Positions 1 through 64,000 of a DNA stretch of 64,000 nt are shown piece after piece; positions within the stretch are counted from its first letter, which is position 1, and each line of letters starts with the position of its first letter. This DNA is from Thermonema rossianum DSM 10300 (GTDB taxonomy: Bacteria > Bacteroidota > Bacteroidia > Cytophagales > Thermonemataceae). The stretch spans positions 62,001 through 126,000 of the forward strand of contig NZ_AUGC01000004.1 of the NCBI RefSeq assembly GCF_000426825.1. Reading direction: 5' to 3'. The notes beneath the pieces are model-generated. The model was not told the DNA's origin and ran no database searches. It was given only the letters and a program-made list of their open reading frames with translations. The position numbers and the translations under genes are program-made.

Positions 1-1195
1 GCTGTTCGGCTGCCATTTGTGCCCATTGCAGGCCTTGCGGACTCCAAGCTTCTGTGGGCAGAAAGTCAAAACAAGCTTTGGCAAGATAATAGTAGTCGCT
101 GCCTGTACGGCATAGCTGTAGGTAGTAGGCCTGCAACATCTGTGCTTGGGCAGTAGCTTGCTTTTTCCGCTGCACTACGTATTGCAAAGCCAAAACCGGC
201 AAATGGTCGCGTGATAATGCAAGAGCCGCCTGCAGCAGACTGTCGGCACGTTCCACCTCATGAGTAGAAAGATAATACTCTGCCAGTCCGGCATAGGCAC
301 TCAGCTGATGGGGCGACTCGGCGAGCAGTTGCCGGTAAGCGTTTTCCACAGACCGGTTTTGTTGCATCTTGCGGGCAATGGCGGCACGCAGCAGAAGCCC
401 TTCCGTGAAAGAGGGGGTGTGTTGTAGGCAGTATTCGACCTGCTGAAGGGCTGCCCCATATTTGCCGCTTTGATAGTAACAAAGCGCTTGTTGGTAAAAG
501 GGCAGGGGCGAAGAAGGGCGTAAGGCTGCTGCCAAGCGGAAGTCTTCCAGTGCCTGGTAGTACCGCCCCAAAGAGCGGTAAGCAATGCCCCTTTCTATCA
601 AGTCATGGAAGAAAAGCGTTTCGCTTTGCTCGATACAATGATTATAGAGCGCTATGGCACGCTCATAGCTGCCTTCTTGCAAGGCAATGCGGGCATGGAT
701 GCGCCGGACCCACAATGAAAGGCTATCGATGGCGGCAGCTTCGCGTAGTTGTTGATAAGCCCTTTCCCGTTCGCCGCTCATATAAAGCGCATAAGCCCGG
801 CAGGCTATCCGGTCAGTACGGCGGGGCGAAAGAATAAGGGCCTGCTCATAGCTGCGTGCTGCCTGTTGCCATTGCCCGGCAGCCAGTTGTATGTCGCCCA
901 GAAGTGCATGGTAGCAGGCTTCTTGTGGCGCTAAACGCAGGGCTTCGGTGATGTCTTGTTGGGCGGCTTGCAACAGGTGCATGTCCAAGTATGTGCGCGC
1001 GCGCCAGGCATAAAGCGAGTCGTGAGGTGCTTGCTTAAGCAGCTGATTCCAGCAGTGAAGCGCCTGCGGATACTGCCCCCGTTGGTAAAAGGCTATGCCT
1101 TGCTCGGCAGAAACCTGTGCAAAGAGTCCGGATTGGATGCCCGCTAACAGATGAATGAAGCAAAAAAAGAGAAGTAAATGCTTTTTCGGAGCCAT
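1..1195 (-). CDS. Secreted TPR-repeat protein, 3' end outside window
   Basis: An open frame runs on the minus strand from ATG at 1195 to the window edge without a stop, giving 398 residues. The N-terminus is a signal peptide: basic MAPKK, a hydrophobic stretch, and a cleavage site ending FAQ near residue 27. The rest is a chain of tetratricopeptide helices, with typical pieces such as AFYQRGQYPQAL, DITEALRLAP, YEQALILSP and YYQALEDFRLAAALRP. The family builds superhelical protein-binding scaffolds, here outside the cytoplasm (periplasm or outer membrane). No catalytic domain is visible in the part present. No Bacteroidota -7 box was seen just upstream. The TPR assignment is firm; the partner and role are unknown. 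Confidence 0.8.
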   Translation of the reverse strand, partial: MAPKKHLLLFFCFIHLLAGIQSGLFAQVSAEQGIAFYQRGQYPQALHCWNQLLKQAPHDSLYAWRARTYLDMHLLQAAQQDITEALRLAPQEACYHALLGDIQLAAGQWQQAARSYEQALILSPRRTDRIACRAYALYMSGERERAYQQLREAAAIDSLSLWVRRIHARIALQEGSYERAIALYNHCIEQSETLFFHDLIERGIAYRSLGRYYQALEDFRLAAALRPSSPLPFYQQALCYYQSGKYGAALQQVEYCLQHTPSFTEGLLLRAAIARKMQQNRSVENAYRQLLAESPHQLSAYAGLAEYYLSTHEVERADSLLQAALALSRDHLPVLALQYVVQRKKQATAQAQMLQAYYLQLCRTGSDYYYLAKACFDFLPTEAWSPQGLQWAQMAAEQ

Positions 1196-1273
1196 GGAAC
1201 AAGTCTATTATAAGCAGAAAATACAAAACTTATTGGGAAGTTGGCCGGTATTTGGCAAAGAAATATAGCAAAA

Positions 1274-2419
1274 TTACTGCGCATCCGGCTTGGTGCCGGT
1301 GCGGGGCGGCTCTTGATAAGGCGGCGGTGGTGAAGGGTGGTGCCAGGCATAGCCCTCTATTTGAGCCACCAATTGCCGCAATCCCTTGAAGGGGGTGTGG
1401 GGGTGTTGTAAAATGAGTTTTTGCGCTTGTGGCGTTTGAAAGACCTCATCCATACGGTTGACTGCTCCGGCGGGTATTTTGTGCGCCCGGAGTGCCTGCA
1501 ACAGCTCGTCTTTGTTCCATTGCAAGATAGCTTGGCGCAGGAGCGGCAGCAGCTCGTTGCGGTGGTGTACGCGCGCCGCATTGTCGCGAAAGCGCCTGTC
1601 CTCTGCCACGGTGCTCATGCCCAATACCTGACAAAGCGCCCGGAACTGTTTGTCTGTACCTACAGCCAACACAATTTCTTTGTTGTCGGCAGTGGGGAAT
1701 ACCGTGCCATAGGGAACAATGTTCGGGTGCTCGGAGCCTAAGCGACGGGGAACGGTACCTGTATTGAGATAGTTGGTAGCTTGGTTGGCCAGTGAGGCAA
1801 CGGCCGCTTCAAACAAGGACACATGCACATAAGCGCCCTTTCGCAAGCGCTCGCGCTGCCATAAGGCAATCAGCAGCCCCTCTTTCAGTTGGTGGGCAGC
1901 CAGCACATCTATTAGGGCAACAGGCATTTTGACGGGCCCGCCGCTACTTTCGCCATTCAGATAGGTAAAGCCTGCTTCGGCTTGTATGATGGCATCGTAT
2001 CCTACGCGCTCATCCTCCTTGCCATAACCTGTAATGTGCCCATATATGAGCAGTGGATTGAGTGTACGGAGTGTTTCGTAGTCCACGCCCAGTTTTTGAG
2101 CGTCGCCGGCTTTATAGCTTGCCAGTACAATGTCGGCATCTTGAATGTAGCTGTAAAGCAGCTGCTTGTCTTCTTCCTTCTGTAAGTCGAGCACGATGGA
2201 TTGCTTGCCGAAATTGGCACAACAAAAATAGGCGGAAATACGCGCCGGGTTGGGCGTCTCGCTGCGGCTAAGCCAACTGCGGGTAACATCGCCACCGGTG
2301 CGGGCATTTTCCACCTTGATGACCTGCGCGCCCAGTTCCGCAAAAAACTGACCTACCGAAGGGCCCGCCAGCACATTGGCAAGCTCTATGACCTTTAAGC
2401 CTCGAAATATGTCTTGCAT
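1274..2419 (-). CDS. Class III CoA-transferase (CaiB/BaiF family)
   Basis: A 381-residue protein that probably moves CoA between carboxylic acids. It opens with the family start FRGLKVIELANVLAGP and has the nucleotide-binding stretch around QVIKVENARTGGD. The expected catalytic aspartate lies in PVALIDVLAAHQ, followed by the family block ending in HVSLFEAAVASLANQ. Length matches the usual 380-400 residues. ATG at 2419 puts the conserved start about where it sits in relatives. ATG at 2425 or 2446 would add six or nine residues and cannot be excluded. The acyl substrate cannot be read from sequence, because the family includes formyl-, carnitine-, succinyl- and mesaconyl-CoA enzymes. It stands alone, with no beta-oxidation or side-chain degradation genes nearby. 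Confidence 0.85.
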   Translation of the reverse strand: MQDIFRGLKVIELANVLAGPSVGQFFAELGAQVIKVENARTGGDVTRSWLSRSETPNPARISAYFCCANFGKQSIVLDLQKEEDKQLLYSYIQDADIVLASYKAGDAQKLGVDYETLRTLNPLLIYGHITGYGKEDERVGYDAIIQAEAGFTYLNGESSGGPVKMPVALIDVLAAHQLKEGLLIALWQRERLRKGAYVHVSLFEAAVASLANQATNYLNTGTVPRRLGSEHPNIVPYGTVFPTADNKEIVLAVGTDKQFRALCQVLGMSTVAEDRRFRDNAARVHHRNELLPLLRQAILQWNKDELLQALRAHKIPAGAVNRMDEVFQTPQAQKLILQHPHTPFKGLRQLVAQIEGYAWHHPSPPPPYQEPPRTGTKPDAQ

Positions 2420-2572
2420 GACCATTCTTTTATTACAAAAATACATGCCAATAGAGAATAAGTACGATATTTGCTACTCCTTTCAAAAAAATGTATCTTA
2501 ACCGGTGCATCTCAAATTCGTATATTACTTTGGTTAGTGAAAAAATATTGGTTTAGTTAAAACTGTCAGCCC

Positions 2573-2764
2573 ATGAAACGCTTTCTCTTCATATGCTTGT
2601 TGTTAGGTGGCATGAGCCTTTTATTGACAACGGCGCTTTCGTCTTGTGCACCGAAGCGGCCACCTTATGGCTACGATAGCCAACGTTGGGTGCCACGTAA
2701 GCACAAACAAATGAACTTCCGCACTTTTACGGGATATCCACGGGATAGAGGAAAAAGAAAATAA
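2573..2764 (+). CDS. Small basic lipoprotein (63 aa)
   Basis: A 63-residue protein with a lipoprotein signal peptide: MKRF, a hydrophobic stretch, and lipobox LSSC at residues 22-25. The mature part is short, proline-rich and strongly basic (PKRPPYGYDS, then RKHKQ and a C-terminal RGKRK). It is presumably lipid-anchored in the cell envelope; its function is unknown. It lies four bases ahead of a second small lipoprotein gene of the same design, so the two form a pair. I do not recognise a named family. Confidence 0.65.
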   Translation: MKRFLFICLLLGGMSLLLTTALSSCAPKRPPYGYDSQRWVPRKHKQMNFRTFTGYPRDRGKRK

Positions 2765-2768
2765 GCCT

Positions 2769-2924
2769 ATGAAACGATGGAGCCGATGGCTTGCGCTGTT
2801 GCTACTGTTGAGCATGGGGACAGTGAGCGTGAGTAGTTGCCAATCTCAACGACGCACCAAGTATAAGCGTCATGGAAAAATCCCCAAAAACGGAAAGATT
2901 CCTTGTCCGATTAAAGACTGTTAA
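2769..2924 (+). CDS. Very small basic lipoprotein (51 aa)
   Basis: ATG at 2769, four bases after the preceding stop, opens a 51-residue frame ending in TAA at 2922-2924. It has a signal sequence (MKRWSRWLALLLLL) and lipobox VSSC, then a basic tail with KYKRHGKIPKNGKIPC and a terminal cysteine, KDC. Design and spacing mirror the gene upstream, so the two are probably co-transcribed and may be diverged duplicates. The terminal pattern GKIPCP..DC with two cysteines might bind metal or form a disulfide; that is a guess. No known function. Confidence 0.6.
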   Translation: MKRWSRWLALLLLLSMGTVSVSSCQSQRRTKYKRHGKIPKNGKIPCPIKDC

Positions 2925-2934
2925 GAAAAGAGGG

Positions 2935-2965
2935 TTTCCATTCTTTGGGAAAGCTCGTATCTTTG
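2935..2965 (+). promoter_or_regulatory. Bacteroidota-type promoter for cmk
   Basis: A -7 element TATCTTTG at 2958-2965 matches TAnnTTTG exactly. A -33 element TTTC at 2935-2938 is one base off TTTG, with 19 bases between. Transcription would start near 2970, leaving a leader of about 15 bases before the ATG at 2985. Confidence 0.55.
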
Positions 2966-2984
2966 CGCCGACCGAAACAACGTT

Positions 2985-3692
2985 ATGAAAAAGATAATTA
3001 TTGCTATCGACGGATACTCTGCCTGTGGCAAGAGCACCACAGCCAAGAAAGTAGCGGCAGCGCTCAATTATCGATATATCGATTCCGGCGCCATGTATCG
3101 AGCGGTAACCCTCTATTTCCTTGACCACTTTGTGGAACTAACCAACCCCAAAGCCGTAGAGGATGCCCTCAAAAACATAGAAATAGACTTTCGTTACAAC
3201 GAAAAGAAAGGCAAAAGCGACACCTATCTGAACGGCTTGAATGTGGAGGACGAAATCCGCAGCATGCGTGTGTCGCAAATGGTGAGCCAGGTAAGTGCAT
3301 TGCCTGCGGTGCGTCGTGCAATGGTAGCCCAGCAGCAGCGCATGGGAAAACAACGGGGCATTGTCATGGATGGCAGAGACATTGGCACCACCGTTTTTCC
3401 CGATGCCGAGGTGAAGGTATTCATGACCGCCGACATAGCCATACGGGCCTATCGCCGGCAGCAAGAATTGCTCGAAAAAGGCGAGATGCTCGAGTTGGAT
3501 AAAATTATAGAGAACCTCAAATCGCGCGACTACATAGATACGCACCGGGCAGAAAGCCCCTTGGTGCAAGCGCCCGATGCGCACTACCTTGATACCTCTT
3601 TCTTGACCATAGACGAACAAGTGGAATATGTGCTTCAATTGGCCACTTCCAAAATCATTGAAAAGAACAAAACCACTATCACAACTTGTTAA
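2985..3692 (+). CDS. cmk: Cytidylate kinase
   Basis: Phosphorylates CMP and dCMP with ATP in the cytoplasm, part of pyrimidine nucleotide recycling. The 235-residue protein shows the P-loop as IDGYSACGKSTTAKKVA (residues 8-24). The CMP-kinase block follows as YIDSGAMYRAVTLY, then MDGRDIGTTVFPDAEVKVF (substrate-binding arginine and aspartate) and a lid region with RAYRRQQE. The P-loop reads GYSACGKS, where GPAGSGKS is commoner; lysine and serine are kept. Length is normal. It is followed by ispH on the same strand, an order also seen in other bacteria of this phylum. Confidence 0.95.
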   Translation: MKKIIIAIDGYSACGKSTTAKKVAAALNYRYIDSGAMYRAVTLYFLDHFVELTNPKAVEDALKNIEIDFRYNEKKGKSDTYLNGLNVEDEIRSMRVSQMVSQVSALPAVRRAMVAQQQRMGKQRGIVMDGRDIGTTVFPDAEVKVFMTADIAIRAYRRQQELLEKGEMLELDKIIENLKSRDYIDTHRAESPLVQAPDAHYLDTSFLTIDEQVEYVLQLATSKIIEKNKTTITTC

Positions 3693-3748
3693 ACCATTAG
3701 CAGAGAGAACAAGGGGTTTTCTCATTGTACTTTGACCCGTTCTAAATT

Positions 3749-4648
3749 ATGGAAATCCATATCGATAAAAATTCAGGCTATTGTTTTGGCGTAGAATATG
3801 CCATTCAAATGGCAGAAGACGCCTTGCAAGAAGCTGAAGTAGTTTACTGCTTGGGCGATATTGTGCACAATGACCGTGAAGTGGAGCGGCTGCATGCCAA
3901 AGGGTTGCGCATCATCAACCGGGAGGATCTCAAAAATCTGCGAGACTGTAAAGTGCTGATTCGTGCTCATGGTGAGCCACCGGAAACTTACGAAATCGCA
4001 CTGCGCAACAATATAGAACTAATAGATGCCTCTTGCCCTGTGGTTTTGAAGTTGCAGCATAGAGTGAAAAACGCCTACGATAAAAGCATGCAAGAAAACG
4101 GACAGGTGGTGATTTACGGCAAACCGGGGCACGCCGAAGTCATTGGACTCATAGGGCAAACCCGGCAAAATGCCATTGTAGTGTCCGGTATTGAAGACCT
4201 CGATGAAAAAGTAGATTTTACAAAGCCCATTACTTTATTCAGCCAAACCACAAAACCTACCTCCGGCTTTTATGCCTTGAAGGCTGCCATTGAAGAGCGC
4301 TTGCAAAAAAACGGATTATCGCCGGACGAATACTTCCGCGCCAATGACAGCATTTGCCGGCAAGTGTCGAATCGTGAGCCTCAATTGCGCGAATTTGCCC
4401 GCCGGCATGATGTGATTCTTTTCGTTGCCGGTAAAAAGAGCTCCAATGGGCGCTCTTTATTTGAGGTGTGCCGCAGCGAAAACCCAAGAAGCCATTTCAT
4501 TGAAGATGAGTCGGAAATACAAGCCGGGTGGTTGGAAGGCGCGCAGAAGGTGGGAATTTGTGGGGCTACTTCCACGCCCATGTGGCTGATGCAGCGCGTG
4601 GCACGTCATCTTGAATCAATGGAGGCTGCCTATGAGACAGATGCATAA
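3749..4648 (+). CDS. ispH: 4-hydroxy-3-methylbut-2-enyl diphosphate reductase (IspH/LytB)
   Basis: Last enzyme of the MEP isoprenoid pathway: reduces HMBPP to IPP and DMAPP with a [4Fe-4S] cluster. The three cluster cysteines are visible at residue 12 (GYCFGVEYAI), residue 96 (DASCPVVLKLQ) and about residue 203 (DSICRQVSNREPQL). Other family blocks are GDIVHNDREVERL, IRAHGEPPE, IYGKPGHAEVIGL and GICGATSTPMWLM. Length of 299 residues is typical. It lies 56 bases after cmk. The next gene overlaps its 3' end, so the two are probably translated from one message. Confidence 0.96.
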   Translation: MEIHIDKNSGYCFGVEYAIQMAEDALQEAEVVYCLGDIVHNDREVERLHAKGLRIINREDLKNLRDCKVLIRAHGEPPETYEIALRNNIELIDASCPVVLKLQHRVKNAYDKSMQENGQVVIYGKPGHAEVIGLIGQTRQNAIVVSGIEDLDEKVDFTKPITLFSQTTKPTSGFYALKAAIEERLQKNGLSPDEYFRANDSICRQVSNREPQLREFARRHDVILFVAGKKSSNGRSLFEVCRSENPRSHFIEDESEIQAGWLEGAQKVGICGATSTPMWLMQRVARHLESMEAAYETDA

Positions 4649-5081
4649 AATAACCCTGCTTGCTTTTTGGGGATTACTTGTTGCCTGTTGGGGCGGCGAA
4701 AGCCGTGCGCAGGTGCAAAAAAACTGGAACGATAAAAAGTTTTATTTGTCACAGGAGTTACCCGACTCTTTGTTGTGTGAATTGTGCAAAGGAGCAGGCT
4801 ACTATGAGGTTTGCCCCGATGTGAATTGTTATCAAGGCAAGTGCTTGTCTTGCAAAGGCACCGGGCGTTGTGCTTATTGCTACGGCAAGGGCTTCATAAA
4901 AAAAGGCGGCGAGGAGGTGGACTGTCCCCGCTGCGAGGCAGGCAAATGCCGGCGTTGTGAAGGCGATGCTTTGTGCGCCACCTGCCGTGGTGCCGGCCGC
5001 TTGGTGTGTAAGCGTTGTTTAGGTACCGGCAAAAGAGAGGTGAACCGCCCCGGCGGACGTTTTGCGCCCTCCACACCTTGA
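4632..5081 (+). CDS. Secreted cysteine-rich protein with DnaJ-type CxxCxGxG repeats
   Basis: A 149-residue protein starting at ATG 4632 (or 4641), inside the last codons of ispH and in another frame. An N-terminal export signal is clear. LVAC forms a possible lipobox, and SRAQ would serve as an ordinary cleavage site, so it is either a lipoprotein or periplasmic. After that come about eight zinc-finger-like units in a row: CELCKGAG, CLSCKGTG, CAYCYGKG, CPRCEAGK, CRRCEGDA, CATCRGAG and CKRCLGTG, plus a looser CPDVNC. DnaJ has four such motifs, binding two zinc ions. Here the array stands without a J domain and appears to be exported, which is unusual. Role unknown; zinc binding is inferred from the motifs. 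Confidence 0.75.
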   Translation: MRQMHKITLLAFWGLLVACWGGESRAQVQKNWNDKKFYLSQELPDSLLCELCKGAGYYEVCPDVNCYQGKCLSCKGTGRCAYCYGKGFIKKGGEEVDCPRCEAGKCRRCEGDALCATCRGAGRLVCKRCLGTGKREVNRPGGRFAPSTP

Positions 5082-5132
5082 ATTGAGCAGCCGGCAAGGG
5101 GACTGTCATCAGTTTGCATGCTCTGTTTTGCC

Positions 5133-6362
5133 TTACACTTCAAACCCCATTACCAATACATCATCGATTTGGGGCTCGTTGCCGCGCCACTGTTCAAAGA
5201 ACAACTCAAGGGCCTGTTTTTGCTCATCGAAAGGTAGGGTAGCTTTCTCGAGCAATAGTTCCTTGAACCGGCCACTTCGTAATTTTCTTTTTTTAGGTCC
5301 CCCGAACTGATCAGGAAAGCCGTCGGAGAAGAGATACACTTTCTCACCCCCCAGAAGAGGAATCGTATGATTGGTGAATGACTTGCTCATCTTTTGTTCT
5401 ACGTAACCGATGGGCATGCGGTCGCCTTTGAATTCATGCACTTCGGCACCTTGCAGGATGAGTGCCCCGTTGTGTGCACCGGCAAAAACAATGCTGCCAT
5501 TTCCAACTCTTACAACAGCCATATCCATTCCGTCGCGCATTTGCTTCTTTTGTCCTTCGGAGCGGCTAAGGGCTTGCACTATGTTGTCCCGGAGCAGGTG
5601 GAGCAGTTCGCCCGGGGTGTAGTCGGCATCTTCGCGCAAAAGCTGTACCAAGAATGTAATGCCGAGCATGGAAAGCAAAGCACCCGGAACCCCATGCCCT
5701 GTGGCATCGGCAGCAATGATATAGCGGTATTGCCGGGTTTGCTGATAGTAGTAAAAGTCGCCACACACAATGTCTTTAGGCTTGTAGAGAATAAAAGAAT
5801 TGGGAAACATTTCCTTGAAGAGGGCTTCGGATGGAAGCGTGGCCGTTTGTATGCGTTGGGCATAACGGATGCTTTCCAATAGCTTTTTATTCTGCTTCTC
5901 TATTTGCCTGCTGAGGCGTATGCGTTCGCGTATGTCCCGTATATAAAAAGTAACGGCAGGGCGATTGGCTTCAAACGGGACCACTTTGCCGCTAAACTCT
6001 ACATCGTAGCGATCGCCTTCAACCAATAAAGGAATATCTTGAAACACAAGCCCGCCCTCTTCGTAGGTCTTGGCAATACGCCGGCTGAGTTTGTCCACTT
6101 CTTCCGGAGGCACAAACTCATGCAAATACTTACCTTGCTCGCTTTTAACCAAGCGATGAAAGGCTTGGTTGCTCCATAGCAGGCTGCCGTCCAGCATGTC
6201 CACCACCACAATGGCGTCGTTGGCTTCATCGACCAGGTGTTGATAGCGCTCTATGGCTGTTTCTTTTTCGCGCAGGCGTGCACGATATTGAACACGGAGC
6301 CATAAGAGGCTCAGAACGGCAACCATGATGGTTACCACGAACCAAAAAAATGAAATACTCAT
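5133..6362 (-). CDS. Membrane-anchored PAS sensor with PP2C/SpoIIE phosphatase domain
   Basis: A 409-residue signalling protein. Residues 1-22 form a transmembrane helix, followed by a short coiled segment. A PAS domain spans about 37-155 (DEANDAIVVVDMLDGSLLWSN through FYIRDIRERIRLSRQ). A PP2C-type SpoIIE phosphatase domain fills about 170-409. Metal-site motifs are KPKDIVCGDFYYY, ADATGHGVPGALLSM, FAGAHNGALI and FSDGFPDQFGGPKKRKL, ending in DDVLVMGF. Such proteins dephosphorylate anti-sigma-antagonist-like or other phosphoproteins in response to a sensed signal. Its ATG overlaps the stop of the upstream peroxiredoxin gene by four bases (ATGA), so the two are coupled. This suggests the PAS input may be related to redox or oxidative stress. 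Confidence 0.9.
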   Translation of the reverse strand: MSISFFWFVVTIMVAVLSLLWLRVQYRARLREKETAIERYQHLVDEANDAIVVVDMLDGSLLWSNQAFHRLVKSEQGKYLHEFVPPEEVDKLSRRIAKTYEEGGLVFQDIPLLVEGDRYDVEFSGKVVPFEANRPAVTFYIRDIRERIRLSRQIEKQNKKLLESIRYAQRIQTATLPSEALFKEMFPNSFILYKPKDIVCGDFYYYQQTRQYRYIIAADATGHGVPGALLSMLGITFLVQLLREDADYTPGELLHLLRDNIVQALSRSEGQKKQMRDGMDMAVVRVGNGSIVFAGAHNGALILQGAEVHEFKGDRMPIGYVEQKMSKSFTNHTIPLLGGEKVYLFSDGFPDQFGGPKKRKLRSGRFKELLLEKATLPFDEQKQALELFFEQWRGNEPQIDDVLVMGFEV

Positions 6363-7408
6363 AAAGTTTCTACGATTTTTAAGATGGATTCCGGGTTCAG
6401 GCTATCTACTTTGTCGGAGCGGGAGATGTAGCGGATAACCCCTTCTTTATCTATGAGAATGGCTGCCGGCAACGGAACGCCTTTGTCCAGGTCGCTTACC
6501 GCCTTTGCGGCCGGATTGGGCTTGGGAAGAAAGAAACCATAAAGCTCGGCAGTAGAAAGGTCGGGATCATATAGCAGGCGGTAATGCAGGCGCAGGGCCT
6601 CCTTTTTATAACGGTTGTTGGCTTCCGGGTCGGGATTGATGGAAAGAACCTCTATGCCGCGCTCATTGAAAAGTTGGTAGGCACGCTCATAGGCACGCAG
6701 CATGATGTGGCAGTAAGGGCACCAGTCACCACGGGTAAAGAACAGCAAAACCGGTTTTTTGCCTTTGTAGTCACGGTATAGGTCAACAAGCCGCCCTTCT
6801 TCGTCGGGTAGTTGAAAGTTGGGTGCTTCTTTGCCTTCCATGACCGGATGGCGTCCATAGTAAGGCTTGGACTGCACATAGTCATAGTAATGCTTGAAGA
6901 AGGCGTAAAGCAGCATCACAAGGCCAAAAAGAGCAAAGCTTAGCAAAGCGGCTGCGGGTGTTTTTAAATAAGCGCTCCGGTTGCTCAACAAAGCGGGCCA
7001 TGAAGTTTGCATCACAGCAGGCGCAAGCACAAAAGAAAGGGTTCCCAAAAACCAGCTGACGAACTCTATCCAACGGTGCGTGAGCAACCCCAAGCGCACC
7101 AAATACACATGGCGAAACATGGCAGAGTTGAACCAAAGCAGCATGGCAAAAGTAAAATAGGGCAGGGTGTGCCCAAAGTGCAAATCCGCTATGAGACCAC
7201 TCAAAAAACTGCTGCCATAGGTGATGGCATACATGAGCGGCGGGTTGTATTTGGTTTCCGACAGTGCCACTCCAAATACAAACAGACAGTTGAGCCCCAA
7301 TAAGTACAGGCCGGCAACCACGTAGCCCGCAAAGTACAAGGCAATGCCCGTGATATGCAGTATGATGAGCAGAAAAGTGAGAGGAAAACGGCGTAAGAGT
7401 TGTGTCAT
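6359..7408 (-). CDS. Polytopic membrane protein fused to a peroxiredoxin/thioredoxin-fold domain
   Basis: A 349-residue two-part protein. Residues 1 to about 170 contain five or so hydrophobic helices (from FPLTFLLIILHITGIALYF to AAALLSFALFGLVMLLYAFF). From about residue 185 a thioredoxin-fold domain of the AhpC/TSA type begins with GKEAPNFQLPDEEGRLVDL. The active site is FFTRGDWCPYCHIML near residue 228, with two cysteines in a CxxC arrangement. PLPAAILIDKEGVIRYI follows near the end. It is probably a membrane-bound thiol peroxidase or thiol-disulfide enzyme. Which side of the membrane the domain faces is not certain. The stop overlaps the start of the PAS-PP2C gene by four bases. I do not recognise the membrane part. 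Confidence 0.8.
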   Translation of the reverse strand: MTQLLRRFPLTFLLIILHITGIALYFAGYVVAGLYLLGLNCLFVFGVALSETKYNPPLMYAITYGSSFLSGLIADLHFGHTLPYFTFAMLLWFNSAMFRHVYLVRLGLLTHRWIEFVSWFLGTLSFVLAPAVMQTSWPALLSNRSAYLKTPAAALLSFALFGLVMLLYAFFKHYYDYVQSKPYYGRHPVMEGKEAPNFQLPDEEGRLVDLYRDYKGKKPVLLFFTRGDWCPYCHIMLRAYERAYQLFNERGIEVLSINPDPEANNRYKKEALRLHYRLLYDPDLSTAELYGFFLPKPNPAAKAVSDLDKGVPLPAAILIDKEGVIRYISRSDKVDSLNPESILKIVETL

Positions 7409-7426
7409 AGAGTCGATAATTGGAAT

Positions 7427-7448
7427 TTAAATGCTTTTGCGCATTTAA
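7427..7448. repeat. Inverted repeat in divergent intergenic region
   Basis: Arms TTAAATGC (7427-7434) and GCATTTAA (7441-7448) are perfect over eight bases with a six-base loop TTTTGC. It lies 19 bases upstream of the peroxiredoxin-fusion start, in the 204-base gap before the divergent NRDE gene. There is no T-run, so an operator is likelier than a terminator. The rest of the gap is A+T-rich with no clear -7 box on either strand. Confidence 0.35.
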
Positions 7449-7612
7449 TTATACAATTTTTTTACGAAGCAAGTTCTTACTTTTTTCAATGTATGAAAAT
7501 ATTACAAAAAATCAAGGCGGGCAAATGCGGTGCATTGCATGTGAATGATGTGAACAAGCTTTAAAAAATTGTATCTTACAAGCCGCTTGGTGAATCACAT
7601 AATGAAACATAC

Positions 7613-8389
7613 ATGTGTTTGATAATATGGGCACAAAATATGCATCCCGATTATAAGCTGATTCTTTTAGCCAACCGGGATGAGTTTTATGAACGGCCGG
7701 CTTTGCCCGCTCATTTTTGGGAGAATGGGCTTTTGGCAGGTAAAGACTTGCAGGCAGGAGGCACTTGGCTGGGGCTGCACCCCAAGAAGGGGGTGGCTGC
7801 CGTAACCAACTACCGCGACCCCAAACTCATCAAAGACAAAGCCCCCTCACGTGGCGAGTTGCCGCTGCAATACTTGACTTCTCCTCAAAGCAGTCTGAAC
7901 TACCTGGTGCGGCTTCACCCGCGGGCTGCTGCTTACAATGGCTTTAATCTTTTGCTATTTGACGGGCGCGATGTCATGTATTATTCCAACATAGAGCGCA
8001 TCATAAAAAAGGCGGATGAAGGCATTCATGGTTTAAGCAATGCCTTGCTCGATACCCCTTGGCCTAAAGTACGGCGCTGTAGGCAGGCATTGAAACAATA
8101 CATAGAGCAGCTCGAAGCACAGCCACCGGCAGCTGATGACTTGTTTGGTATCATGCAAGACACTTGGCATCCGCCTGACGATGAGCTACCTCATACCGGT
8201 GTGCCCTTGGAATGGGAGCGCGCTTTGGCTTCGCCTTTTATTCGCACCCCCCGCTATGGTACCCGTCTTACGACCATCATCCTTTGGGATAAGCACGACC
8301 GGGTGGCTTTCATAGAGAAGTGGCATGCAACGCCTTTTCAGGAAGAAAAGATTCAGCGCTTTGAATTGCAAATGCGCTTGTTGGAGTAA
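7613..8389 (+). CDS. NRDE family protein (TANGO2-like)
   Basis: A 258-residue protein of the NRDE/TANGO2 family, named after the motif seen here as LLANRDEFYERP (residues 18-29). It starts MCLIIWA, so residue 2 is cysteine. The family is predicted to have an Ntn-hydrolase-like fold in which that cysteine could become the N-terminal nucleophile after methionine removal. Other family blocks are GGTWLGLHPKKGVAAVTNYR, SRGELPLQYL, HGLSNALLDTPWPKV and YGTRLTTIIL. Biochemical activity is not established; eukaryotic TANGO2 has been linked to heme and lipid homeostasis. It stands between the divergent peroxiredoxin pair and the P-type ATPase, with no clear operon. Confidence 0.88.
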   Translation: MCLIIWAQNMHPDYKLILLANRDEFYERPALPAHFWENGLLAGKDLQAGGTWLGLHPKKGVAAVTNYRDPKLIKDKAPSRGELPLQYLTSPQSSLNYLVRLHPRAAAYNGFNLLLFDGRDVMYYSNIERIIKKADEGIHGLSNALLDTPWPKVRRCRQALKQYIEQLEAQPPAADDLFGIMQDTWHPPDDELPHTGVPLEWERALASPFIRTPRYGTRLTTIILWDKHDRVAFIEKWHATPFQEEKIQRFELQMRLLE

Positions 8390-8463
8390 GGAAGGGTTCG
8401 CTGGCAGGCTGTGTGTTTGGTGCTCTCATTAAATATTAAATACGACTTAAAAATACGCACTAC

Positions 8464-11061
8464 ATGTTGTACAGTAACTTTTCAGACAAAGACCACTTGT
8501 GGTATAGCTATGACGTTGAGCAGGCTTTGCATTTTCTTGCCTCAAGTAATCAGGGGATTACAGAGGCAGAAGCGAAAAAACGGTTAAGTAAATATGGCGT
8601 CAATTCTATTGAAGACTTAAAGGCTACTTCGCCATGGACACTTTTCATCCGCCAATTCAATGATTTTTTAATTTGGATACTTTTGGCGGCGGCCGGACTG
8701 TCTTTTGCAACAGGTGAAACTATTGATGCCGGTATTATTTTAGTAATTGTTCTGCTCAATGCTCTTATTGGCTTTTATCAGGAATACAATGCAGAGAATG
8801 CTCTCTTTGCCCTAAAGAAAATGATTCGCCCGCAGGCAAAAGTAAGAAGGGGAGGACGTTGGCAAGCGGTAGATGTAAAAGAACTTGTGCCCGGCGATAT
8901 AGTGGCAATAGAAAGCGGGGATATTGTGCCGGCCGATTTGCGTTTAATTGAAGTCAATAACCTCGAAATAGATGAAGCAGTGCTTACCGGCGAATCATTG
9001 CCGGTAGCAAAAAGCACGGAGCCTCTGCCGCCGGATACTGCACCGGCTGACCGGTACAATATGGCCCTCAAGGGGACACTCGTGGTGAAAGGGAAAGGGA
9101 CAGGGGTAGTGGTTGCCACGGGCTTACATACTGAATTTGGAAAAATAGCTGCTCACTTGGCGAGTGAAGAAGATACCGAAACGCCCCTTAAACAAAACTT
9201 ACGACAGTTTGGACATAAACTTACTTATTGGATTCTGCTTTTGTGCCTTTCCTTTTTTGTTTATGGCTATTGGCAGGGGCAGCCATGGTTCGCTTCCTTT
9301 ATGCTGGCAATTAGCCTGGCAGTGGCAGCAGTGCCCGAAGCATTGCCCGCACTCATTACCTTGGCTTTGTCCAAGGGAGCTTACCGTTTGTCGAAAAAAA
9401 ATGCACTGGTGCGACGCTTGCATGCAGTAGAGTCATTGGGGAGTATCAGTGTGATATGTACAGACAAAACCGGTACTTTGACAGAAAATAAAATGACGGT
9501 TAAACACCTGTATGTAAATGAGCAATATGGTAATATACAGTTACAAGGACGCCCGGTGGTTGATTATATTTTGGCTCTTTGCAATGATGTTCAGTTAAAA
9601 GAAGGGAGCCTGCAAGGTGACCCTACCGAGACGGCCCTGGTGCAATATATGATGGACAACGAAGGCATAGAGACACTGAAAGCGCTTAAAAGCTCATACC
9701 CGGTGATAGATGAGGTCCCCTTCGACTCCGGAAGAAAGCGTATGAGTGTGGTAGTGGAAATAGGGGATAAAAAGGTGGTGTTAAGCAAAGGGGCAGTAGA
9801 GTCTATAGTAAGCGTATGTGAGCAGCAAACAGCAGATGTAAAGCAAATAGCAGCTGAGTGGGCTGCACAGGGCATGCGTGTTTTGGCATTGGCTTACCGG
9901 CCTCTTGCAGAAAATGAATTAGGGCAAAAACAAGGTTATGAACGAGGGCTTACGCTTGCAGGGGTTGTAGCTATTTATGATCCGCCGCGTCAAGGTATAG
10001 AGCAAGTGATTGCCACCTGTAAACAAGCCGGCATCATTCCTGTGATGATTACCGGCGACCATCCCAATACCGCTCGTTTTATTGCAAAACAAATAGGCAT
10101 CATTGATGATGAGCAAACTCAAAGGGTGTTATCCGGGCAAGACTTGAAAGAGCAACATACCGGTTGGCAGAAAGAAATTGCCCGTTGCCGTGTCTTTGCC
10201 CGCGTGACTCCCGAGCAAAAATTGTTGATAGTAAAGGCTTTTCAGCAACAGGGATATGTGGTAGCCATGACCGGTGACGGTGTGAACGATGCCCCTTCTT
10301 TAAAAGTGGCTGATGTGGGGGTAGCCATGGGTATCAATGGCACCGAAGTAACGAAGAGCACAGCAGACATGGTATTGATGGATGACCGCTACGAAACTAT
10401 ACTGACGGCCATAAAAGAAGGGCGTAATATTTATGCCAATATTCGGAAGTTTGTGAAGTATACCTTCAGTAGCAATTTGGCAGAGATACTGGTGGTGGTG
10501 CTCTCGCCCCTTTTAGGGTTGGGTAATCTGCTATATCCTATTCACGTTCTTTGGATAAACCTCATAACCGATGGCTTACCCGGCATAGCTTTAGGATATG
10601 AGCAAGAAAAGAAAGATTTAATGAAGTTGCCACCTCGCAAACCGGATGAAAGCCTGTTTGCACGGGGAAATGGAAAAGATATCCTGGTGATAGGGACAGT
10701 AATGTTTGTGTTGGTTTATGCGCTTGTTTCATGGGCAAGACAACATATGCCCCGGATCGATGAATCTACACTCGCATTTAATGCTTTGGTTTTTCTGCAG
10801 CTTGCCAATGCTATAGGCATACGCAAAGAATATTCACTGACCGGTTGGCGCCTGCATGACAACCCCGTTTTGCTGCTTACCTTATTGCTTTCGGTGGTTT
10901 TACAGTGGGCTGTTACGCAGTTGCCTGCATTGGGTGTTTACTTGAAAACACAACCTTTGCCCCCACTTGCTTGGGGGGTGTGTGTGCTGCCCGCAGTAGT
11001 TATTTTGCTGCTAAACATGCTTTTAAAATGGCAAAACCGCCGCTGTTTTTCCACAAAATAA
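8464..11061 (+). CDS. P-type cation ATPase, Ca2+-transporting type
   Basis: An 865-residue P2-type ATPase of the inner membrane, probably exporting Ca2+. Domains in order: N-terminal cation-ATPase domain (DVEQALHFLA), actuator with LTGESLPVAK, phosphorylation site CTDKTGTLTENK (Asp near residue 334), and nucleotide domain with SKGAVESI. The hinge is MTGDGVNDAPSLKVADVGVAMG, and the C-terminal helices follow. Calcium-type membrane residues are present: PEALP in M4, SSNLAEI in M5 and NLITDGLP in M6, which match the SERCA/PacL pattern better than the Na/K or heavy-metal classes. M4 has PEALP where PEGLP is common. The gene sits alone, ending at a strong two-way terminator. Metal choice is inferred, not proven. 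Confidence 0.9.
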   Translation: MLYSNFSDKDHLWYSYDVEQALHFLASSNQGITEAEAKKRLSKYGVNSIEDLKATSPWTLFIRQFNDFLIWILLAAAGLSFATGETIDAGIILVIVLLNALIGFYQEYNAENALFALKKMIRPQAKVRRGGRWQAVDVKELVPGDIVAIESGDIVPADLRLIEVNNLEIDEAVLTGESLPVAKSTEPLPPDTAPADRYNMALKGTLVVKGKGTGVVVATGLHTEFGKIAAHLASEEDTETPLKQNLRQFGHKLTYWILLLCLSFFVYGYWQGQPWFASFMLAISLAVAAVPEALPALITLALSKGAYRLSKKNALVRRLHAVESLGSISVICTDKTGTLTENKMTVKHLYVNEQYGNIQLQGRPVVDYILALCNDVQLKEGSLQGDPTETALVQYMMDNEGIETLKALKSSYPVIDEVPFDSGRKRMSVVVEIGDKKVVLSKGAVESIVSVCEQQTADVKQIAAEWAAQGMRVLALAYRPLAENELGQKQGYERGLTLAGVVAIYDPPRQGIEQVIATCKQAGIIPVMITGDHPNTARFIAKQIGIIDDEQTQRVLSGQDLKEQHTGWQKEIARCRVFARVTPEQKLLIVKAFQQQGYVVAMTGDGVNDAPSLKVADVGVAMGINGTEVTKSTADMVLMDDRYETILTAIKEGRNIYANIRKFVKYTFSSNLAEILVVVLSPLLGLGNLLYPIHVLWINLITDGLPGIALGYEQEKKDLMKLPPRKPDESLFARGNGKDILVIGTVMFVLVYALVSWARQHMPRIDESTLAFNALVFLQLANAIGIRKEYSLTGWRLHDNPVLLLTLLLSVVLQWAVTQLPALGVYLKTQPLPPLAWGVCVLPAVVILLLNMLLKWQNRRCFSTK

Positions 11062-11084
11062 CAGACGGGGGTTGTGGCCTATAC

Positions 11085-11121
11085 AAAAAAAGCTGCCCTG
11101 TTGCGAAGGGCAGCTTTTTTT
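11085..11121. terminator. Bidirectional intrinsic terminator between P-type ATPase and fbp
   Basis: A perfect 15-base inverted repeat: AAAAAAAGCTGCCCT (11085-11099), loop GTTGCGA, then AGGGCAGCTTTTTTT (11107-11121). It has A/T tails on both sides, so it can stop transcription from both converging genes. Confidence 0.92.
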
Positions 11122-11135
11122 ATGCTTTACGATGC

Positions 11136-12149
11136 TTATGCCGTTACTTCGGTTTGTTGAAGGCATTGGTTTAAGCGCTCCATCAGGTCTTTGGAGCCGA
11201 TGAAGAGCGGGGCACGCTGGTGCAGTTCCTTAGGTTCGATATCCAAGATGCGCTGTTTGCCGTTGGTAGCCATGCCGCCGGCCTGTTCCATAAGGAAAGC
11301 CATGGGGTTGCACTCAAACAACAAACGCAGCTTGCCATTGGGGGCTTTTTGTGTGGAAGGATACAAGAAAATGCCGCCCTTCAACAAGTTGCGATGAAAG
11401 TCGGCTACCAAAGAACCTATATAACGGGCAGAAAGACGCTGTTCGCGGCATTGCGCCACAAAGCGTTGCACACCTTCGGGAAAGTCCAACAGATTGCCTT
11501 CGTTGCAAGAATAAATTTTACCTTTTTCAGGAATACGAATCTCAGGATGGGACAGTATGAACTCGCCTATAGACTGCTCGTAAGTAAAGCCATTGACACC
11601 TTTGCCCGTGGTGTAAACAAGCATGGTAGAAGAGCCGTAAACCACGTATCCGGCAGCTACTTGACGGTTGCCGGGCTGCAGAAAGTCCTCCATGGTGGGT
11701 GGAGTGCCTACGGGGCTCACACGACGATAGATGGAAAAAATGGTGCCAATCGATACATTGACATCGATGTTGGAAGAGCCGTCCAGGGGGTCTATGGCTA
11801 CCACATACTTGGCTTGATGGTTGCCGGTATCTATGAATGACGCTTCTTCTTCCGACACGATACCACACACTTCACCGCCATTGCGCAGGGCACGAATGAA
11901 GCGCACGTTGGCGGCTACATCCAACTTCTGTTGCTCTTCGCCCTGTACGTTTTGGTTGCCATAACTACCCGTGATGTCTGCCAAGCCGGCGCGGTTCACT
12001 TCACGGTGAATGATTTTGGCAGCCAGGGCGATATCGCGCAACAACTGCGACAATTCACCGGTGGCGAAGGGGAACTCATCTTGCTTGCGTTTGATGAAGC
12101 GGTCAAGGGTAATGCCGATAGAAGGGGTCAGTTTGTCTGCGTTGGTCAT
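11136..12149 (-). CDS. fbp: Fructose-1,6-bisphosphatase, class I
   Basis: Hydrolyses fructose 1,6-bisphosphate to fructose 6-phosphate, the committed step of gluconeogenesis, in the cytoplasm. The 337-residue protein carries the class I metal motif as [21 protein letters not shown] (near residues 118-138). Other family blocks are [48 protein letters not shown] and the substrate-binding [21 protein letters not shown]. Length is typical. It has its own -7 box upstream and a shared terminator downstream, so it is monocistronic. Confidence 0.96.
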
Positions 12150-12184
12150 AGGTCTGCCTTTTGGTTCTTGCTGTTATCTTTTAT

Positions 12185-12192
12185 CAAAAATA
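12185..12192 (-). promoter_or_regulatory. -7 element for fbp
   Basis: On the minus strand these bases read TATTTTTG, a match to TAnnTTTG. They lie 36 bases upstream of the fbp ATG, giving a predicted leader of about 30 bases. No convincing -33 TTTG was found at the right distance. Confidence 0.4.
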
Positions 12193-12214
12193 GTGCCTTG
12201 ATGGCTAAGTCTTT

Positions 12215-12245
12215 ATAAAAAAAAGCCGCCCCGGAAAGGGCAGCT
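12215..12245 (-). terminator. Intrinsic terminator of the GroES-like gene
   Basis: On the minus strand AGCTGCCC, loop TTTCCG, then GGGCGGCT followed by a run of T. One G-T pair is in the stem. It lies just after the GroES-like stop and ahead of the fbp promoter. Confidence 0.8.
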
Positions 12246-12251
12246 CATGGG

Positions 12252-12635
12252 TTAATCAAATAAATCTTCATCACGCTCAATCATGAGAATAGAATGCTGG
12301 GGCACAATATAATAGCGTTCGCCTTCGTATTGTATTTCCACGGCCCCTTTTTGAAGGAAGAGCACAAAGTCGCCTTCTTTTACCTGCAGCGGTATGTAGC
12401 GCACACGCTCATCCACTTCCTTCCATGGTTCGTCTTCGATGTCAGGCGGCAGGGGTACAGGATAGCCCGGACCGGCCTTGATGACATAGCCCCCTTGCAC
12501 CTTTTCCTTCTCTTGCACGCCCGGGGGCAGGTACAAACCACTCTCGGTACGTTCTTGGGTGGTCTTGGGCTTGATAAGCACCCGGTCGCCCACCATGATA
12601 ATGTTTTTTAGCTTGTTGTCTTTTGTTAGAATCAT
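12252..12635 (-). CDS. GroES-like co-chaperonin homologue
   Basis: A 127-residue protein with the Cpn10 fold signature: MVGDRVLIKPKTTQERTESG, then LYLPPG, GYVIKAGPGYPVP and KEGDFVLFLQKGAVEIQYEG. Typical GroES has about 95 residues. This one has an acidic insertion (DIEDEPWKEVDER) and an extended C-terminus ending ERDEDLFD, and no groEL lies next to it. It is therefore likely a second, divergent Cpn10 paralogue, not the main GroES. ATG at 12635 is chosen because it gives a normal N-terminus and lies after a good -7 box. A longer frame from 12734 would run into the divergent ClC gene. Confidence 0.82.
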   Translation of the reverse strand: MILTKDNKLKNIIMVGDRVLIKPKTTQERTESGLYLPPGVQEKEKVQGGYVIKAGPGYPVPLPPDIEDEPWKEVDERVRYIPLQVKEGDFVLFLQKGAVEIQYEGERYYIVPQHSILMIERDEDLFD

Positions 12636-12689
12636 CTTTTTATCCTTACATTTGAGCCTACAAGAACAAGCCGCTTTCTGTTTGTTGCG

Positions 12690-12697
12690 CAAATCTA
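12690..12697 (-). promoter_or_regulatory. -7 element for the GroES-like gene
   Basis: On the minus strand these bases read TAGATTTG, matching TAnnTTTG. They lie 55 bases upstream of the ATG at 12635, which supports that start over the longer one. A matching -33 element was not seen. Confidence 0.4.
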
Positions 12698-12717
12698 CAA
12701 AATAAAAGCTGAAAACC

Positions 12718-14541
12718 ATGCCGAAAGTTTCCAAGTGGTTGAGGAGATGGAGCTTACAACTTCGATGGATGTTTCGCTATTTTTTGCAGTGGCGTTTGCG
12801 GCATATCAGCGACAGGCAGCTGGTTATTGGTGTGAGCGTGCTTTTGGGCTTAGGTGTGGGCTTGGTTGCTTCCTTTCTGTTGTTTACCACACGTTGGATA
12901 AGCAGCCTGTTGGCGGAAACACCTTTCGGCTGGCTCAGTTCGTTGTATTTTATTTTCCCCATTATTGGCATCCTATTGGTGCGCACTTATGTGCGTTTTT
13001 GGTTTCAAGGCAAGTTTCAGAAGGGGATGGCCTATGTGCTCTATGGCATCAGCAAGCGGCAAGGCAATTTTGAAGGCTATCACCGTTATGCCCATGTGTT
13101 GACCAGTGCTGTTACCGTAGGCTTGGGGGGCTCGGCAGGATTGGAAGCCCCCACCGTATTGACGGGAGCAAGCTGGGGAGGCTTCTTTGCTCGCCTGTTT
13201 CGTTTAGACAGCGCCTATCGTGTCATATTGGCGGCTTGTGGGGCAGCTGCCGGTATTGCAGCTGTTTTCGGAACGCCCATAGGCGGTGTGGTGTTTGCAC
13301 TGGAAGTGCTCATGGCCAATGTGCACGCCAATTTTATAGTTCCTTTGCTTATCTCTGCTACCGCCAGTACGCTCATTTCACGCATGCTGGTAGAGCACGA
13401 ACTGCTTACGCCGCGCGAGGGCTTGCCCGCTTTCGATTATGTGCATTTGCCCTTCTTGGTGCTCTTGGGGATTCTGTGTGGCCTGATTGCCGCCTATTTC
13501 ATGTGGATGTCGAAGCAAATGACGCAATGGGAGCTGCGCGAAAAGAAAAACGGGAACCGCCTGTTTTGGGAAGAATTGTTTTTGTTGGGCGCTTTAATTC
13601 TGTTTTTGCCGCCCCTGTATGGTGAGGGCTTCGAGTGGCTCGATGCCATGATTAACCATCATGAAATGGCATATTTGCAGCGCAGTTGGTGGGGGCACTG
13701 GTTGCCGGCCGAGTGGGGCATTGCCCTGCTCATGTTCTTGGTGTTAATGTTGAAACCTTTGGCTACCTGGTTGACCATCTCTTCGGGAGGGAACGGGGGC
13801 GCTTTCGCACCTACGCTGTTTCTGGGAGGAACAACCGGCTATTTGATGGCTTATGTGGCCAACCATGTATTGCATTTTCCTGTGGAGCTGCCCGCCACCA
13901 TGTTTACACTTATTGGCATGGCGGCCACCATGGCGGCGTATTTCCACGCCCCTTTGACAGCCATCTTCATGATAGCCGAGCTGAGTGGGGGCTATCATTA
14001 TTTTGTGCCTTTGATGCTCATCACGGCCATTGCTTATGCTACCAAGGTGATTATTCAACCGGTATCGGCTATTCAGGCAGCAGCGCAAAAAATAGGCGCT
14101 TACTTGCCTGCCGACAAAGACAAAGCCATTTTAAACAACATATCCATCAAGCATGTGCTGGAGCGCGACTGTGTGCCGGTGCCTTATGAAGGCAGCCTGC
14201 GCGACCTGGTCGATGCCATTGCACGAAGCCGGCGCAATATATTCCCCGTAGTAGATAAAGATGGCTATCTGAAAGGCATCATTTTACTGGATGACGTGCG
14301 CAGTATCATCTTTAAGCCGGCACTTTATGATAAGGTAGCCATTGCCGAGCTGGTGCATGCCCCGCCGGCAGTGGTAGATATACACGAGAGCATGGAAGAG
14401 GTGATGGAGAAATTCGACGCTACCGGTGCCTGGAACCTGCCCGTAGTGGACGAAGGGCGCTACCGTGGTTTCTTGTCTAAGTCCAATATTCTTTCCGTGT
14501 ACAGAAAAAGGCTGCGCTGGCAAATAGAGCATTTTGGCTGA
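12718..14541 (+). CDS. ClC-family chloride channel/transporter with two CBS domains
   Basis: A 607-residue inner-membrane protein moving chloride (or another small anion). A basic N-terminus precedes about ten or more membrane segments. Selectivity-filter regions are visible as GGSAGLEAPTVLTG (gating glutamate near residue 144) and SSGGNGGAFAPTLFLGG, with the tyrosine region as GGYHYF. Two CBS domains follow from about residue 475 (HVLERDCVPVPYEGSLRDLV, then FPVVDKDGYLKGII, then WNLPVVDEGRYRGFLS). These often bind adenine nucleotides. The glutamate that carries protons in the E. coli exchanger appears replaced by valine (FALEVLM), so it could be a channel. It is divergent from the GroES-like gene, whose frame would overlap it only if extended. 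Confidence 0.9.
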   Translation: MPKVSKWLRRWSLQLRWMFRYFLQWRLRHISDRQLVIGVSVLLGLGVGLVASFLLFTTRWISSLLAETPFGWLSSLYFIFPIIGILLVRTYVRFWFQGKFQKGMAYVLYGISKRQGNFEGYHRYAHVLTSAVTVGLGGSAGLEAPTVLTGASWGGFFARLFRLDSAYRVILAACGAAAGIAAVFGTPIGGVVFALEVLMANVHANFIVPLLISATASTLISRMLVEHELLTPREGLPAFDYVHLPFLVLLGILCGLIAAYFMWMSKQMTQWELREKKNGNRLFWEELFLLGALILFLPPLYGEGFEWLDAMINHHEMAYLQRSWWGHWLPAEWGIALLMFLVLMLKPLATWLTISSGGNGGAFAPTLFLGGTTGYLMAYVANHVLHFPVELPATMFTLIGMAATMAAYFHAPLTAIFMIAELSGGYHYFVPLMLITAIAYATKVIIQPVSAIQAAAQKIGAYLPADKDKAILNNISIKHVLERDCVPVPYEGSLRDLVDAIARSRRNIFPVVDKDGYLKGIILLDDVRSIIFKPALYDKVAIAELVHAPPAVVDIHESMEEVMEKFDATGAWNLPVVDEGRYRGFLSKSNILSVYRKRLRWQIEHFG

Positions 14542-14574
14542 CATGGCCTGCCGGCTGTCTCTAAAACTTTTGCT

Positions 14575-14582
14575 TAAATTTG
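14575..14582 (+). promoter_or_regulatory. -7 element for ispG
   Basis: TAAATTTG matches TAnnTTTG and lies 34 bases before the ispG ATG, predicting a leader of about 30 bases. No -33 TTTG at the usual spacing. Confidence 0.4.
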
Positions 14583-14615
14583 TAGTTAGAGAAAAAACAA
14601 CAAACCCTGCTTCTT

Positions 14616-16601
14616 ATGGAATTAAGCACTGCCAAGCCTTATTGCCCTTCGTTGACGACTTATCGCCGCCGCCCCACAGTAGAAGTGCATATCGGAGACC
14701 TGCCTTTGGGAAGCATGCATCCCATACGTGTGCAATCAATGACGACGGCCGACACCATGGATACCCAAGCGGTGGTGCAGGAATGTATCCGGCTCATAGA
14801 AGCAGGCTGCGAATATGTGCGTATTACGGCGCCCAGCATCAAGGAGGCAGAGAACTTAGCCAACATAAAAAAAGAACTGCGCCGGCGTGGTTACACCACC
14901 CCTTTGATTGCCGACATTCACTTCACCCCCAATGCCGCTGAGCTGGCTGCCCGCATCGTAGAGAAGGTGCGCATCAATCCGGGAAATTATGCAGACAAAA
15001 AGCGCTTTGAAATCATAGAATACACCGATGCAGCCTATGAGGCAGAGCTGGAGCGTATTCGCAAAAAGTTCATCCCTTTGGTGAAGATATGTAAAGAATA
15101 CGGCACCGCCATGCGCATAGGGACCAACCATGGTTCGCTTTCGGACCGCATCATGAGCCGCTACGGCGACACCCCCTTGGGCATGGTGGAGTCCGCCTTG
15201 GAGTTCTTGCGTATTTGCGAGGAGTTCGACTATCACAACATTGTGTTGTCGATGAAGGCAAGCAACCCACAGGTGATGGTGCAGGCTTACCGTTTGTTGG
15301 TGCAGAAGATGGAAGAAGAGGGGATGCAGCCTTATCCCTTGCACTTGGGCGTAACCGAAGCCGGCGATGGCGAAGATGGACGCATCAAGTCGGCCATGGG
15401 CATAGGGGCTTTGCTCGAAGATGGTTTGGGCGATACCATACGTGTTTCGCTCACCGAAGACCCCGTGGAAGAAATACCCGTAGCCAAGGCGCTGGCGGAA
15501 CGCTATCATCAACGTGCCCGTACACAGGAAGCCCCTTTGCCCGAGGTCATACGTCTGACTTATAACCCCTTTGCTTATCAGCGGCGCCACAGCCGCCCTG
15601 TGTTGTCGGTAGGGGGCGAGCAGGTGCCGCGCGTGATTGCCGATTACAGCCATTTCACCAACATAGAACCTGCCGACCTGAAGCCCATCGGGCATTACTA
15701 CTTGCCCGCGACGGACAAATGGCATATGACAGACGACGGTGCCGACTTTGTATATTTGGGCAAGCAGGCGGTGCCTTTCATGCTGCCCAACGGACTGAAG
15801 GCAATTCAGGACTACGAAGTGTGGAAAGACGAACCGGAAAGCCCTCATGTCTTTCCTTTGATAACTTTCAGCCGGTGGCAGCAAGAAGACTGCCGTTTGC
15901 ACACGCGCTGCAATTTCGTGCGCCTTTCAGTAGATGAGCTGCTGCAAGCAGACAATACGGCACGTTTCCATGACGGCAATATTGTGTTGGTGCTGCACAC
16001 CGGGCGCGCGCATGCCATGCCTGCCCTGCGGCGTGCTTTCCTTTTCTTAATGGAGCAAGACATCCGGGTGCCGGTGGTCATAGAGCGCCGCTACAATGAA
16101 GCATGGGAGCAAAGCATTTTGTATGCTTCTACCGACATTGGTGGCTTGTTGCTCGATGGCATGGGCGATGGTGTGTTTTTGCGCCCTGCGGTAGAAGACA
16201 AAGACAAGGCGGCAAAGTTACTTGAATTAAAGCAACTCAATCAGCTGGCATTCGGCATTTTGCAAGCCAGCCGCACACGTACCACCAAAACCGAATACAT
16301 AGCTTGCCCTTCGTGTGGGCGTACACTCTTCGACCTGCAAGAAACCACAGCCATGATACGCCGCCATACCGAACACCTGAAAGGAGTAAAGATTGGCATT
16401 ATGGGCTGCATCGTGAACGGACCGGGCGAAATGGCAGACGCCGACTATGGCTATGTGGGCTCAGGCAAAGGGAAAATTACCCTGTACCGGGGCAAAGAGG
16501 TGGTGCGTCGCAACGTGCCTTCCGAAGAGGCGGTGCAGGCTTTGATTGAGTTGATACGCGAAGACGGACGCTGGATAGAGCCCCCCGCACCCGTAGAATA
16601 G
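14616..16601 (+). CDS. ispG: 4-hydroxy-3-methylbut-2-en-1-yl diphosphate synthase, large form (IspG/GcpE)
   Basis: Sixth step of the MEP pathway: converts MEcPP to HMBPP with a [4Fe-4S] cluster. The N-terminal TIM barrel is clear (IRVQSMTTADTMDTQAVVQE, IADIHFTPNAAELAA, MRIGTNHGSLSDRIM, LHLGVTEAGDGEDGRIKSA). The C-terminal cluster domain has ACPSCGRTLFDL (near residue 563) and GIMGCIVNGPGEMADADYGY (near 598). At 661 residues it is far longer than the roughly 370 residues of E. coli IspG. The extra 250 or so residues between the domains are the insertion known from Bacteroidota, Chlamydiae and plants. It is expressed from its own promoter. Confidence 0.96.
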   Translation: MELSTAKPYCPSLTTYRRRPTVEVHIGDLPLGSMHPIRVQSMTTADTMDTQAVVQECIRLIEAGCEYVRITAPSIKEAENLANIKKELRRRGYTTPLIADIHFTPNAAELAARIVEKVRINPGNYADKKRFEIIEYTDAAYEAELERIRKKFIPLVKICKEYGTAMRIGTNHGSLSDRIMSRYGDTPLGMVESALEFLRICEEFDYHNIVLSMKASNPQVMVQAYRLLVQKMEEEGMQPYPLHLGVTEAGDGEDGRIKSAMGIGALLEDGLGDTIRVSLTEDPVEEIPVAKALAERYHQRARTQEAPLPEVIRLTYNPFAYQRRHSRPVLSVGGEQVPRVIADYSHFTNIEPADLKPIGHYYLPATDKWHMTDDGADFVYLGKQAVPFMLPNGLKAIQDYEVWKDEPESPHVFPLITFSRWQQEDCRLHTRCNFVRLSVDELLQADNTARFHDGNIVLVLHTGRAHAMPALRRAFLFLMEQDIRVPVVIERRYNEAWEQSILYASTDIGGLLLDGMGDGVFLRPAVEDKDKAAKLLELKQLNQLAFGILQASRTRTTKTEYIACPSCGRTLFDLQETTAMIRRHTEHLKGVKIGIMGCIVNGPGEMADADYGYVGSGKGKITLYRGKEVVRRNVPSEEAVQALIELIREDGRWIEPPAPVE

Positions 16602-16661
16602 GGAAACAAAATCTATGGGCAGGCTGTTTTTGGTAAAACAACAATTTTAAAAGCAACGATT

Positions 16662-16853
16662 ATGTGGAGTAAAGTAAAATATTTCTTTCGACTGGGCGAA
16701 GTAGGCGCTTATTTCATACGTGTATTTCGCCCACATGACCCTAAATATCCTACCAGCTTCAACTTGCGCATGATGCACGGTATCAACCGCATCTCTATCG
16801 TCATGTTTTTGGTCTGCCTGATGGTGATTTTCCTTCGCAAGTGCGTCTTTTGA
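16662..16853 (+). CDS. Small single-helix membrane protein (DUF6728-like)
   Basis: A 63-residue protein with one membrane helix at the C-terminus (SIVMFLVCLMVIFL). Upstream is a conserved-looking middle: FRPHDPKYPTSFNLRMMHGINRIS. The block SFNLRxMHGINRIS recalls the small Bacteroidota family DUF6728; I am fairly but not fully sure of that name. Function is unknown. It lies 60 bases after ispG and is followed by a good terminator, so it may share the ispG message. Confidence 0.7.
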   Translation: MWSKVKYFFRLGEVGAYFIRVFRPHDPKYPTSFNLRMMHGINRISIVMFLVCLMVIFLRKCVF

Positions 16854-16877
16854 GGCAACAGGATATAGCCACACCGG

Positions 16878-16909
16878 AAGCCTTCGCAGAGTAGCGGAGG
16901 CTTTTTTTT
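16878..16909 (+). terminator. Intrinsic terminator after ispG and the small membrane gene
   Basis: AAGCCTTCGC (16878-16887), loop AGAGTA, GCGGAGGCTT (16894-16903), with one G-T pair, followed by T to 16909. Confidence 0.85.
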
Positions 16910-16996
16910 CGGGAGATGAGACGGTAATAGGCAAGGGAAAGCAGTTAGAGAGCCCGGAAGAAGACCATGAGCAATTGCATCGAACCAAATTTACCT

Positions 16997-17093
16997 TTTG
17001 TCATGTCGAGCGGAACGAAGCGGAGCGAGACATCTCTTCAAGCCAAGTAGCAAGAGGTGAAAGAGATTTCTCGCTTGCGCTCGAAATGACAAA
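16997..17093. repeat. REP-like long imperfect palindrome
   Basis: The 316-base gap 16854-17169 has no gene apart from the terminator above. Within it is a palindrome of about 97 bases. The left arm starts TTTGTCATGTCGAGCG at 16997 and runs to CATCTCTT at 17038. The right arm runs AAGAGATTTCTCGC (17061 on) to CGAAATGACAAA (17093). The reverse complement of the right arm matches the left except for a nine-base stretch rich in GAAGCGGA. Elements of this look recur in many Bacteroidota intergenic regions; a second copy was not seen in this window. Confidence 0.6.
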
Positions 17094-17141
17094 GGGGCAC
17101 CCGAAGCAACAGGGGAAAGCGTGAAATGGCAAAAGGGCATG

Positions 17142-17156
17142 CGCTCGAAACGAGCG
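17142..17156. repeat. Short palindrome next to the REP-like element
   Basis: CGCTCG, AAA, CGAGCG: six-base arms with a three-base loop. It repeats the core sequence of the larger palindrome and may be a degenerate second copy. It lies 14 bases beyond the antiporter stop. Confidence 0.4.
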
Positions 17157-17169
17157 GGAGCCTGCGGAG

Positions 17170-18462
17170 CTACGCTTTATTGCCCGGCTTCTCTTGGCAA
17201 TTGTGTTGCGCAAGAAAACTCTCCAGTTCTTTGTCCAAGGTCTCTATGTCTTTGAGCGTGAGCGTAGGCACGTCTTCTTCATCGCGCTTGCTGCTCATCA
17301 GACCACCCATCATGATCAAGCAACTAATAAGAATCACATACAACAAAATGCTATCGGGAAACTCGGTCCGGTATTGAGCAGGCACCGAAATCACCAGCAT
17401 GATGGTAATGAGCCCACGCGGGGCAAGCCATACCAAGGGAAACAGACTTTTCACCATGCTTACTTTTAAAGTAACGAGCCGTGTCAAATAAATCAATGCC
17501 AGCACACCCAAGCTGATGTAAAGAGCTTGCATGTCGAGCAGCTCACGGATATCGAAAGTGATGCCCAGAACAACAAAGAAGAAAGTACGAACCACAAAGG
17601 CTGTTTCGAGTGTGATGGTGTGCATCTCTTCCAATACGCGGTGCAGTGCCTGTTCATTGAATAGCTTTCTGGCTTTGCCTACTGCCAGCAATTTGTAATT
17701 GCTCAATGCCAAACCAAAGAACAAGATGATGAACAGAGGGGAAAGGTGCATGAGCTTGCCTGCCGAGTAGAGGATGAGCAGAATGGCAATCAGCAAAAAC
17801 AGCTTCACTTTGGTTGTGATTTTTTGAAGCAGCCATACCAGCACAACCGCCAACACAACCGCCAACACAACCGTCAATCCGATATTGGCAGCCACATTTT
17901 TAACAATAGACCAAGCGGAAGATACTTCCGCATTGCCTGTAATGGAGAAGAACAGCACGATGCCGAAAATATCAGAAAAAGTACTTTCATAAATCATGAA
18001 TTCTTGGTTGGATTTCGAAAGCCCCCCGACACTTGGAATAACGATGGCACTACTCATCACCCCCAGCGGCGTGGCATAAAGAACGGCTTGAAACCAGTCG
18101 GGAATGAGTGTGTAATGGAGCAGGGCAGCAATGGCGGCGGTAGTGAGCAGCAAGCCCAACAATGCCGAACTGATGGACTGCAGAATGACCCCTTTCTTTT
18201 CCCGGCTTAACTTCAACTCAAGAGCAGCTTCCAGTACTATCAATATCAAACCTACAATGCCGAGAAGCTCCAGCATAGAAAACCAACTTTTGTCTATCGG
18301 CATCCCTTTCCATATCAATATTTCATGAATGCCAATGCCCAACAGAATGAGCATCAAGACACTCGGGACCCCCGTTTTTTTTGAGATGATATTGAAGAAG
18401 TAAGAGATGACAATGACCAGCGAGGCATAAATAACCAGCAGATAAACATTGATTCCTTCCAT
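17170..18462 (-). CDS. Cation:proton antiporter, CPA/NhaP type
   Basis: A 430-residue polytopic membrane protein from ATG 18462 (a longer frame using TTG at 18507 is less likely). It begins MEGINVYLLVIYASLVIVIS and has about 12 helices. Family features are KTGVPSVLMLILLGIGI, the centre GVMSSAIVIPSVGGLS, and YESTFSDIFGIVLFFS, which carries the acidic pair expected for ion exchange. A short acidic cytoplasmic tail follows (SSKRDEEDVPTLTLKDIETL). It probably swaps Na+ or K+ for H+. Helix six or seven contains a tandem repeat, VVLAVVLAVVL. It is divergent from the SLC12-like gene, which suggests a shared ion or pH role. Confidence 0.85.
   Translation of the reverse strand: MEGINVYLLVIYASLVIVISYFFNIISKKTGVPSVLMLILLGIGIHEILIWKGMPIDKSWFSMLELLGIVGLILIVLEAALELKLSREKKGVILQSISSALLGLLLTTAAIAALLHYTLIPDWFQAVLYATPLGVMSSAIVIPSVGGLSKSNQEFMIYESTFSDIFGIVLFFSITGNAEVSSAWSIVKNVAANIGLTVVLAVVLAVVLVWLLQKITTKVKLFLLIAILLILYSAGKLMHLSPLFIILFFGLALSNYKLLAVGKARKLFNEQALHRVLEEMHTITLETAFVVRTFFFVVLGITFDIRELLDMQALYISLGVLALIYLTRLVTLKVSMVKSLFPLVWLAPRGLITIMLVISVPAQYRTEFPDSILLYVILISCLIMMGGLMSSKRDEEDVPTLTLKDIETLDKELESFLAQHNCQEKPGNKA
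17842..17877. repeat. 12-base tandem repeat inside a membrane helix
   Basis: Three units of CACAACCGCCAA (17842-17853, 17854-17865, 17866-17877; the last has one change). In the antiporter frame they encode repeated VVLA in one transmembrane helix. Length change by slippage would add or remove four residues without a frameshift. Confidence 0.75.
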
Positions 18463-18487
18463 AGATTTAGCTATTTCTGTGTTTGCT

Positions 18488-18508
18488 TTTGGGATAAACC
18501 ATCCCAAA
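18488..18508. promoter_or_regulatory. Inverted repeat upstream of the antiporter
   Basis: TTTGGGAT, loop AAACC, ATCCCAAA: perfect eight-base arms. It ends 26 bases upstream of the antiporter ATG, about where a promoter or operator would be. No T-run follows, so it is not an obvious terminator. Confidence 0.35.
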
Positions 18509-18627
18509 GACTAAATTTAGAAAAAATGTCACAGCCTTGAATATTTTTTTCGAAGGTGGTGTGACCAAAAAAAGATTTATGCTTCTTTAAAGAGACTTTA
18601 ACCGGATATTAAACAATATTCAAAAAC

Positions 18628-21600
18628 ATGAAAGACAAACATAAGTTTGGAACCTTTGGGGGCGTTTTTACCCCTTCCATTCTCACTATTTTAGGCGTAA
18701 TCATGTATTTACGCCTGCCCATGATAGTAGGTACTGCCGGTTTGTGGAGTGCCCTGGGCATCGTACTGGTAGCACACCTTATTTCGCTTACTACCGGTTT
18801 GAGCGTGGCATCCATTGCCACCGATAAAAAAGTGGCTACAGGGGGCACCTACTACATCATTTCGCGTAGCTTGGGCTTGCCCATTGGGGGCACCTTGGGC
18901 TTGGCTTTGTTTGTTGGACTTTCGTTCAGTGTCAGCTTGTATTTGATTGGTTTTGCCGAAAGTTTTTTGAGTTACTGGGGATGGCCCACCGATATCAATA
19001 CCATACGCATCACCGGTACCATCATGTTGATAGCCGTTACGGTGGTGACTTTTATCAGTTCGTCTTTGGCTATCAAGACGCAGTATTTTATCATGGCGGC
19101 TATTTTCCTGTCCTTGATTTCCATTTTCATGGATGGGCACCCCTACAAGCCGGAAGCGCCCAATTTAGAGGGCTTTAAAGACTACAGCTGGATAGTGCTC
19201 TTTGGTATCTTTTTCCCCGCCGTTACGGGCTTTGAGGCGGGCGTGTCCATGTCGGGTGACCTGCGCGACCCCAAGCGCTCTATTCCCGTGGGGACCATCA
19301 TGGCTATAGCCGTAGGACTTTTGGTTTATATTGCTTTGGTCTTCTTCTTTGCTTATACCGTAGATGCCCGTTTGTTGGCAGAAGACCCGCAAGCACTGCT
19401 CAAAATAGCACGTGTGCCTGAGTTGGTAGTAGCCGGCATTTGGGGAGCCACGCTTTCCTCGGCTTTGGGAAGCATTTTGGGGGCACCCCGCATATTACAA
19501 TCTACGGCTATGGATGGCATCACGCCCAAGTTTTTTGCCAAGGGGCATGGCAAAGGCAACGAACCGCGCAATGCTCTTTTGTTGGCATTTGTTATTGCCG
19601 AAGCCGGTATTTTGATTGGTGAGCTTGACGTTATTGCCCGTATCGTATCTACTTTCTTCATTACGACCTATGGCTTTTTGAACCTGAGCGCTGCCTTCGA
19701 GCGCATGACAAGTACCGACTTCCGCCCTTCTTTTAAAGTGCCGGCATGGGTGAGCTGGATAGGGGTGGTGGCTTGCTTGGTAGTGATGATTCAGCTCGAC
19801 ATCATGGCGACGGTAGGCGGCATCCTTATTTTGGGCGCTGTGTATTTGTTCCTGAAGCGCCGTCAGTTAGAGCTTAAAACAGGCGATACCTGGGGGAGTG
19901 TGTGGGCTTCGTTGGTAAAGCGGGGAATGGCGGCTTTGTCGAAAGAAAAAAACATAGTGCGCAACTGGCGCCCCAATGTGTTGTTGTTTGCAGGAAAACA
20001 AGCCGAACGCCCCTTGCTTTTTTCATTGGGCCTGGAGCTCACCGAGATGGGAACACTCTTTGCCTTTGAGATGATGCCCGGCAGCAAAGAAGAACTGGCT
20101 ACGCGCAAAACACGGGAGCTCATAGAAAGAGATGACCGCAAGCTTTTCCTTTATAAATACGACACCCCCAACATATTTAAAGGTATTGAGGAAGTAGCGC
20201 GGGTATATGGCGCACCGGGTATCGAGCCCAATACGGTCATGCTGGGGTGGTCGAAACAACCATCGCATCGGGCTGCCTATTTGGACCTGCTGCGTCATCT
20301 GCTTCGTTATGATTATAACTTGTTGCTGCTGAATGCCTATTCCGGCAAGGGCACAGACGAAAAGCAGAGCGATGAGCGCCCACAAGTAGATGTTTGGGTG
20401 CCGGTGCGCGGGCGCGAAATTCTTTATTTCATCTTGCTGATGCGCCATTTAACCGCCAACTGGCGTTGGAAAGATGCCCATTTGCGCTTTTTGACTTTGG
20501 TCGATGAGCCTACCGACGTGGAGGTGGCTTACCGTCAGCTGGCACTGCTCTCGGAAGAGTACCGTCTGGATTTTGAAATAAAAGTGATTTACAGAGGTAA
20601 TCGTGGCAAATCAGACGAAGAACTGTGGGTGCAAGAGTCCACTGCCAAAGACTTGGTGCTGATGCCTTTGCCACCCTTGAATCAACTACAAAGCGATGAA
20701 GAATACGCGCGCTATAGCCGTTTGGCTGACTTGCTCAAAGCACCTGTGTTGTTAGGAACTGCTTCTTCGCAGTTCGAAGAAGCGCAACTGCTGCCCGTGC
20801 CTGTTCAAACAGACCTTGGTGAAGAGGCCGGTCAGATATATGATTGGGTGCTGCCCGAAGAACCGCTCTCTGCCATGCCGGAGGTACAGCAACGATTGCG
20901 CAGCATGGAGCAGGTCTATGGCTCAATGAACCGCCTGCTTTTTGAGCGCATCATTGAACCGATACTGCTCGACTACCAAAACGGTTTGGAAGAGATAGCC
21001 CGTCATATCGATTGGATTAGCAAAGAAAGTGAAAAAGCCCATGCTTTGCCGGAAGCCAAGCGGCAGCGCTTCTGCTGGAAGCTGCGCAATCAGTATTTGT
21101 TCCGTCAGGAACAGTTTGTGGAACAGTTTGTGGAGCAGCATCTCGACTTGCAGCAGCAGCGGCTCGAAGCAGCTACCGAGTGGTACATGAAAGAGTTGCA
21201 AGACCTGATTCTGGGTGTCCCCAAAGAGTGGAAACTGACATACCCCAAAGAAAAGTTGCTTGTTGCCGAGTCAGACACGGCGCCGGTGCGGCGTCTGAAG
21301 CGCCGTTTGCGTTGGTGGGCAGCCATTACTGGCAAAAAAGCAGTAACCTACACAGTAGATTTCCGTGAAGTGGCGCGCCATTTTCTTTATCAACAACGCA
21401 TTGCCTTCTTTAATGTCCTGCTCGAAAGCCTTCAGTATGACCTGCTCAGCTGGCTTAAGCAGTATCGCAACATGAACGCCATGCTCAATGAAACTCTGCT
21501 GGACATAGAGGCCGGCAACAATGACTGGAAAGGGGACTTGGAAGCCGTAAGTGCCGAAACCGAAAAACTGAAGAAGCGCTTGTTGCAACTGCGTCCTTTG

Positions 21601-23724
21601 TATTACCGCCGCGCAGCGTGGGAGTTGCGCAAGGCTTTGAAAAACATGGGACGCCATATAGAGGAAATAGGGGGAGATAAAAAAGTAATCAGAACGGCCC
21701 GCCGTTTCGAAAAACGACTCGAAGAATACATCGAAAACATTGCACAATACCCCAAGGAATACACCGAAAGCGCCAAGCTTACCCTGAGTGCCAACCTGGT
21801 GGATTTACACTTGCAATTGGTCAAGGTGCGCGTGCAGGAAAAGACGCTTAACTTTTACAAAAAAGAGCGGCAGCATATAGAGAACCACACCCAAAAAACC
21901 ATAGAGCGAATATTGCAATGGATGCGCCAAGAGAAGAGCAAGGAAGAGTTATTGCCTGCTTTGCAAAAAGAAGCCGCACAGCTGCAGGTAGAAGAATGGA
22001 CGCAAGCCTTTGAAATTGTAGGACAATCGTTCTACGAGCTTTGTGCGGACTTGCCCGAAGAGGTGGAAATGGCCGGTGAGTTCCACATACGTCCCCAAGA
22101 CATGATTGTGGAAGTCGAATCTTTGGAGCTGCCCTTGCGGCGCCTGGCTACCCACTTCCTGGCATCCAAGCTGTCTTCGGTAGTAGAAGAGTTCCTTAAA
22201 GAAGTGAGCGCCGAAGTAATGAACGCTACCTATGCCTTACGCAGTACGCTGAGCCTTTTGCGCTTCAATGTGGAGAATATAGATGCAGCCGGTGAAGAGG
22301 AGGCGCAGGCACAATACAAAGCCCTGCTGCATGAAGCGGCACTACAGGTAGAAAAAATTCAAACCGACTTAAGCACCTATTTGCAATCTGCCTATGAAAA
22401 GCTCAATCATATTTTGCATGAGCACTTCGAGCCTTTGAGTGCCCACCGCATCGTGCGCACCCACCAAGAGTTCGCACAGCTCTACCGCTTGTATCAAGGT
22501 AAAAAAATGCTCAGCAAGACCGGGCGCTGGCTGGAGCAGGTCAAAGATACCCTGCGCAAGTTGCTCGAAAAAGTGGTCTATTCGCAGAGTCGTGTGCTGC
22601 TGGCCACCCAAAAACAAGAACAGATAACAGCCCACACCACCACCAACCAACTGGCTGACTGGGTCGAGCAGTTGACGCCGCGCCCGCAAGTAGGCAAGCA
22701 ACTTTCGGCTTATTACCACAATTTATTTTCCGGGCAATCGAACATAGGCGATGATTTCTGGATTCCGCGTCCTCATGAAGAAGCGGCCTTGCAAAAAGCC
22801 GTGCTTCGCTTCAAAGCCGGCAATAAAGGACTGGTGTTTGTGGTAGGGCATCGCGACAGCGGGAAAACAGCCATCTGCCGGCGCATCGTGCAAAATTACT
22901 TTTCACAAGAAACGGTATTTCATGTTTTTGCTTCCAACGAAGAATGCGGCTGTATAGAAGGATTTACCAAGGCGCTGGCCCGTGCTACGGGCTTGGGCGG
23001 CGACCTGGTGTCGATGCTCGAAGCCCTGCCGTGGGGGAGTGCCTGTATCATCAACGACATAGAGCAATGGTGGCAAGAAGCCCCCGAAGCAGCCGCCGAA
23101 TGGGAACAACTGATTCATACGCTTTATGCATATAGCCACCGTTGCCTGTTTGTGCTGAATACCAACCCCTACGCTTTCCGTTTGATGAACCACGCCGAAA
23201 GCATGAGCCGTTGTGCCTTGGCTGTGCTTCAAATGCAGCCCTATACCGCCCAAGAGCTGCAGGAGCTGGTCATGCGGCGTCATCGCACCACCGGTTACCG
23301 CATTGTATGGAGCGGAAGAGAAGAGCGGCGTTTGAGCGGTTGGCGTTTGGCGCAGCTTTTCAATAAGTATTTCCTGTATTCGGCAGGCAACCCCGGCATC
23401 ACGCTCAACGCATGGATTGCGCATATAGATAAGGTGCAGGAGAAAGAGCTGCACATAAGAGCCCCGCAGGTGCCTTCCATCACCGTGCTCGATAAAATGC
23501 CGCCCTTATGGAAAGCCATTCTATGGAAAGTGCTTCAGCACAAGCAGCTTAGCAAAAATGCCCTGTTGACATACTTCCCGCAAGAGCGCCGGGAAGAGTG
23601 CCTGCAGGCGTTGGAAGCTTTGCTCAGAACGGGCGTGTTGGTGTCGCGTGGTTTGGATACCTACGCTATAAGCATTTACGTTGTGCGTTTTGTAATTCAA
23701 ATATTTGAAAAAGAAGAACTATGA
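18628..23724 (+). CDS. SLC12-like cation-chloride cotransporter fused to a long helical region and an AAA-like ATPase
   Basis: A 1698-residue protein. Residues 1-430 form an amino-acid-permease fold of the SLC12 (Na-K-Cl / K-Cl) type, starting FGTFGGVFTPSILTILGVIM and containing GGTYYIISRSLG and GSILGAPRILQSTAMDG. About 445-740 match the cytoplasmic SLC12 tail (NWRPNVLLFAGKQAERP, then PQVDVWVP and LRFLTLVDEP). About 745-1390 are almost wholly charged helices, probably coiled coil. About 1395-1610 form a P-loop ATPase: Walker A GHRDSGKT (near 1405-1412), Walker B CIINDIE (near 1476) and sensor-like LFVLNTN (near 1508). The last 70 residues look like a winged helix. Ordinary SLC12 proteins end near residue 750-1100 and have no ATPase. 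The stop overlaps the next ATG. Confidence 0.85.
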   Translation: MKDKHKFGTFGGVFTPSILTILGVIMYLRLPMIVGTAGLWSALGIVLVAHLISLTTGLSVASIATDKKVATGGTYYIISRSLGLPIGGTLGLALFVGLSFSVSLYLIGFAESFLSYWGWPTDINTIRITGTIMLIAVTVVTFISSSLAIKTQYFIMAAIFLSLISIFMDGHPYKPEAPNLEGFKDYSWIVLFGIFFPAVTGFEAGVSMSGDLRDPKRSIPVGTIMAIAVGLLVYIALVFFFAYTVDARLLAEDPQALLKIARVPELVVAGIWGATLSSALGSILGAPRILQSTAMDGITPKFFAKGHGKGNEPRNALLLAFVIAEAGILIGELDVIARIVSTFFITTYGFLNLSAAFERMTSTDFRPSFKVPAWVSWIGVVACLVVMIQLDIMATVGGILILGAVYLFLKRRQLELKTGDTWGSVWASLVKRGMAALSKEKNIVRNWRPNVLLFAGKQAERPLLFSLGLELTEMGTLFAFEMMPGSKEELATRKTRELIERDDRKLFLYKYDTPNIFKGIEEVARVYGAPGIEPNTVMLGWSKQPSHRAAYLDLLRHLLRYDYNLLLLNAYSGKGTDEKQSDERPQVDVWVPVRGREILYFILLMRHLTANWRWKDAHLRFLTLVDEPTDVEVAYRQLALLSEEYRLDFEIKVIYRGNRGKSDEELWVQESTAKDLVLMPLPPLNQLQSDEEYARYSRLADLLKAPVLLGTASSQFEEAQLLPVPVQTDLGEEAGQIYDWVLPEEPLSAMPEVQQRLRSMEQVYGSMNRLLFERIIEPILLDYQNGLEEIARHIDWISKESEKAHALPEAKRQRFCWKLRNQYLFRQEQFVEQFVEQHLDLQQQRLEAATEWYMKELQDLILGVPKEWKLTYPKEKLLVAESDTAPVRRLKRRLRWWAAITGKKAVTYTVDFREVARHFLYQQRIAFFNVLLESLQYDLLSWLKQYRNMNAMLNETLLDIEAGNNDWKGDLEAVSAETEKLKKRLLQLRPLYYRRAAWELRKALKNMGRHIEEIGGDKKVIRTARRFEKRLEEYIENIAQYPKEYTESAKLTLSANLVDLHLQLVKVRVQEKTLNFYKKERQHIENHTQKTIERILQWMRQEKSKEELLPALQKEAAQLQVEEWTQAFEIVGQSFYELCADLPEEVEMAGEFHIRPQDMIVEVESLELPLRRLATHFLASKLSSVVEEFLKEVSAEVMNATYALRSTLSLLRFNVENIDAAGEEEAQAQYKALLHEAALQVEKIQTDLSTYLQSAYEKLNHILHEHFEPLSAHRIVRTHQEFAQLYRLYQGKKMLSKTGRWLEQVKDTLRKLLEKVVYSQSRVLLATQKQEQITAHTTTNQLADWVEQLTPRPQVGKQLSAYYHNLFSGQSNIGDDFWIPRPHEEAALQKAVLRFKAGNKGLVFVVGHRDSGKTAICRRIVQNYFSQETVFHVFASNEECGCIEGFTKALARATGLGGDLVSMLEALPWGSACIINDIEQWWQEAPEAAAEWEQLIHTLYAYSHRCLFVLNTNPYAFRLMNHAESMSRCALAVLQMQPYTAQELQELVMRRHRTTGYRIVWSGREERRLSGWRLAQLFNKYFLYSAGNPGITLNAWIAHIDKVQEKELHIRAPQVPSITVLDKMPPLWKAILWKVLQHKQLSKNALLTYFPQERREECLQALEALLRTGVLVSRGLDTYAISIYVVRFVIQIFEKEEL

Positions 23725-24434
23725 AACTACTCTTGTCGGTCATTGCTCTTTTGTTTGTTTGGTTGTCGCTTCGTTTTTTACGGTTGCGCTATGTGTCTGC
23801 TTTTACAAGAGGATGGAAATACTACCTGAATCCCTTCTTGCTGATAACCGAAGGCTTGCTGGGCACAATAAGCGGTTGGTTGCTCATTGGGTTGCTTTTC
23901 AAAGACAACTACTATGCAGGCATACTGCGCTCGGCCTATGTACTTTTGTTGCTCGTGCTGTTTGCCTGGTTATACGGAAAAGACCTGTTGGCAGGCTTTA
24001 TTCTGCGTTTGGAGGGAAAGCTAAAGCAGGGAGGTTATATCCGTGTGGGCAACATAGAAGGTGAGCTTGTCAAGCAGCAGACAGGAGCTATTTATGTGCG
24101 CGACGCGCAGGGGTGGATACATAAAATCCCCTGCTCTAAATTGTTATTGGGCGGGCTTGGCTGGAAAGAAGAGAACACCATACATGGAAGCTACGTAACA
24201 CTGACCCTTCCACTGCTTACGCCACAAACGCCCCAAGAAAAAGAGCGCCTGTCCCGGCTTGTGGGGGACTATCTGATGCAATCGCCTTGGGTAAAGACGC
24301 ACCGGCACCATACTATGGAGTGGCAAAACGGTCGCCTGCAGTTGCGTGTAGCACTCATCGACAAAGAAGCGCACGAGTTTGTGCGTGAAGAGCTCATGCA
24401 TCTTTTGCAGCAGTTTCACCATGGCAACAAATAA
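23721..24434 (+). CDS. MscS-like small membrane protein
   Basis: A 237-residue protein whose ATG overlaps the stop of the SLC12-ATPase gene by four bases (ATGA), so it is translationally coupled to it. Three or four hydrophobic helices fill residues 1-95. They are followed by a beta domain with KQGGYIRVGNIEGELVKQQ and GWIHKIPCSKLLLGG, which resembles the MscS pore-adjacent beta domain (pattern GDxIxVGxxEGxV...IPNSxL). The C-terminal alpha/beta part (TLPLLTPQ through LLQQFHH) also fits that fold. It could be a tension- or volume-gated channel, or a regulatory subunit of the transporter. The usual asparagine of IPNS is a cysteine. Homology is moderate, so the call is cautious. Confidence 0.65.
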   Translation: MKLLLSVIALLFVWLSLRFLRLRYVSAFTRGWKYYLNPFLLITEGLLGTISGWLLIGLLFKDNYYAGILRSAYVLLLLVLFAWLYGKDLLAGFILRLEGKLKQGGYIRVGNIEGELVKQQTGAIYVRDAQGWIHKIPCSKLLLGGLGWKEENTIHGSYVTLTLPLLTPQTPQEKERLSRLVGDYLMQSPWVKTHRHHTMEWQNGRLQLRVALIDKEAHEFVREELMHLLQQFHHGNK

Positions 24435-24446
24435 CACTTCCAAGCA

Positions 24447-24474
24447 AAAAGGGGCTTTCGCGAAAGCCCCTTTT
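24447..24474. terminator. Bidirectional terminator between MscS-like gene and nuoM
   Basis: A perfect 28-base palindrome: AAAAGGGGCTTTCG (24447-24460) and CGAAAGCCCCTTTT (24461-24474), with T-rich tails on both strands. Confidence 0.9.
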
Positions 24475-24509
24475 CTTTTCCGGTGCCGGAAACAATGTTG
24501 TTTTCTTGT

Positions 24510-26144
24510 TTACGGTATCAAACGCAGCAGCGTGTTTACACTGTCTTGGGCTATGTCAAACAGAAATGCAGGATAAACACCCCAAAGTATGCTTAAAACC
24601 ACACAAATACCAAGCAGCACCGTTTCCCGCCCCCGAAGGTCAGTCAAGCGCTCATGATACGCCGGCTCTGAAAGCCAGTATTCACCCATAAACATGCGAC
24701 GCAAGCACCACAGGAAATAAGCAGCGCTAAGCACAATACCCAGGGCTGCCCCGGCTACCCAGCCATTGTGTACCCACTCCGAGCGGAAGCTGCCCAACAA
24801 GGTAAACACTTCCCCCACAAACGCTGAAAACAAAGGCAAGCCCAAAGAAGCAAACATAAGCAGGAACGCAAACACACTAAAACGCGGCATGCGGTGCCAT
24901 AAGCCGCTGTAATGACTGATGTGGCGGTCGTGCGTACGGTCATACAGCACCCCCACCAATAAAAACAAGCCTGCCGACAGCACCCCGTGGCTCATCATTT
25001 GAAAAATTGCCCCTTGCAAGCCTTCTTCGGTCATCGACACGGCGCCCAGCAGCACATAGCCCATATGCGAAACCGAAGCATAGGCTATCATTTTCTTCAG
25101 ATCATCCATCGCCAGGGCATTCATGGCGCCATATAAGATGGACAACACAGCCATGAACGCCAACACCTCGCTATGTGCCTGCCACAAGTCAGCAAACATG
25201 GGAATAACAAAACGAAACAGACCATAGCCCCCCACTTTAAGCAATATGCCCGCCAGTATCACCGAAATGGGCGTGGGCGCTTCTACGTGGGCATCGGGCA
25301 GCCATGTGTGGAAAGGCACGGCGGGCAGCTTAATCAAAAAGCCTGTTACCAACAACCAGAAAGCCCACCAGCGGAAATCATGACCGGCAAACAACACACT
25401 GCCGGGTATGTAGCTTTCTTGCATGGCCAGCAAATCCATATCAAAACGGTGCACCACCCATTCGGGCTGTGTTTGAATGAGCTTTTGCACTTCGGGCAGC
25501 AGGGCAGGGGTGTAGTCCTCTATCGAAGCAATAATACCTGCTTCCAGGGCAGTAGCTGCCGGGTCGAAGGTAGAAACCAGGCCGGCAATAAATACAATGA
25601 GAATAAACAAAGAACCTACCAGCGTGTAAATAAAAAACTTGAGCGCTGCGTACTCGCGCCTTTCGCCCCCCCAAAGCCCTATCAGAAAATACATGGGCAA
25701 CAACATGAATTCAAAAAAGACATAAAACACCAGGTAGTCGCGCACAACAAAACACGCCGGCACACTCAGCATCAGCAAAGCAAAGAGCGCATAATATCCC
25801 TTGCTCTTTTCTTTGATATTCCATGAGGCAATGGCTGCCAACAAAAAAACAACGCTTGTAAGCAGCAGCATGCTTAAGCCAAGCCCGTCGAGCCCCACAT
25901 GGTAGTCTGCCCGGATGGTGCCCCAGTCACCGGCCGGAATACGAAACCATTCGTACTGCTCTTCGAAGGATAAGCTGCCGGCAGCACCGGCTTGGGGAAA
26001 GCGGGCATACAAAAAGAGCGTAATGGCCAATTGGGCTATGACACCTGCCAGCACCAGCAAGCGCTGCGTGTGGTAATGCCGGCGGCCGGTGGTTCCCAGT
26101 AAAACAAGCAAACACAAGGGAATGAGTAGAAGTACCGTGAGCAT
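24510..26144 (-). CDS. nuoM: NADH-quinone oxidoreductase subunit M (NuoM)
   Basis: A 544-residue antiporter-like membrane subunit of complex I with 14 helices. Family landmarks are HVGLDGLGLSMLLLTS and the proton-pathway glutamate in VFFEFMLLPMYFLIGLWGG. The lysine helix is GFLIKLPAVPFHTWLPDAH, followed by VEAPTPISVILAGILLK and DDLKKMIAYASVSHMGYV. These favour NuoM over NuoL, MrpD or HyfB. No other nuo gene is in the window: upstream lies the divergent act operon and downstream a convergent gene with a terminator. So this copy is isolated, either a scattered complex I gene or an extra copy with another partner. Confidence 0.9.
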   Translation of the reverse strand: MLTVLLLIPLCLLVLLGTTGRRHYHTQRLLVLAGVIAQLAITLFLYARFPQAGAAGSLSFEEQYEWFRIPAGDWGTIRADYHVGLDGLGLSMLLLTSVVFLLAAIASWNIKEKSKGYYALFALLMLSVPACFVVRDYLVFYVFFEFMLLPMYFLIGLWGGERREYAALKFFIYTLVGSLFILIVFIAGLVSTFDPAATALEAGIIASIEDYTPALLPEVQKLIQTQPEWVVHRFDMDLLAMQESYIPGSVLFAGHDFRWWAFWLLVTGFLIKLPAVPFHTWLPDAHVEAPTPISVILAGILLKVGGYGLFRFVIPMFADLWQAHSEVLAFMAVLSILYGAMNALAMDDLKKMIAYASVSHMGYVLLGAVSMTEEGLQGAIFQMMSHGVLSAGLFLLVGVLYDRTHDRHISHYSGLWHRMPRFSVFAFLLMFASLGLPLFSAFVGEVFTLLGSFRSEWVHNGWVAGAALGIVLSAAYFLWCLRRMFMGEYWLSEPAYHERLTDLRGRETVLLGICVVLSILWGVYPAFLFDIAQDSVNTLLRLIP

Positions 26145-26217
26145 AAGGAATCGATGGTTTCAGTTGGGCGATATGCAAAAATCAAAAAAAGCCTGCTTAC
26201 GCACAATTTTATTTTAT

Positions 26218-26239
26218 GTTATTACCGTGTTATTACCGT
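26218..26239. repeat. Tandem 11-base direct repeat between nuoM and the act operon
   Basis: GTTATTACCGT occurs twice with no gap (26218-26228 and 26229-26239). Eleven bases is close to one helical turn, so a protein could bind both copies on the same DNA face. It lies 74 bases upstream of the nuoM ATG and about 180 bases upstream of the act promoter. The rest of 26145-26396 is A+T-rich and without a gene. Confidence 0.5.
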
Positions 26240-26353
26240 GCCGCAAGCCTTTGGGCAAGCGCTGAAAGGGGCAAAGAAGGGCTTGTTATTTAGAAAGAAT
26301 CTAAATATTGGAAAAGTTTCATATATAAGCTTTTGATTTATTGAAAATTACTT

Positions 26354-26377
26354 AAAAAAAAACGAGCTTAGAGCTCG
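26354..26377 (-). terminator. Minus-strand hairpin with T-run, no gene in front of it
   Basis: On the minus strand CGAGCT, loop CTA, AGCTCG, then nine T (arms 26363-26368 and 26372-26377). It has terminator form, but the next gene in front of it on that strand is the start region of the act operon, transcribed the other way. It could be an attenuator in a long nuoM leader or the end of an antisense RNA. Confidence 0.45.
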
Positions 26378-26396
26378 ATTTGCCTCGCAAAGGGCA

Positions 26397-26427
26397 TTTG
26401 TGAATAAGAAAAGCCATATTAACTTTG
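26397..26427 (+). promoter_or_regulatory. Consensus Bacteroidota promoter of the act operon
   Basis: TTTG at 26397-26400, 19 bases, then TAACTTTG at 26420-26427: both elements and the spacing fit the phylum consensus. Transcription should begin near 26432. This favours an actA start downstream, at 26478 or 26508. Confidence 0.75.
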
Positions 26428-26477
26428 CGAAGATGAAAAATCAGGTGAAACCAACGTTAACTCATAAGCAAAAGGCT

Positions 26478-27773
26478 ATGCGCTTACTGAACAAACCCAA
26501 CAGGCTGATGCTCACACGCATCTGTTACGCAAGCATCTTTTTGATAGTGATGCTTTTTTCAAGTCCCGCTTGGGCGCAAGAGGTTGCCCCGCAGGACAAC
26601 GCCACGCAAGAAGTGCCCGGCTTGGATATGAGCGAGGCAACGATTGCCAAAGGGAAAGAACTCTTTGTTGGTCGTTGTCAATCGTGCCACGCCGTCACCG
26701 ATGAAGTGGTGATTGGTCCCGGCTTAAAGGGCGTTTTGGAACGTCGCGAACTGCCCTGGTTGCTTAAGTGGATTCGCAACTCGCAGGCTTTGATCCAGAG
26801 TGGCGACCCCACGGCCGTACAGCTCTACAACGAGTACAACCAAACCCAGATGACCTCCTTCCTGGACCTCAGCGACGACGACATCAAGGCTATTTTGGCT
26901 TATGTGAAGTCGGCTGAAAACCAACAACAGGAAGCAGCTGCCGATGGTGCTGCCCAAGCCGAAGGGGGAGAAGCTGCCCAGGCAAGCGGTCTCAACTCTT
27001 CTTACCTGACTGCCATTTTGGTAGGCTTGGTGATTGTGCTGGTGTTGGTGTTGGCTGTATTGTTGCTGATAGTATCGCTGTTGACCCGCTTCTTGAAAAA
27101 CCAGGACCTGCCCGAAGAAGACTTGGAGGTAGTCAATGAAAAAATAGACTTGACCGCCCCCTTCCGCAGCAAAGCATTCCTTACTGTAGTGGGCGTGTTT
27201 TTCTTGTTGGTGGTGGCCAAGGCAGGCATCGACAGCCTGATGGATGTAGGTGTGCAAACAGGCTATGCACCTACTCAGCCCATTGCCTTCTCACATAAAC
27301 TGCATGCCGGCAAGTATCAAATCGATTGCCAGTACTGCCATACAGGCGTGCGCAAAGGCAAATCTGCCAATATTCCTTCTGCCAATATATGTATGAACTG
27401 CCACGGCGAAATCAAACGCGGCTCGCCTGAAATACAAAAAATCTATGCTGCCATAGAAAAGAACGAGCCTATCAAGTGGGTGCGTGTACACAACCTGCAA
27501 GACTTCGTGTATTTCAACCACGCACAACACGTGCAGGTAGGACAAATCGAATGTCAGCACTGCCACGGCGAAATCGAGAAGATGGAAGTGGTGCAGCAGC
27601 GCTCGCCCTTGACCATGGGCTGGTGTATCGACTGCCACCGCAAAACCGTGGTGAAGGCAGAGGGCAACGATTACTATGACCGCCTGCTGCAATTCCACAA
27701 AGCCAATGCAGGCAAAAAGCCCATGACCGTAGAAGACATTGGCGGTCTTGAGTGCTCTAAGTGTCACTATTAA
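26478..27773 (+). CDS. actA: Alternative complex III subunit ActA, multiheme cytochrome c
   Basis: Electron-transfer subunit of alternative complex III, which oxidises menaquinol and feeds a terminal oxidase. The start at 26478 gives 431 residues and a signal peptide or anchor ending SPAWAQ. ATG at 26433 (446 residues) would coincide with the predicted transcript start, and 26508 is also possible. Six CxxCH heme sites are visible: CQSCH in an N-terminal monoheme-like domain, then CQYCH, CMNCH, CQHCH, CIDCH and CSKCH in the C-terminal multiheme domain. Two membrane helices lie between them. The described Rhodothermus ActA has five hemes, so the N-terminal domain adds one. First gene of the operon. 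Confidence 0.9.
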   Translation: MRLLNKPNRLMLTRICYASIFLIVMLFSSPAWAQEVAPQDNATQEVPGLDMSEATIAKGKELFVGRCQSCHAVTDEVVIGPGLKGVLERRELPWLLKWIRNSQALIQSGDPTAVQLYNEYNQTQMTSFLDLSDDDIKAILAYVKSAENQQQEAAADGAAQAEGGEAAQASGLNSSYLTAILVGLVIVLVLVLAVLLLIVSLLTRFLKNQDLPEEDLEVVNEKIDLTAPFRSKAFLTVVGVFFLLVVAKAGIDSLMDVGVQTGYAPTQPIAFSHKLHAGKYQIDCQYCHTGVRKGKSANIPSANICMNCHGEIKRGSPEIQKIYAAIEKNEPIKWVRVHNLQDFVYFNHAQHVQVGQIECQHCHGEIEKMEVVQQRSPLTMGWCIDCHRKTVVKAEGNDYYDRLLQFHKANAGKKPMTVEDIGGLECSKCHY

Positions 27774-27814
27774 TCTTCTTTCTTCAAATCAAGTCTTCAT
27801 AACTCAACAGAAAT

Positions 27815-30943
<3,129 letters not shown>

Positions 30944-30961
30944 CCTAAACTTAGAATAACC

Positions 30962-32473
30962 ATGCAGGTAACTTCGCCAATTCGTGAACCGTTGGTAACC
31001 GGTCACAAAACCATGCACGATATCACCGAGGACATTTGTCGTCGGGTAGAAGAGAAACCTTCTAAAGCATGGTTGGCTGCCTTCGGTGTGTCGCTGATTA
31101 TGCTTATAGTAGGCGGCTATGCTGCTGCCGCCACTTGGTGGTATGGTATCGGTATGTGGGGCTTGAACAAAACCGTCGGATGGGCTTGGGACATCACCAA
31201 CTTCGTCTGGTGGGTAGGTATTGGTCACGCCGGTACGTTGATTTCCGCCATTTTGCTTCTGTTCCGTCAGAAATGGAGAACATCAATTAACCGTGCTGCC
31301 GAAGCCATGACTATCTTCGCCGTTATTTGTGCCGGTACTTTCATCTTGATGCACATGGGGCGTACATGGCTGGCACACTGGGCGCTTCCCTTGCCCAACA
31401 CCTATGGTTCGTTGTGGGTGAACTTCCACTCACCACTGGTGTGGGACGTGTTCGCCATCTCTACTTACTTGACCGTGTCGCTGGTGTTCTGGTATGTGGG
31501 CTTGATTCCTGACTTGGCTACCATCCGCGACCGTGCCAAGCTGACCCTGGAGAAATATCCTCTTCTGGATACCGACACACCCGAAGAGCGTCGTGAAAAA
31601 CGCAAAAAACGCCGCCCCATCGCTGCCTTCATCTATGGTTTGTTGGCTTTCGGCTGGGAAGGCGGTGCCAAGGTGTGGGCGCGCTACGAATATGTAGCTT
31701 TGATTCTGGCTGGACTTTCTACACCGCTGGTACTTTCTGTACACACCATCGTGAGTTTCGACTTTGCCACTTCGCTCATCCCCGGATGGCATACGACCAT
31801 CTTCCCGCCTTACTTCGTTGCGGGGGCTATCTTCTCGGGCTTTGCCATGGTGCAAACCCTCATGCTCATTACCCGCAAAGTGTATAAGCTCGAAGATTAT
31901 ATTACCATCACCCACATCGATTACATGAACAAGATTATCATCTTGACTGGTTCTATTGTGGGTATTGCTTATATTACCGAGTTCTTCATGGCTTGGTATT
32001 CGGGTGTGGAATATGAGCGCTATGCTTTCTTGAACCGTGCTTTTGGTCCTTACTGGTGGGCTTACTGGTCTATGATGACCTGCAACGTGATTTCACCGCA
32101 GCTGTTCTGGTTCAAGAAAATACGTCAAAGCATCGCTTGGTCTTTCTTCCTGTCTATCGTGGTGAACATCGGTATGTGGTTCGAGCGTTTCGTGATTATC
32201 GTTACTTCGCTGCACCGCGACTTCATCCCCTCGAGCTGGGCGATGTTCTATCCCACACTTTACGACATAGGTGACTACCTCTTCACTTTTGGCATCTTCT
32301 TTACTTGCTTCTTCTTGTTTGCCAAATATTTGCCGGTTATCAACATGGCAGAAGTGAAGACCATCTTGAACTCTTCGGATATCAAAGCCAAAGAGAAGGC
32401 TACCGAATATCTCAAAGAAGGTGGTGCTGTGAAAGCTGCTTCACCTATGTACGATAAAGGGAAAGACTTATAA
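30962..32473 (+). CDS. actC: Alternative complex III subunit ActC, NrfD/PsrC-like quinol-binding protein
   Basis: A 503-residue integral membrane protein of the NrfD family with about ten helices ([60 protein letters not shown]). Members carry the quinol site and possibly proton paths of alternative complex III. It lies 18 bases after actB and 11 before actD. Sister subunit ActF has the same fold. Confidence 0.93.
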
Positions 32474-32484
32474 CGAAAAGAATT

Positions 32485-33036
32485 ATGGCAGATACACGTT
32501 TAGGACATACCAAAGAGCGCTTCATGGTGGGCATTTACGACCATGAAGACAAAGTGGTGGATGCTGTGAAGAAACTCAAAAACGATGGGGTGAAAGTATA
32601 TGAGGTGTACTCGCCCCATCCCATTCACCACATCGACACCTACATAGGGCACCCGCGTACACGCATTCCTATCGCCGCTTTCTTGTTTGGCGCTTTGGGT
32701 ACGCTCTCTGCAATCACCCTTATTACCTATACCATGGGTATCGATTGGCCCATGATTATCGGCGGTAAAAACTTTGTAGCCATCCCCACCATGGTACCGG
32801 TTACTTTCGAGTTGACCGTGCTTATTTCGGCTTTGGGTATGGTGGCTACCTTCTTGGTGTCGAACAATATGGGACCCGGCAAGAAGGAGTTTATGTTTGA
32901 CCGCCGCACTACCGACGACAAATATGCCTTGGTAGTGGACCTGGATGCCAACACTTTGAGCGAAGAGCAAATTCGCGATTTGATGGTTAAGTATGGCGCG
33001 GAGACCGACCCGCTTCCTCGTATTGTAGAACGTTAA
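32485..33036 (+). CDS. actD: Alternative complex III subunit ActD (DUF3341)
   Basis: A 183-residue membrane subunit with two helices. The N-terminus is cytoplasmic: FMVGIYDHEDKVVDAVKKL and VYEVYSPHPIHHIDTY. The helices are AAFLFGALGTLSAITLITY and PVTFELTVLISALGMVATFL, and the tail ends EEQIRDLMVKYGAE. This is the DUF3341 pattern found between actC and actE in every such operon I know. The small cytoplasmic domain resembles a ferredoxin-like sensor fold; its role is structural as far as known. Confidence 0.92.
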   Translation: MADTRLGHTKERFMVGIYDHEDKVVDAVKKLKNDGVKVYEVYSPHPIHHIDTYIGHPRTRIPIAAFLFGALGTLSAITLITYTMGIDWPMIIGGKNFVAIPTMVPVTFELTVLISALGMVATFLVSNNMGPGKKEFMFDRRTTDDKYALVVDLDANTLSEEQIRDLMVKYGAETDPLPRIVER

Positions 33037-33044
33037 AACCGAAA

Positions 33045-33749
33045 ATGAAAACCATGATGCGCTTCAAACAATATACTATGGCTGCGGTAGCCGGGCTGTG
33101 CGTTTTGACAGCTTGCCAGCGCGATTACAACGACCCCGGCACCGAGTATGCCCCCAACATGTATGTGTCGATTCCTTATGAACCTTTGACACAAGTAGAA
33201 GAAAACAAGCTGACACCTACCGGCGCCAATGTGCTGCCGCCGGTGCCCGGTACCATCTCGCGCCGTAATTACCCGACCAAATATGTGGACGAATACGGCA
33301 ACGAATATGACCTGGGTTTGATGGTGTATCGCACCCACCCCGACAGCATAGAGGTGGCAGAGAAAACACTGAAAAACCCACTGCCTGCTACCAAGCAGGT
33401 GATTGCCGAAGGCAAGGTGTTGTATGAGCGTTTCTGCCAGCCTTGTCATGGTGCCAAGGGGCAAGGCGACGGCCCGGTAGGGCAGAAATACAAAGGGGTT
33501 GCCAACATTGCAGCCATGAAGTTCAACGACGGGCATATTTTCCATGTCATCACCCATGGAAAAGGGCGCATGTGGCCGCATGCCTCACAGCTCAACCCAC
33601 TGGAGCGCTGGAAAATCGTGCACTACGTGCATGTGCTTTCCGGTGACCTGCCCGAAAGTGGCATAGTGCCCGGGCAAGAAGAAAAAGCAAGCGAAACACA
33701 AGAAGGAACTGCCGCAGAGCAGTCTTCGGATGTAGCAATGGCTAACTAA
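33045..33749 (+). CDS. actE: Alternative complex III subunit ActE, monoheme cytochrome c lipoprotein
   Basis: A 234-residue lipoprotein: signal MRFKQYTMAAVAGLCVLTAC with lipobox LTAC. It has one class I heme site, FCQPCHGAKGQGDGP near residue 130, and a likely methionine ligand in KGRMWPHASQL. It is expected to take electrons from ActA and hand them to the oxidase. The acidic, low-complexity C-terminus (QEEKASETQEGTAAEQS) is probably flexible. Eight bases after actD and 19 before actF. Confidence 0.92.
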   Translation: MKTMMRFKQYTMAAVAGLCVLTACQRDYNDPGTEYAPNMYVSIPYEPLTQVEENKLTPTGANVLPPVPGTISRRNYPTKYVDEYGNEYDLGLMVYRTHPDSIEVAEKTLKNPLPATKQVIAEGKVLYERFCQPCHGAKGQGDGPVGQKYKGVANIAAMKFNDGHIFHVITHGKGRMWPHASQLNPLERWKIVHYVHVLSGDLPESGIVPGQEEKASETQEGTAAEQSSDVAMAN

Positions 33750-33768
33750 TTTTAAACAAAAAGAAATT

Positions 33769-35109
33769 ATGGCAGCAGAACACACTGTAACCGTTGACGT
33801 AAACGAAAAATATACGCTTACTGCCGCTACGCAGAAAAAAATATGGCTGTGGCTGGCAGTAGGGCTGATTCTCTTCATCGCCGGAGCCTTCTGGTTTGTG
33901 ACCGGCTTTGGCAGTGAAGCTGCACACGGTGCCGGGCATGCCGCAGAGCATGGCGGTGGTGGGGGTGAACACTTCAACCCCATGGCACGCGTGTGGGCAA
34001 ACCTGTGGCTGAACAGCGTCTTCTTTGTAGGTATTGCTGTGGCAGGTGTCTTCTTTTTGGCTACCCAGTATGCGGCAAAAGCCGGCTGGTCTGCCATCAT
34101 CAAGCGAGTGCCCGAAGCCTTTGGTGGCTTCTTGCCGGTAGGGGGTGTGATTATGCTGGTGGTCTATTTCTTGGGACACCACGACTTGTTCCACTGGACC
34201 CACACCGGGCTGTATGAAAAAGGAGGTCCTGAGTTCGATGCCATCATCAACGGCAAAGCACCCTTCTTCTATTGGCCTCTGTCGCCCGAAGGTGGTTTCC
34301 CCTTCTTCTGGTTGTTGCGCTTGGTGCTTTACTTTGCCCTCTGGTATTGGGGCTACACCATGATTCGCAAGGCTTCGTTGGCAGAAGACCAACTGCAGAA
34401 CCGCCTCGACTTCCGTTATTACGATAAGCAGGTGGTATGGTCTATCGTTTTCATTGTCATCTTTGCCGTTACTTCTTCTACTTCTGCATGGGACTGGCTG
34501 CTGAGCATCGATACCCACTGGTTTAGCACCATGTTTGGATGGTATGTGTTTGCCAGCTGGTTTGTATCTGCATTGGCTGTCATCACTTTGGCAGTGGTTT
34601 ATCTGAAAGAACAAGGTTACCTGAAGGCAGTAAATGAAAACCACCTGCATGACTTGGGTAAATTCATGTTTGCTTTCAGTATCTTCTGGACCTACGTTTG
34701 GTTCTGCCAGTTCTTGCTGATTTACTACGCCAACATACCCGAGGAAATCTTCTATTTCAAAGAGCGTCTGCATGGTTTGGGAGGTGTTTATTCGCCGGTG
34801 ATGATTATCCTGGCAATTATCAACTTTGCCTTCCCCTTCCTGTTCTTGATGCCGCGTGATTCAAAACGTCATCCTATATTCTTGAAAATTACTGCTTTTG
34901 CTATTTTGGTTGGGCACTATCTGGATTTCTATCTGATGGTGATGCCCGGCACTGCCAAGCAGTATGGTGGCTTTGGCTTGATGGAAATAGGGGCTATCAT
35001 TGTGTTTGCCAGCCTGTTTGTGTGGTTGTTCTACCGCACCCTGTCTAAGGCACCCCTGATAGCCAAGAACCACCCGATGCTGGAGGAGTCATTGCATCAC
35101 TCTATATAA
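33769..35109 (+). CDS. actF: Alternative complex III subunit ActF, NrfD-like membrane protein
   Basis: A 446-residue membrane protein with about ten helices, the smaller NrfD-like subunit of alternative complex III. Landmarks are GRVWANLW-type HFNPMARVWANLWLNSVFF, YFLGHHDLFHWTH, FAVTSSTSAWDWLLSIDTHW and TYVWFCQFLLIYYANIPEE. The loop near residue 55 is rich in glycine and histidine (AAHGAGHAAEHGGGGGEH). It is the last act gene and is followed by a large hairpin before the oxidase genes. Confidence 0.93.
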   Translation: MAAEHTVTVDVNEKYTLTAATQKKIWLWLAVGLILFIAGAFWFVTGFGSEAAHGAGHAAEHGGGGGEHFNPMARVWANLWLNSVFFVGIAVAGVFFLATQYAAKAGWSAIIKRVPEAFGGFLPVGGVIMLVVYFLGHHDLFHWTHTGLYEKGGPEFDAIINGKAPFFYWPLSPEGGFPFFWLLRLVLYFALWYWGYTMIRKASLAEDQLQNRLDFRYYDKQVVWSIVFIVIFAVTSSTSAWDWLLSIDTHWFSTMFGWYVFASWFVSALAVITLAVVYLKEQGYLKAVNENHLHDLGKFMFAFSIFWTYVWFCQFLLIYYANIPEEIFYFKERLHGLGGVYSPVMIILAIINFAFPFLFLMPRDSKRHPIFLKITAFAILVGHYLDFYLMVMPGTAKQYGGFGLMEIGAIIVFASLFVWLFYRTLSKAPLIAKNHPMLEESLHHSI

Positions 35110-35115
35110 AAAAGC

Positions 35116-35167
35116 AACAAGGTAAGCATGATTGAACAAATAAACGTTCTTTTATGTTTACCTTGTT
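35116..35167. repeat. Large inverted repeat between actF and ctaC
   Basis: AACAAGGTAAGCAT (35116-35129) and ATGTTTACCTTGTT (35154-35167) pair over 14 bases with one G-T pair and a 24-base loop. No T-run follows, so it is not a standard terminator. Its place between two parts of one respiratory unit suggests a processing or stability hairpin, or an operator. Confidence 0.6.
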
Positions 35168-35222
35168 AGAGTTGCAAACAATTTTAGAAAACACACTGTT
35201 GAGCTAACAAAAAGGCAAAATT

Positions 35223-36377
35223 ATGTTGAAGCTTATCCTGATATTAGCAGCGGTACTGGTTGTAGCCATCGCGTTTACCATCTTTCGCGTGGCACGACTG
35301 GTCGCTATCGCCAAAAATAAGGACCGCAAAGACCCCGTAGATGTATCGACCAACAACCTGCATGCTACGCTCTTTGTGCTGCTTCCTTTGATTGGCGCCG
35401 CCGCAGTGGTATGGTACACCAACTCGGCTGATGACATGTACCTTCCTTTAGCTTCTGAGCATGGAGAAGCTACTGATGGTTTGTTCTGGACTACCATGGC
35501 GATTATCATTGCCATGTTTGTAGTAACCAACGTAGGGCTGTTCGCTTTTTCCTACATGTACCGTTACAAGCGCGGACAAAAAGCACACTTTTACCCGCAT
35601 AACAACACCTTGGAGGCTATTTGGACAGCCGTGCCGGCTATCATCTTGTTGGTGCTGGTATTGAATGGCTGGCTGGTGTGGCGCAAGGTGATGAGTGAGC
35701 CGCCGAAAGAGGCACAGGTGGTGGAAATCATGGGGCACCAATTTGCCTGGAAGGTACGCTATCCGGGTAAGGATGGCGAGTTGGGGAACTACAGCTTCCG
35801 CTTCATGGATGCTACCAATGAAATGGGGGTTGACCTGACCGATAAAAGAACCGAGGATGATATTCTTCCGCCGGAGATTCACTTGGTGAAAGGCAAGCCC
35901 GTTTTATTCAAAATACGTTCCCGTGACGTGATTCATAGCGTGTTTGCGCCCCATTTCCGTTTGAAAATGGACGCTGTGCCCGGCATGCCTACCCAGTTTT
36001 GGTTTACACCTACCAAGACTACTGCCGAGATGCGCCAAGAGTTGAGCCAACTGCCCAACTGGCAGCGTATTGATCCCAAAACCGGCAAGCCTCGTTATGA
36101 GAGCTTCAATTACGAGATTGCTTGTACGGAGGTGTGTGGCCGTGGTCACTTCGGTATGCGCCTGGTGGTGGTTGTAGAGACCGAGGAGGAGTTTAAGGCG
36201 TGGTTGGCAAAACAACAGCCTTGGACCCAGTTGGTAGGCGAGGACTATGTGCAGAAAGCACGTGTTCGCCAAGCCTTGGTGAAGGAAGGCAAATACCATT
36301 CAGTGAACGATGTGGAGGATGCAGTGGTAATGCAAGAGATGGAAAATGCGCAAAAGCAAACTGCTTCTTTAAAATAA
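35223..36377 (+). CDS. ctaC: Cytochrome c oxidase subunit II
   Basis: A 384-residue membrane-anchored CuA protein that accepts electrons for the aa3-type oxidase. Four hydrophobic segments occupy residues 1-160; the usual two are preceded by an extra N-terminal pair. The cupredoxin domain has SRDVIHSVFAPHF (first histidine ligand) and the CuA site CTEVCGRGHFGM, which supplies two cysteines, a histidine and a methionine. There is no C-terminal CxxCH, so it is not a caa3-type fusion. That fits direct delivery of electrons from the alternative complex III. Confidence 0.95.
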   Translation: MLKLILILAAVLVVAIAFTIFRVARLVAIAKNKDRKDPVDVSTNNLHATLFVLLPLIGAAAVVWYTNSADDMYLPLASEHGEATDGLFWTTMAIIIAMFVVTNVGLFAFSYMYRYKRGQKAHFYPHNNTLEAIWTAVPAIILLVLVLNGWLVWRKVMSEPPKEAQVVEIMGHQFAWKVRYPGKDGELGNYSFRFMDATNEMGVDLTDKRTEDDILPPEIHLVKGKPVLFKIRSRDVIHSVFAPHFRLKMDAVPGMPTQFWFTPTKTTAEMRQELSQLPNWQRIDPKTGKPRYESFNYEIACTEVCGRGHFGMRLVVVVETEEEFKAWLAKQQPWTQLVGEDYVQKARVRQALVKEGKYHSVNDVEDAVVMQEMENAQKQTASLK

Positions 36378-36410
36378 ATGTTACGTTGAAAACCAATAAA
36401 AAGTAGAGAT

Positions 36411-38303
36411 ATGGCTATGGCACACGCACACGATGTGCATGCCCATGAGCATGAGCATCACAAAGAAACGTTCCTGACGAAATACATTTTTTCGCAGGAC
36501 CACAAGATGATTGCCAAGCAGTTCTTGGTAACCGGTTTGATTTGGGCGCTGATTGGCGGTTTCTTGTCTATTCTGTTCCGTCTTCAGCTGGGCTTTCCCG
36601 GTATGGACCTTTCGTTCCTTCAGCCCCTGCTTGGCAAGTGGATCGTGATACAGAAGGATGGAACCGGTCAGCTGGACCCTGACTTTTACCTTCAGTTGGT
36701 GACCATGCACGGTACCATCATGGTATTTTTCGTGCTTACGGCCGGATTGAGTGGTACTTTCAGCAACTTCTTGATTCCCCTGCAAATTGGTGCCCGCGAT
36801 ATGGCTTCGGGCTTTATGAACATGCTTTCTTACTGGTTCTTTTTCCTTGCCAGCGTTATTATGTTCCGTTCGCTGTTCTTGGAAACAGGACCGGCCGAAG
36901 GGGGATGGACCATTTACCCGCCACTGAGTGCTTTGAAACAAGCAGCACCCGGTTCCGGTGATGGTATGACCTACTGGTTGATAGCGATGGCGCTGTTTAT
37001 TGTATCTTCTCTTTTGGGCGGGATTAACTACATTGCCACCGTTATCAACATGCGTACCAAGGGGATGTCCTTCTCTCGTTTGCCTCTGACGATTTGGGCA
37101 TTCTTTATTACAGCCATTATTGGCTTGCTTTCTTTCCCTGTGTTGCTTTCTGCTGCTTTGCTGCTGATTTTCGACCGCAGCTTTGGCACCAGCTTCTATT
37201 TGTCCGACATCTTTATCAACGGTGAAGCCTTGCATCACACAGGTGGCAGTGCCATCCTTTTCCAACACTTGTTCTGGTTCTTGGGACACCCCGAGGTGTA
37301 TATCGTGTTGTTGCCTGCCCTGGGGATTACCTCTGAAATTGTAGCCACCAATTCACGCAAGCCCATCTTCGGCTATCGTGCCATGATTGGTTCTATGCTG
37401 GCTATTGCGGTGCTCTCTTTCATCGTGTGGGCGCACCACATGTTCGTGTCGGGCATGAATCCCTTCTTGGGCACTATCTTCATGTTCCTTACTTTGATTA
37501 TTGCCATTCCTTCGGCTGTGAAGTCGTTCAACTATATCACCACCTTGTGGCGAGGCAGCATCCGCTTCACGCCGGCGATGCTTTTCTCTATCGGTTTGGT
37601 ATCGTTGTTTATTTCAGGGGGGGTAACAGGTATTGTGCTCGGCAATAACGCCTTGGATATTCAGTTGCACGACACCTACTTTGTGGTGGCACACTTCCAC
37701 CTGGTAATGGGTAGTGCTTCTTTCTTTGGCATGATGGCGGGGGTTTACCATTGGTTCCCCAAAATGTTTGGGCGCATGATGGACGAGCGCTTGGGGTATG
37801 TTCACTTCTGGCTTACTTTCATTGGGGTGTACCTGGTATTCTTCCCCATGCATTATTTGGGTATTGCCGGTTTCCCGCGCCGTTATTACACCTTCACCTC
37901 TTTCGATGCGTTTAATATCTTTGCCGACTTGAACAGCTTCATCAGTGTGGCTGCCATCATTACCTTCTCTGCTCAGCTGATATTCGGCTTTAACTTCTTC
38001 TACTCTATGTTTAGAGGCAGAAGAGCACCGGCCAACCCTTGGGGTTCTACTACCCTGGAGTGGACCACGCCGGTGGAACCCGGACACGGCAACTGGCCCG
38101 GTCAAATTCCTTATGTGTATCGCTGGCCCTATGACTACAGCAAACCCAATGCTGACAAAGACGGCTTCGGCGACTTCATTCCTCAGACCGTGCCCTATGC
38201 CTTTACGCCCAACTCTAACTTGCCTCATGAAAACGAGAAGGTAGCTTTCGAAAAAGAATTTATGATTCCGGAAGATACTACCTTAGAGAAAGCACAGGCT
38301 TAA
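36411..38303 (+). CDS. ctaD: Cytochrome c oxidase subunit I
   Basis: A 630-residue heme-copper oxidase subunit with 12 or more helices, reducing O2 and pumping protons. The heme a ligand region is TMHGTIMVFFVLT. GHPEVYIVLLPALG has the CuB histidine, the D-channel glutamate and the cross-linked tyrosine. WAHHMF gives the CuB histidine pair, and DTYFVVAHFHLVMG the heme ligands. D-channel asparagines and aspartate (SNFLIPLQIGARDMA, FMNMLS) and the K-channel lysine (IAIPSAVKSFNY) are kept, indicating type A1. The N-terminus is histidine-rich (MAHAHDVHAHEHEHH), a likely metal-binding or flexible tail. It ends at a strong terminator. Confidence 0.96.
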   Translation: MAMAHAHDVHAHEHEHHKETFLTKYIFSQDHKMIAKQFLVTGLIWALIGGFLSILFRLQLGFPGMDLSFLQPLLGKWIVIQKDGTGQLDPDFYLQLVTMHGTIMVFFVLTAGLSGTFSNFLIPLQIGARDMASGFMNMLSYWFFFLASVIMFRSLFLETGPAEGGWTIYPPLSALKQAAPGSGDGMTYWLIAMALFIVSSLLGGINYIATVINMRTKGMSFSRLPLTIWAFFITAIIGLLSFPVLLSAALLLIFDRSFGTSFYLSDIFINGEALHHTGGSAILFQHLFWFLGHPEVYIVLLPALGITSEIVATNSRKPIFGYRAMIGSMLAIAVLSFIVWAHHMFVSGMNPFLGTIFMFLTLIIAIPSAVKSFNYITTLWRGSIRFTPAMLFSIGLVSLFISGGVTGIVLGNNALDIQLHDTYFVVAHFHLVMGSASFFGMMAGVYHWFPKMFGRMMDERLGYVHFWLTFIGVYLVFFPMHYLGIAGFPRRYYTFTSFDAFNIFADLNSFISVAAIITFSAQLIFGFNFFYSMFRGRRAPANPWGSTTLEWTTPVEPGHGNWPGQIPYVYRWPYDYSKPNADKDGFGDFIPQTVPYAFTPNSNLPHENEKVAFEKEFMIPEDTTLEKAQA

Positions 38304-38329
38304 TTCATGGCCATGTGTGCATAAAAAAA

Positions 38330-38365
38330 AAAAAGGGCTGCCTGCATGGAAGGGTAGCCCTTTTT
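38330..38365 (+). terminator. Intrinsic terminator after ctaD
   Basis: AAAAAGGGCT (38330-38339) and AGCCCTTTTT (38356-38365) with inner pairing of CCT and AGG in the loop; A-run before and T-run within. It closes the act-cta transcript. Confidence 0.88.
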
Positions 38366-38412
38366 GCTTGTACTGTTAAGTAAATTTCAGCATTATTGCA
38401 GCACTAATTAGC

Positions 38413-38420
38413 TATTTTTG
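38413..38420 (+). promoter_or_regulatory. Possible -7 element for ctaA
   Basis: TATTTTTG matches TAnnTTTG, after the ctaD terminator and just before the ctaA start codons. If used, the leader is under ten bases and ATG at 38433 would be the better start. No clear -33 element. Confidence 0.3.
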
Positions 38421-38423
38421 CTC

Positions 38424-39509
38424 ATGAACGACATGACACGATTACAGCTTCGCCGCTTTGCCATCGCTTGCATGGCTTGTGTAGTGGCTTTTTTCTTGGT
38501 AGTGCTGGCCGGTGGGGTAGTGCGCAGCACCGGTGCCGGCATGGGCTGCCCCGATTGGCCCAAATGTTTTGGGCAATATGTGCCGCCTACTTCCGTAAAA
38601 GAGCTTCCACCCGATTACAGGGAAATATATGCAGCTAAGCGTAAGAAGAAAAACGAGCGTTTTGCACGTTATTTAAGGCTTTTAGGAAAAGAAGAAGTGG
38701 CAGAACGCATTTTGAATGACCCTGCCGTTTATATAGAGCAACCTTTCAATGCAGCCAAGACCTGGACCGAATACGTGAATCGCCTGGTGGGGGCCTTGTC
38801 CGGTTTGGTTATGTTGCTGACCACCATTGCCGCATTTCGCCTGCGCAAGCTGCGCAAAGTGTGGTTTTGGCACTGCCTGGGGGCTTTGGTGCTCTTGGTT
38901 TTTCAGGCGTGGATAGGCTCTATTGTGGTGTCCACCAATTTGCTACCGGGCATGATTACGCTGCATATGCTACTTGCCATGGCTTTAATTGCATGGATGC
39001 TTTGGGTATGGACAGATGTGCGGGCCTTCATGCAAAAGCCGGCGGAAAGGGTTGTTGTGCCTGCTGCTTCCTTGTGGCTTTTGAGGGGGAGCTATGCTTT
39101 GTTGGGGTTGCTTCTTACCTGGCAAATTATTGAAGGCACGGGGGTGCGTGAAACGGTGGATGGCGTAGCGCAGCAGATGGGAGAGGCGGCACGTGCCTAC
39201 TGGGTGGACGGCTTGGATGCCGTGTTGCCCCTACATCGTTGGCTCTCGGTAGGGGTTATACTGGTGGCTTGTGTGGCGGCGGCTTTGACCTTTGCTCTTT
39301 CTTCGTCTGCCTTTTTGAAAAAAGCAGCCATGGGGATAGGTGCCCTGCTTAGCTGGGAGGCTGCCGTGGGTATGACCTTGGCATGGAATGCCATGCCTTT
39401 CTATCTTCAGCCTTTGCATCTGCTTGTTGCATTGGTGGCATGGGCTTGGTGTTTTGCGGCATGGGCTTGGCTGCTGAAAAACCCCGGTGGGAAAGCTTTA
39501 TTTTCATAA
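38424..39509 (+). CDS. ctaA: Heme A synthase (CtaA/COX15)
   Basis: Oxidises heme O to heme A for the oxidase encoded just upstream. About 361 residues with eight helices. The first heme-binding block is VVLAGGVVRSTGAGMGCPDWPKCFGQ, with the paired cysteines typical of the family. Later come NRLVGALSGLVML, QAWIGSIVVSTNLLPGMITLHMLLAMAL and the histidine in LHRWLSVG. A basic loop (AAKRKKKNERFARYL) lies after the first helix. ATG at 38424 is used; 38433 is equally possible. It ends ten bases before the ctaB ATG. Confidence 0.93.
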   Translation: MNDMTRLQLRRFAIACMACVVAFFLVVLAGGVVRSTGAGMGCPDWPKCFGQYVPPTSVKELPPDYREIYAAKRKKKNERFARYLRLLGKEEVAERILNDPAVYIEQPFNAAKTWTEYVNRLVGALSGLVMLLTTIAAFRLRKLRKVWFWHCLGALVLLVFQAWIGSIVVSTNLLPGMITLHMLLAMALIAWMLWVWTDVRAFMQKPAERVVVPAASLWLLRGSYALLGLLLTWQIIEGTGVRETVDGVAQQMGEAARAYWVDGLDAVLPLHRWLSVGVILVACVAAALTFALSSSAFLKKAAMGIGALLSWEAAVGMTLAWNAMPFYLQPLHLLVALVAWAWCFAAWAWLLKNPGGKALFS

Positions 39510-39519
39510 ATTTGCAATT

Positions 39520-40419
39520 ATGAATGCAGTGACCGGAAAAACAAGCAACTGGAAAGAGCATATATTGCCTTATTGGAAGCTGCTCAAACCACGCCTTTCA
39601 TTTTTGGTGATATTTTCCTCTGCTTTTGGCTACTTCTTTGCCGCAAGAGAAGCATGGGCGTGGAGCACACTTCTGGCTTTGTGTATGGGTGGGTTCTTGA
39701 TTACCGGTGCTTCGGTGATTATTAATCAGGTGATAGAGAAGGATATTGATGCGCGCATGAAGCGCACGCGCCATCGCCCTTTGGCGGCGGGCAAGGTGTC
39801 CATGGATGCAGCACTTACTTTTGCCGTGATAGTGGGGGCATTGGGTTATTTGCTTCTATTGTCTTTTACCAATCCGTTGACTGCCTACGTAGCTTTGCTG
39901 TCTTTGTTGGCATATGCCATTCTTTACACCCCTTTGAAGCGGGCAGGCGAGGTGGCTGTATGGGTGGGGGCCATTCCCGGTGCTTTGCCCCCTTTGTTGG
40001 GGGTGATTGCTTATGAAGGCGCTTTGACCATGTCGGCTATCTTGTTGTTTGTGCTGCAGTTTGTTTGGCAGATGCCCCATTTCTGGGCTATTGCGTGGCT
40101 GGCAGATGAAGACTACAAAAACGTAGGTTACCGGTTGCTGCCACGCGGCGGGCAGTGCACGCGTGAGACGGCACATTATATCATGTGGGTGACCGCTTTG
40201 ATTATATTGGTTCCGTGGCTATTGTGGTATTACGCCTTGTTGCAATTGCCCACCACCATAGTGCTTTCTCTGTTGGGCGTTTGGTTTTGGATGAAAGCGG
40301 TCAAGCTGTGGCGCCATACAGACCGCAAGAGCGCTTTGCAGCTGATGTTCGCTTCTTTCGGATACTTGCCTTTGGCACAGCTGATGATATTAACCGACCG
40401 CTTTTTGCTTTCTAACTGA
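39520..40419 (+). CDS. ctaB: Protoheme IX farnesyltransferase (heme O synthase)
   Basis: Adds a farnesyl tail to heme B, making heme O, the substrate of CtaA. The 299-residue protein is a UbiA-type membrane prenyltransferase. Motifs are LLKPRLSFLVIFSSAFGY, NQVIEKDIDARMKRTRHRP (the aspartate-rich site as NxxxxxDxxxxxxR), YTPLKRAGEVAVWVGAIPGALPP and QMPHFWAIAWLADEDYKNVGY. ATG at 39520 gives the normal N-terminus. Its 3' end overlaps the convergent yigZ gene by eight bases. No subunit III, SCO or DUF420 gene follows. Confidence 0.95.
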   Translation: MNAVTGKTSNWKEHILPYWKLLKPRLSFLVIFSSAFGYFFAAREAWAWSTLLALCMGGFLITGASVIINQVIEKDIDARMKRTRHRPLAAGKVSMDAALTFAVIVGALGYLLLLSFTNPLTAYVALLSLLAYAILYTPLKRAGEVAVWVGAIPGALPPLLGVIAYEGALTMSAILLFVLQFVWQMPHFWAIAWLADEDYKNVGYRLLPRGGQCTRETAHYIMWVTALIILVPWLLWYYALLQLPTTIVLSLLGVWFWMKAVKLWRHTDRKSALQLMFASFGYLPLAQLMILTDRFLLSN

Positions 40420-41005
40420 CAAGCCAGTTTTGCAGTTGAGCCCTTGCTTCTGCCCGGCGTGAAAGCGGAACGGCTATGCGGGCATTGCAGCGGCTTTGGA
40501 AGTCTTGCTCTACGAGACGTGCCCCCAATTCATGAATAAGCCGCATCACCTGTGACGTTTCTTCGTAACCATATGTTATGTGAAAAAACGCTTCGCGTGT
40601 GCGCTCTGTTATGCCACCATCGAGCAAGGCTGCTTCGGCGGCTGTTTTGTAGGCACGAATGAGACCGGGCACACCCAATTTGGTGCCGCCAAAATAGCGT
40701 ACTACGACCACCAACACATTGAGCAATTCCAGTGATCGTATTTGATTCAGGATGGGAGTGCCGGCAGAGTGCGCCGGTTCGCCATCGTCATGGGCGCGCA
40801 TAAGCGGCTCCGGGGGCGTATCCAGCACGTAGGCATAGCAATGGTGCCGGGCGTCGTAATACTCTTTTTTAAGCGCTTCTATATGCGCTTTGATTTCCTC
40901 TTCGGATTCTACCGGATAGGCAAAGCCCAAGAACTTGCTGCCTTTTTCTCTATATATGCCCGTGCCCGGGTGGGCTAATGTACGATAGGTATCCGTATTT
41001 TCCAT
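40412..41005 (-). CDS. yigZ: YigZ/IMPACT (UPF0029) family protein
   Basis: A 197-residue cytoplasmic protein of the IMPACT family. Signature blocks are GSKFLGFAYPVES, HHCYAYVL, DDGEPAHSAGTPILNQI and VVVVRYFGGTKLGVPGLIRAY, followed by a small C-terminal domain. Bacterial members have been linked to translation regulation and nucleic-acid binding, but the role is unproven. Convergent with ctaB, with eight shared bases. Confidence 0.93.
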   Translation of the reverse strand: MENTDTYRTLAHPGTGIYREKGSKFLGFAYPVESEEEIKAHIEALKKEYYDARHHCYAYVLDTPPEPLMRAHDDGEPAHSAGTPILNQIRSLELLNVLVVVVRYFGGTKLGVPGLIRAYKTAAEAALLDGGITERTREAFFHITYGYEETSQVMRLIHELGARLVEQDFQSRCNARIAVPLSRRAEARAQLQNWLVS

Positions 41006-41025
41006 AGTTCTTGCAAAAAGCTCTT

Positions 41026-44000
41026 TTAAGGCGCTAACCGAAAGCCCACAACCAGTACATCATCTACTTGTGGGCGTCCGCCTTTCCAACTGAAAAAGAA
41101 ATCCTCTATTTGCTTTTGTTGTGCTTCAGGGCTCAGCGAAGCAATTCGCTGCAGCAAGCGATAAAAGGCATTGACACCGAGCTTGCGTCCCGAAGGACCG
41201 CCAAACTGATCTTTATACCCATCAGAAAACAGATAAAACCAGGTGGGTTCTTCTATGGGAATGGTATAGAGCGGGAAGTCTTCTTGTTCCACTTCTTTGC
41301 TCCAAAGCGCACTGATTGCTACCACGGCACCTTTATAGACTTGCAATCCCCGGCTGTTCACCGCTATCAAATGATGGCGTGCGCCGGAGAAGTAAAGTGC
41401 TTTTTGAGAGGCATCCCACTGGCAAATGCCTATTTCCATACCATCTTGCAAGCCATTTTTTTCTATTATAGACAACAAGCCGTCATGCAGGCTCCTCATG
41501 GCTTGGGGGAGTGGATGTGTTTTTTTTAAGTTGAACACTTCATTCAGCAAAAACTGCCCGATGATGCTCATGAATGCTCCGGGAACACCATGCCCGGTGC
41601 AGTCGGCTACTGCCAATGTAGGGAGCAACGCAGCCTCTGAAAACCAGTAAAAGTCACCGGATATGATGTCTTTGGGATGGTAGAAGCGCCAGAAATGAGC
41701 ATAATGCCGGCGAATAACTTCTATGTCCGGAAGCGATGATTCTTGTAGCAACTTAGCATATTGAATGCTGGACAGGGTAATGCTCAACTCTTCTTCAAGG
41801 GCGGCTGTGCGCTGTTTTACTATTTCTTCCAGCTCCTCCTTTTGCTGTTCGATATTTTGAATGCGCCAGGCATAAAAGCCGCCGACCAGGAAAATAAAAG
41901 CAATGGGAATGGCAATATAAAACCAAATGGTTTCATAAAAAGCAGCTTGAATACGAAAATCAATAGTGGCGGCCTCATGGCTCCATTGCCCGTCGGCATT
42001 GGCGGCATATACTTCCAGGCGGTAATTGCCTGGCGGCAGGTTGGTATAACTCACCATGCGTGGTGTGTTTTGTATATGCCATTCTTCGTCAAAACCTTGT
42101 AAGCGGTATTTAAACGTGATTTTTTGAGGAGCCACAAAAGAGCAGGCTGTAAACCTCAACGTGATTCGCTGTGGGTTGGGAGCCAGCTCAAGTACTTGTC
42201 GTTGGTTTGGAAGGTAGTGCTTGTCATCTACTTCGAGGTCGGTAATGTGTACCAATGGGGGGACCTTCAACTGCGGTATATCATTGGGTTGTATGTGTAT
42301 TAAACCACCATTGGCGGGTACCCACAAGCTACCATCCGGAGCGCGAAGGCTATGGGCAGCCCCCGTGCACTCATCTGTTTTAATGCCGTCGTCTTTATAA
42401 AATATTTGCCAGCTGAGTGCTGCCGGGCGCGACGACCGCATGTGCTCAAGCAGGCTGCTATAGTCGCCACGCACAATGCCTTTGGCTGTGAACAACCATA
42501 TATTTCCGTTTTCATCGATGGACATATCGAAAGGGCTGTCGTGGGGCAACCCTTCCCGTGAGGAGTAGTTTTTGACTGTGCCATTTGGCAGGTCAATATA
42601 ACTCAATCCACCGGTTGTGCATACCCATAGGTTTTGATCGCCTTCTCTCAAAGTACTGAATACCGTATTGCTTCCCAAGCCGTGCCGGGTTGTGTATTGC
42701 CGGAGGCTGCTGTCTGCACGAAGCACGAGCAAACCTGATTCATTGGTTCCTATAAACACGTCGCCGTTGGGGGCTTGTTCAAGGCTCATAATGAAATTCG
42801 AAGGCAGCTTTCCTTGCTGCTTGTTGAGGTATTGGATGACTCTTAGGTTGGAGTCGAGAATGGTGATGCCGCCCCAGCGTGTACCCACCCAAATATTGCC
42901 TTGCCGGTCTTCCATAAGTACCCGCACGGCATTATCGGAAAGTCCTTGCTTCTTATCAAGGAACTGTTCGCGCCCATCGGGGTGAATGACCAATAAACCA
43001 TAGAAGGTAGCTACAAATATTCTTTTTTGACGGTCCTGCAGTAAATGAAAGATGCGCAAGGCGGGCAGAGGTGTTTGTGTAACGAACGGGCTCACTTTTA
43101 AATCTCTGATACGGAACAGCTGCCCGTCATTGCTGCCTGCCAATATGCTGCCATCGTCAAGGCGGCACACGGCACCGGCACCTTCTTTACTGAAGCCGTT
43201 TTCTTGGGTGTAGGTGAGGAATTTGGGCTCCCGCAAACGAAAGAGCCCATCGCGGTAGGTGCTTATCCACAAGCTCCCTTCTCTGTCATAGCAAAGGTCT
43301 GTGATGTTCAGCAGTGGGTTTTGCCCCCTAAATGTAAAGCGTTCTATGGTGCCATTCCGGGCATGTTGGCGGAAAAGCCCCACCGAAGTACCAAACCAGA
43401 GGTTGCCGGCGTCATCTTCAACGACCGAGTGTACAATGCAACTGCCTTCCAAAAAAAGATTGTGAAACTTTTGTCCATCCCAATAGGCAATGCCTTGGGT
43501 ACTGCCACACCAAATGCGGCCATCGCCGGTTTCGAATAACCGCAGGGTGAAGTTAGTAGGCAGCCCTTGTGTGGTAGTATAGTGTTGCCAGCTGCCGTCA
43601 CGTGTTTGGTGCCAAACGCCTTCGCCGCTTTGGCTTACCCATAAGTTTTGCTTACTATCGACCAGTATGCCGTAAATGGCACCATTGCCCTGCGCAAAGG
43701 TAGTGTCCAGTGTAAAGCTCTCTTGCTCTATATCGAAGACGAGCAAGTGCCCATTTTGTGTTCCTACATATACCTTTTGCTTATGATAATGCAGTGCCGT
43801 AATGCGCCTGTTCTTTAGCCCGTGATAAACAAACTGACCGCGGTGGTAGGAGTAAAGCCCGTCTTCATTGGTGCCCACCCATAAGTAGCCCATGCCCGTT
43901 GTCAGCACATTGACTATATTGGAACGTAAAGCAGGGATATTCTTTCTGCCAAAAACAACAAATTGCTCGCCGTCGAAGCGTGAGAGACCGTCGTAGCTGC

Positions 44001-44190
44001 TTATCCACAAGAAGCCGTCTTCTGTTTGAGCCACACGGGAGGCGTGTGAAGAAGGAAGCCCCTTATCGGTGCCCCAATGCTCCAGCAACAAGTATTCTAA
44101 AGGCATGGAAGGAGAAAATGACTGGGCTTGTCCACTAAAAGGCAGCCATAATAGTGTAAGCCATATGTGTATTCTCCTTGTAATTTTCAT
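41026..44190 (-). CDS. Two-propeller sensor with Y_Y_Y domain, one membrane helix and PP2C/SpoIIE phosphatase
   Basis: A 1054-residue transmembrane signalling protein. The signal peptide ends GQAQ near residue 22. About 14 propeller repeats follow (GFLWISSYDGLSRFDG, GNLWFGTSVGLFRQ, GNIWVGTRWGGITILD and the like), enough for two seven-bladed propellers, to about residue 660. A Y_Y_Y domain (about 680-745), one membrane helix (WFYIAIPIAFIFLVGG, near 755), a coiled linker, and a phosphatase domain (about 830-1054) complete it. Motifs in the last are HPKDIISGDFYWF, ADCTGHGVPGAFMSI and YLFSDGYKDQFGGPSG. Hybrid two-component sensors of this phylum have a histidine kinase in that place. ATG 44190 overlaps the preceding stop by four bases. 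Confidence 0.92.
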   Translation of the reverse strand: MKITRRIHIWLTLLWLPFSGQAQSFSPSMPLEYLLLEHWGTDKGLPSSHASRVAQTEDGFLWISSYDGLSRFDGEQFVVFGRKNIPALRSNIVNVLTTGMGYLWVGTNEDGLYSYHRGQFVYHGLKNRRITALHYHKQKVYVGTQNGHLLVFDIEQESFTLDTTFAQGNGAIYGILVDSKQNLWVSQSGEGVWHQTRDGSWQHYTTTQGLPTNFTLRLFETGDGRIWCGSTQGIAYWDGQKFHNLFLEGSCIVHSVVEDDAGNLWFGTSVGLFRQHARNGTIERFTFRGQNPLLNITDLCYDREGSLWISTYRDGLFRLREPKFLTYTQENGFSKEGAGAVCRLDDGSILAGSNDGQLFRIRDLKVSPFVTQTPLPALRIFHLLQDRQKRIFVATFYGLLVIHPDGREQFLDKKQGLSDNAVRVLMEDRQGNIWVGTRWGGITILDSNLRVIQYLNKQQGKLPSNFIMSLEQAPNGDVFIGTNESGLLVLRADSSLRQYTTRHGLGSNTVFSTLREGDQNLWVCTTGGLSYIDLPNGTVKNYSSREGLPHDSPFDMSIDENGNIWLFTAKGIVRGDYSSLLEHMRSSRPAALSWQIFYKDDGIKTDECTGAAHSLRAPDGSLWVPANGGLIHIQPNDIPQLKVPPLVHITDLEVDDKHYLPNQRQVLELAPNPQRITLRFTACSFVAPQKITFKYRLQGFDEEWHIQNTPRMVSYTNLPPGNYRLEVYAANADGQWSHEAATIDFRIQAAFYETIWFYIAIPIAFIFLVGGFYAWRIQNIEQQKEELEEIVKQRTAALEEELSITLSSIQYAKLLQESSLPDIEVIRRHYAHFWRFYHPKDIISGDFYWFSEAALLPTLAVADCTGHGVPGAFMSIIGQFLLNEVFNLKKTHPLPQAMRSLHDGLLSIIEKNGLQDGMEIGICQWDASQKALYFSGARHHLIAVNSRGLQVYKGAVVAISALWSKEVEQEDFPLYTIPIEEPTWFYLFSDGYKDQFGGPSGRKLGVNAFYRLLQRIASLSPEAQQKQIEDFFFSWKGGRPQVDDVLVVGFRLAP

Positions 44191-45095
44191 GCAAAAACAC
44201 TTAATAATTCTTGATGAGCCAATAACGTTAAAGCAAGCAAAGAAACAAAAATGCCCCATCGATTGGCGGCTGACAGCTTTTCTCCAAAAAAGAAGATGCT
44301 GCCCATGGTGGATAGCAAGATAACCAATATATTAAAAACAGGGAACATAAAAGCCCCATCATGTTTGAAGAAAGCCAAAGCACAAAGCATAAAGTAAAGA
44401 GAAAAAATATTGGGAATACCCAGTACAATGCCCCCTATGATTTCCCTTACGCCTATGATATGCTCTTTTTGTATCAATTGTTTATAGAGTACTACCAGTA
44501 AGCCCAAGAAACCGGCAGTGGCAAACACACCCACGGTAAAGAGAGGTTGGGTTTGTTCATTCAGCCGGTAGGCATTTACATAATTGAGGGTGGTGTCGAT
44601 GGTACCACTCATAAAGAATACGGCCAGCAATAGCCCAAGCCCTCGTAGGTCGAAGGTTTGGGGCGTATAGCGTGGGCGCAAAGAGGTAAGCACAATGGCT
44701 ACGAACACCAGCAGCATGCCCATAATATTCCAGCTGTCCCATTGTTTGCGCTGTTCGAGTGAAAGGAACAGCAAGCTGAAAGCTACCGGAATAACCAATG
44801 AGAGCTTGGAAGCCACCGAAGCGGCACTTACCCCCACTTTTTGGGTTGTGTATGCCATCATATAGAAAGTGGTGATAAAGCAAAAGCCCAAAAAGAAAGC
44901 AAAGGGGAGCCATGATTGTAAGCTGTCGGCCGAAGCGGGCAGTGAAATGCCCGGTAGCAAGACCACGCCACTAAGCACGCATACCCAATAGTTGACTACA
45001 ATGCCGCCCAGAAGGCGTACCTTTTTTCTTTCAAACACCTTGAAAATAAGAAAGAGACAGGCGGTGAGGCTTACACTTAGTAAAAAATCAATCAT
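44187..45095 (-). CDS. EamA/DMT-type transporter
   Basis: A 302-residue protein with ten predicted helices in two repeats of five, as in drug/metabolite transporters (TTFYMMAYTTQKVGVSAASVASKLSLVIPV and the terminal GSIFFFGEKLSAANRWGIFVSL). The substrate is unknown. Its stop overlaps the start of the propeller phosphatase gene (ATGA), so the two are translated together and may be linked in function. Confidence 0.82.
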   Translation of the reverse strand: MIDFLLSVSLTACLFLIFKVFERKKVRLLGGIVVNYWVCVLSGVVLLPGISLPASADSLQSWLPFAFFLGFCFITTFYMMAYTTQKVGVSAASVASKLSLVIPVAFSLLFLSLEQRKQWDSWNIMGMLLVFVAIVLTSLRPRYTPQTFDLRGLGLLLAVFFMSGTIDTTLNYVNAYRLNEQTQPLFTVGVFATAGFLGLLVVLYKQLIQKEHIIGVREIIGGIVLGIPNIFSLYFMLCALAFFKHDGAFMFPVFNILVILLSTMGSIFFFGEKLSAANRWGIFVSLLALTLLAHQELLSVFA

Positions 45096-45115
45096 ATCTG
45101 TTCGCTTTATCGATA

Positions 45116-45152
45116 AAAAGCGTAGATGCTCCGGCAGAACATCTACGCTTTT
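45116..45152 (-). terminator. Intrinsic terminator of the phosphate transporter gene
   Basis: A perfect 13-base stem: AAAAGCGTAGATG (45116-45128) and CATCTACGCTTTT (45140-45152), loop of 11. On the minus strand a T-run follows. It separates the PiT-like gene from the EamA gene. Confidence 0.9.
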
Positions 45153-45177
45153 ATTATGTAACCGGAAGTGTTTGTTT

Positions 45178-46329
45178 CTATTGGTTAAGTAATGCTTTTA
45201 CTTCTGCCCACAAGCCGGGGTTTACTATCATGGCAATGATTAAAGAAACCAACAAGCCGATGAAGGCAAACAGCAAGTCTTTGCCTATGAGCTTCCATGT
45301 TTTGACGAGGGGCTTTTTGTCTGATATCTTGATTGCCAGCTCACGCCCTGCCAGCAGTCCCAAAAACACCCAAGTGGTACTCATCGGGATGGTGCTGACG
45401 GTGAGCTTATATAACAAGATGCCTGCATAAACCAAATCCACCAAAGTGGCTGCACGGGTATCAGCTATTTCGGTTTTTTCATCTACAATCTCTTGAATGC
45501 GGTCGCCGCGCAAGTAGAAGAGCAAGCCCAAGCCGGCAAAGATAGTACCGGCAAAGATGAGGAACTCCACAACATCGAGCTGCCGGGGCAAATACACGGC
45601 TATATTGGCAGCGTCCTGCATGAGCCATACAGCCCAAAGCGCCCCACTGGTGAGCCACTGAGCCACTACCCAGCCCGGGTGAGGGCGTCCGGTAAACCAC
45701 TTTTTGGTTTGGCGGTGAATCAGCAGCCAAACAACGATGGCTATGCCAAAAGCCAGCAAATAACCGCCTATGCTTTTAATGAACACCTTGCTGATGCCCG
45801 AGCTGCTGGCCGTAAAAGCACTCAACAGCAGGAAGGTGGTGGATACGGGCATCTTCATGCGGGTGAGTATGAGCAAGAAAATGGGGGCAGCCAGCTGCAC
45901 GAAAGAGAAAGAAGTAGGTTGCGGGAACAGCAGCTCGCCGGTTTTTTTGTCCACGGACATCAGGCGTTGGTAAGAAACATCGCCGTCGTAGAGGAGCCAG
46001 CCCACGGTCATGGTAACCAGGAAAATGCCCCCTATATAAAGCCAGAGCATCCACCAAGGGCGCTCTTTGTTGGATGCTATGAAGGTACCGATGGTTTGTA
46101 TGCTATCGTTGGCAACAGCAGAGTAAGCGGCAATAAAAAAGCCGAACCATGCGGCGGCTACAGGGTGTGGGTGAAACACATAAGCCAATGCAAACAATAG
46201 AAGGCATGCCAAGATGAAGATGCGTTCGCGGCGCCATGCTTTGCGCAGCTTGACCGCGCGGCGTGCACGCGTCATGTCCGACAGGGGCTTGGAAGTTGGC
46301 GAGGAAGATTCTATGTTGTGCACTTGCAT
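45178..46329 (-). CDS. PiT-like inorganic phosphate transporter
   Basis: A 383-residue membrane protein with two family halves, as in PiT/Pho-4 transporters. The paired signature appears as AVANDSIQTIGTFIAS and WLMQDAANIAVYLPRQ, compared with GANDAANAVGT in classic members. Both halves also have PVSTTF / PMSTTW. A basic cytoplasmic N-terminus (TRARRAVKLRKAWRRER) precedes the first helix. Substrate is probably phosphate with H+ or Na+, but the divergence from standard PiT leaves sulfate or another anion possible. No pst or pho genes nearby. Confidence 0.75.
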   Translation of the reverse strand: MQVHNIESSSPTSKPLSDMTRARRAVKLRKAWRRERIFILACLLLFALAYVFHPHPVAAAWFGFFIAAYSAVANDSIQTIGTFIASNKERPWWMLWLYIGGIFLVTMTVGWLLYDGDVSYQRLMSVDKKTGELLFPQPTSFSFVQLAAPIFLLILTRMKMPVSTTFLLLSAFTASSSGISKVFIKSIGGYLLAFGIAIVVWLLIHRQTKKWFTGRPHPGWVVAQWLTSGALWAVWLMQDAANIAVYLPRQLDVVEFLIFAGTIFAGLGLLFYLRGDRIQEIVDEKTEIADTRAATLVDLVYAGILLYKLTVSTIPMSTTWVFLGLLAGRELAIKISDKKPLVKTWKLIGKDLLFAFIGLLVSLIIAMIVNPGLWAEVKALLNQ

Positions 46330-46430
46330 AGGAGCAAAATTTCTGCAATATTACTTAGTTTTCGCGGACTATTCAAACTGCTATCGTTTACTTGCAGGCA
46401 AGTTAACACTCTTTTGATACTTTATTAATC

Positions 46431-47318
46431 ATGCGGTCTATGTTCTATCGACTCTTTCTTCTTTTTATTATATCTCATCTTGTTTTTGCACAAAAAAATC
46501 CTGCATTGCCTGATAGCTGCATAAAAAAGCGAAAAACTTTTTTTGCGTTTACAGGGGCAAGCTATACGGCAGGCATGGGGGCACTGGGGTGCATATGGTA
46601 TGGGCAGCAAGGCTTCGACCGCTTTACTTTTTTCAACGACGCGCCCCAATGGATGGGGATGGATAAAGCCGGGCATGCCATGACTGCTTTCTATTTGGCA
46701 GAGCACACACACGAGGCTTTGCGCACTTTGTGTTATTCGCCTCGTAAGGCGCGCAATATGGCTGCCGTGCTGGCATGGACCGCAATGCTTCCCATAGAGA
46801 TATTGGACGGCTTTTCGCCGGCTTATGGCTTTTCATGGGCAGATGCCGGGGCAAATCTGGCCGGTGCCATGTTGTTTTGGGTACAAAACGGCAGGGGACC
46901 ATTGCTTGTGCGTCCTAAATATTCATTTCAACCGTCGCCTTACGCTGCCTTGCGCCCCGGAGTGCTTGGAGACGGGCTCGCCGAGCAGTGGCTAAAGGAC
47001 TATAACGGACAAACCTATTGGCTCTCTTTCGACTGGCAAGCTTTGTTTAAGCGCCGTCCGTTGTCCGTGCCGCTTACATGGGCAATAGGTTATGGTGCAG
47101 AAGAAATGGTATATGCCCGCAGAGACGAGAACTTGCAGGCGGGCTTTCGTCCCTACCGCCAGCTGTATTTTAGCGTGGACATCGAGTGGCGTCAGGTGCC
47201 TGCTTCAAAGCCTTGGTTGCGTTCGGTGTTCCGCTTCTTGAATATGATAAAAATACCAGCACCTGCACTCTCTTGGGACGAGCGCCAAGGGTGGCGTTTT
47301 CATTGGCTTTACTTTTAG
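46431..47318 (+). CDS. DUF2279 family envelope protein
   Basis: A 295-residue protein with a signal peptide (MFYRLFLLFIISHLVFAQ). The DUF2279 core has GMDKAGHAMTAFYLAEH, ARNMAAVLAWTAMLPIEILDGFSPAYGFSWADAGANLAGAML, and KYSFQPSPYA. The histidine and aspartates in that core are conserved in the family. The second half is probably a beta-rich region ending in aromatic strands (GWRFHWLYF). It is predicted to sit in the envelope. Function unknown. It ends seven bases from the convergent ABC gene. Confidence 0.8.
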   Translation: MRSMFYRLFLLFIISHLVFAQKNPALPDSCIKKRKTFFAFTGASYTAGMGALGCIWYGQQGFDRFTFFNDAPQWMGMDKAGHAMTAFYLAEHTHEALRTLCYSPRKARNMAAVLAWTAMLPIEILDGFSPAYGFSWADAGANLAGAMLFWVQNGRGPLLVRPKYSFQPSPYAALRPGVLGDGLAEQWLKDYNGQTYWLSFDWQALFKRRPLSVPLTWAIGYGAEEMVYARRDENLQAGFRPYRQLYFSVDIEWRQVPASKPWLRSVFRFLNMIKIPAPALSWDERQGWRFHWLYF

Positions 47319-47325
47319 CAGCTTT

Positions 47326-48339
47326 TTAAGTTCCGGAGCCGGCTGCTATGCTGCTTTTTTGAGTAAGAATTTCATACAGGCGTTGCCAGTCGTGGGCTTC
47401 CATGTGCACCTCTTGTAATTCAATATGCCAGCTTCCGTCGGCCTGGCAGCTCACTTTCAGAGTAGCTGATTCAGGCGAGGGGGCAAGGCGCCAGCCCAGA
47501 CGCTCAAGCAAATGGCGGGTCCATGGGGCGTGGGGGGTATCATAGCCGTACAGGAAATAACTGCTATGAGTTTGCTGTGGCACATAACGCATGCTCATGG
47601 GGTCGAGTTGGTGCCCTGTTTGCGCAAACAGGAGGTCAAAATAACCGGCAGCCCCCAACGCTTCTGCCAGTCCGCTCACCAAGCGTCCGTCGGGCAGTAG
47701 CAACCACAGCTCATCGCAGAACTGCATAGCCATGGATAGTTCATGAGTAGAAAACAAAATGCCTTTTTGCTGTTGTTGACACAAGTGCTTCAGCTGACTT
47801 AGCAGGGCATGGCGAGCCGGCAAGTCCAAATAAGTAGTAGGCTCGTCTAAAAGAATAAAGGGCGTGCCTTGCACCAGGGCGCGGGCAATCATTACTTTTT
47901 GTTGTTGCCCGTCGCTCAACTGTTCAAAATAGTGCTCTTTGAGTGGCAACACACCACATTGCGCCAAGGCTTGCTCTATAAGAAGGCGCTGTGGGGGCGA
48001 TAGCTGCCACATGTCGCTAAAAGAAGAATGGGGGTATAGTCCGAAGCTCACCAATTCCCAAACACGCAGATAGGGCATGGGTGGGTGGTGGGTTAAAATA
48101 ATGCTGATATAGCGGGCGCGCTCGCGGGCGCTCATGCGCTTGAGCGCTTTCCCTTGCAGGGTGATATCACCGGCAAGCGGAGGCAACAAACCGCCCAGCG
48201 TTTTGATGAGCGTTGACTTGCCGCCCCCGTTGGGCGATATGAGTCCTATCAGGCGTCCTTTGGGGAGTTTAAAATTCAGCCCCCTGAAAAGGGCATACTT
48301 TTTCCTGTAACCGATACTTAAGTTGTGCGCTTCTATCAT
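47326..48339 (-). CDS. ABC transporter ATP-binding protein, iron-complex (FecE/BtuD) type
   Basis: A 337-residue ATPase with Walker A SPNGGGKSTLIK, Q-loop region ILTHHPPMPYLRVWE, signature LSDGQQQKVMIARAL, Walker B FILLDEPTTYLD and switch STHELSMA. It resembles the ATPases of iron-siderophore or cobalamin importers. After the ABC domain (about 220 residues) an extra C-terminal part of roughly 100 residues follows (YVPQQTHSSYFLYGYD onward). No permease or binding protein lies nearby, so it must work with subunits encoded elsewhere. ATG overlaps the ispF stop by four bases. Confidence 0.85.
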   Translation of the reverse strand: MIEAHNLSIGYRKKYALFRGLNFKLPKGRLIGLISPNGGGKSTLIKTLGGLLPPLAGDITLQGKALKRMSARERARYISIILTHHPPMPYLRVWELVSFGLYPHSSFSDMWQLSPPQRLLIEQALAQCGVLPLKEHYFEQLSDGQQQKVMIARALVQGTPFILLDEPTTYLDLPARHALLSQLKHLCQQQQKGILFSTHELSMAMQFCDELWLLLPDGRLVSGLAEALGAAGYFDLLFAQTGHQLDPMSMRYVPQQTHSSYFLYGYDTPHAPWTRHLLERLGWRLAPSPESATLKVSCQADGSWHIELQEVHMEAHDWQRLYEILTQKSSIAAGSGT

Positions 48340-48824
48340 GCCTGATTTTTATAGATGAGAGCTATAGCCAGCGCGCTAATGCCTTCTTCTCTTCCTACGA
48401 AGCCCAGTTTTTCGGTAGTGGTGGCTTTGATAGATACCTGCGACACGTGGACGCCCATCACTTGTGCAAGGCACTCACGCATGGTAGGGATATAAGGTTT
48501 TATTTTAGGTCGCTGCAGGCATACGGTAGCATCTATATTGCCAATTGCATATCCTGCTTCTTGCAATAACTCTACCACCTGTTTAAGCAGCTTTTTGCTG
48601 TCTATGCCCTTATAAGCAGGGTCGGTATCGGGGAAGTGGGTACCAATGTCGCCCAAAGCAGCCGCGCCCAAAAGCGCATCGCAGATGGCATGAATCAGCA
48701 CGTCGGCGTCGGAATGCCCTTCCGAGCCTACATGATGAGGCACTTCAATGCCACCAATCATCAGGGGGTAGCCTTCGCTAAGGCGATGAACGTCATATCC
48801 TTGACCTATTCGTATGTCTGTCAT
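48336..48824 (-). CDS. ispF: 2-C-methyl-D-erythritol 2,4-cyclodiphosphate synthase
   Basis: Fifth step of the MEP pathway: forms MEcPP, the substrate of IspG (gene at 14.6 kb). The 162-residue protein has the metal site GQGYDVHRL, with EGHSDADVLIHAICDALLGAAALGDIGTHFPDTD. PKIKPYIPTMRE and the end block KATTTEKLGFVGREEGISA follow. All expected residues are present and length is normal. It is coupled to the ABC ATPase gene that follows. Confidence 0.96.
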   Translation of the reverse strand: MTDIRIGQGYDVHRLSEGYPLMIGGIEVPHHVGSEGHSDADVLIHAICDALLGAAALGDIGTHFPDTDPAYKGIDSKKLLKQVVELLQEAGYAIGNIDATVCLQRPKIKPYIPTMRECLAQVMGVHVSQVSIKATTTEKLGFVGREEGISALAIALIYKNQA

Positions 48825-48842
48825 AGATGTTTTGTTTTAAGG

Positions 48843-48850
48843 CAAAACTA
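48843..48850 (-). promoter_or_regulatory. -7 element for ispF
   Basis: On the minus strand these bases read TAGTTTTG, matching TAnnTTTG. The start of ispF is 19 bases further on, so the leader would be about 14 bases. No clear -33 element. Confidence 0.4.
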
Positions 48851-48931
48851 ATGAATGATGAGCAATATCATTGTATGCACAGCCTGTAATTGCTTCTTTT
48901 GCTTATTGGTAATAGAAACGTGTGGCTGACT

Positions 48932-50311
48932 ATGATACAATCCACTTCCTCACTGATTCGTAAATATGCTGTTCCCGGACCTCGCTATACCAGCTATCCG
49001 ACCGTTCCTTTTTGGGAAAACAATGTAGAAGAGGAGGGATGGAAGGAAGCGGTGCGCTTTCGTTTCCGGGAAGAAAACCGGCAGCGGGGCATGAGCATCT
49101 ACATTCATCTGCCCTATTGCGAGAGTTTATGCACTTACTGTGGTTGCAACAAGCGCATCACAAAGAATCATCAAGTAGAGCGCCCTTATATAGAAGCACT
49201 GTTGAAAGAGTGGGCGTTGTATATGGAGTTGTTTGGCGAAACGCCCCGCATACGTGAAATTCATTTGGGGGGCGGAACGCCCACTTTCTTCAGTCCGGCA
49301 CATTTGCGCATGCTGATAGAAGGTATCACTGCCCATGCTCATTTGTTGCCCGACGCCGTATTGAGCTTTGAGGCACATCCTGCCAGCACCACGCTTGAGC
49401 ATCTGATGGAGTTGTATGCTTTGGGATTTCGCCGATTGAGCTTGGGTATTCAAGACTTTGAGCCGGAAGTGCAAAAGGCAATTCATCGCATACAAACCTA
49501 TGAGCAGGTGGAGAGGGTGGTGCGGCAAGCCCGTGCAGTGGGTTATGAGTCCATCAATTTCGATTTGATTTATGGTTTGCCCAAGCAGTCGAGGGAGTCC
49601 ATTGCGCGTACTATTGAGCATGTAGAGCGCCTGAAGCCGGACCGCATTGCCTGGTATGCTTATGCCCATGTACCTTGGATGATGCCGGCACAGAAGAGCT
49701 TCGAGCGCTGGCTGCCTTCGCCCGAAGAAAAGTTGTCTTTTTATGAGTTTGGAAAACAGCGGTTGACCGAAGCAGGTTACCGCGACATAGGAATGGACCA
49801 CTTTGCATTGCCGCATGATGCACTTTACAAGGCATACGAAAGCGGAAACTTGCATCGTAATTTTATGGGCTATACGGCAGTAGATACGCGCCTGCTGGTA
49901 GGCTTGGGTGCTTCTTCAATTGGCGATGCATGGAATGCTTTTACTCAAAATGAAAAGAAAATAGAAGACTATAAAAAGGCAGTAGAAGCCGGGCGCTTGC
50001 CTATTATCCGTGGGCACCGTTTGCATGAGGAAGACTTGCTTATCAGGCGCCATATCTTGGATTTGATGTGCCGTTACCACACGGTAGCAGACACACAAGC
50101 GCTTGGGGAAGAGAATAGCCGGCTTATCTTTAATGCCTTGCAGCCGCTTTGTGAAGATGGTTTGGTGGAAGTAAAGCCATTGAGCGGACAGCTGACAAGT
50201 ATAGAAGTGCAAGCAGCCGGCAAGCCCTTTATTCGAAATATATGTATGGCTTTTGATCTGCGTTTGCACCGCAAGCAACGCAAAGAGCCCATTTTTTCTT
50301 CTACGGTGTAA
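48932..50311 (+). CDS. hemN: Oxygen-independent coproporphyrinogen III oxidase
   Basis: A 459-residue radical-SAM enzyme making protoporphyrinogen IX without O2. It begins IRKYAVPGPRYTSYPTVPFW, typical of true HemN, and binds its [4Fe-4S] cluster with CESLCTYCGCNK (near residue 62). SAM-binding blocks IHLGGGTPTFF and LSFEAHPAST follow, then SLGIQDFEPEVQKAIHR, FDLIYGLPKQS and RDIGMDHFALPHD. The extended C-terminus marks HemN, not HemW. ATG at 48932 gives the normal N-terminus. It stands alone, divergent from ispF. Confidence 0.95.
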   Translation: MIQSTSSLIRKYAVPGPRYTSYPTVPFWENNVEEEGWKEAVRFRFREENRQRGMSIYIHLPYCESLCTYCGCNKRITKNHQVERPYIEALLKEWALYMELFGETPRIREIHLGGGTPTFFSPAHLRMLIEGITAHAHLLPDAVLSFEAHPASTTLEHLMELYALGFRRLSLGIQDFEPEVQKAIHRIQTYEQVERVVRQARAVGYESINFDLIYGLPKQSRESIARTIEHVERLKPDRIAWYAYAHVPWMMPAQKSFERWLPSPEEKLSFYEFGKQRLTEAGYRDIGMDHFALPHDALYKAYESGNLHRNFMGYTAVDTRLLVGLGASSIGDAWNAFTQNEKKIEDYKKAVEAGRLPIIRGHRLHEEDLLIRRHILDLMCRYHTVADTQALGEENSRLIFNALQPLCEDGLVEVKPLSGQLTSIEVQAAGKPFIRNICMAFDLRLHRKQRKEPIFSSTV

Positions 50312-50334
50312 AAAGCAATGGGGCTTTGCCGGGT

Positions 50335-51222
50335 TTAGTCTAAAAGATGCATGTTAAGCAGGTCATAATAGCGGTGGTCAAGTACCTCATCGAATTGGTA
50401 GCTAAAGAGCAGGTGCGGCGGACGACCGCTGAAGCGCAGGTCTTTTATATACTTGCGCAACAACTCTACCGACTTGGCACCGGGGCTGATTTCGCCATAA
50501 AGAAGCACGGGGGTTTCATGGGCTGGCATTTGTAGCTCATCCAGTGCAAAAAGGGTGAAATACACGAAGTCTTCGGGCGACAGTACGGGAAATTGATTGA
50601 TGAGTTTGACTTGACCGCCCTTAACAGCCATGATGAGTATATACTTGGCTTCGCCATATACATGCAGGGCATTTTCAGGAAGGTTGCCCAGCGCAGTGTT
50701 TCTGTAAATGGCTTCTGCAAATACCTGTGCCTGATGATAAATATTGACACTTTGGTTCAGGTATATGTTTTGCAGACGGTTGGCCACGCTGCCGGAAGCT
50801 TTAAAGACGCAATGGGCTTGCAGCGCATTCGATTCGGAGAAGCGAGTAGCGTCATTATCCAACAGGGCGGCGGCATCTACGGCGTATTGCAGGTACTCGT
50901 CGCAGCGGTACATGTCAAACAACTCTGTGGGCACCCAACTGAAAGGAGTAGCCCGGAAAGCCAGCTGTACCTTTGCCCAGTAGCCGGCCTTTAACAGGCT
51001 GTGTTTTTCATACAGCTCATCGATGGCTTGCAAAAGCTCATCTTCTGTTTGGATGCGGGAGCCGCGATAATCTTCAAGCAACAGGCATCTTGATTCATGC
51101 GCATCGACGGCACAAAGGCGGATGGTCCGTCTGCTCACCATGATAGACAGAGTGTATTGCGACAGCCGGTCGGTATCTAAGGCTGCATCTTGTATTTTGT
51201 GGGCCGGTTTGTCGAAAATCAT
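50335..51222 (-). CDS. DUF3822 family protein
   Basis: A 295-residue soluble protein resembling the Bacteroidota-restricted DUF3822 family. It reads like an actin-like ATPase (ASKHA) fold: LSIMVSRRTIRLCAVD, then NIYHQAQVFAEAIYR and VLLYGEISPGAKSVELLRKY near the end. No catalytic motif can be assigned. In relatives it often lies near rsmD or coaD; neither is present here. ATG at 51222 was preferred to a frame extending to 51261. It is separated from the upstream gene by a terminator. Confidence 0.7.
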   Translation of the reverse strand: MIFDKPAHKIQDAALDTDRLSQYTLSIMVSRRTIRLCAVDAHESRCLLLEDYRGSRIQTEDELLQAIDELYEKHSLLKAGYWAKVQLAFRATPFSWVPTELFDMYRCDEYLQYAVDAAALLDNDATRFSESNALQAHCVFKASGSVANRLQNIYLNQSVNIYHQAQVFAEAIYRNTALGNLPENALHVYGEAKYILIMAVKGGQVKLINQFPVLSPEDFVYFTLFALDELQMPAHETPVLLYGEISPGAKSVELLRKYIKDLRFSGRPPHLLFSYQFDEVLDHRYYDLLNMHLLD

Positions 51223-51276
51223 AGATGCCTTTTTTATTGAAAAATAATAAGCAAAAAACAAATAACAAGCAAGAAA

Positions 51277-51296
51277 GCCCCTTCAAGAGAAGGGGC
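51277..51296 (-). terminator. Intrinsic terminator between the 207-residue gene and DUF3822
   Basis: GCCCCTTC (51277-51284), loop AAGA, GAAGGGGC (51289-51296): perfect eight-base arms, with TTTCTTG following on the minus strand. Confidence 0.75.
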
Positions 51297-51317
51297 AAAG
51301 ATGATAAGGTGAAAAGC

Positions 51318-51941
51318 TTAGAATTCCCAGGTACCTTTGGTAGTGAGTTCGGTTTGCGAACCAAATGCCAATACTGGCTTCTTGCCTGCTTTGCGGTCGG
51401 GGTTTTCGGGGTTGGGGTCTGCCACATAAATCAAGCAGATGGTATTGCCGAAGTTCTCGGTTTGTCCTACGTAGAGGAAGAAGGTGTCGGGCTTGGCCGC
51501 TTGCTCTGTCTCTGTTTCTTCTTCAAGGGTATAGCCTGTTACATCCTTAATGGAGGGGCGCAAGGGTAGTTGTGCTATTTCTTCCGTGCTCATTCCTTTC
51601 AGCAGTGAGTCGTGCACGGCAACCACAGACAAAGTGTCGTAAGTAACAATGACGGAGTCGTTGCCCAAGTCTTCCTCGTGCTTCGATATGTTATAAAGGG
51701 AGTCTTCAAGTGCAAATTTGAGCAATTTTTCCCAGGAATCGGCATAGCATCCATACTTGGCATAATATGCTTGCTCCAGTTTGCGAATGATTTCCAAACG
51801 TTGGATGATGGCTTGTTCGGTGAGCTCGATGTTACGCTTCTTCTCAATTGGTTTACGCACGGTGTCGTAAATCTGAAAAGCAATAAAGAAGGCAGCTACA
51901 AATAAAACACTTGTGAGTATCCAGATAGTTGTTTTGCTCAT
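51318..51941 (-). CDS. Membrane-anchored protein of unknown function
   Basis: A 207-residue protein with one N-terminal helix (ILTSVLFVAAFFIAFQIY), a charged helical segment, and AYYAKYGCYADSWEKLLKF. That last block is similar in layout to pilin-like minor proteins in which a helix is followed by a globular head. The C-terminal part is rich in acidic residues (EEETETEQ) and ends KGTWEF. It resembles short Bacteroidota hypothetical proteins that I cannot name. A good -7/-33 promoter lies upstream and a terminator downstream, so it is expressed by itself. Confidence 0.6.
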   Translation of the reverse strand: MSKTTIWILTSVLFVAAFFIAFQIYDTVRKPIEKKRNIELTEQAIIQRLEIIRKLEQAYYAKYGCYADSWEKLLKFALEDSLYNISKHEEDLGNDSVIVTYDTLSVVAVHDSLLKGMSTEEIAQLPLRPSIKDVTGYTLEEETETEQAAKPDTFFLYVGQTENFGNTICLIYVADPNPENPDRKAGKKPVLAFGSQTELTTKGTWEF

Positions 51942-51972
51942 TGCTTTTATTGTTTAACAGGTTTAATTGCTT

Positions 51973-52001
51973 CAAAAATACAAAAAATAAGAAATAGCAA
52001 A
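51973..52001 (-). promoter_or_regulatory. Bacteroidota-type promoter for the 207-residue gene
   Basis: On the minus strand TTTG (51998-52001), 17 bases, then TATTTTTG (51973-51980). Transcription would start near 51968, 27 bases before the ATG. Confidence 0.5.
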
Positions 52002-52076
52002 AGAGGCCCAAGAACTCTTTTGTGTGGCAATGAGATTATAGATGTTTATTTTACTGCTTTTACCTTTGGGCTTTTT

Positions 52077-53387
52077 TTACTCTCGCACCTCTATTGGTAC
52101 ATGGCGGGGACGCTTGTAGCGCAACCAGATGACTCGTCCTTTTTGTAGCGGCTCATCTTTTTTCATCCGGTTGCGTTTCAGCAGCTTCTTGTAACGCACG
52201 CCATACTGCTGCGATATTTTCCATAGGCTTTCATTTCCTTGAACAATATGGTACAGTTGCTCTGTTTTTTTTCGTTTTTTAGTGAAAAAGTAAGGAATAT
52301 TAGCTTGGATGGCTGCGCCTTCCGGCAGGTCGTTGTATGCATAAAAATCATCCACGGAAATGCCGCCCAAGCGTGCCAATGATTCGGCTGTATCGTTTTC
52401 TTGAGCGATGACGGCGGTCATGCCGTTGATGGTAACGATTTTTCGTTGTGCAAAGCCGCCGGTAGCGGGTACGGCCGCAGGAGTGGAAGACGAAGTGCGG
52501 GGATAAACCACCTCCAGTTGTGCTATTTGCTCGTTGCGCAAAGGTACAATCAATAAATAGGTGTCATCGCCGGGAAGTGTGCTTTGTTTCAACCATGGAT
52601 TATGGTGTGCAAGGGTCGCGGCGTCGGTTTGAAAGTAGGGGGCGAGCGCTTCCCACCGGCGGGGGACTTGGTCCGGTGCCCACGCTACGGCCGTTAAAAC
52701 GGGCTCGGCTGCTTGTGCCCCGACGAGCTCTTCCAAAGCAATTTTGTGTGCAATAAAGCGAAGCAGATACCAGTGTGTATCGCCCCGTATTTTCATTGCA
52801 TTTGCACCATAATAACGGGCATCGGTATAGGGTTTGGCGCCAAATGCCCCGGTATAATAGGCAATGACGGCATATGCCCAGTTTCGATAAAGCGCATAGT
52901 GCTTTTTCAAATAGCGTGCAGCCCCCCGGGTAGCATGCACCAGGTGCATGCGTTCATCTATTGAGTCGTCTATGCGTAGTCCTACTTCGCGTGCTGCTGC
53001 TTCTTTCATTTGCCAGTAGCCTACCGCTTGGGCAGATGAAACGGCATTGCCGCGCAGGCTACTTTCTTGCACCGCCAGGTACTTCAAATCTAAAGGCACT
53101 TGCTCTTCTTTCAATATATCTTCAATGAGAGGAAAATGCATGCGGGCTTTTTCGGCAAGACGCTCGAGATAGTACCGGTTTGCCCACAGCTTGTTTACTT
53201 CTTTTTGTATTTGCTGCCGGGCATCTTGGTCAAATTCAATGTCCAAATCCATCAAATGTATTTGGGCAGGCACGGCGGGGGCTACACTTTGTTGCGCAAC
53301 TGCCGTGTTCGCGAATGCTATCCACAAGGTGCACACACTAAGGCAGGCGCGCCACCACTGAACGAATAAAGGAGCCAAAGAAATCAT
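52077..53387 (-). CDS. Lytic transglycosylase with LysM domains (MltD-like)
   Basis: A 436-residue periplasmic murein hydrolase. A signal peptide precedes QQSVAP. The goose-type/soluble transglycosylase core has LKYLAVQESSLRGNAVSSA with the catalytic glutamate near residue 107, GYWQMKEAAAREVGLRID, and YYTGAFG. Two LysM-type regions follow. The first is weak (IAQENDTAESLARLGGISVDD); the last is clear (YHIVQGNESLWKISQQYGV). The start at 53387 lies inside the 3' end of the methyltransferase gene (about 50 shared bases). A longer frame beginning at 53642 lacks a plausible signal. Confidence 0.85.
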   Translation of the reverse strand: MISLAPLFVQWWRACLSVCTLWIAFANTAVAQQSVAPAVPAQIHLMDLDIEFDQDARQQIQKEVNKLWANRYYLERLAEKARMHFPLIEDILKEEQVPLDLKYLAVQESSLRGNAVSSAQAVGYWQMKEAAAREVGLRIDDSIDERMHLVHATRGAARYLKKHYALYRNWAYAVIAYYTGAFGAKPYTDARYYGANAMKIRGDTHWYLLRFIAHKIALEELVGAQAAEPVLTAVAWAPDQVPRRWEALAPYFQTDAATLAHHNPWLKQSTLPGDDTYLLIVPLRNEQIAQLEVVYPRTSSSTPAAVPATGGFAQRKIVTINGMTAVIAQENDTAESLARLGGISVDDFYAYNDLPEGAAIQANIPYFFTKKRKKTEQLYHIVQGNESLWKISQQYGVRYKKLLKRNRMKKDEPLQKGRVIWLRYKRPRHVPIEVRE

Positions 53388-53961
53388 ATTGTTGAAGAAT
53401 TTGAACCGGTTGCCATTCCAAGCATTCAAAATAATGCCAAACATAACTGCCGGGCAAAGGTAAAAGCAGGCGGCAAACAAAGTACATGCACCGCAACATA
53501 GTTTGGTGCAGGCTATTGAGACAACAGTAGTCTGTGAGAAGCAGCAGCCCCCCGGCAGGAAGGCACCGGCGTATGAGTTGCATGAATTGCCGGGCTTCTT
53601 CGGGGGAATAGAGGTCAATAACAAAAGGAAGCCATACGGCATCTACCGAAAGAGCAGGCAATACATTTTCTGCTTCTTGTAAATAAAAAGAGATATTGGA
53701 GTGTCCTTCGGCATGTTGCCGGGCACGTTGCATCATGCCCGGTGCACACTCTATGTAGTGTACGTGTCCGTGCTGTAGATGCGACAGCAGCGCCGGCAGT
53801 ATTTGCCCCGTACCGCCCCCAACCAGTGCCAGGCGGCTGTGAGGCGGCAGGTGAGGGATGAGCGCCCGTTGGGCGCGTTCGATATTCCCCAGGAAAGCAA
53901 CCCGCATGAGTCCGTCGTAGAGGGGTGCCAAACGGTGAAAACTACGGCTATGCTTGCTCAT
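53338..53961 (-). CDS. SAM-dependent methyltransferase, class I
   Basis: A 207-residue soluble methyltransferase. It begins FHRLAPLYDGLMRVAFLG, as in UbiE-like proteins. The SAM-binding motif is LALVGGGTGQILPALL and the acidic motif YIECAPGMMQRARQHA. VWLPFVIDLYSPEEARQF and the post-motif LLLTDYC follow. The substrate is unknown. Its 5' end overlaps the M16 gene by 14 bases and its 3' end overlaps the transglycosylase gene, so the three are probably one message. Confidence 0.85.
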   Translation of the reverse strand: MSKHSRSFHRLAPLYDGLMRVAFLGNIERAQRALIPHLPPHSRLALVGGGTGQILPALLSHLQHGHVHYIECAPGMMQRARQHAEGHSNISFYLQEAENVLPALSVDAVWLPFVIDLYSPEEARQFMQLIRRCLPAGGLLLLTDYCCLNSLHQTMLRCMYFVCRLLLPLPGSYVWHYFECLEWQPVQILQQYDFFGSFIRSVVARLP

Positions 53962-55234
53962 CCGGTCCTACACTTATCCAGTGAAGCATATCCGGCAAAA
54001 AGTAGGAAGCAGCAGTTTGCTGCACTTCTCCGGGCAGTACCGCCCGGATGCGCTGCAAGTATTGAGTGAGCGAATCGAAGGGGCTGCCTTGCTTTAGCAG
54101 GCGGGCAAATGTATCGACACGCCGGAACATGTTGGAAAAGCTGTTGATGAATTGACTGATGAGGTGCAGTTGCACAGTATGCACTTCTTCAATGGCCGGA
54201 GGCGCTTCACTCAAACGCAGGAGTTCATGGCGTATCTCACGCAAAGCGTCCCGGGTGTGTTGGGCGCCCACTTCGGTAGCAATGGTATGCAAAGACAAAT
54301 CCGGAAACTCTTGAATATAGCTATGCACACCATAGGTGTAGCCCTTATCTTCGCGCAAGTTTTGCATAAGACGTGAGCCGAAATAACCGCCCAGAAGGGT
54401 GTCGGTAACTACCAGCTTGTGATAGTCGGGGTGTTGCGGGGAAGGCAACACACGGCCGGCATAAATGCTCGATTGCAAGTGTTGAGGACCTTCCAGGTGG
54501 CATGCTTTAGGTGCCGGCGTGTCGCTTGTTGGATGATGAGAAAAAGGCGACTTGACAGGCAGGCTGCCCAAAAGGCGCTCGAGTTGTTCCATGATGAAGG
54601 CTTCTTGTGCGCCTGCTGCTACCACCATCATATTGCCGGCATGTATCTGACGTTGGTGATAGTCGTGCAGATCATTTTCAGTGGTTTGCTCGATATCTTG
54701 TAATTCTGTCAATCGCCCATAGGGGTGGTTGTCACCAAAGACCGCTTTTTTGAAAGCACGGGCAGCTACGTAGCTGTTTTTCTCCAGAGCGGTAATGAAG
54801 CTTTGTTGAAAGCGTTTTTTCTGAAGCTCGAAGCGGTCGGAAGGAAAGGTGGCATGGGCAAGGCTGTCGTGCAACATGGGGATAAGAGCAGGCAGGTGTC
54901 CGGCAAGGGCACTCACCGACAGTTGGCTGTAGGTAGTGTAGCTGCTATATCCTATGTTGGCACCATGGTAGTCGATGAGTTCGTTGATTTGCTCTGCGGT
55001 GTACTGCTTGCTTCCTTCCAACAGCATACGGCTGTGCAGCTGTGCTTGTGCCACGTGTGTGCCGGCACAGTTTCCGCCTTGTACAATGAGTTGGAAATAA
55101 ACAAGCTCGCTGCTTTCATCTATAACCAAATAAACGGGAATGCCATTGGAAAGTAACTTCTTTTCGGGAAGAAGAATGTTTATGCTGTCTATTTGAAAGA
55201 TGGGCGGTGCTTGTGTTCTGTCAAGAGTGGTCAT
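53948..55234 (-). CDS. M16-family peptidase-like protein lacking the zinc motif
   Basis: A 428-residue protein with both halves of an M16 (insulinase/processing peptidase) fold. At the place of the HxxEH zinc motif it has AQAQLHSRMLLEGS, with no such pattern, so it is probably inactive as a protease. The second-half substrate motif GGYFGSRLMQNLREDKGYTYGVHS is intact. Bacteroidota often encode pairs of active and inactive M16 subunits. Here the active partner is not adjacent. No signal peptide is visible. Confidence 0.82.
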   Translation of the reverse strand: MTTLDRTQAPPIFQIDSINILLPEKKLLSNGIPVYLVIDESSELVYFQLIVQGGNCAGTHVAQAQLHSRMLLEGSKQYTAEQINELIDYHGANIGYSSYTTYSQLSVSALAGHLPALIPMLHDSLAHATFPSDRFELQKKRFQQSFITALEKNSYVAARAFKKAVFGDNHPYGRLTELQDIEQTTENDLHDYHQRQIHAGNMMVVAAGAQEAFIMEQLERLLGSLPVKSPFSHHPTSDTPAPKACHLEGPQHLQSSIYAGRVLPSPQHPDYHKLVVTDTLLGGYFGSRLMQNLREDKGYTYGVHSYIQEFPDLSLHTIATEVGAQHTRDALREIRHELLRLSEAPPAIEEVHTVQLHLISQFINSFSNMFRRVDTFARLLKQGSPFDSLTQYLQRIRAVLPGEVQQTAASYFLPDMLHWISVGPDEQA

Positions 55235-55341
55235 GGTATTTTTCTTTTGCGTCCGTTTCGCTTACAATAAGCAAAGATACAAGGATGTTACTAATTTGCA
55301 GGATGCTATTTTCTGCATTTTTATAAACACCCGTCTTTCAC

Positions 55342-57690
55342 ATGATGCGTATAGCTGCATTCATATTTCCGTTTTCCGGCTCATGGTGGTTGCCTTCCAC
55401 CTTGCTTGCTTTTCATCTTTTGTTGCTGACGGTAGCCATTCAGTTTTGGCAATATCATCACGAGTACGAGCGGGAGTTGCCCGGATACGAGCGTATCTAC
55501 CGTTTGAGTGCTTCTTTCGATACGGAACAAGGGCGCCGCTATTTGGCAGCAGCACCGCCCGGCACCAACGAATGGCTGTCGTTTTTCTTTGAAGATGCTC
55601 TGGAGGGGTGCACCTATCTGCTGCCTACCGAAGGGGCAATTTTGAGTCATAAAGGGAAGTACCGTTTCTCTAAATATGTTTTCTTATCAGACTCTTCTTT
55701 TTTTCGTGTGTTTCAACTGCCCGTTGATAAGCATTTTGAAGCCAATCAAGCGGTGGCTTGGTTAAGCGATTCCGTAGCCCGGGCACTTGAAACAGAAAAG
55801 CCGGCAGACAGCCTCGAGGTGCGCTCTGCATCGGCGCTTTTTTTTGACGGTGTGTATCAATATGAAGGGCGCCTGCCTTTATCTTCTCAAACTCATTTAC
55901 AAATAGATGCCCTTTTGTTAGGGGCACCATTGACACGCCGTCAGCAACTCTCTTGGCGCTACGTGTATGTGAAAATGCCGGCGTCTTTGACTTCCGAAGC
56001 AGAGCAATATTGGGAGAAGCGCATTACCGATTCTCTGAGCGTGCATTATAACGAGTACAAAGCCCTGCATTTTGAATTGACAGCTATTGACCGTTTGCAT
56101 CTGAAGACCTGGGACATGCCCGAAGAAGAGCTGGCAATGGGCGATAGCTTGCCTCGCGTATTGCCTCAAGCCGTATTGGCAGTGGCTTCGTTTCTTTTCG
56201 TAGTAACGGCTTTTTATTATGCCCTCTGGCTCAGGATGCGCTGGATGATGCACCGGAAAGAGTGGTTTGTGCGTTGGGTATCCGGCGAAATGCCGGTGCT
56301 ACTGTACGGGCGTTATCTCTTGTATGTATTTACTGCTTGGGGGGGCGTGGTGCTGCTTGCCGGTGTATTGCACGAGTGGTTACCCTATGAGCGCTGGTTT
56401 ATGTTGCCGCGCATGGCTTCTTTCATGAAAGAAAGTCCGTTTGAACTTTGGATGGCTTGCGCCGGCGCTTGCATGTTTAGTTTTTGGATAGGGGCAAGGC
56501 AGCGTGTACGCTTTTTATCTGTTTACCGCCAACCGCAACGCCCGGCTTTTTCTTTACGGCCGGCAAGAATATTATGGCTGCCTCTTTGGGGGCAGTTACT
56601 GCTCTTTCTTTCTGCGGGGGGCATTCTGGGGTTAATGCTGCAGCAGCTTGCTTATGTGGAACGGCATCCTTTGGGATACGATACACGTGCTTTGGTGCTG
56701 GTGCGCCTGCCACAATACGGCGTGCAAGCCGGGCAATTGCAAGAGGCACAAAAGGCACTGTTGGAATTGCCCTTCGTGCGCTCGGTAGGGCGTGTGCTGG
56801 AGGTGCCTTCGGACCTGCTGCTGCCGCAGTTGATAGTGTATAAACAGGGACAAAAGCCCGGGGTGTGGCAATCGTTATTATGGGGACGCATGATGGTCAT
56901 GGAGAATGCGCCCGACGCCTTGGGCGTGACTTTGTTGCGGGGGCGCTACTTCAAGCCGGAGGACGATGTGCGGACCACCTTAATGGTAAATGAAGAGGGC
57001 TACAAACAGCTCAATGGGGCAGCCCTCGCCTTTGTAACCGACAGCACGGGCAAGCCACTGCCTGCAAGAATCATAGGTGTAGTGCGCAACTTTCACTTCG
57101 AGAGCCTGCACCGTCCCGTTGTGCCGATGGTGTGGCTCAAAGGCGATGGACGCATAGGCAGCATATTGATACGCTTGAAGGAAGAAGTGAGCGAAAAACA
57201 TTTGCAAGCCATTCACCGGCTGCTTGGTCAAACACTTCCCGCCGTGCCGTTTATCGAAGAAAAACAATATGATTTAGTGCGGCAACAGTACAACTATGAG
57301 CGGGTACTGGTGCGCCTTCTGGCTTTGGCTTGGGCAGCCATGATTCCCGGCTTCTTGCTTACGGCATGGATTGGTATCCGTCAGTGGATAGGATTACGGC
57401 AGCGCAGCGCAGCGCTTTACCGCTTATTGGGGGCTTCGGTATATGATTTCCTCCGGCAGGAGCTGAAAATACCTTTTGTGCTTGCTTGCCTGGCTTTGCT
57501 GTTGGTGATTTGGGTGCAATATGAAGTGGAAACGCGGTGGATTCAAGAGTATTTTGCCTACTTTTCGCCTGTTTGGTACTATAGCATGTGGGTTCCTGCC
57601 GGCTTGTTTGTATGCTCTATTGCAATGCTTTATGTGTTTGCTCTCTTCTTTTGGAAGCGTATATACTTACCTGAACAATTTCGTGTATAG
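55342..57690 (+). CDS. FtsX-like ABC permease (MacB type)
   Basis: A 782-residue membrane protein of the long FtsX/MacB permease type common in this phylum. It has an N-terminal helix, a periplasmic domain with YERIYRLSASFDTEQ, and two blocks of helices near residues 285-400 and 430-460. A second periplasmic region has GVVRNFHF (near 575), and a C-terminal FtsX block contains RSAALYRLLGASVYDFLRQE. The sequence is more diverged than usual, but both periplasmic and membrane parts are complete. No ATPase gene adjoins it, as is common for this group. Confidence 0.8.
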   Translation: MMRIAAFIFPFSGSWWLPSTLLAFHLLLLTVAIQFWQYHHEYERELPGYERIYRLSASFDTEQGRRYLAAAPPGTNEWLSFFFEDALEGCTYLLPTEGAILSHKGKYRFSKYVFLSDSSFFRVFQLPVDKHFEANQAVAWLSDSVARALETEKPADSLEVRSASALFFDGVYQYEGRLPLSSQTHLQIDALLLGAPLTRRQQLSWRYVYVKMPASLTSEAEQYWEKRITDSLSVHYNEYKALHFELTAIDRLHLKTWDMPEEELAMGDSLPRVLPQAVLAVASFLFVVTAFYYALWLRMRWMMHRKEWFVRWVSGEMPVLLYGRYLLYVFTAWGGVVLLAGVLHEWLPYERWFMLPRMASFMKESPFELWMACAGACMFSFWIGARQRVRFLSVYRQPQRPAFSLRPARILWLPLWGQLLLFLSAGGILGLMLQQLAYVERHPLGYDTRALVLVRLPQYGVQAGQLQEAQKALLELPFVRSVGRVLEVPSDLLLPQLIVYKQGQKPGVWQSLLWGRMMVMENAPDALGVTLLRGRYFKPEDDVRTTLMVNEEGYKQLNGAALAFVTDSTGKPLPARIIGVVRNFHFESLHRPVVPMVWLKGDGRIGSILIRLKEEVSEKHLQAIHRLLGQTLPAVPFIEEKQYDLVRQQYNYERVLVRLLALAWAAMIPGFLLTAWIGIRQWIGLRQRSAALYRLLGASVYDFLRQELKIPFVLACLALLLVIWVQYEVETRWIQEYFAYFSPVWYYSMWVPAGLFVCSIAMLYVFALFFWKRIYLPEQFRV

Positions 57691-57719
57691 TTGGTTTTTA
57701 ATTTTTTGAATCGAAGGGT

Positions 57720-57727
57720 TACCTTTG
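57720..57727 (+). promoter_or_regulatory. -7 element for the M36 peptidase
   Basis: TACCTTTG, a strong match to TAnnTTTG, 34 bases before the ATG. A TTTG lies only 11 bases upstream and is too close to be the -33 element. Confidence 0.45.
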
Positions 57728-57761
57728 CACTGACAAAATATTCTTTCAAAAATTTAGACAC

Positions 57762-60725
57762 ATGAGAAAAATTGTACTACTATCACTCGGTTTGCTGCTC
57801 ACTTTGCTTGCTTCGTTGAGTGCACAGCAGCTGCCTTCCACACGGGTGGAGCAATTGAATGGGCATTTCCGGCTTTCTACATCTGCCCAAGACTGGGAGG
57901 TGACGCATCATTTCGAAAAGAACGGCGTGGAGTATTGGTACCTTCGTCGTATGTATCAGGGAATTCCCGTTTTTAATCAGCATGTAACGGCTGTTTTCCG
58001 CAAGGGGGAATTATTGCATGCTGCCGGTGCTCCTACTGACCTGAAGAATGTACAGGCTACCAAAGCAGCTGCCCTCGATGCCGCTGCTGCTTTTGCTAAA
58101 ATACTGCAATATGCCGAGGCTGATACAGGTGGTTGGGAGACTGCCGGAGAGCACCGTGGCAATGGCGAATTTGTGGTGTATCGCCAAGAGAAAACCGGCG
58201 TCCGGTCAGTTTTGCGGCGTTTCTGGTGGCAAGAAGAAGACGGCAGTTTGCGCTTGGTATGGGCCGGAGCGGCGCCTTCGGCAAATCATGCTCATTGGTG
58301 GGAAGTGTTGGTAGATGCTTCGAATGGCGACATGGTGCAGCGTTTCGACTGGGCGGCGCACGACCATTGGGAACTCTGTTTGGAACACAGCAACCGGCGC
58401 TCTGCTGCACCGGTTCGTCAAGAACAGGCTGCTACAGTCAAGAAGAAAGGTGATGGAGCCAAATACAATGTGTTTGCTTTGCCTTTGGAAAGCCCCAACC
58501 ATGGTTCCCGTTCCTTGGTGACCGACCCGGCAGACCCCACTGCCTCGCCTTATGGATGGCACGACGTAGATGGTGCTGCGGGGGCAGAATATACCATCAC
58601 CCGCGGCAACAATGTGTACGCTTATGAAGATAGCAATGCAGATAACGCTCCGGGATACAGCCCGGATGGTGGTGCTTCCCTGAATTTCGACTTTCCGCTG
58701 GATATGGGACAGCAACGTCCCGACTTGTTTCAAGATGCCATTATTACCAATTTGTTTTATTGGAATAATATTATTCACGACGTCTTTTACCACTACGGCT
58801 TCGATGAAGTGAGTGGTAACTTTCAGCAAAATAACTACGGGCGTGGCGGGCAAGCCGGCGATGCTGTGAATGCAGAAGCACAGGACGGCTCCGGCACCAA
58901 CAATGCCAATTTTGCCACCCCCCCGGATGGCACTTCACCTCGCATGCAAATGTACTTGTGGGTAGGTAATGTTTATGATGTAGAAATTACGGCACCGGCT
59001 TCTATTGCCGGCGAAAAACAAACTTCGCGCGCCCAGTTTGGTAAGCAGCTAAGTGAGCTGTCCGCACCTATTACAGCCGAGGTCGTATTGGCTGATGATG
59101 GTGTGGATACCACCACGAACGCCTGCAGTCCTTTGGTAAATAATGTAAGCGGTAAGATTGTGTTGATTGACCGTGGGGCATGTACTTTTGTAACCAAAGT
59201 AAAAAACGCGCAAAATGCGGGCGCAGTGGCAGTCATTGTTGCCAACTATGAAGATGCTTTGCTTAGCATGGGTGGCGAAGATGCTACTATCAACATACCG
59301 GTTGTGATGATAAAGAAATCAGATGGAGATGCCATCAAAACAGCTCTAAGCAATAACCAAACGGTTACGGCCACCATACGGTATGATGCGCGTGCCTTAG
59401 ATAGCGACCTCGACAATGGCATTATCGTGCATGAGTATGGGCATGGTATTTCCACACGTTTGACCGGTGGCGCTGCTGTTTCTTCTTGTCTCAACAACGA
59501 AGAGCAAATGGGAGAAGGCTGGAGTGATTGGTTTGCCTTGATGCTGACCATGAAAGCCGGCGATACAGCCACTGACCCGCGCGGTATCGGTACCTTTGCT
59601 GCGGGGCAGCCTACAACAGGCGTAGGCATTCGCCCGGCGCCTTATACCACCGACATGAGCGTGAACGGATTCACTTATGCCGACTTGCCGAATCAGGGGC
59701 TTTCGGTGCCGCATGGCGTTGGTTTTGTATGGGCAACCATGCTTTGGGATTTAACCTGGAAGTTTATCGATTTATATGGTTTTGATTCGGACTTGATAAA
59801 CGGCAATGGTGGAAACAACAAAGTATTGAAGCTGGTGGTGGAAGCGCTTAAAATGCAGCCTTGCAATCCCGGTTTTGTAGATGGGCGTGATGCCATCTTA
59901 GCCGCAGACAAAGTGCTCTATAATGGAGCGCACGAGCAAATAATATGGGACGTATTTGCCCGCAGAGGCTTGGGTTGGAGCGCTTCACAAGGCAGTAGCA
60001 ATAGCCGTAGTGATGGCACCGCTGCTTTTGATGTGCCGCCGGCTTGCCGTGCCAATGCAGGTTATATCATTCCGCCTGCCGGAGCCAACAATGCATATGT
60101 GGGTGGCGACTTGCCCGCTTTTCAACACAACTACTTGGGTACGACTGCTGCCAACAGCAACCCCGGCACCGCTTACAACTACACTTACCTGCTGACCACA
60201 GTAGAGGCACCTTATGAAATACTGGCAGTAGAACCTACCGGTAACTTCAACTGGACAGGTTTGCCCCAAGGCAGTTATACAGTTTGGGGAGTGTCTTACG
60301 ACAAGGGCAATACGCAGACCATCGAAACGTATTTGTCGGGCAAGAGTAATGTGAGCGATATCCAAGCAGACATTGACAACTCGGTAATATGTGCACACTT
60401 GTCTAATAAGGATAAGAATGGACAAGAAGTAATGGTGGAACTCAAAGATCCCTTGGAAGTAGAAAAAGTAAATCAATTAGGAATAGCCATTTATCCCAAC
60501 CCGGTGAAAGACTACATGCTCCGCATGAATGCGGGCCAAGCGACAGGGCAAATGCTCCGGCTACAACTATGGAGCCTGGACGGCAAGTTGTTGTGGAAAG
60601 ATACACGCCGTGCCGCTCAAGTGGAATGGATCCAATTGCCGGAATCTATCCGCCAAGGCACTTATGTGTTGAAGGTAGAAAATGAAAAAGGCGAGCAGAG
60701 TGTGCTCAAGTTGCTTGTGCAATAA
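57762..60725 (+). CDS. Secreted M36 (fungalysin) metallopeptidase with PA insert and T9SS sorting domain
   Basis: A 987-residue extracellular protease. The signal peptide ends LSAQ near residue 21. A fungalysin propeptide follows (to about 180). The zinc site is IIVHEYGHGISTRL (HEYGH at 557-561), with the third ligand expected in NNEEQMGEGWSDWFALML. A PA domain is inserted at about 434-543 (KIVLIDRGACTFVTKV, AVAVIVANYEDA). The last 80 residues, from AIYPNPVKDY, are a type IX secretion sorting domain with TYVLKVENEKGEQSVLKL, so the mature enzyme is exported and may be attached to the cell surface. It probably digests proteins for nutrition. It ends at a terminator. Confidence 0.93.
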   Translation: MRKIVLLSLGLLLTLLASLSAQQLPSTRVEQLNGHFRLSTSAQDWEVTHHFEKNGVEYWYLRRMYQGIPVFNQHVTAVFRKGELLHAAGAPTDLKNVQATKAAALDAAAAFAKILQYAEADTGGWETAGEHRGNGEFVVYRQEKTGVRSVLRRFWWQEEDGSLRLVWAGAAPSANHAHWWEVLVDASNGDMVQRFDWAAHDHWELCLEHSNRRSAAPVRQEQAATVKKKGDGAKYNVFALPLESPNHGSRSLVTDPADPTASPYGWHDVDGAAGAEYTITRGNNVYAYEDSNADNAPGYSPDGGASLNFDFPLDMGQQRPDLFQDAIITNLFYWNNIIHDVFYHYGFDEVSGNFQQNNYGRGGQAGDAVNAEAQDGSGTNNANFATPPDGTSPRMQMYLWVGNVYDVEITAPASIAGEKQTSRAQFGKQLSELSAPITAEVVLADDGVDTTTNACSPLVNNVSGKIVLIDRGACTFVTKVKNAQNAGAVAVIVANYEDALLSMGGEDATINIPVVMIKKSDGDAIKTALSNNQTVTATIRYDARALDSDLDNGIIVHEYGHGISTRLTGGAAVSSCLNNEEQMGEGWSDWFALMLTMKAGDTATDPRGIGTFAAGQPTTGVGIRPAPYTTDMSVNGFTYADLPNQGLSVPHGVGFVWATMLWDLTWKFIDLYGFDSDLINGNGGNNKVLKLVVEALKMQPCNPGFVDGRDAILAADKVLYNGAHEQIIWDVFARRGLGWSASQGSSNSRSDGTAAFDVPPACRANAGYIIPPAGANNAYVGGDLPAFQHNYLGTTAANSNPGTAYNYTYLLTTVEAPYEILAVEPTGNFNWTGLPQGSYTVWGVSYDKGNTQTIETYLSGKSNVSDIQADIDNSVICAHLSNKDKNGQEVMVELKDPLEVEKVNQLGIAIYPNPVKDYMLRMNAGQATGQMLRLQLWSLDGKLLWKDTRRAAQVEWIQLPESIRQGTYVLKVENEKGEQSVLKLLVQ

Positions 60726-60759
60726 GTGTATGCCGCCTTGGTTTTGAACAATAAAAGAA

Positions 60760-60789
60760 GAGGGCAGCCTGTCTGCCCTCATTTTTTTT
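60760..60789 (+). terminator. Intrinsic terminator after the M36 peptidase
   Basis: GAGGGCAG (60760-60767), loop CCTGT, CTGCCCTC (60773-60780), followed by A and eight T. Confidence 0.9.
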
Positions 60790-60834
60790 CTATAATTTTA
60801 CCTTCCTTGTTTGGTTATTGAACGAACAGAGATT

Positions 60835-62298
60835 ATGACACACATACTTAGTGAGCTTCTTTCTGGCATAAAGATAATATCAGCCACGGGCGACATGCAT
60901 GTGCCGGTGGCTGACCTTGCCTTTGACTCGAGGAAGGTGTTGCCCGGTACCCTCTTTGTGGCGGTGCGCGGTACCCAAACCGATGGGCATCAATACATAG
61001 GGCAAGCGTTGGCGGCCGGTGCGCGTGCGGTGGTGTGCGAGGCACTGCCGGCAGAGCTGCATCCGTCGGTAACTTATGTTCAGGTGGAAGATTCGGCAGA
61101 AGCCCTGGGACTACTGGCTGCCAATTTTTATGGGCGCCCTTCCGAAAAGCTGAAAGTGGTAGGAATAACCGGCACCAATGGCAAAACAACGACGGCTACG
61201 CTGCTTTACCGCTTGTTTATGGCTATGGGTTACCGGGTGGGGCTCATTTCAACAGTAGTCAACCGTATTGGAGAAGAAGAGTTGCCGGCTACTCATACCA
61301 CCCCCGATGCGCTTTCGGTGCAGGCTTTGTTGGCAAAGATGCAGCAGGCCGGCTGTACGCACGTATTCATGGAGGTGAGCTCGCATGCCTTGGACCAAAG
61401 GCGGGTGGCCGGCTTACGTTTTACCGGTGGAGTTTTTACCAACATCAGCCGTGACCATCTGGACTACCACAAAACCTTTGAAGCTTATATCCGGGCAAAG
61501 CAGCGTCTTTTCAACGACTTGCCTGCCGGGGCTTTTGCCCTGAGCAACCGGGATGACAAACGGGGCGAGTATATGCTTCAAAACACACGTGCGCAGCGCC
61601 TGTTCTTTGCCTTAAAGCGCCCGGCCGACTTCAAAGGGCGTATATTGGAAAATACCATCGAAGGGCTTCATATGGAAATCAACGGCATAGAGGCTTGGTT
61701 TCGCTTAACAGGCGCTTTCAATGCTTATAACCTGACAGCAGTAGCAGGAACGGCGGTTGCTTTGGGCGAGCCCATTGATGTTGTTATTGAAACACTTTCC
61801 GGATTGAAAGGTGCACCGGGGCGTTTCGAGACGTTTGAAAGCAATGGAATAACAGCCATTGTAGATTATGCCCACACCCCGGATGCTCTTGCCAATGTGT
61901 TGCAAACCATCCGGGAGTTGCGCGTTCCCGGACAGCGTATTATTACCGTAGTGGGGTGTGGCGGAAATAGAGACAAAGGCAAGCGCCCGCTCATGGGGGC
62001 AATGGCAGCGCAAATGAGCGATTACGCCATCTTTACTTCCGACAACCCCCGCTACGAACAACCTATGGACATCATCCGGGATATGCTCGAAGGAGTGGGC
62101 GTGGCCGACAGAAAGAAAGTAATCGTTATAGAGGAGCGCAGGGCAGCCATTCGTGAGGCTATACAAATGGCTCAAAGAGGAGATATTGTTTTGGTGGCGG
62201 GCAAAGGGCACGAACCCTATCAAGAAATAGAGGGGGTAAAGCATCCTTTCGATGACAGGCAAGAGGTGCAGGCGGCTTTTGCAATGCTTCAACAGTAG
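60835..62298 (+). CDS. murE: UDP-N-acetylmuramoyl-tripeptide synthetase, meso-diaminopimelate type
   Basis: Adds the third residue to the peptidoglycan stem peptide. The 487-residue protein has the N-terminal domain (AFDSRKVLPGTLFVAVRG), the ATP-binding GITGTNGKTTTATLLYR (near residue 110), and MEVSSHALDQRRVAGL. SRDHLDYHKTFEAYIRAK, DYAHTPDALANVL and TSDNPRYEQPMDIIRD (near 402) follow. The last is the DNPRxE motif used by meso-diaminopimelate enzymes rather than lysine enzymes. ATG at 60835 was preferred to TTG at 60811. In most bacteria murE lies in the division and cell-wall cluster; here it stands alone. Confidence 0.95.
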   Translation: MTHILSELLSGIKIISATGDMHVPVADLAFDSRKVLPGTLFVAVRGTQTDGHQYIGQALAAGARAVVCEALPAELHPSVTYVQVEDSAEALGLLAANFYGRPSEKLKVVGITGTNGKTTTATLLYRLFMAMGYRVGLISTVVNRIGEEELPATHTTPDALSVQALLAKMQQAGCTHVFMEVSSHALDQRRVAGLRFTGGVFTNISRDHLDYHKTFEAYIRAKQRLFNDLPAGAFALSNRDDKRGEYMLQNTRAQRLFFALKRPADFKGRILENTIEGLHMEINGIEAWFRLTGAFNAYNLTAVAGTAVALGEPIDVVIETLSGLKGAPGRFETFESNGITAIVDYAHTPDALANVLQTIRELRVPGQRIITVVGCGGNRDKGKRPLMGAMAAQMSDYAIFTSDNPRYEQPMDIIRDMLEGVGVADRKKVIVIEERRAAIREAIQMAQRGDIVLVAGKGHEPYQEIEGVKHPFDDRQEVQAAFAMLQQ

Positions 62299-62309
62299 CA
62301 GATACGCAA

Positions 62310-62335
62310 AAAGGCGGGCTTATGAACCCGCCTTT
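62310..62335. terminator. Terminator between convergent murE and hpf
   Basis: AAAGGCGGG (62310-62318), loop CTTATGAA, CCCGCCTTT (62327-62335). On the minus strand TTTTT follows directly; on the plus strand a T-run comes a few bases later. It serves hpf best, and probably murE too. Confidence 0.82.
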
Positions 62336-62361
62336 GCTGTTTTTATTTACTTTTTGCTTCC

Positions 62362-62664
62362 TTAATGAGTAGTCTCTTTTTCTTTTAGCTTAAGAATTTG
62401 ACGCCGCAGGTTTTCTACCACTTCCACGGCAGCTGCCTCAAAGCTGGTATTGATGCTTTTAGAAAAGAGCGAATGCCCCGGAGCATTGAGTTTTATTTCT
62501 ACTACTTTATTTTCCCGGCCGTGCTCGCCTTTGTCTAAGCGAAAGATCACTTCGCCATCCACAATGCGGTCGTAAAAACGGTCCAGCTTATTGAGCTTCT
62601 CTTGCACAAAGTCCAACAACTTCTGGTCGGCTTTGAAGTGAACGGATTGAAAGTTGACTCTCAT
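62362..62664 (-). CDS. hpf: Ribosome hibernation promoting factor, short form
   Basis: A 100-residue protein of the HPF/RaiA family (MRVNFQSVHFKADQKLLDFV; KLNKLDRFYDRIVDGEVIF; VEIKLNAPGHSLFSKSINTSFEAAAVEVVENL). It binds the decoding site of idle 30S subunits in stationary phase. The C-terminal dimerising domain of the long form is absent, so this is the short type. It follows the recombinase gene by 42 bases. Confidence 0.93.
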   Translation of the reverse strand: MRVNFQSVHFKADQKLLDFVQEKLNKLDRFYDRIVDGEVIFRLDKGEHGRENKVVEIKLNAPGHSLFSKSINTSFEAAAVEVVENLRRQILKLKEKETTH

Positions 62665-62706
62665 AGGTCTTACTGTTTAAGAGTGAAACATGGAACTGAA
62701 AGAAAG

Positions 62707-63591
62707 TTAGGCTTTGGGATGCGCCTGCTCAAAGATATCTTTGAGGCGCTCCAAAGAATTGTGTGTGTAAATCTGGGTAGCACTTAGGCTGCTATGTCCC
62801 AGAATATCTTTAATGGCATTGAGTTCGGCGCCCCGGTTCAATAGATGGGTCGCAAAAGTATGTCGTAAAACATGGGGGCTTTTTTTCTCTTTATGATTGA
62901 CCATAGTCAAATACCTTTGCACGATTCTGTATAAAAGCAGTGGATAGGCTTGCTCGCCTTTATTGCTTAAGATAACATATGGGGATGAATTTTCAAACTT
63001 TTTCTTTTTAAAAACAAAGTATTGTTTGAGCAGGTGCACCAAGTGGGTACTTATGGGTATGATGCGTTCTTTGTTGCCTTTACCTTTTACCTTTATAGTA
63101 CTTTGCAGAAAGTCTATGTCCTGTTCTTTGAGTTGAATGAGTTCCGATTCGCGCATGCCGGTTTGGTAAAGAAGCTCCAACACCAGGCGATCGCGCATGC
63201 CGGCAAAAGTGTTGGGGAACTCTATTTCGTCGAGCAGTTGCTGCATAGCTCCTTCTTCCACAAAAGTGGGCGTGCGTTTGGGCGTTTTCATGGGTTTGAT
63301 GCGCAGCGCCGGATTCACCTTGATAATGCCCTGTTTTAACAGGAATTTATAAAAAGACTTCAGCGTGGCTATCTTCCTGTTGATGGAACTTGCCTTCAGT
63401 CCTTGTTCAGATAGGTGCACTACCCAAGAGCGCAGTGCATTATGGTCCACTTGGCTGAGGTCGCCGGTTTCGTATATCTCTTCTACGTAGCTTTGAAACT
63501 GCGCCAAATCGTGCGCATAAGAAGCGATGGTGTGGGGGCTTCGGCGCTTTTCGTATTCCAGATATTGTAAAAACTTATCAATCAAGTGCAT
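62707..63591 (-). CDS. Tyrosine recombinase XerC/XerD-like
   Basis: A 294-residue site-specific recombinase that probably resolves chromosome dimers at dif. The N-terminal SAM-like domain has LQYLEYEKRRSPHTIASY. The catalytic residues are present: arginine in QTGMRESELIQL (near 147), lysine in KVKGKGNKERIIP, HxxR in SPHVLRHTFATHLL (near 242), histidine in ILGHSS and tyrosine in ATQIYTHNSL (near 275). ATG at 63591 is used; it lies just downstream of the rpsU terminator. XerC and XerD cannot be told apart here, and Bacteroidota may use a single Xer. Confidence 0.9.
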   Translation of the reverse strand: MHLIDKFLQYLEYEKRRSPHTIASYAHDLAQFQSYVEEIYETGDLSQVDHNALRSWVVHLSEQGLKASSINRKIATLKSFYKFLLKQGIIKVNPALRIKPMKTPKRTPTFVEEGAMQQLLDEIEFPNTFAGMRDRLVLELLYQTGMRESELIQLKEQDIDFLQSTIKVKGKGNKERIIPISTHLVHLLKQYFVFKKKKFENSSPYVILSNKGEQAYPLLLYRIVQRYLTMVNHKEKKSPHVLRHTFATHLLNRGAELNAIKDILGHSSLSATQIYTHNSLERLKDIFEQAHPKA

Positions 63592-63630
63592 AAAAAAAGG
63601 GGTTACAAGCTTTGATTGGCTTATAACCCC
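63592..63630 (-). terminator. Intrinsic terminator after rpsU
   Basis: On the minus strand GGGGTTATAAGC, loop of eight, GCTTGTAACCCC, then TTTTTTT (63592-63598). One mismatch in the 12-base stem (arms 63599-63610 and 63619-63630). The recombinase ATG starts at the end of the T-run. Confidence 0.88.
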
Positions 63631-63670
63631 AATATAGAAAATTAAAGCGAAAAGCAATAGATTGCCGGCA

Positions 63671-63868
63671 TTAGCCTTGCATTTCGCTTTGTGCTTTTTT
63701 CTGACGGTAGATGGCGCGTGCCAGCTCGCGTTTTCTCTTTACAGAAGGCTTTTCATAAAAAGTGCGGGCACGGAACTCGCGCAATACGCCTGCTTTGTCA
63801 AGCTTCTTCTTGAAGCGCTTGAGCGCCTTGTCGATAGATTCGTTTTCTTTTACGGTTACGCTGATCAT
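63671..63868 (-). CDS. rpsU: Ribosomal protein S21
   Basis: A 65-residue basic protein of the 30S subunit ([40 protein letters not shown]), with full-length match to S21 in sequence layout. In E. coli S21 sits near the mRNA exit of the small subunit and helps start translation; in Bacteroidota it is also involved in Shine-Dalgarno sequestration with bS18 and bS6. It is expressed from a strong promoter upstream, and the terminator cuts most transcripts before the recombinase. Confidence 0.96.
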
Positions 63869-63925
63869 ATTTGCTTAAACACCCCCTTTCTTTTTGGTTT
63901 TACATCATGGTGAATGATGCGGCTG

Positions 63926-63956
63926 CAAAGGTACGGATTGTTAAATAAAAAAACAA
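63926..63956 (-). promoter_or_regulatory. Bacteroidota-type promoter for rpsU
   Basis: On the minus strand TTG (63954-63956), 20 bases, then TACCTTTG (63926-63933). The leader before the rpsU ATG is about 55 bases. In the remaining bases 63957-64000 I see no gene. Confidence 0.65.
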
Positions 63957-64000
63957 GTGCATTTGCTGTGGTTTTATCGAAGCCGGTCAGCGGAGCGCAC

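What the first reader, a model, noticed from the sequence alone, without database searches (positions are those of the whole stretch)
18628..24434. SLC12 cotransporter fused to a helical arm and AAA-like ATPase, coupled to an MscS-like gene
One uninterrupted 1698-residue frame carries a cation-chloride cotransporter, its normal cytoplasmic tail, about 650 residues of charged helices, a P-loop ATPase with Walker A (GHRDSGKT), Walker B (CIINDIE) and a sensor-like asparagine, and a winged-helix end. The following MscS-like gene overlaps by ATGA. I know of no described SLC12 protein with an ATPase, and the pairing with a mechanosensitive-type protein suggests a single volume or ion control device in which the ATPase senses nucleotide or drives remodelling.
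Basis: partly seen in the sequence, partly recalled or inferred. Interest (0 to 1): 0.82.

Follow-up and report, generated by a model that had tools for sequence, protein, structure and literature searches.

The report
Ion transporter wired to ATPase switch
A bacterial salt transporter related to human kidney and nerve chloride cotransporters is built in one piece with a long arm and an ATP-binding switch, and is usually encoded beside a small relative of a pressure-release channel, which suggests an undescribed device that ties ion traffic to the cell's energy state.

Summary
ORF 18628-23724 is one frame of 1698 aa: SLC12-type cotransporter, helical arm, divergent AAA+ ATPase near ORC/Cdc6 and TnsC, winged helix. 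It overlaps an MscS-family gene by ATGA. It is no local accident: the fusion recurs in 80 mapped rows (75 distinct ATPase sequences), mostly Bacteroidota but also records labelled Ignavibacteria, Calditrichota, Myxococcota and Gemmatimonadetes, with an MscS-like gene directly downstream in 74 of 80. The ATPase belongs to a family found in 75 of 395 genomes sampled from the phylum, mostly without a transporter, beside an MscS-family gene in 89 of 96 mapped loci (81 without eight that Pfam does not confirm). In another lineage it is fused to a Na+/H+-antiporter-type transporter. Eight loci have a short ATPase frame with no room for the arm; in two the MscS partner has shrunk to its cytosolic C-terminal domain. 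Best reading: a nucleotide-binding switch paired with MscS-family proteins and, in two lineages, fused to an ion transporter. Contact, ATP hydrolysis and flux control are inferred. 'Mechanosensitive' is doubtful for the fused form: its pore helix is bulky. Nine paper searches found no description.

The parts
18628..23724 (+). SLC12-arm-ATPase fusion, 1698 aa
   Evidence: homologous full-length frames
18628..20757 (+). SLC12/CCC transporter with C-terminal cytoplasmic domain (aa 1-710); K+-site residues Y105, P197, T200 and Na+-site residues A274, S277, S278 kept in alignment
   Evidence: site residues mostly recalled
20758..22635 (+). helical arm (about aa 711-1336), main helices of 46-73 residues, small beta elements
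   Evidence: aa 1292-1335 poorly predicted
22639..23481 (+). AAA+ P-loop core (about aa 1338-1618)
22846..22869 (+). Walker A GHRDSGKT, aa 1407-1414; Lys in 59 of 60 aligned fused rows
23044..23064 (+). Walker B CIINDIE, aa 1473-1479; D1477 in 60 of 60, E1479 in 59 of 60
23158..23166 (+). sensor-1-like N1511 and N1513
   Evidence: Asn in 57 and 54 of 60
23278..23280 (+). invariant R1551
   Evidence: 60 of 60
23482..23721 (+). winged-helix end (about aa 1619-1698), inferred from the alignment to ORC2
   Evidence: model, ORC2 aligned to the last residue of the model
23721..24434 (+). MscS-family partner, 237 aa, start overlaps the stop of the fusion (ATGA)
17170..18507 (-). Na+/H+-exchanger-type (PF00999) antiporter gene, divergent, 120 nt before the fusion's start
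   Evidence: like gene adjacent in relatives

Best explanation
A membrane ion-homeostasis device run by a nucleotide-binding switch. The C-terminal AAA+/ORC-like domain binds ATP and changes state with nucleotide; the long helical arm carries that change to the fused SLC12 transporter (predicted Na+, K+ and Cl- uptake) and to the MscS-family partner made from the next, overlapping gene. The partner's cytosolic C-terminal domain is the likely docking point. In the soluble form the same kind of ATPase sits beside a canonical MscS-type channel; fusion to SLC12 (and, elsewhere, to an antiporter-type transporter) put a transporter under the same switch. Shown: architecture, conservation, homology of the arm-ATPase chain between forms, gene pairing. 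Inferred: complex formation, nucleotide dependence, direction of control.
For: Pairing: MscS-family gene on the same strand within 500 nt in 89 of 96 and 74 of 80 loci; the window's genome has 7 MscS genes in 2.95 Mb, two of them beside its two ATPases of this family. Arm-ATPase homologous along most of its length: SLC12-fused against soluble (841 columns) and against antiporter-fused (946 columns), both hhalign probability 100. Two transporter types, SLC12 and PF00999, on opposite sides of the ATPase tree. Nucleotide site strongly kept in fused forms: Lys 59, Asp 60, Glu 59 of 60. Reductions: in L089 no arm is found but ATPase and MscS stay together; in L192 and L200 the partner keeps only its C-terminal domain (HMM E 3.5e-12 and 4.3e-8). 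Partner type follows ATPase type: median length 237 aa beside SLC12-fused (74 rows), 323.5 aa beside soluble ATPases with MscS downstream (62 rows), 232 aa in the antiporter operon (8 rows) (lengths from the first Met). Fused SLC12 domains form one group apart from unfused ones of the order (75 against 13 rows, support 100).
Against: No direct evidence of binding, ATP use or ion flux. No arginine is conserved in the stretch where an AAA+ finger usually sits, so ring-type hydrolysis is doubtful. Over all forms Walker A Lys is replaced in 27 of 176 rows, among them all 12 loci with MscS upstream, and the Walker B Asp column differs in 68, so hydrolysis cannot be essential everywhere. L100, L186, L191 and L223 are fused with no partner directly downstream (L186 has an MscS-like frame divergent upstream). 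All loci were found through the ATPase, and five of the seven MscS genes of the window's genome stand without one, so MscS does not need it.
Confidence: 0.55

Rival explanations
1. The MscS-like partner of the fused form is no channel but an assembly and docking scaffold: it oligomerises in the membrane and holds SLC12-ATPase chains together by its cytosolic domain; the only ion path is SLC12.
For: Pore helix carries W/F/Y where the canonical MscS of the same genome has small residues; in L192 and L200 only the cytosolic C-terminal domain is left; in L098 a 185-aa and in L163 a 202-aa membrane protein without PF00924 match fills the slot.
Against: Of 54 partners scanned, 53 match PF00924 at E up to 1, and the modelled one keeps three TM helices and the beta-domain; soluble-type examples keep canonical MscS proteins.
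Confidence: 0.25
2. AAA+ remodeller: the ATPase assembles, extracts or inactivates the transporter and the MscS oligomer rather than switching them by bound nucleotide.
For: Fold matches include AAA+ machines (Hsp104/ClpB, NSF, RFC).
Against: Best matches are ORC/Cdc6; no conserved arginine in the usual finger stretch.
Confidence: 0.1
3. Neighbours by shared osmotic regulation only: SLC12-ATPase and MscS-like protein are co-expressed but do not touch.
For: Co-transcription alone would give the overlap; an antiporter and a ClC-type gene lie nearby too.
Against: Pairing persists with ATPases that have no transporter; partner length class follows ATPase class.
Confidence: 0.07
4. Cell-suicide or anti-phage system in which the ATPase senses an intruder and opens the MscS protein.
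For: STAND NTPases often act so (recalled); weak nSTAND1/nSTAND3 matches in L092, L093, L094 and L089; weak PADLOC mad8 match in L092, E 6.1e-6.
Against: PADLOC gives the window protein only mad8 at E 0.0015 and its partner nothing; housekeeping neighbours in the window.
Confidence: 0.03

Closest known systems
SLC12 cation-chloride cotransporters (NKCC1, KCC1-4, Methanosarcina CCC)
   Same: TM domain, C-terminal domain, K+ and Na+ site residues in alignment. Human KCC1 binds ATP/ADP in its C-terminal domain and NKCC1 is stabilised by adenine nucleotides (PMC8280820, passages seen).
   Different: About 1000 extra residues with a P-loop ATPase; MscS-family partner gene.
MscS family (MscS, YnaI, YbiO, MSL1)
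   Same: Three TM helices, beta-domain, alpha/beta C-terminal domain; 46 of the 50 Foldseek rows shown carry MscS-family titles, the other four are titled only 'membrane protein'.
   Different: Bulky pore helix in the fused-form partner; ATPase neighbour.
ORC/Cdc6, TnsC and STAND-like AAA+ ATPases
   Same: Walker A and B, sensor-1 Asn, winged-helix region; A. pernix ORC2 Z 16.1, rmsd 5.3, 323 residues.
   Different: No Pfam NTPase model over its cut-off in the window protein; no conserved arginine in the usual finger stretch; joined to a helical arm and a transporter.
K-ATP channel (Kir6/SUR) and Ktr/Trk with KtrA (recalled, not tested)
   Same: Works like: a nucleotide-binding regulator sets an ion path.
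   Different: Regulators of other folds (ABC, RCK), as recalled.

Membership tests
SLC12 / cation-chloride cotransporter | APC-fold TM domain above family cut-off | tested here: met
   PF00324 159.9 bits, cut-off 24.6
SLC12 / cation-chloride cotransporter | CCC C-terminal cytoplasmic domain | tested here: met
   KCC alignments to aa 655-659
SLC12 / cation-chloride cotransporter | K+-site Tyr/Pro/Thr and NKCC-type Na+-site Ala/Ser/Ser | tested here: met
   Y105, P197, T200 against KCC1; A274, S277, S278 against NKCC1. KCC1 Tyr216 role seen in a PMC9784483 passage; the other site residues recalled
NCBIfam TIGR00930 (K-Cl cotransporter) | curated score cut-off 953.4 bits | tested here: not met
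   370.5 bits; so not filed as a K-Cl cotransporter
SLC12 / cation-chloride cotransporter | electroneutral Cl--coupled transport | not testable with these tools
   -
MscS family | MscS beta-domain above cut-off | tested here: met
   PF00924 30.4 bits, cut-off 20.2
MscS family | MscS fold | tested here: met
   7onl E 5.8e-11, prob 1.00; whole-chain TM-scores only about 0.4
MscS mechanosensitive channel | small-residue (Gly/Ala) pore helix (recalled criterion) | tested here: not met
   by eye over 54 rows: W/F/Y-rich; so filed as MscS-family protein, not as a channel
MscS mechanosensitive channel | tension-gated conductance | not testable with these tools
   -
AAA+ near ORC/Cdc6, TnsC and STAND | Walker A, Walker B, sensor 1, winged helix | tested here: met
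AAA+ (classical ring ATPase) | arginine finger | tested here: not met
   no Arg in 60% or more of 60 rows between sensor 1 and R1551; sequence test only
Pfam AAA_16 / AAA_22 | gathering score | tested here: not met
   23.9 of 32.6 bits and 16.9 of 27; one relative, L092, passes AAA_22 (32.5 of 27)
Known anti-phage system | PADLOC model match | tested here: not met
   window protein: only mad8 at E 0.0015 over the P-loop; L092: mad8 at 6.1e-6, mad3 at 0.0038

The most novel reading that the evidence does not exclude
The ATPase is a gate-keeper subunit of MscS-family proteins: it binds their cytosolic cage and opens or shuts it by ATP/ADP state, perhaps as a ring of matching symmetry (MscS is heptameric, recalled; titles of TnsC entries among the fold matches name heptamers). 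In the fused form the same switch sets Na-K-Cl uptake and vents ions through the partner, making one energy-gated uptake-and-release valve, a prokaryotic analogue of volume regulation by SLC12 proteins.
Probability: 0.15. Interest if true: 0.95.

Novelty: categorically new. Interest (0 to 1): 0.84.

Why it matters
Each part belongs to a known family, but no described system known to me puts an ORC-like AAA+ switch beside an MscS-family protein or on a cation-chloride cotransporter. The ATPase is common (75 of 395 sampled genomes of the phylum), so a widespread layer of bacterial ion control may be unrecognised. It also bears on an open question about the human relatives: KCC1 binds ATP/ADP, and its authors ask whether SLC12 C-terminal domains can hydrolyse ATP (PMC8280820, passages seen). 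A bacterial CCC with a built-in ATPase makes nucleotide control of a CCC directly testable.

Tried and rejected
Frame error or chimaeric assembly: rejected, the same fusion occurs in many independent assemblies. SLC12 as the root of the pairing: rejected as the general rule, since most ATPase-MscS pairs carry no transporter (first set). Control: of 14 unfused SLC12 loci (flanks of about 1.5 kb or less) none holds the ATPase and one (L015) has an MscS-like frame beside it. Defence system: no support. A weak OSR1_C match in one soluble-type MscS protein is not among the 25 of 57 families shown for the fused-form partners and was not pursued. Papers: nine answered searches showed nothing on an SLC12-ATPase fusion or an ATPase-MscS pair; the library is open-access only and I saw listings, so this is weak evidence of absence. 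Papers opened: PMC4301019, PMC9784483 and PMC8280820, passages only.

Limits of the counts. The 96 loci are all matches; the 80 are the best 80 of 136. The sets overlap: L102/L204, L105/L182, L106/L184, L108/L209, L084/L225 and L036/L201 have equal contig lengths. My MscS profile was built iteratively from these loci. Pfam was tried on ten partners (eight match PF00924 at E up to 0.01; L043 and L098 do not), on 54 (53 match at E up to 1) and on eight more (five over the cut-off, L044 below it, L097 and L163 none). So the partners in the antiporter operon (L097, L109, L123, L172-L176; L043 and L044 are of this type) count as MscS only by my profile; a profile comparison supports six of the L043 type (hhalign 96.9%, E 1.5e-10, 125 columns). 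Without these eight loci the count is 81 of 96. Alignment A5 holds 54 of 57 partners picked (L222, L235, L254 left out); in L205, L206, L218 and L232 picked none by its length and ATG filter. The tree used the quick method and a midpoint root; the window row has a long branch (1.37), so its place is unsure; 17 rows were labelled unknown by hand, mostly contig ends. In one search one unfused row was too short (L016), and L193 and L205, split over two frames, were labelled fused by hand. L095 (no TM helix) was counted among frames of 1400 aa or more without SLC12; its frame is probably too long at the 5' end.
Full report
WHAT IS THERE. The ORF 18628-23724 is open for 1698 codons. Residues 13-418 match PF00324 (E 1.1e-46), and the protein scores 370.5 bits with TIGR00930, K-Cl cotransporter, under that model's cut-off of 953.4. 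PDB matches to KCC1 run to residue 659, so the CCC cytoplasmic domain is there. In alignment Y105, P197 and T200 sit at the KCC1 K+ site, and A274, S277 and S278 at the NKCC1 Na+ site, where KCC1 has Ser, Gly and Ala; which residues form the sites is mostly recalled. This favours Na+-coupled, NKCC-like transport, by inference. The next gene starts within the stop codon (ATGA) and encodes a 237-aa MscS-family protein: PF00924 30.4 bits against 20.2; three TM helices, beta-domain and alpha/beta domain in the model, pLDDT 89; Foldseek matches are MscS, YbiO, YnaI, MSL1 and their like.

THE ATPASE. Residues 687-1698 were modelled from 60 fused homologues (mean pLDDT 84.4, pTM 0.54): an arm of helices up to 73 residues long, a poorly predicted linker (aa 1292-1335), then an AAA+ core and a winged-helix region. 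The core is nearest A. pernix ORC2 (Z 16.1, 323 residues, rmsd 5.3), with ORC1, Cdc6 and TnsC close behind. In those 60 rows Walker A Lys is kept in 59, Walker B Asp in 60, Glu in 59, sensor Asn in 57; no arginine is conserved in the usual finger stretch, but R1551 is invariant. Over 176 domains of all forms Walker A Lys is replaced in 27, of which three rows are SLC12-fused (L107, L108, L209) and 12 are the loci with MscS upstream.

HOW WIDE IT IS. In 390 genomes of the order 18, the window's included, match the arm-ATPase; in 395 of the phylum 75 match the ATPase profile. The one other genome held of the same genus (G001) has no match, and one of seven genus and family relatives (G002) has one, so the system is patchy. 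A scan of GTDB species genomes found 136 loci and kept the best 80: mostly Bacteroidota, among them Flexithrix dorotheae, Mangrovivirga halotolerans and Marinigracilibium pacificum, with records labelled Ignavibacteria, Calditrichota, Gemmatimonadetes, Proteobacteria and Myxococcota (Enhygromyxa, Plesiocystis). The window's order is probably Cytophagales: G179 of that order has the contig length of the Flexithrix record (551189; inference, Flexithrix's order recalled).

THE GENE PAIR. I mapped genes round the ATPase in all 96 loci and in the 80 named loci and counted. Same-strand MscS-family gene within 500 nt: 89 of 96 (77 downstream, 12 upstream) and 74 of 80 (all downstream). SLC12-fused only: 11 of 13 and 63 of 67. 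Eight of the 89 (the antiporter-operon type) rest on my own profile, not on Pfam; six partners of that type are tied to the fused-form partners by profile comparison at 96.9%. Of the seven exceptions in the first set, L165, L166 and L167 have the ATPase frame running to a contig end, L101 has an MscS-like gene 784 nt downstream behind one other gene (PF00924 33.6 bits), L098 and L163 have a shorter membrane protein in the slot, and L100 has none. In the second set L192 and L200 have a 132- and a 114-aa frame matching only the partner's C-terminal domain; in L186, L191, L223 and L255 none was seen downstream. By contrast the window's genome carries 7 MscS genes in 2.95 Mb, about one per 420 kb, and two of the 7 lie beside its two ATPases of this family (the second: L083, a 984-aa soluble ATPase directly followed by a 338-aa canonical MscS).

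FORMS. (1) Soluble arm-ATPase plus MscS: most of the 75 frames of the first set that are shorter than 1400 aa and have no SLC12 (some of these are cut by contig ends). (2) Short ATPase frames of 440-466 aa plus MscS in eight loci; only L089 was inspected, and no arm gene stands upstream. (3) Antiporter-type transporter fused: PF00999 in L091, L092, L113 and L121; L093 and L162 align with L092 over the whole length at 30% identity and, like L094, have many hydrophobic helices, but L093 and L094 gave no Pfam transporter match and L162 was not scanned. (4) SLC12 fused. (5) A three-gene run of ATPase, MscS-like or shortened slot protein, and antiporter in 10 loci. The ATPase tree splits deeply: forms 1-3 on one side, SLC12-fused, form 5 and one soluble row (L111) on the other (support 100, midpoint root). 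Profile comparison finds the arm-ATPase chain homologous between forms: 841 columns (SLC12-fused to soluble), 946 (SLC12-fused to antiporter-fused) and 891 (soluble to antiporter-fused), all probability 100. Fused and unfused SLC12 domains fall into two groups (75 and 13 rows, support 100), which agrees with one origin of the SLC12 fusion; the unfused rows come from the order only.

HOW IT MOST LIKELY WORKS. The loci were found by the ATPase, so its presence is given. What stays beside it most often is an MscS-family protein, while the arm, the transporter and, in two loci, the partner's membrane part can each be absent. So the likely contact is between the ATPase (or arm) and the partner's C-terminal domain, and the likely function is control of an ion path by nucleotide state. 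With SLC12 fused, the transporter is the controlled element and the partner a regulator, vent or scaffold. Retention of the Walker residues in fused forms argues for nucleotide binding; the missing finger and the lost Lys elsewhere argue for a switch more than for a motor, and in the lineages with MscS upstream even nucleotide binding is doubtful. Direction of control and trigger are unknown. An antiporter gene is divergent and adjacent in 22 of 80 SLC12-fused rows, the window among them, and a ClC-type gene lies two genes beyond the antiporter, in keeping with Na+/K+/Cl- balance.

NOVELTY. Families of the parts are known; the assembly is not described in anything I could find (nine searches of an open-access library, listed under Tried and rejected). 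Human KCC1 binds ATP/ADP in its C-terminal domain (PMC8280820, passages seen), so nucleotide control of CCCs is a live question that this protein poses in an explicit form.

Noticed in passing
L083 6470-10443 (own genome, contig C4): Second ATPase of this family in the same genome, soluble, directly followed by a canonical MscS gene.
   Followed up: yes
window 12718-14541: ClC-type chloride channel/exchanger gene (best NCBIfam match PRK01862, below its cut-off), two genes upstream of the antiporter.
   Followed up: no
L015 765-3540: An unfused SLC12 gene overlapped by an MscS-like frame; part of the stretch is masked and was left alone.
   Followed up: no
L193 and L205: SLC12 and ATPase parts in two overlapping frames: natural split or sequencing error; not resolved.
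   Followed up: no
L095, L096, L116-L120, L164, L168-L171: Loci with the MscS gene upstream of the ATPase; all 12 have another residue in place of the Walker A Lys.
   Followed up: partly
L180 1224-4160: A 979-aa ATPase frame without SLC12, directly beside the divergent antiporter, as if the SLC12 part had been lost.
   Followed up: no
L045 2631-3605: Weak OSR1_C (SPAK/OSR1 docking domain) match at the C-terminus of a canonical MscS partner, below cut-off.
   Followed up: partly
window 24510-32473: NuoM-like gene on the minus strand, then genes with QrcA/B/C/D-like matches below their cut-offs, looking like an alternative complex III operon (the last name recalled).
   Followed up: no
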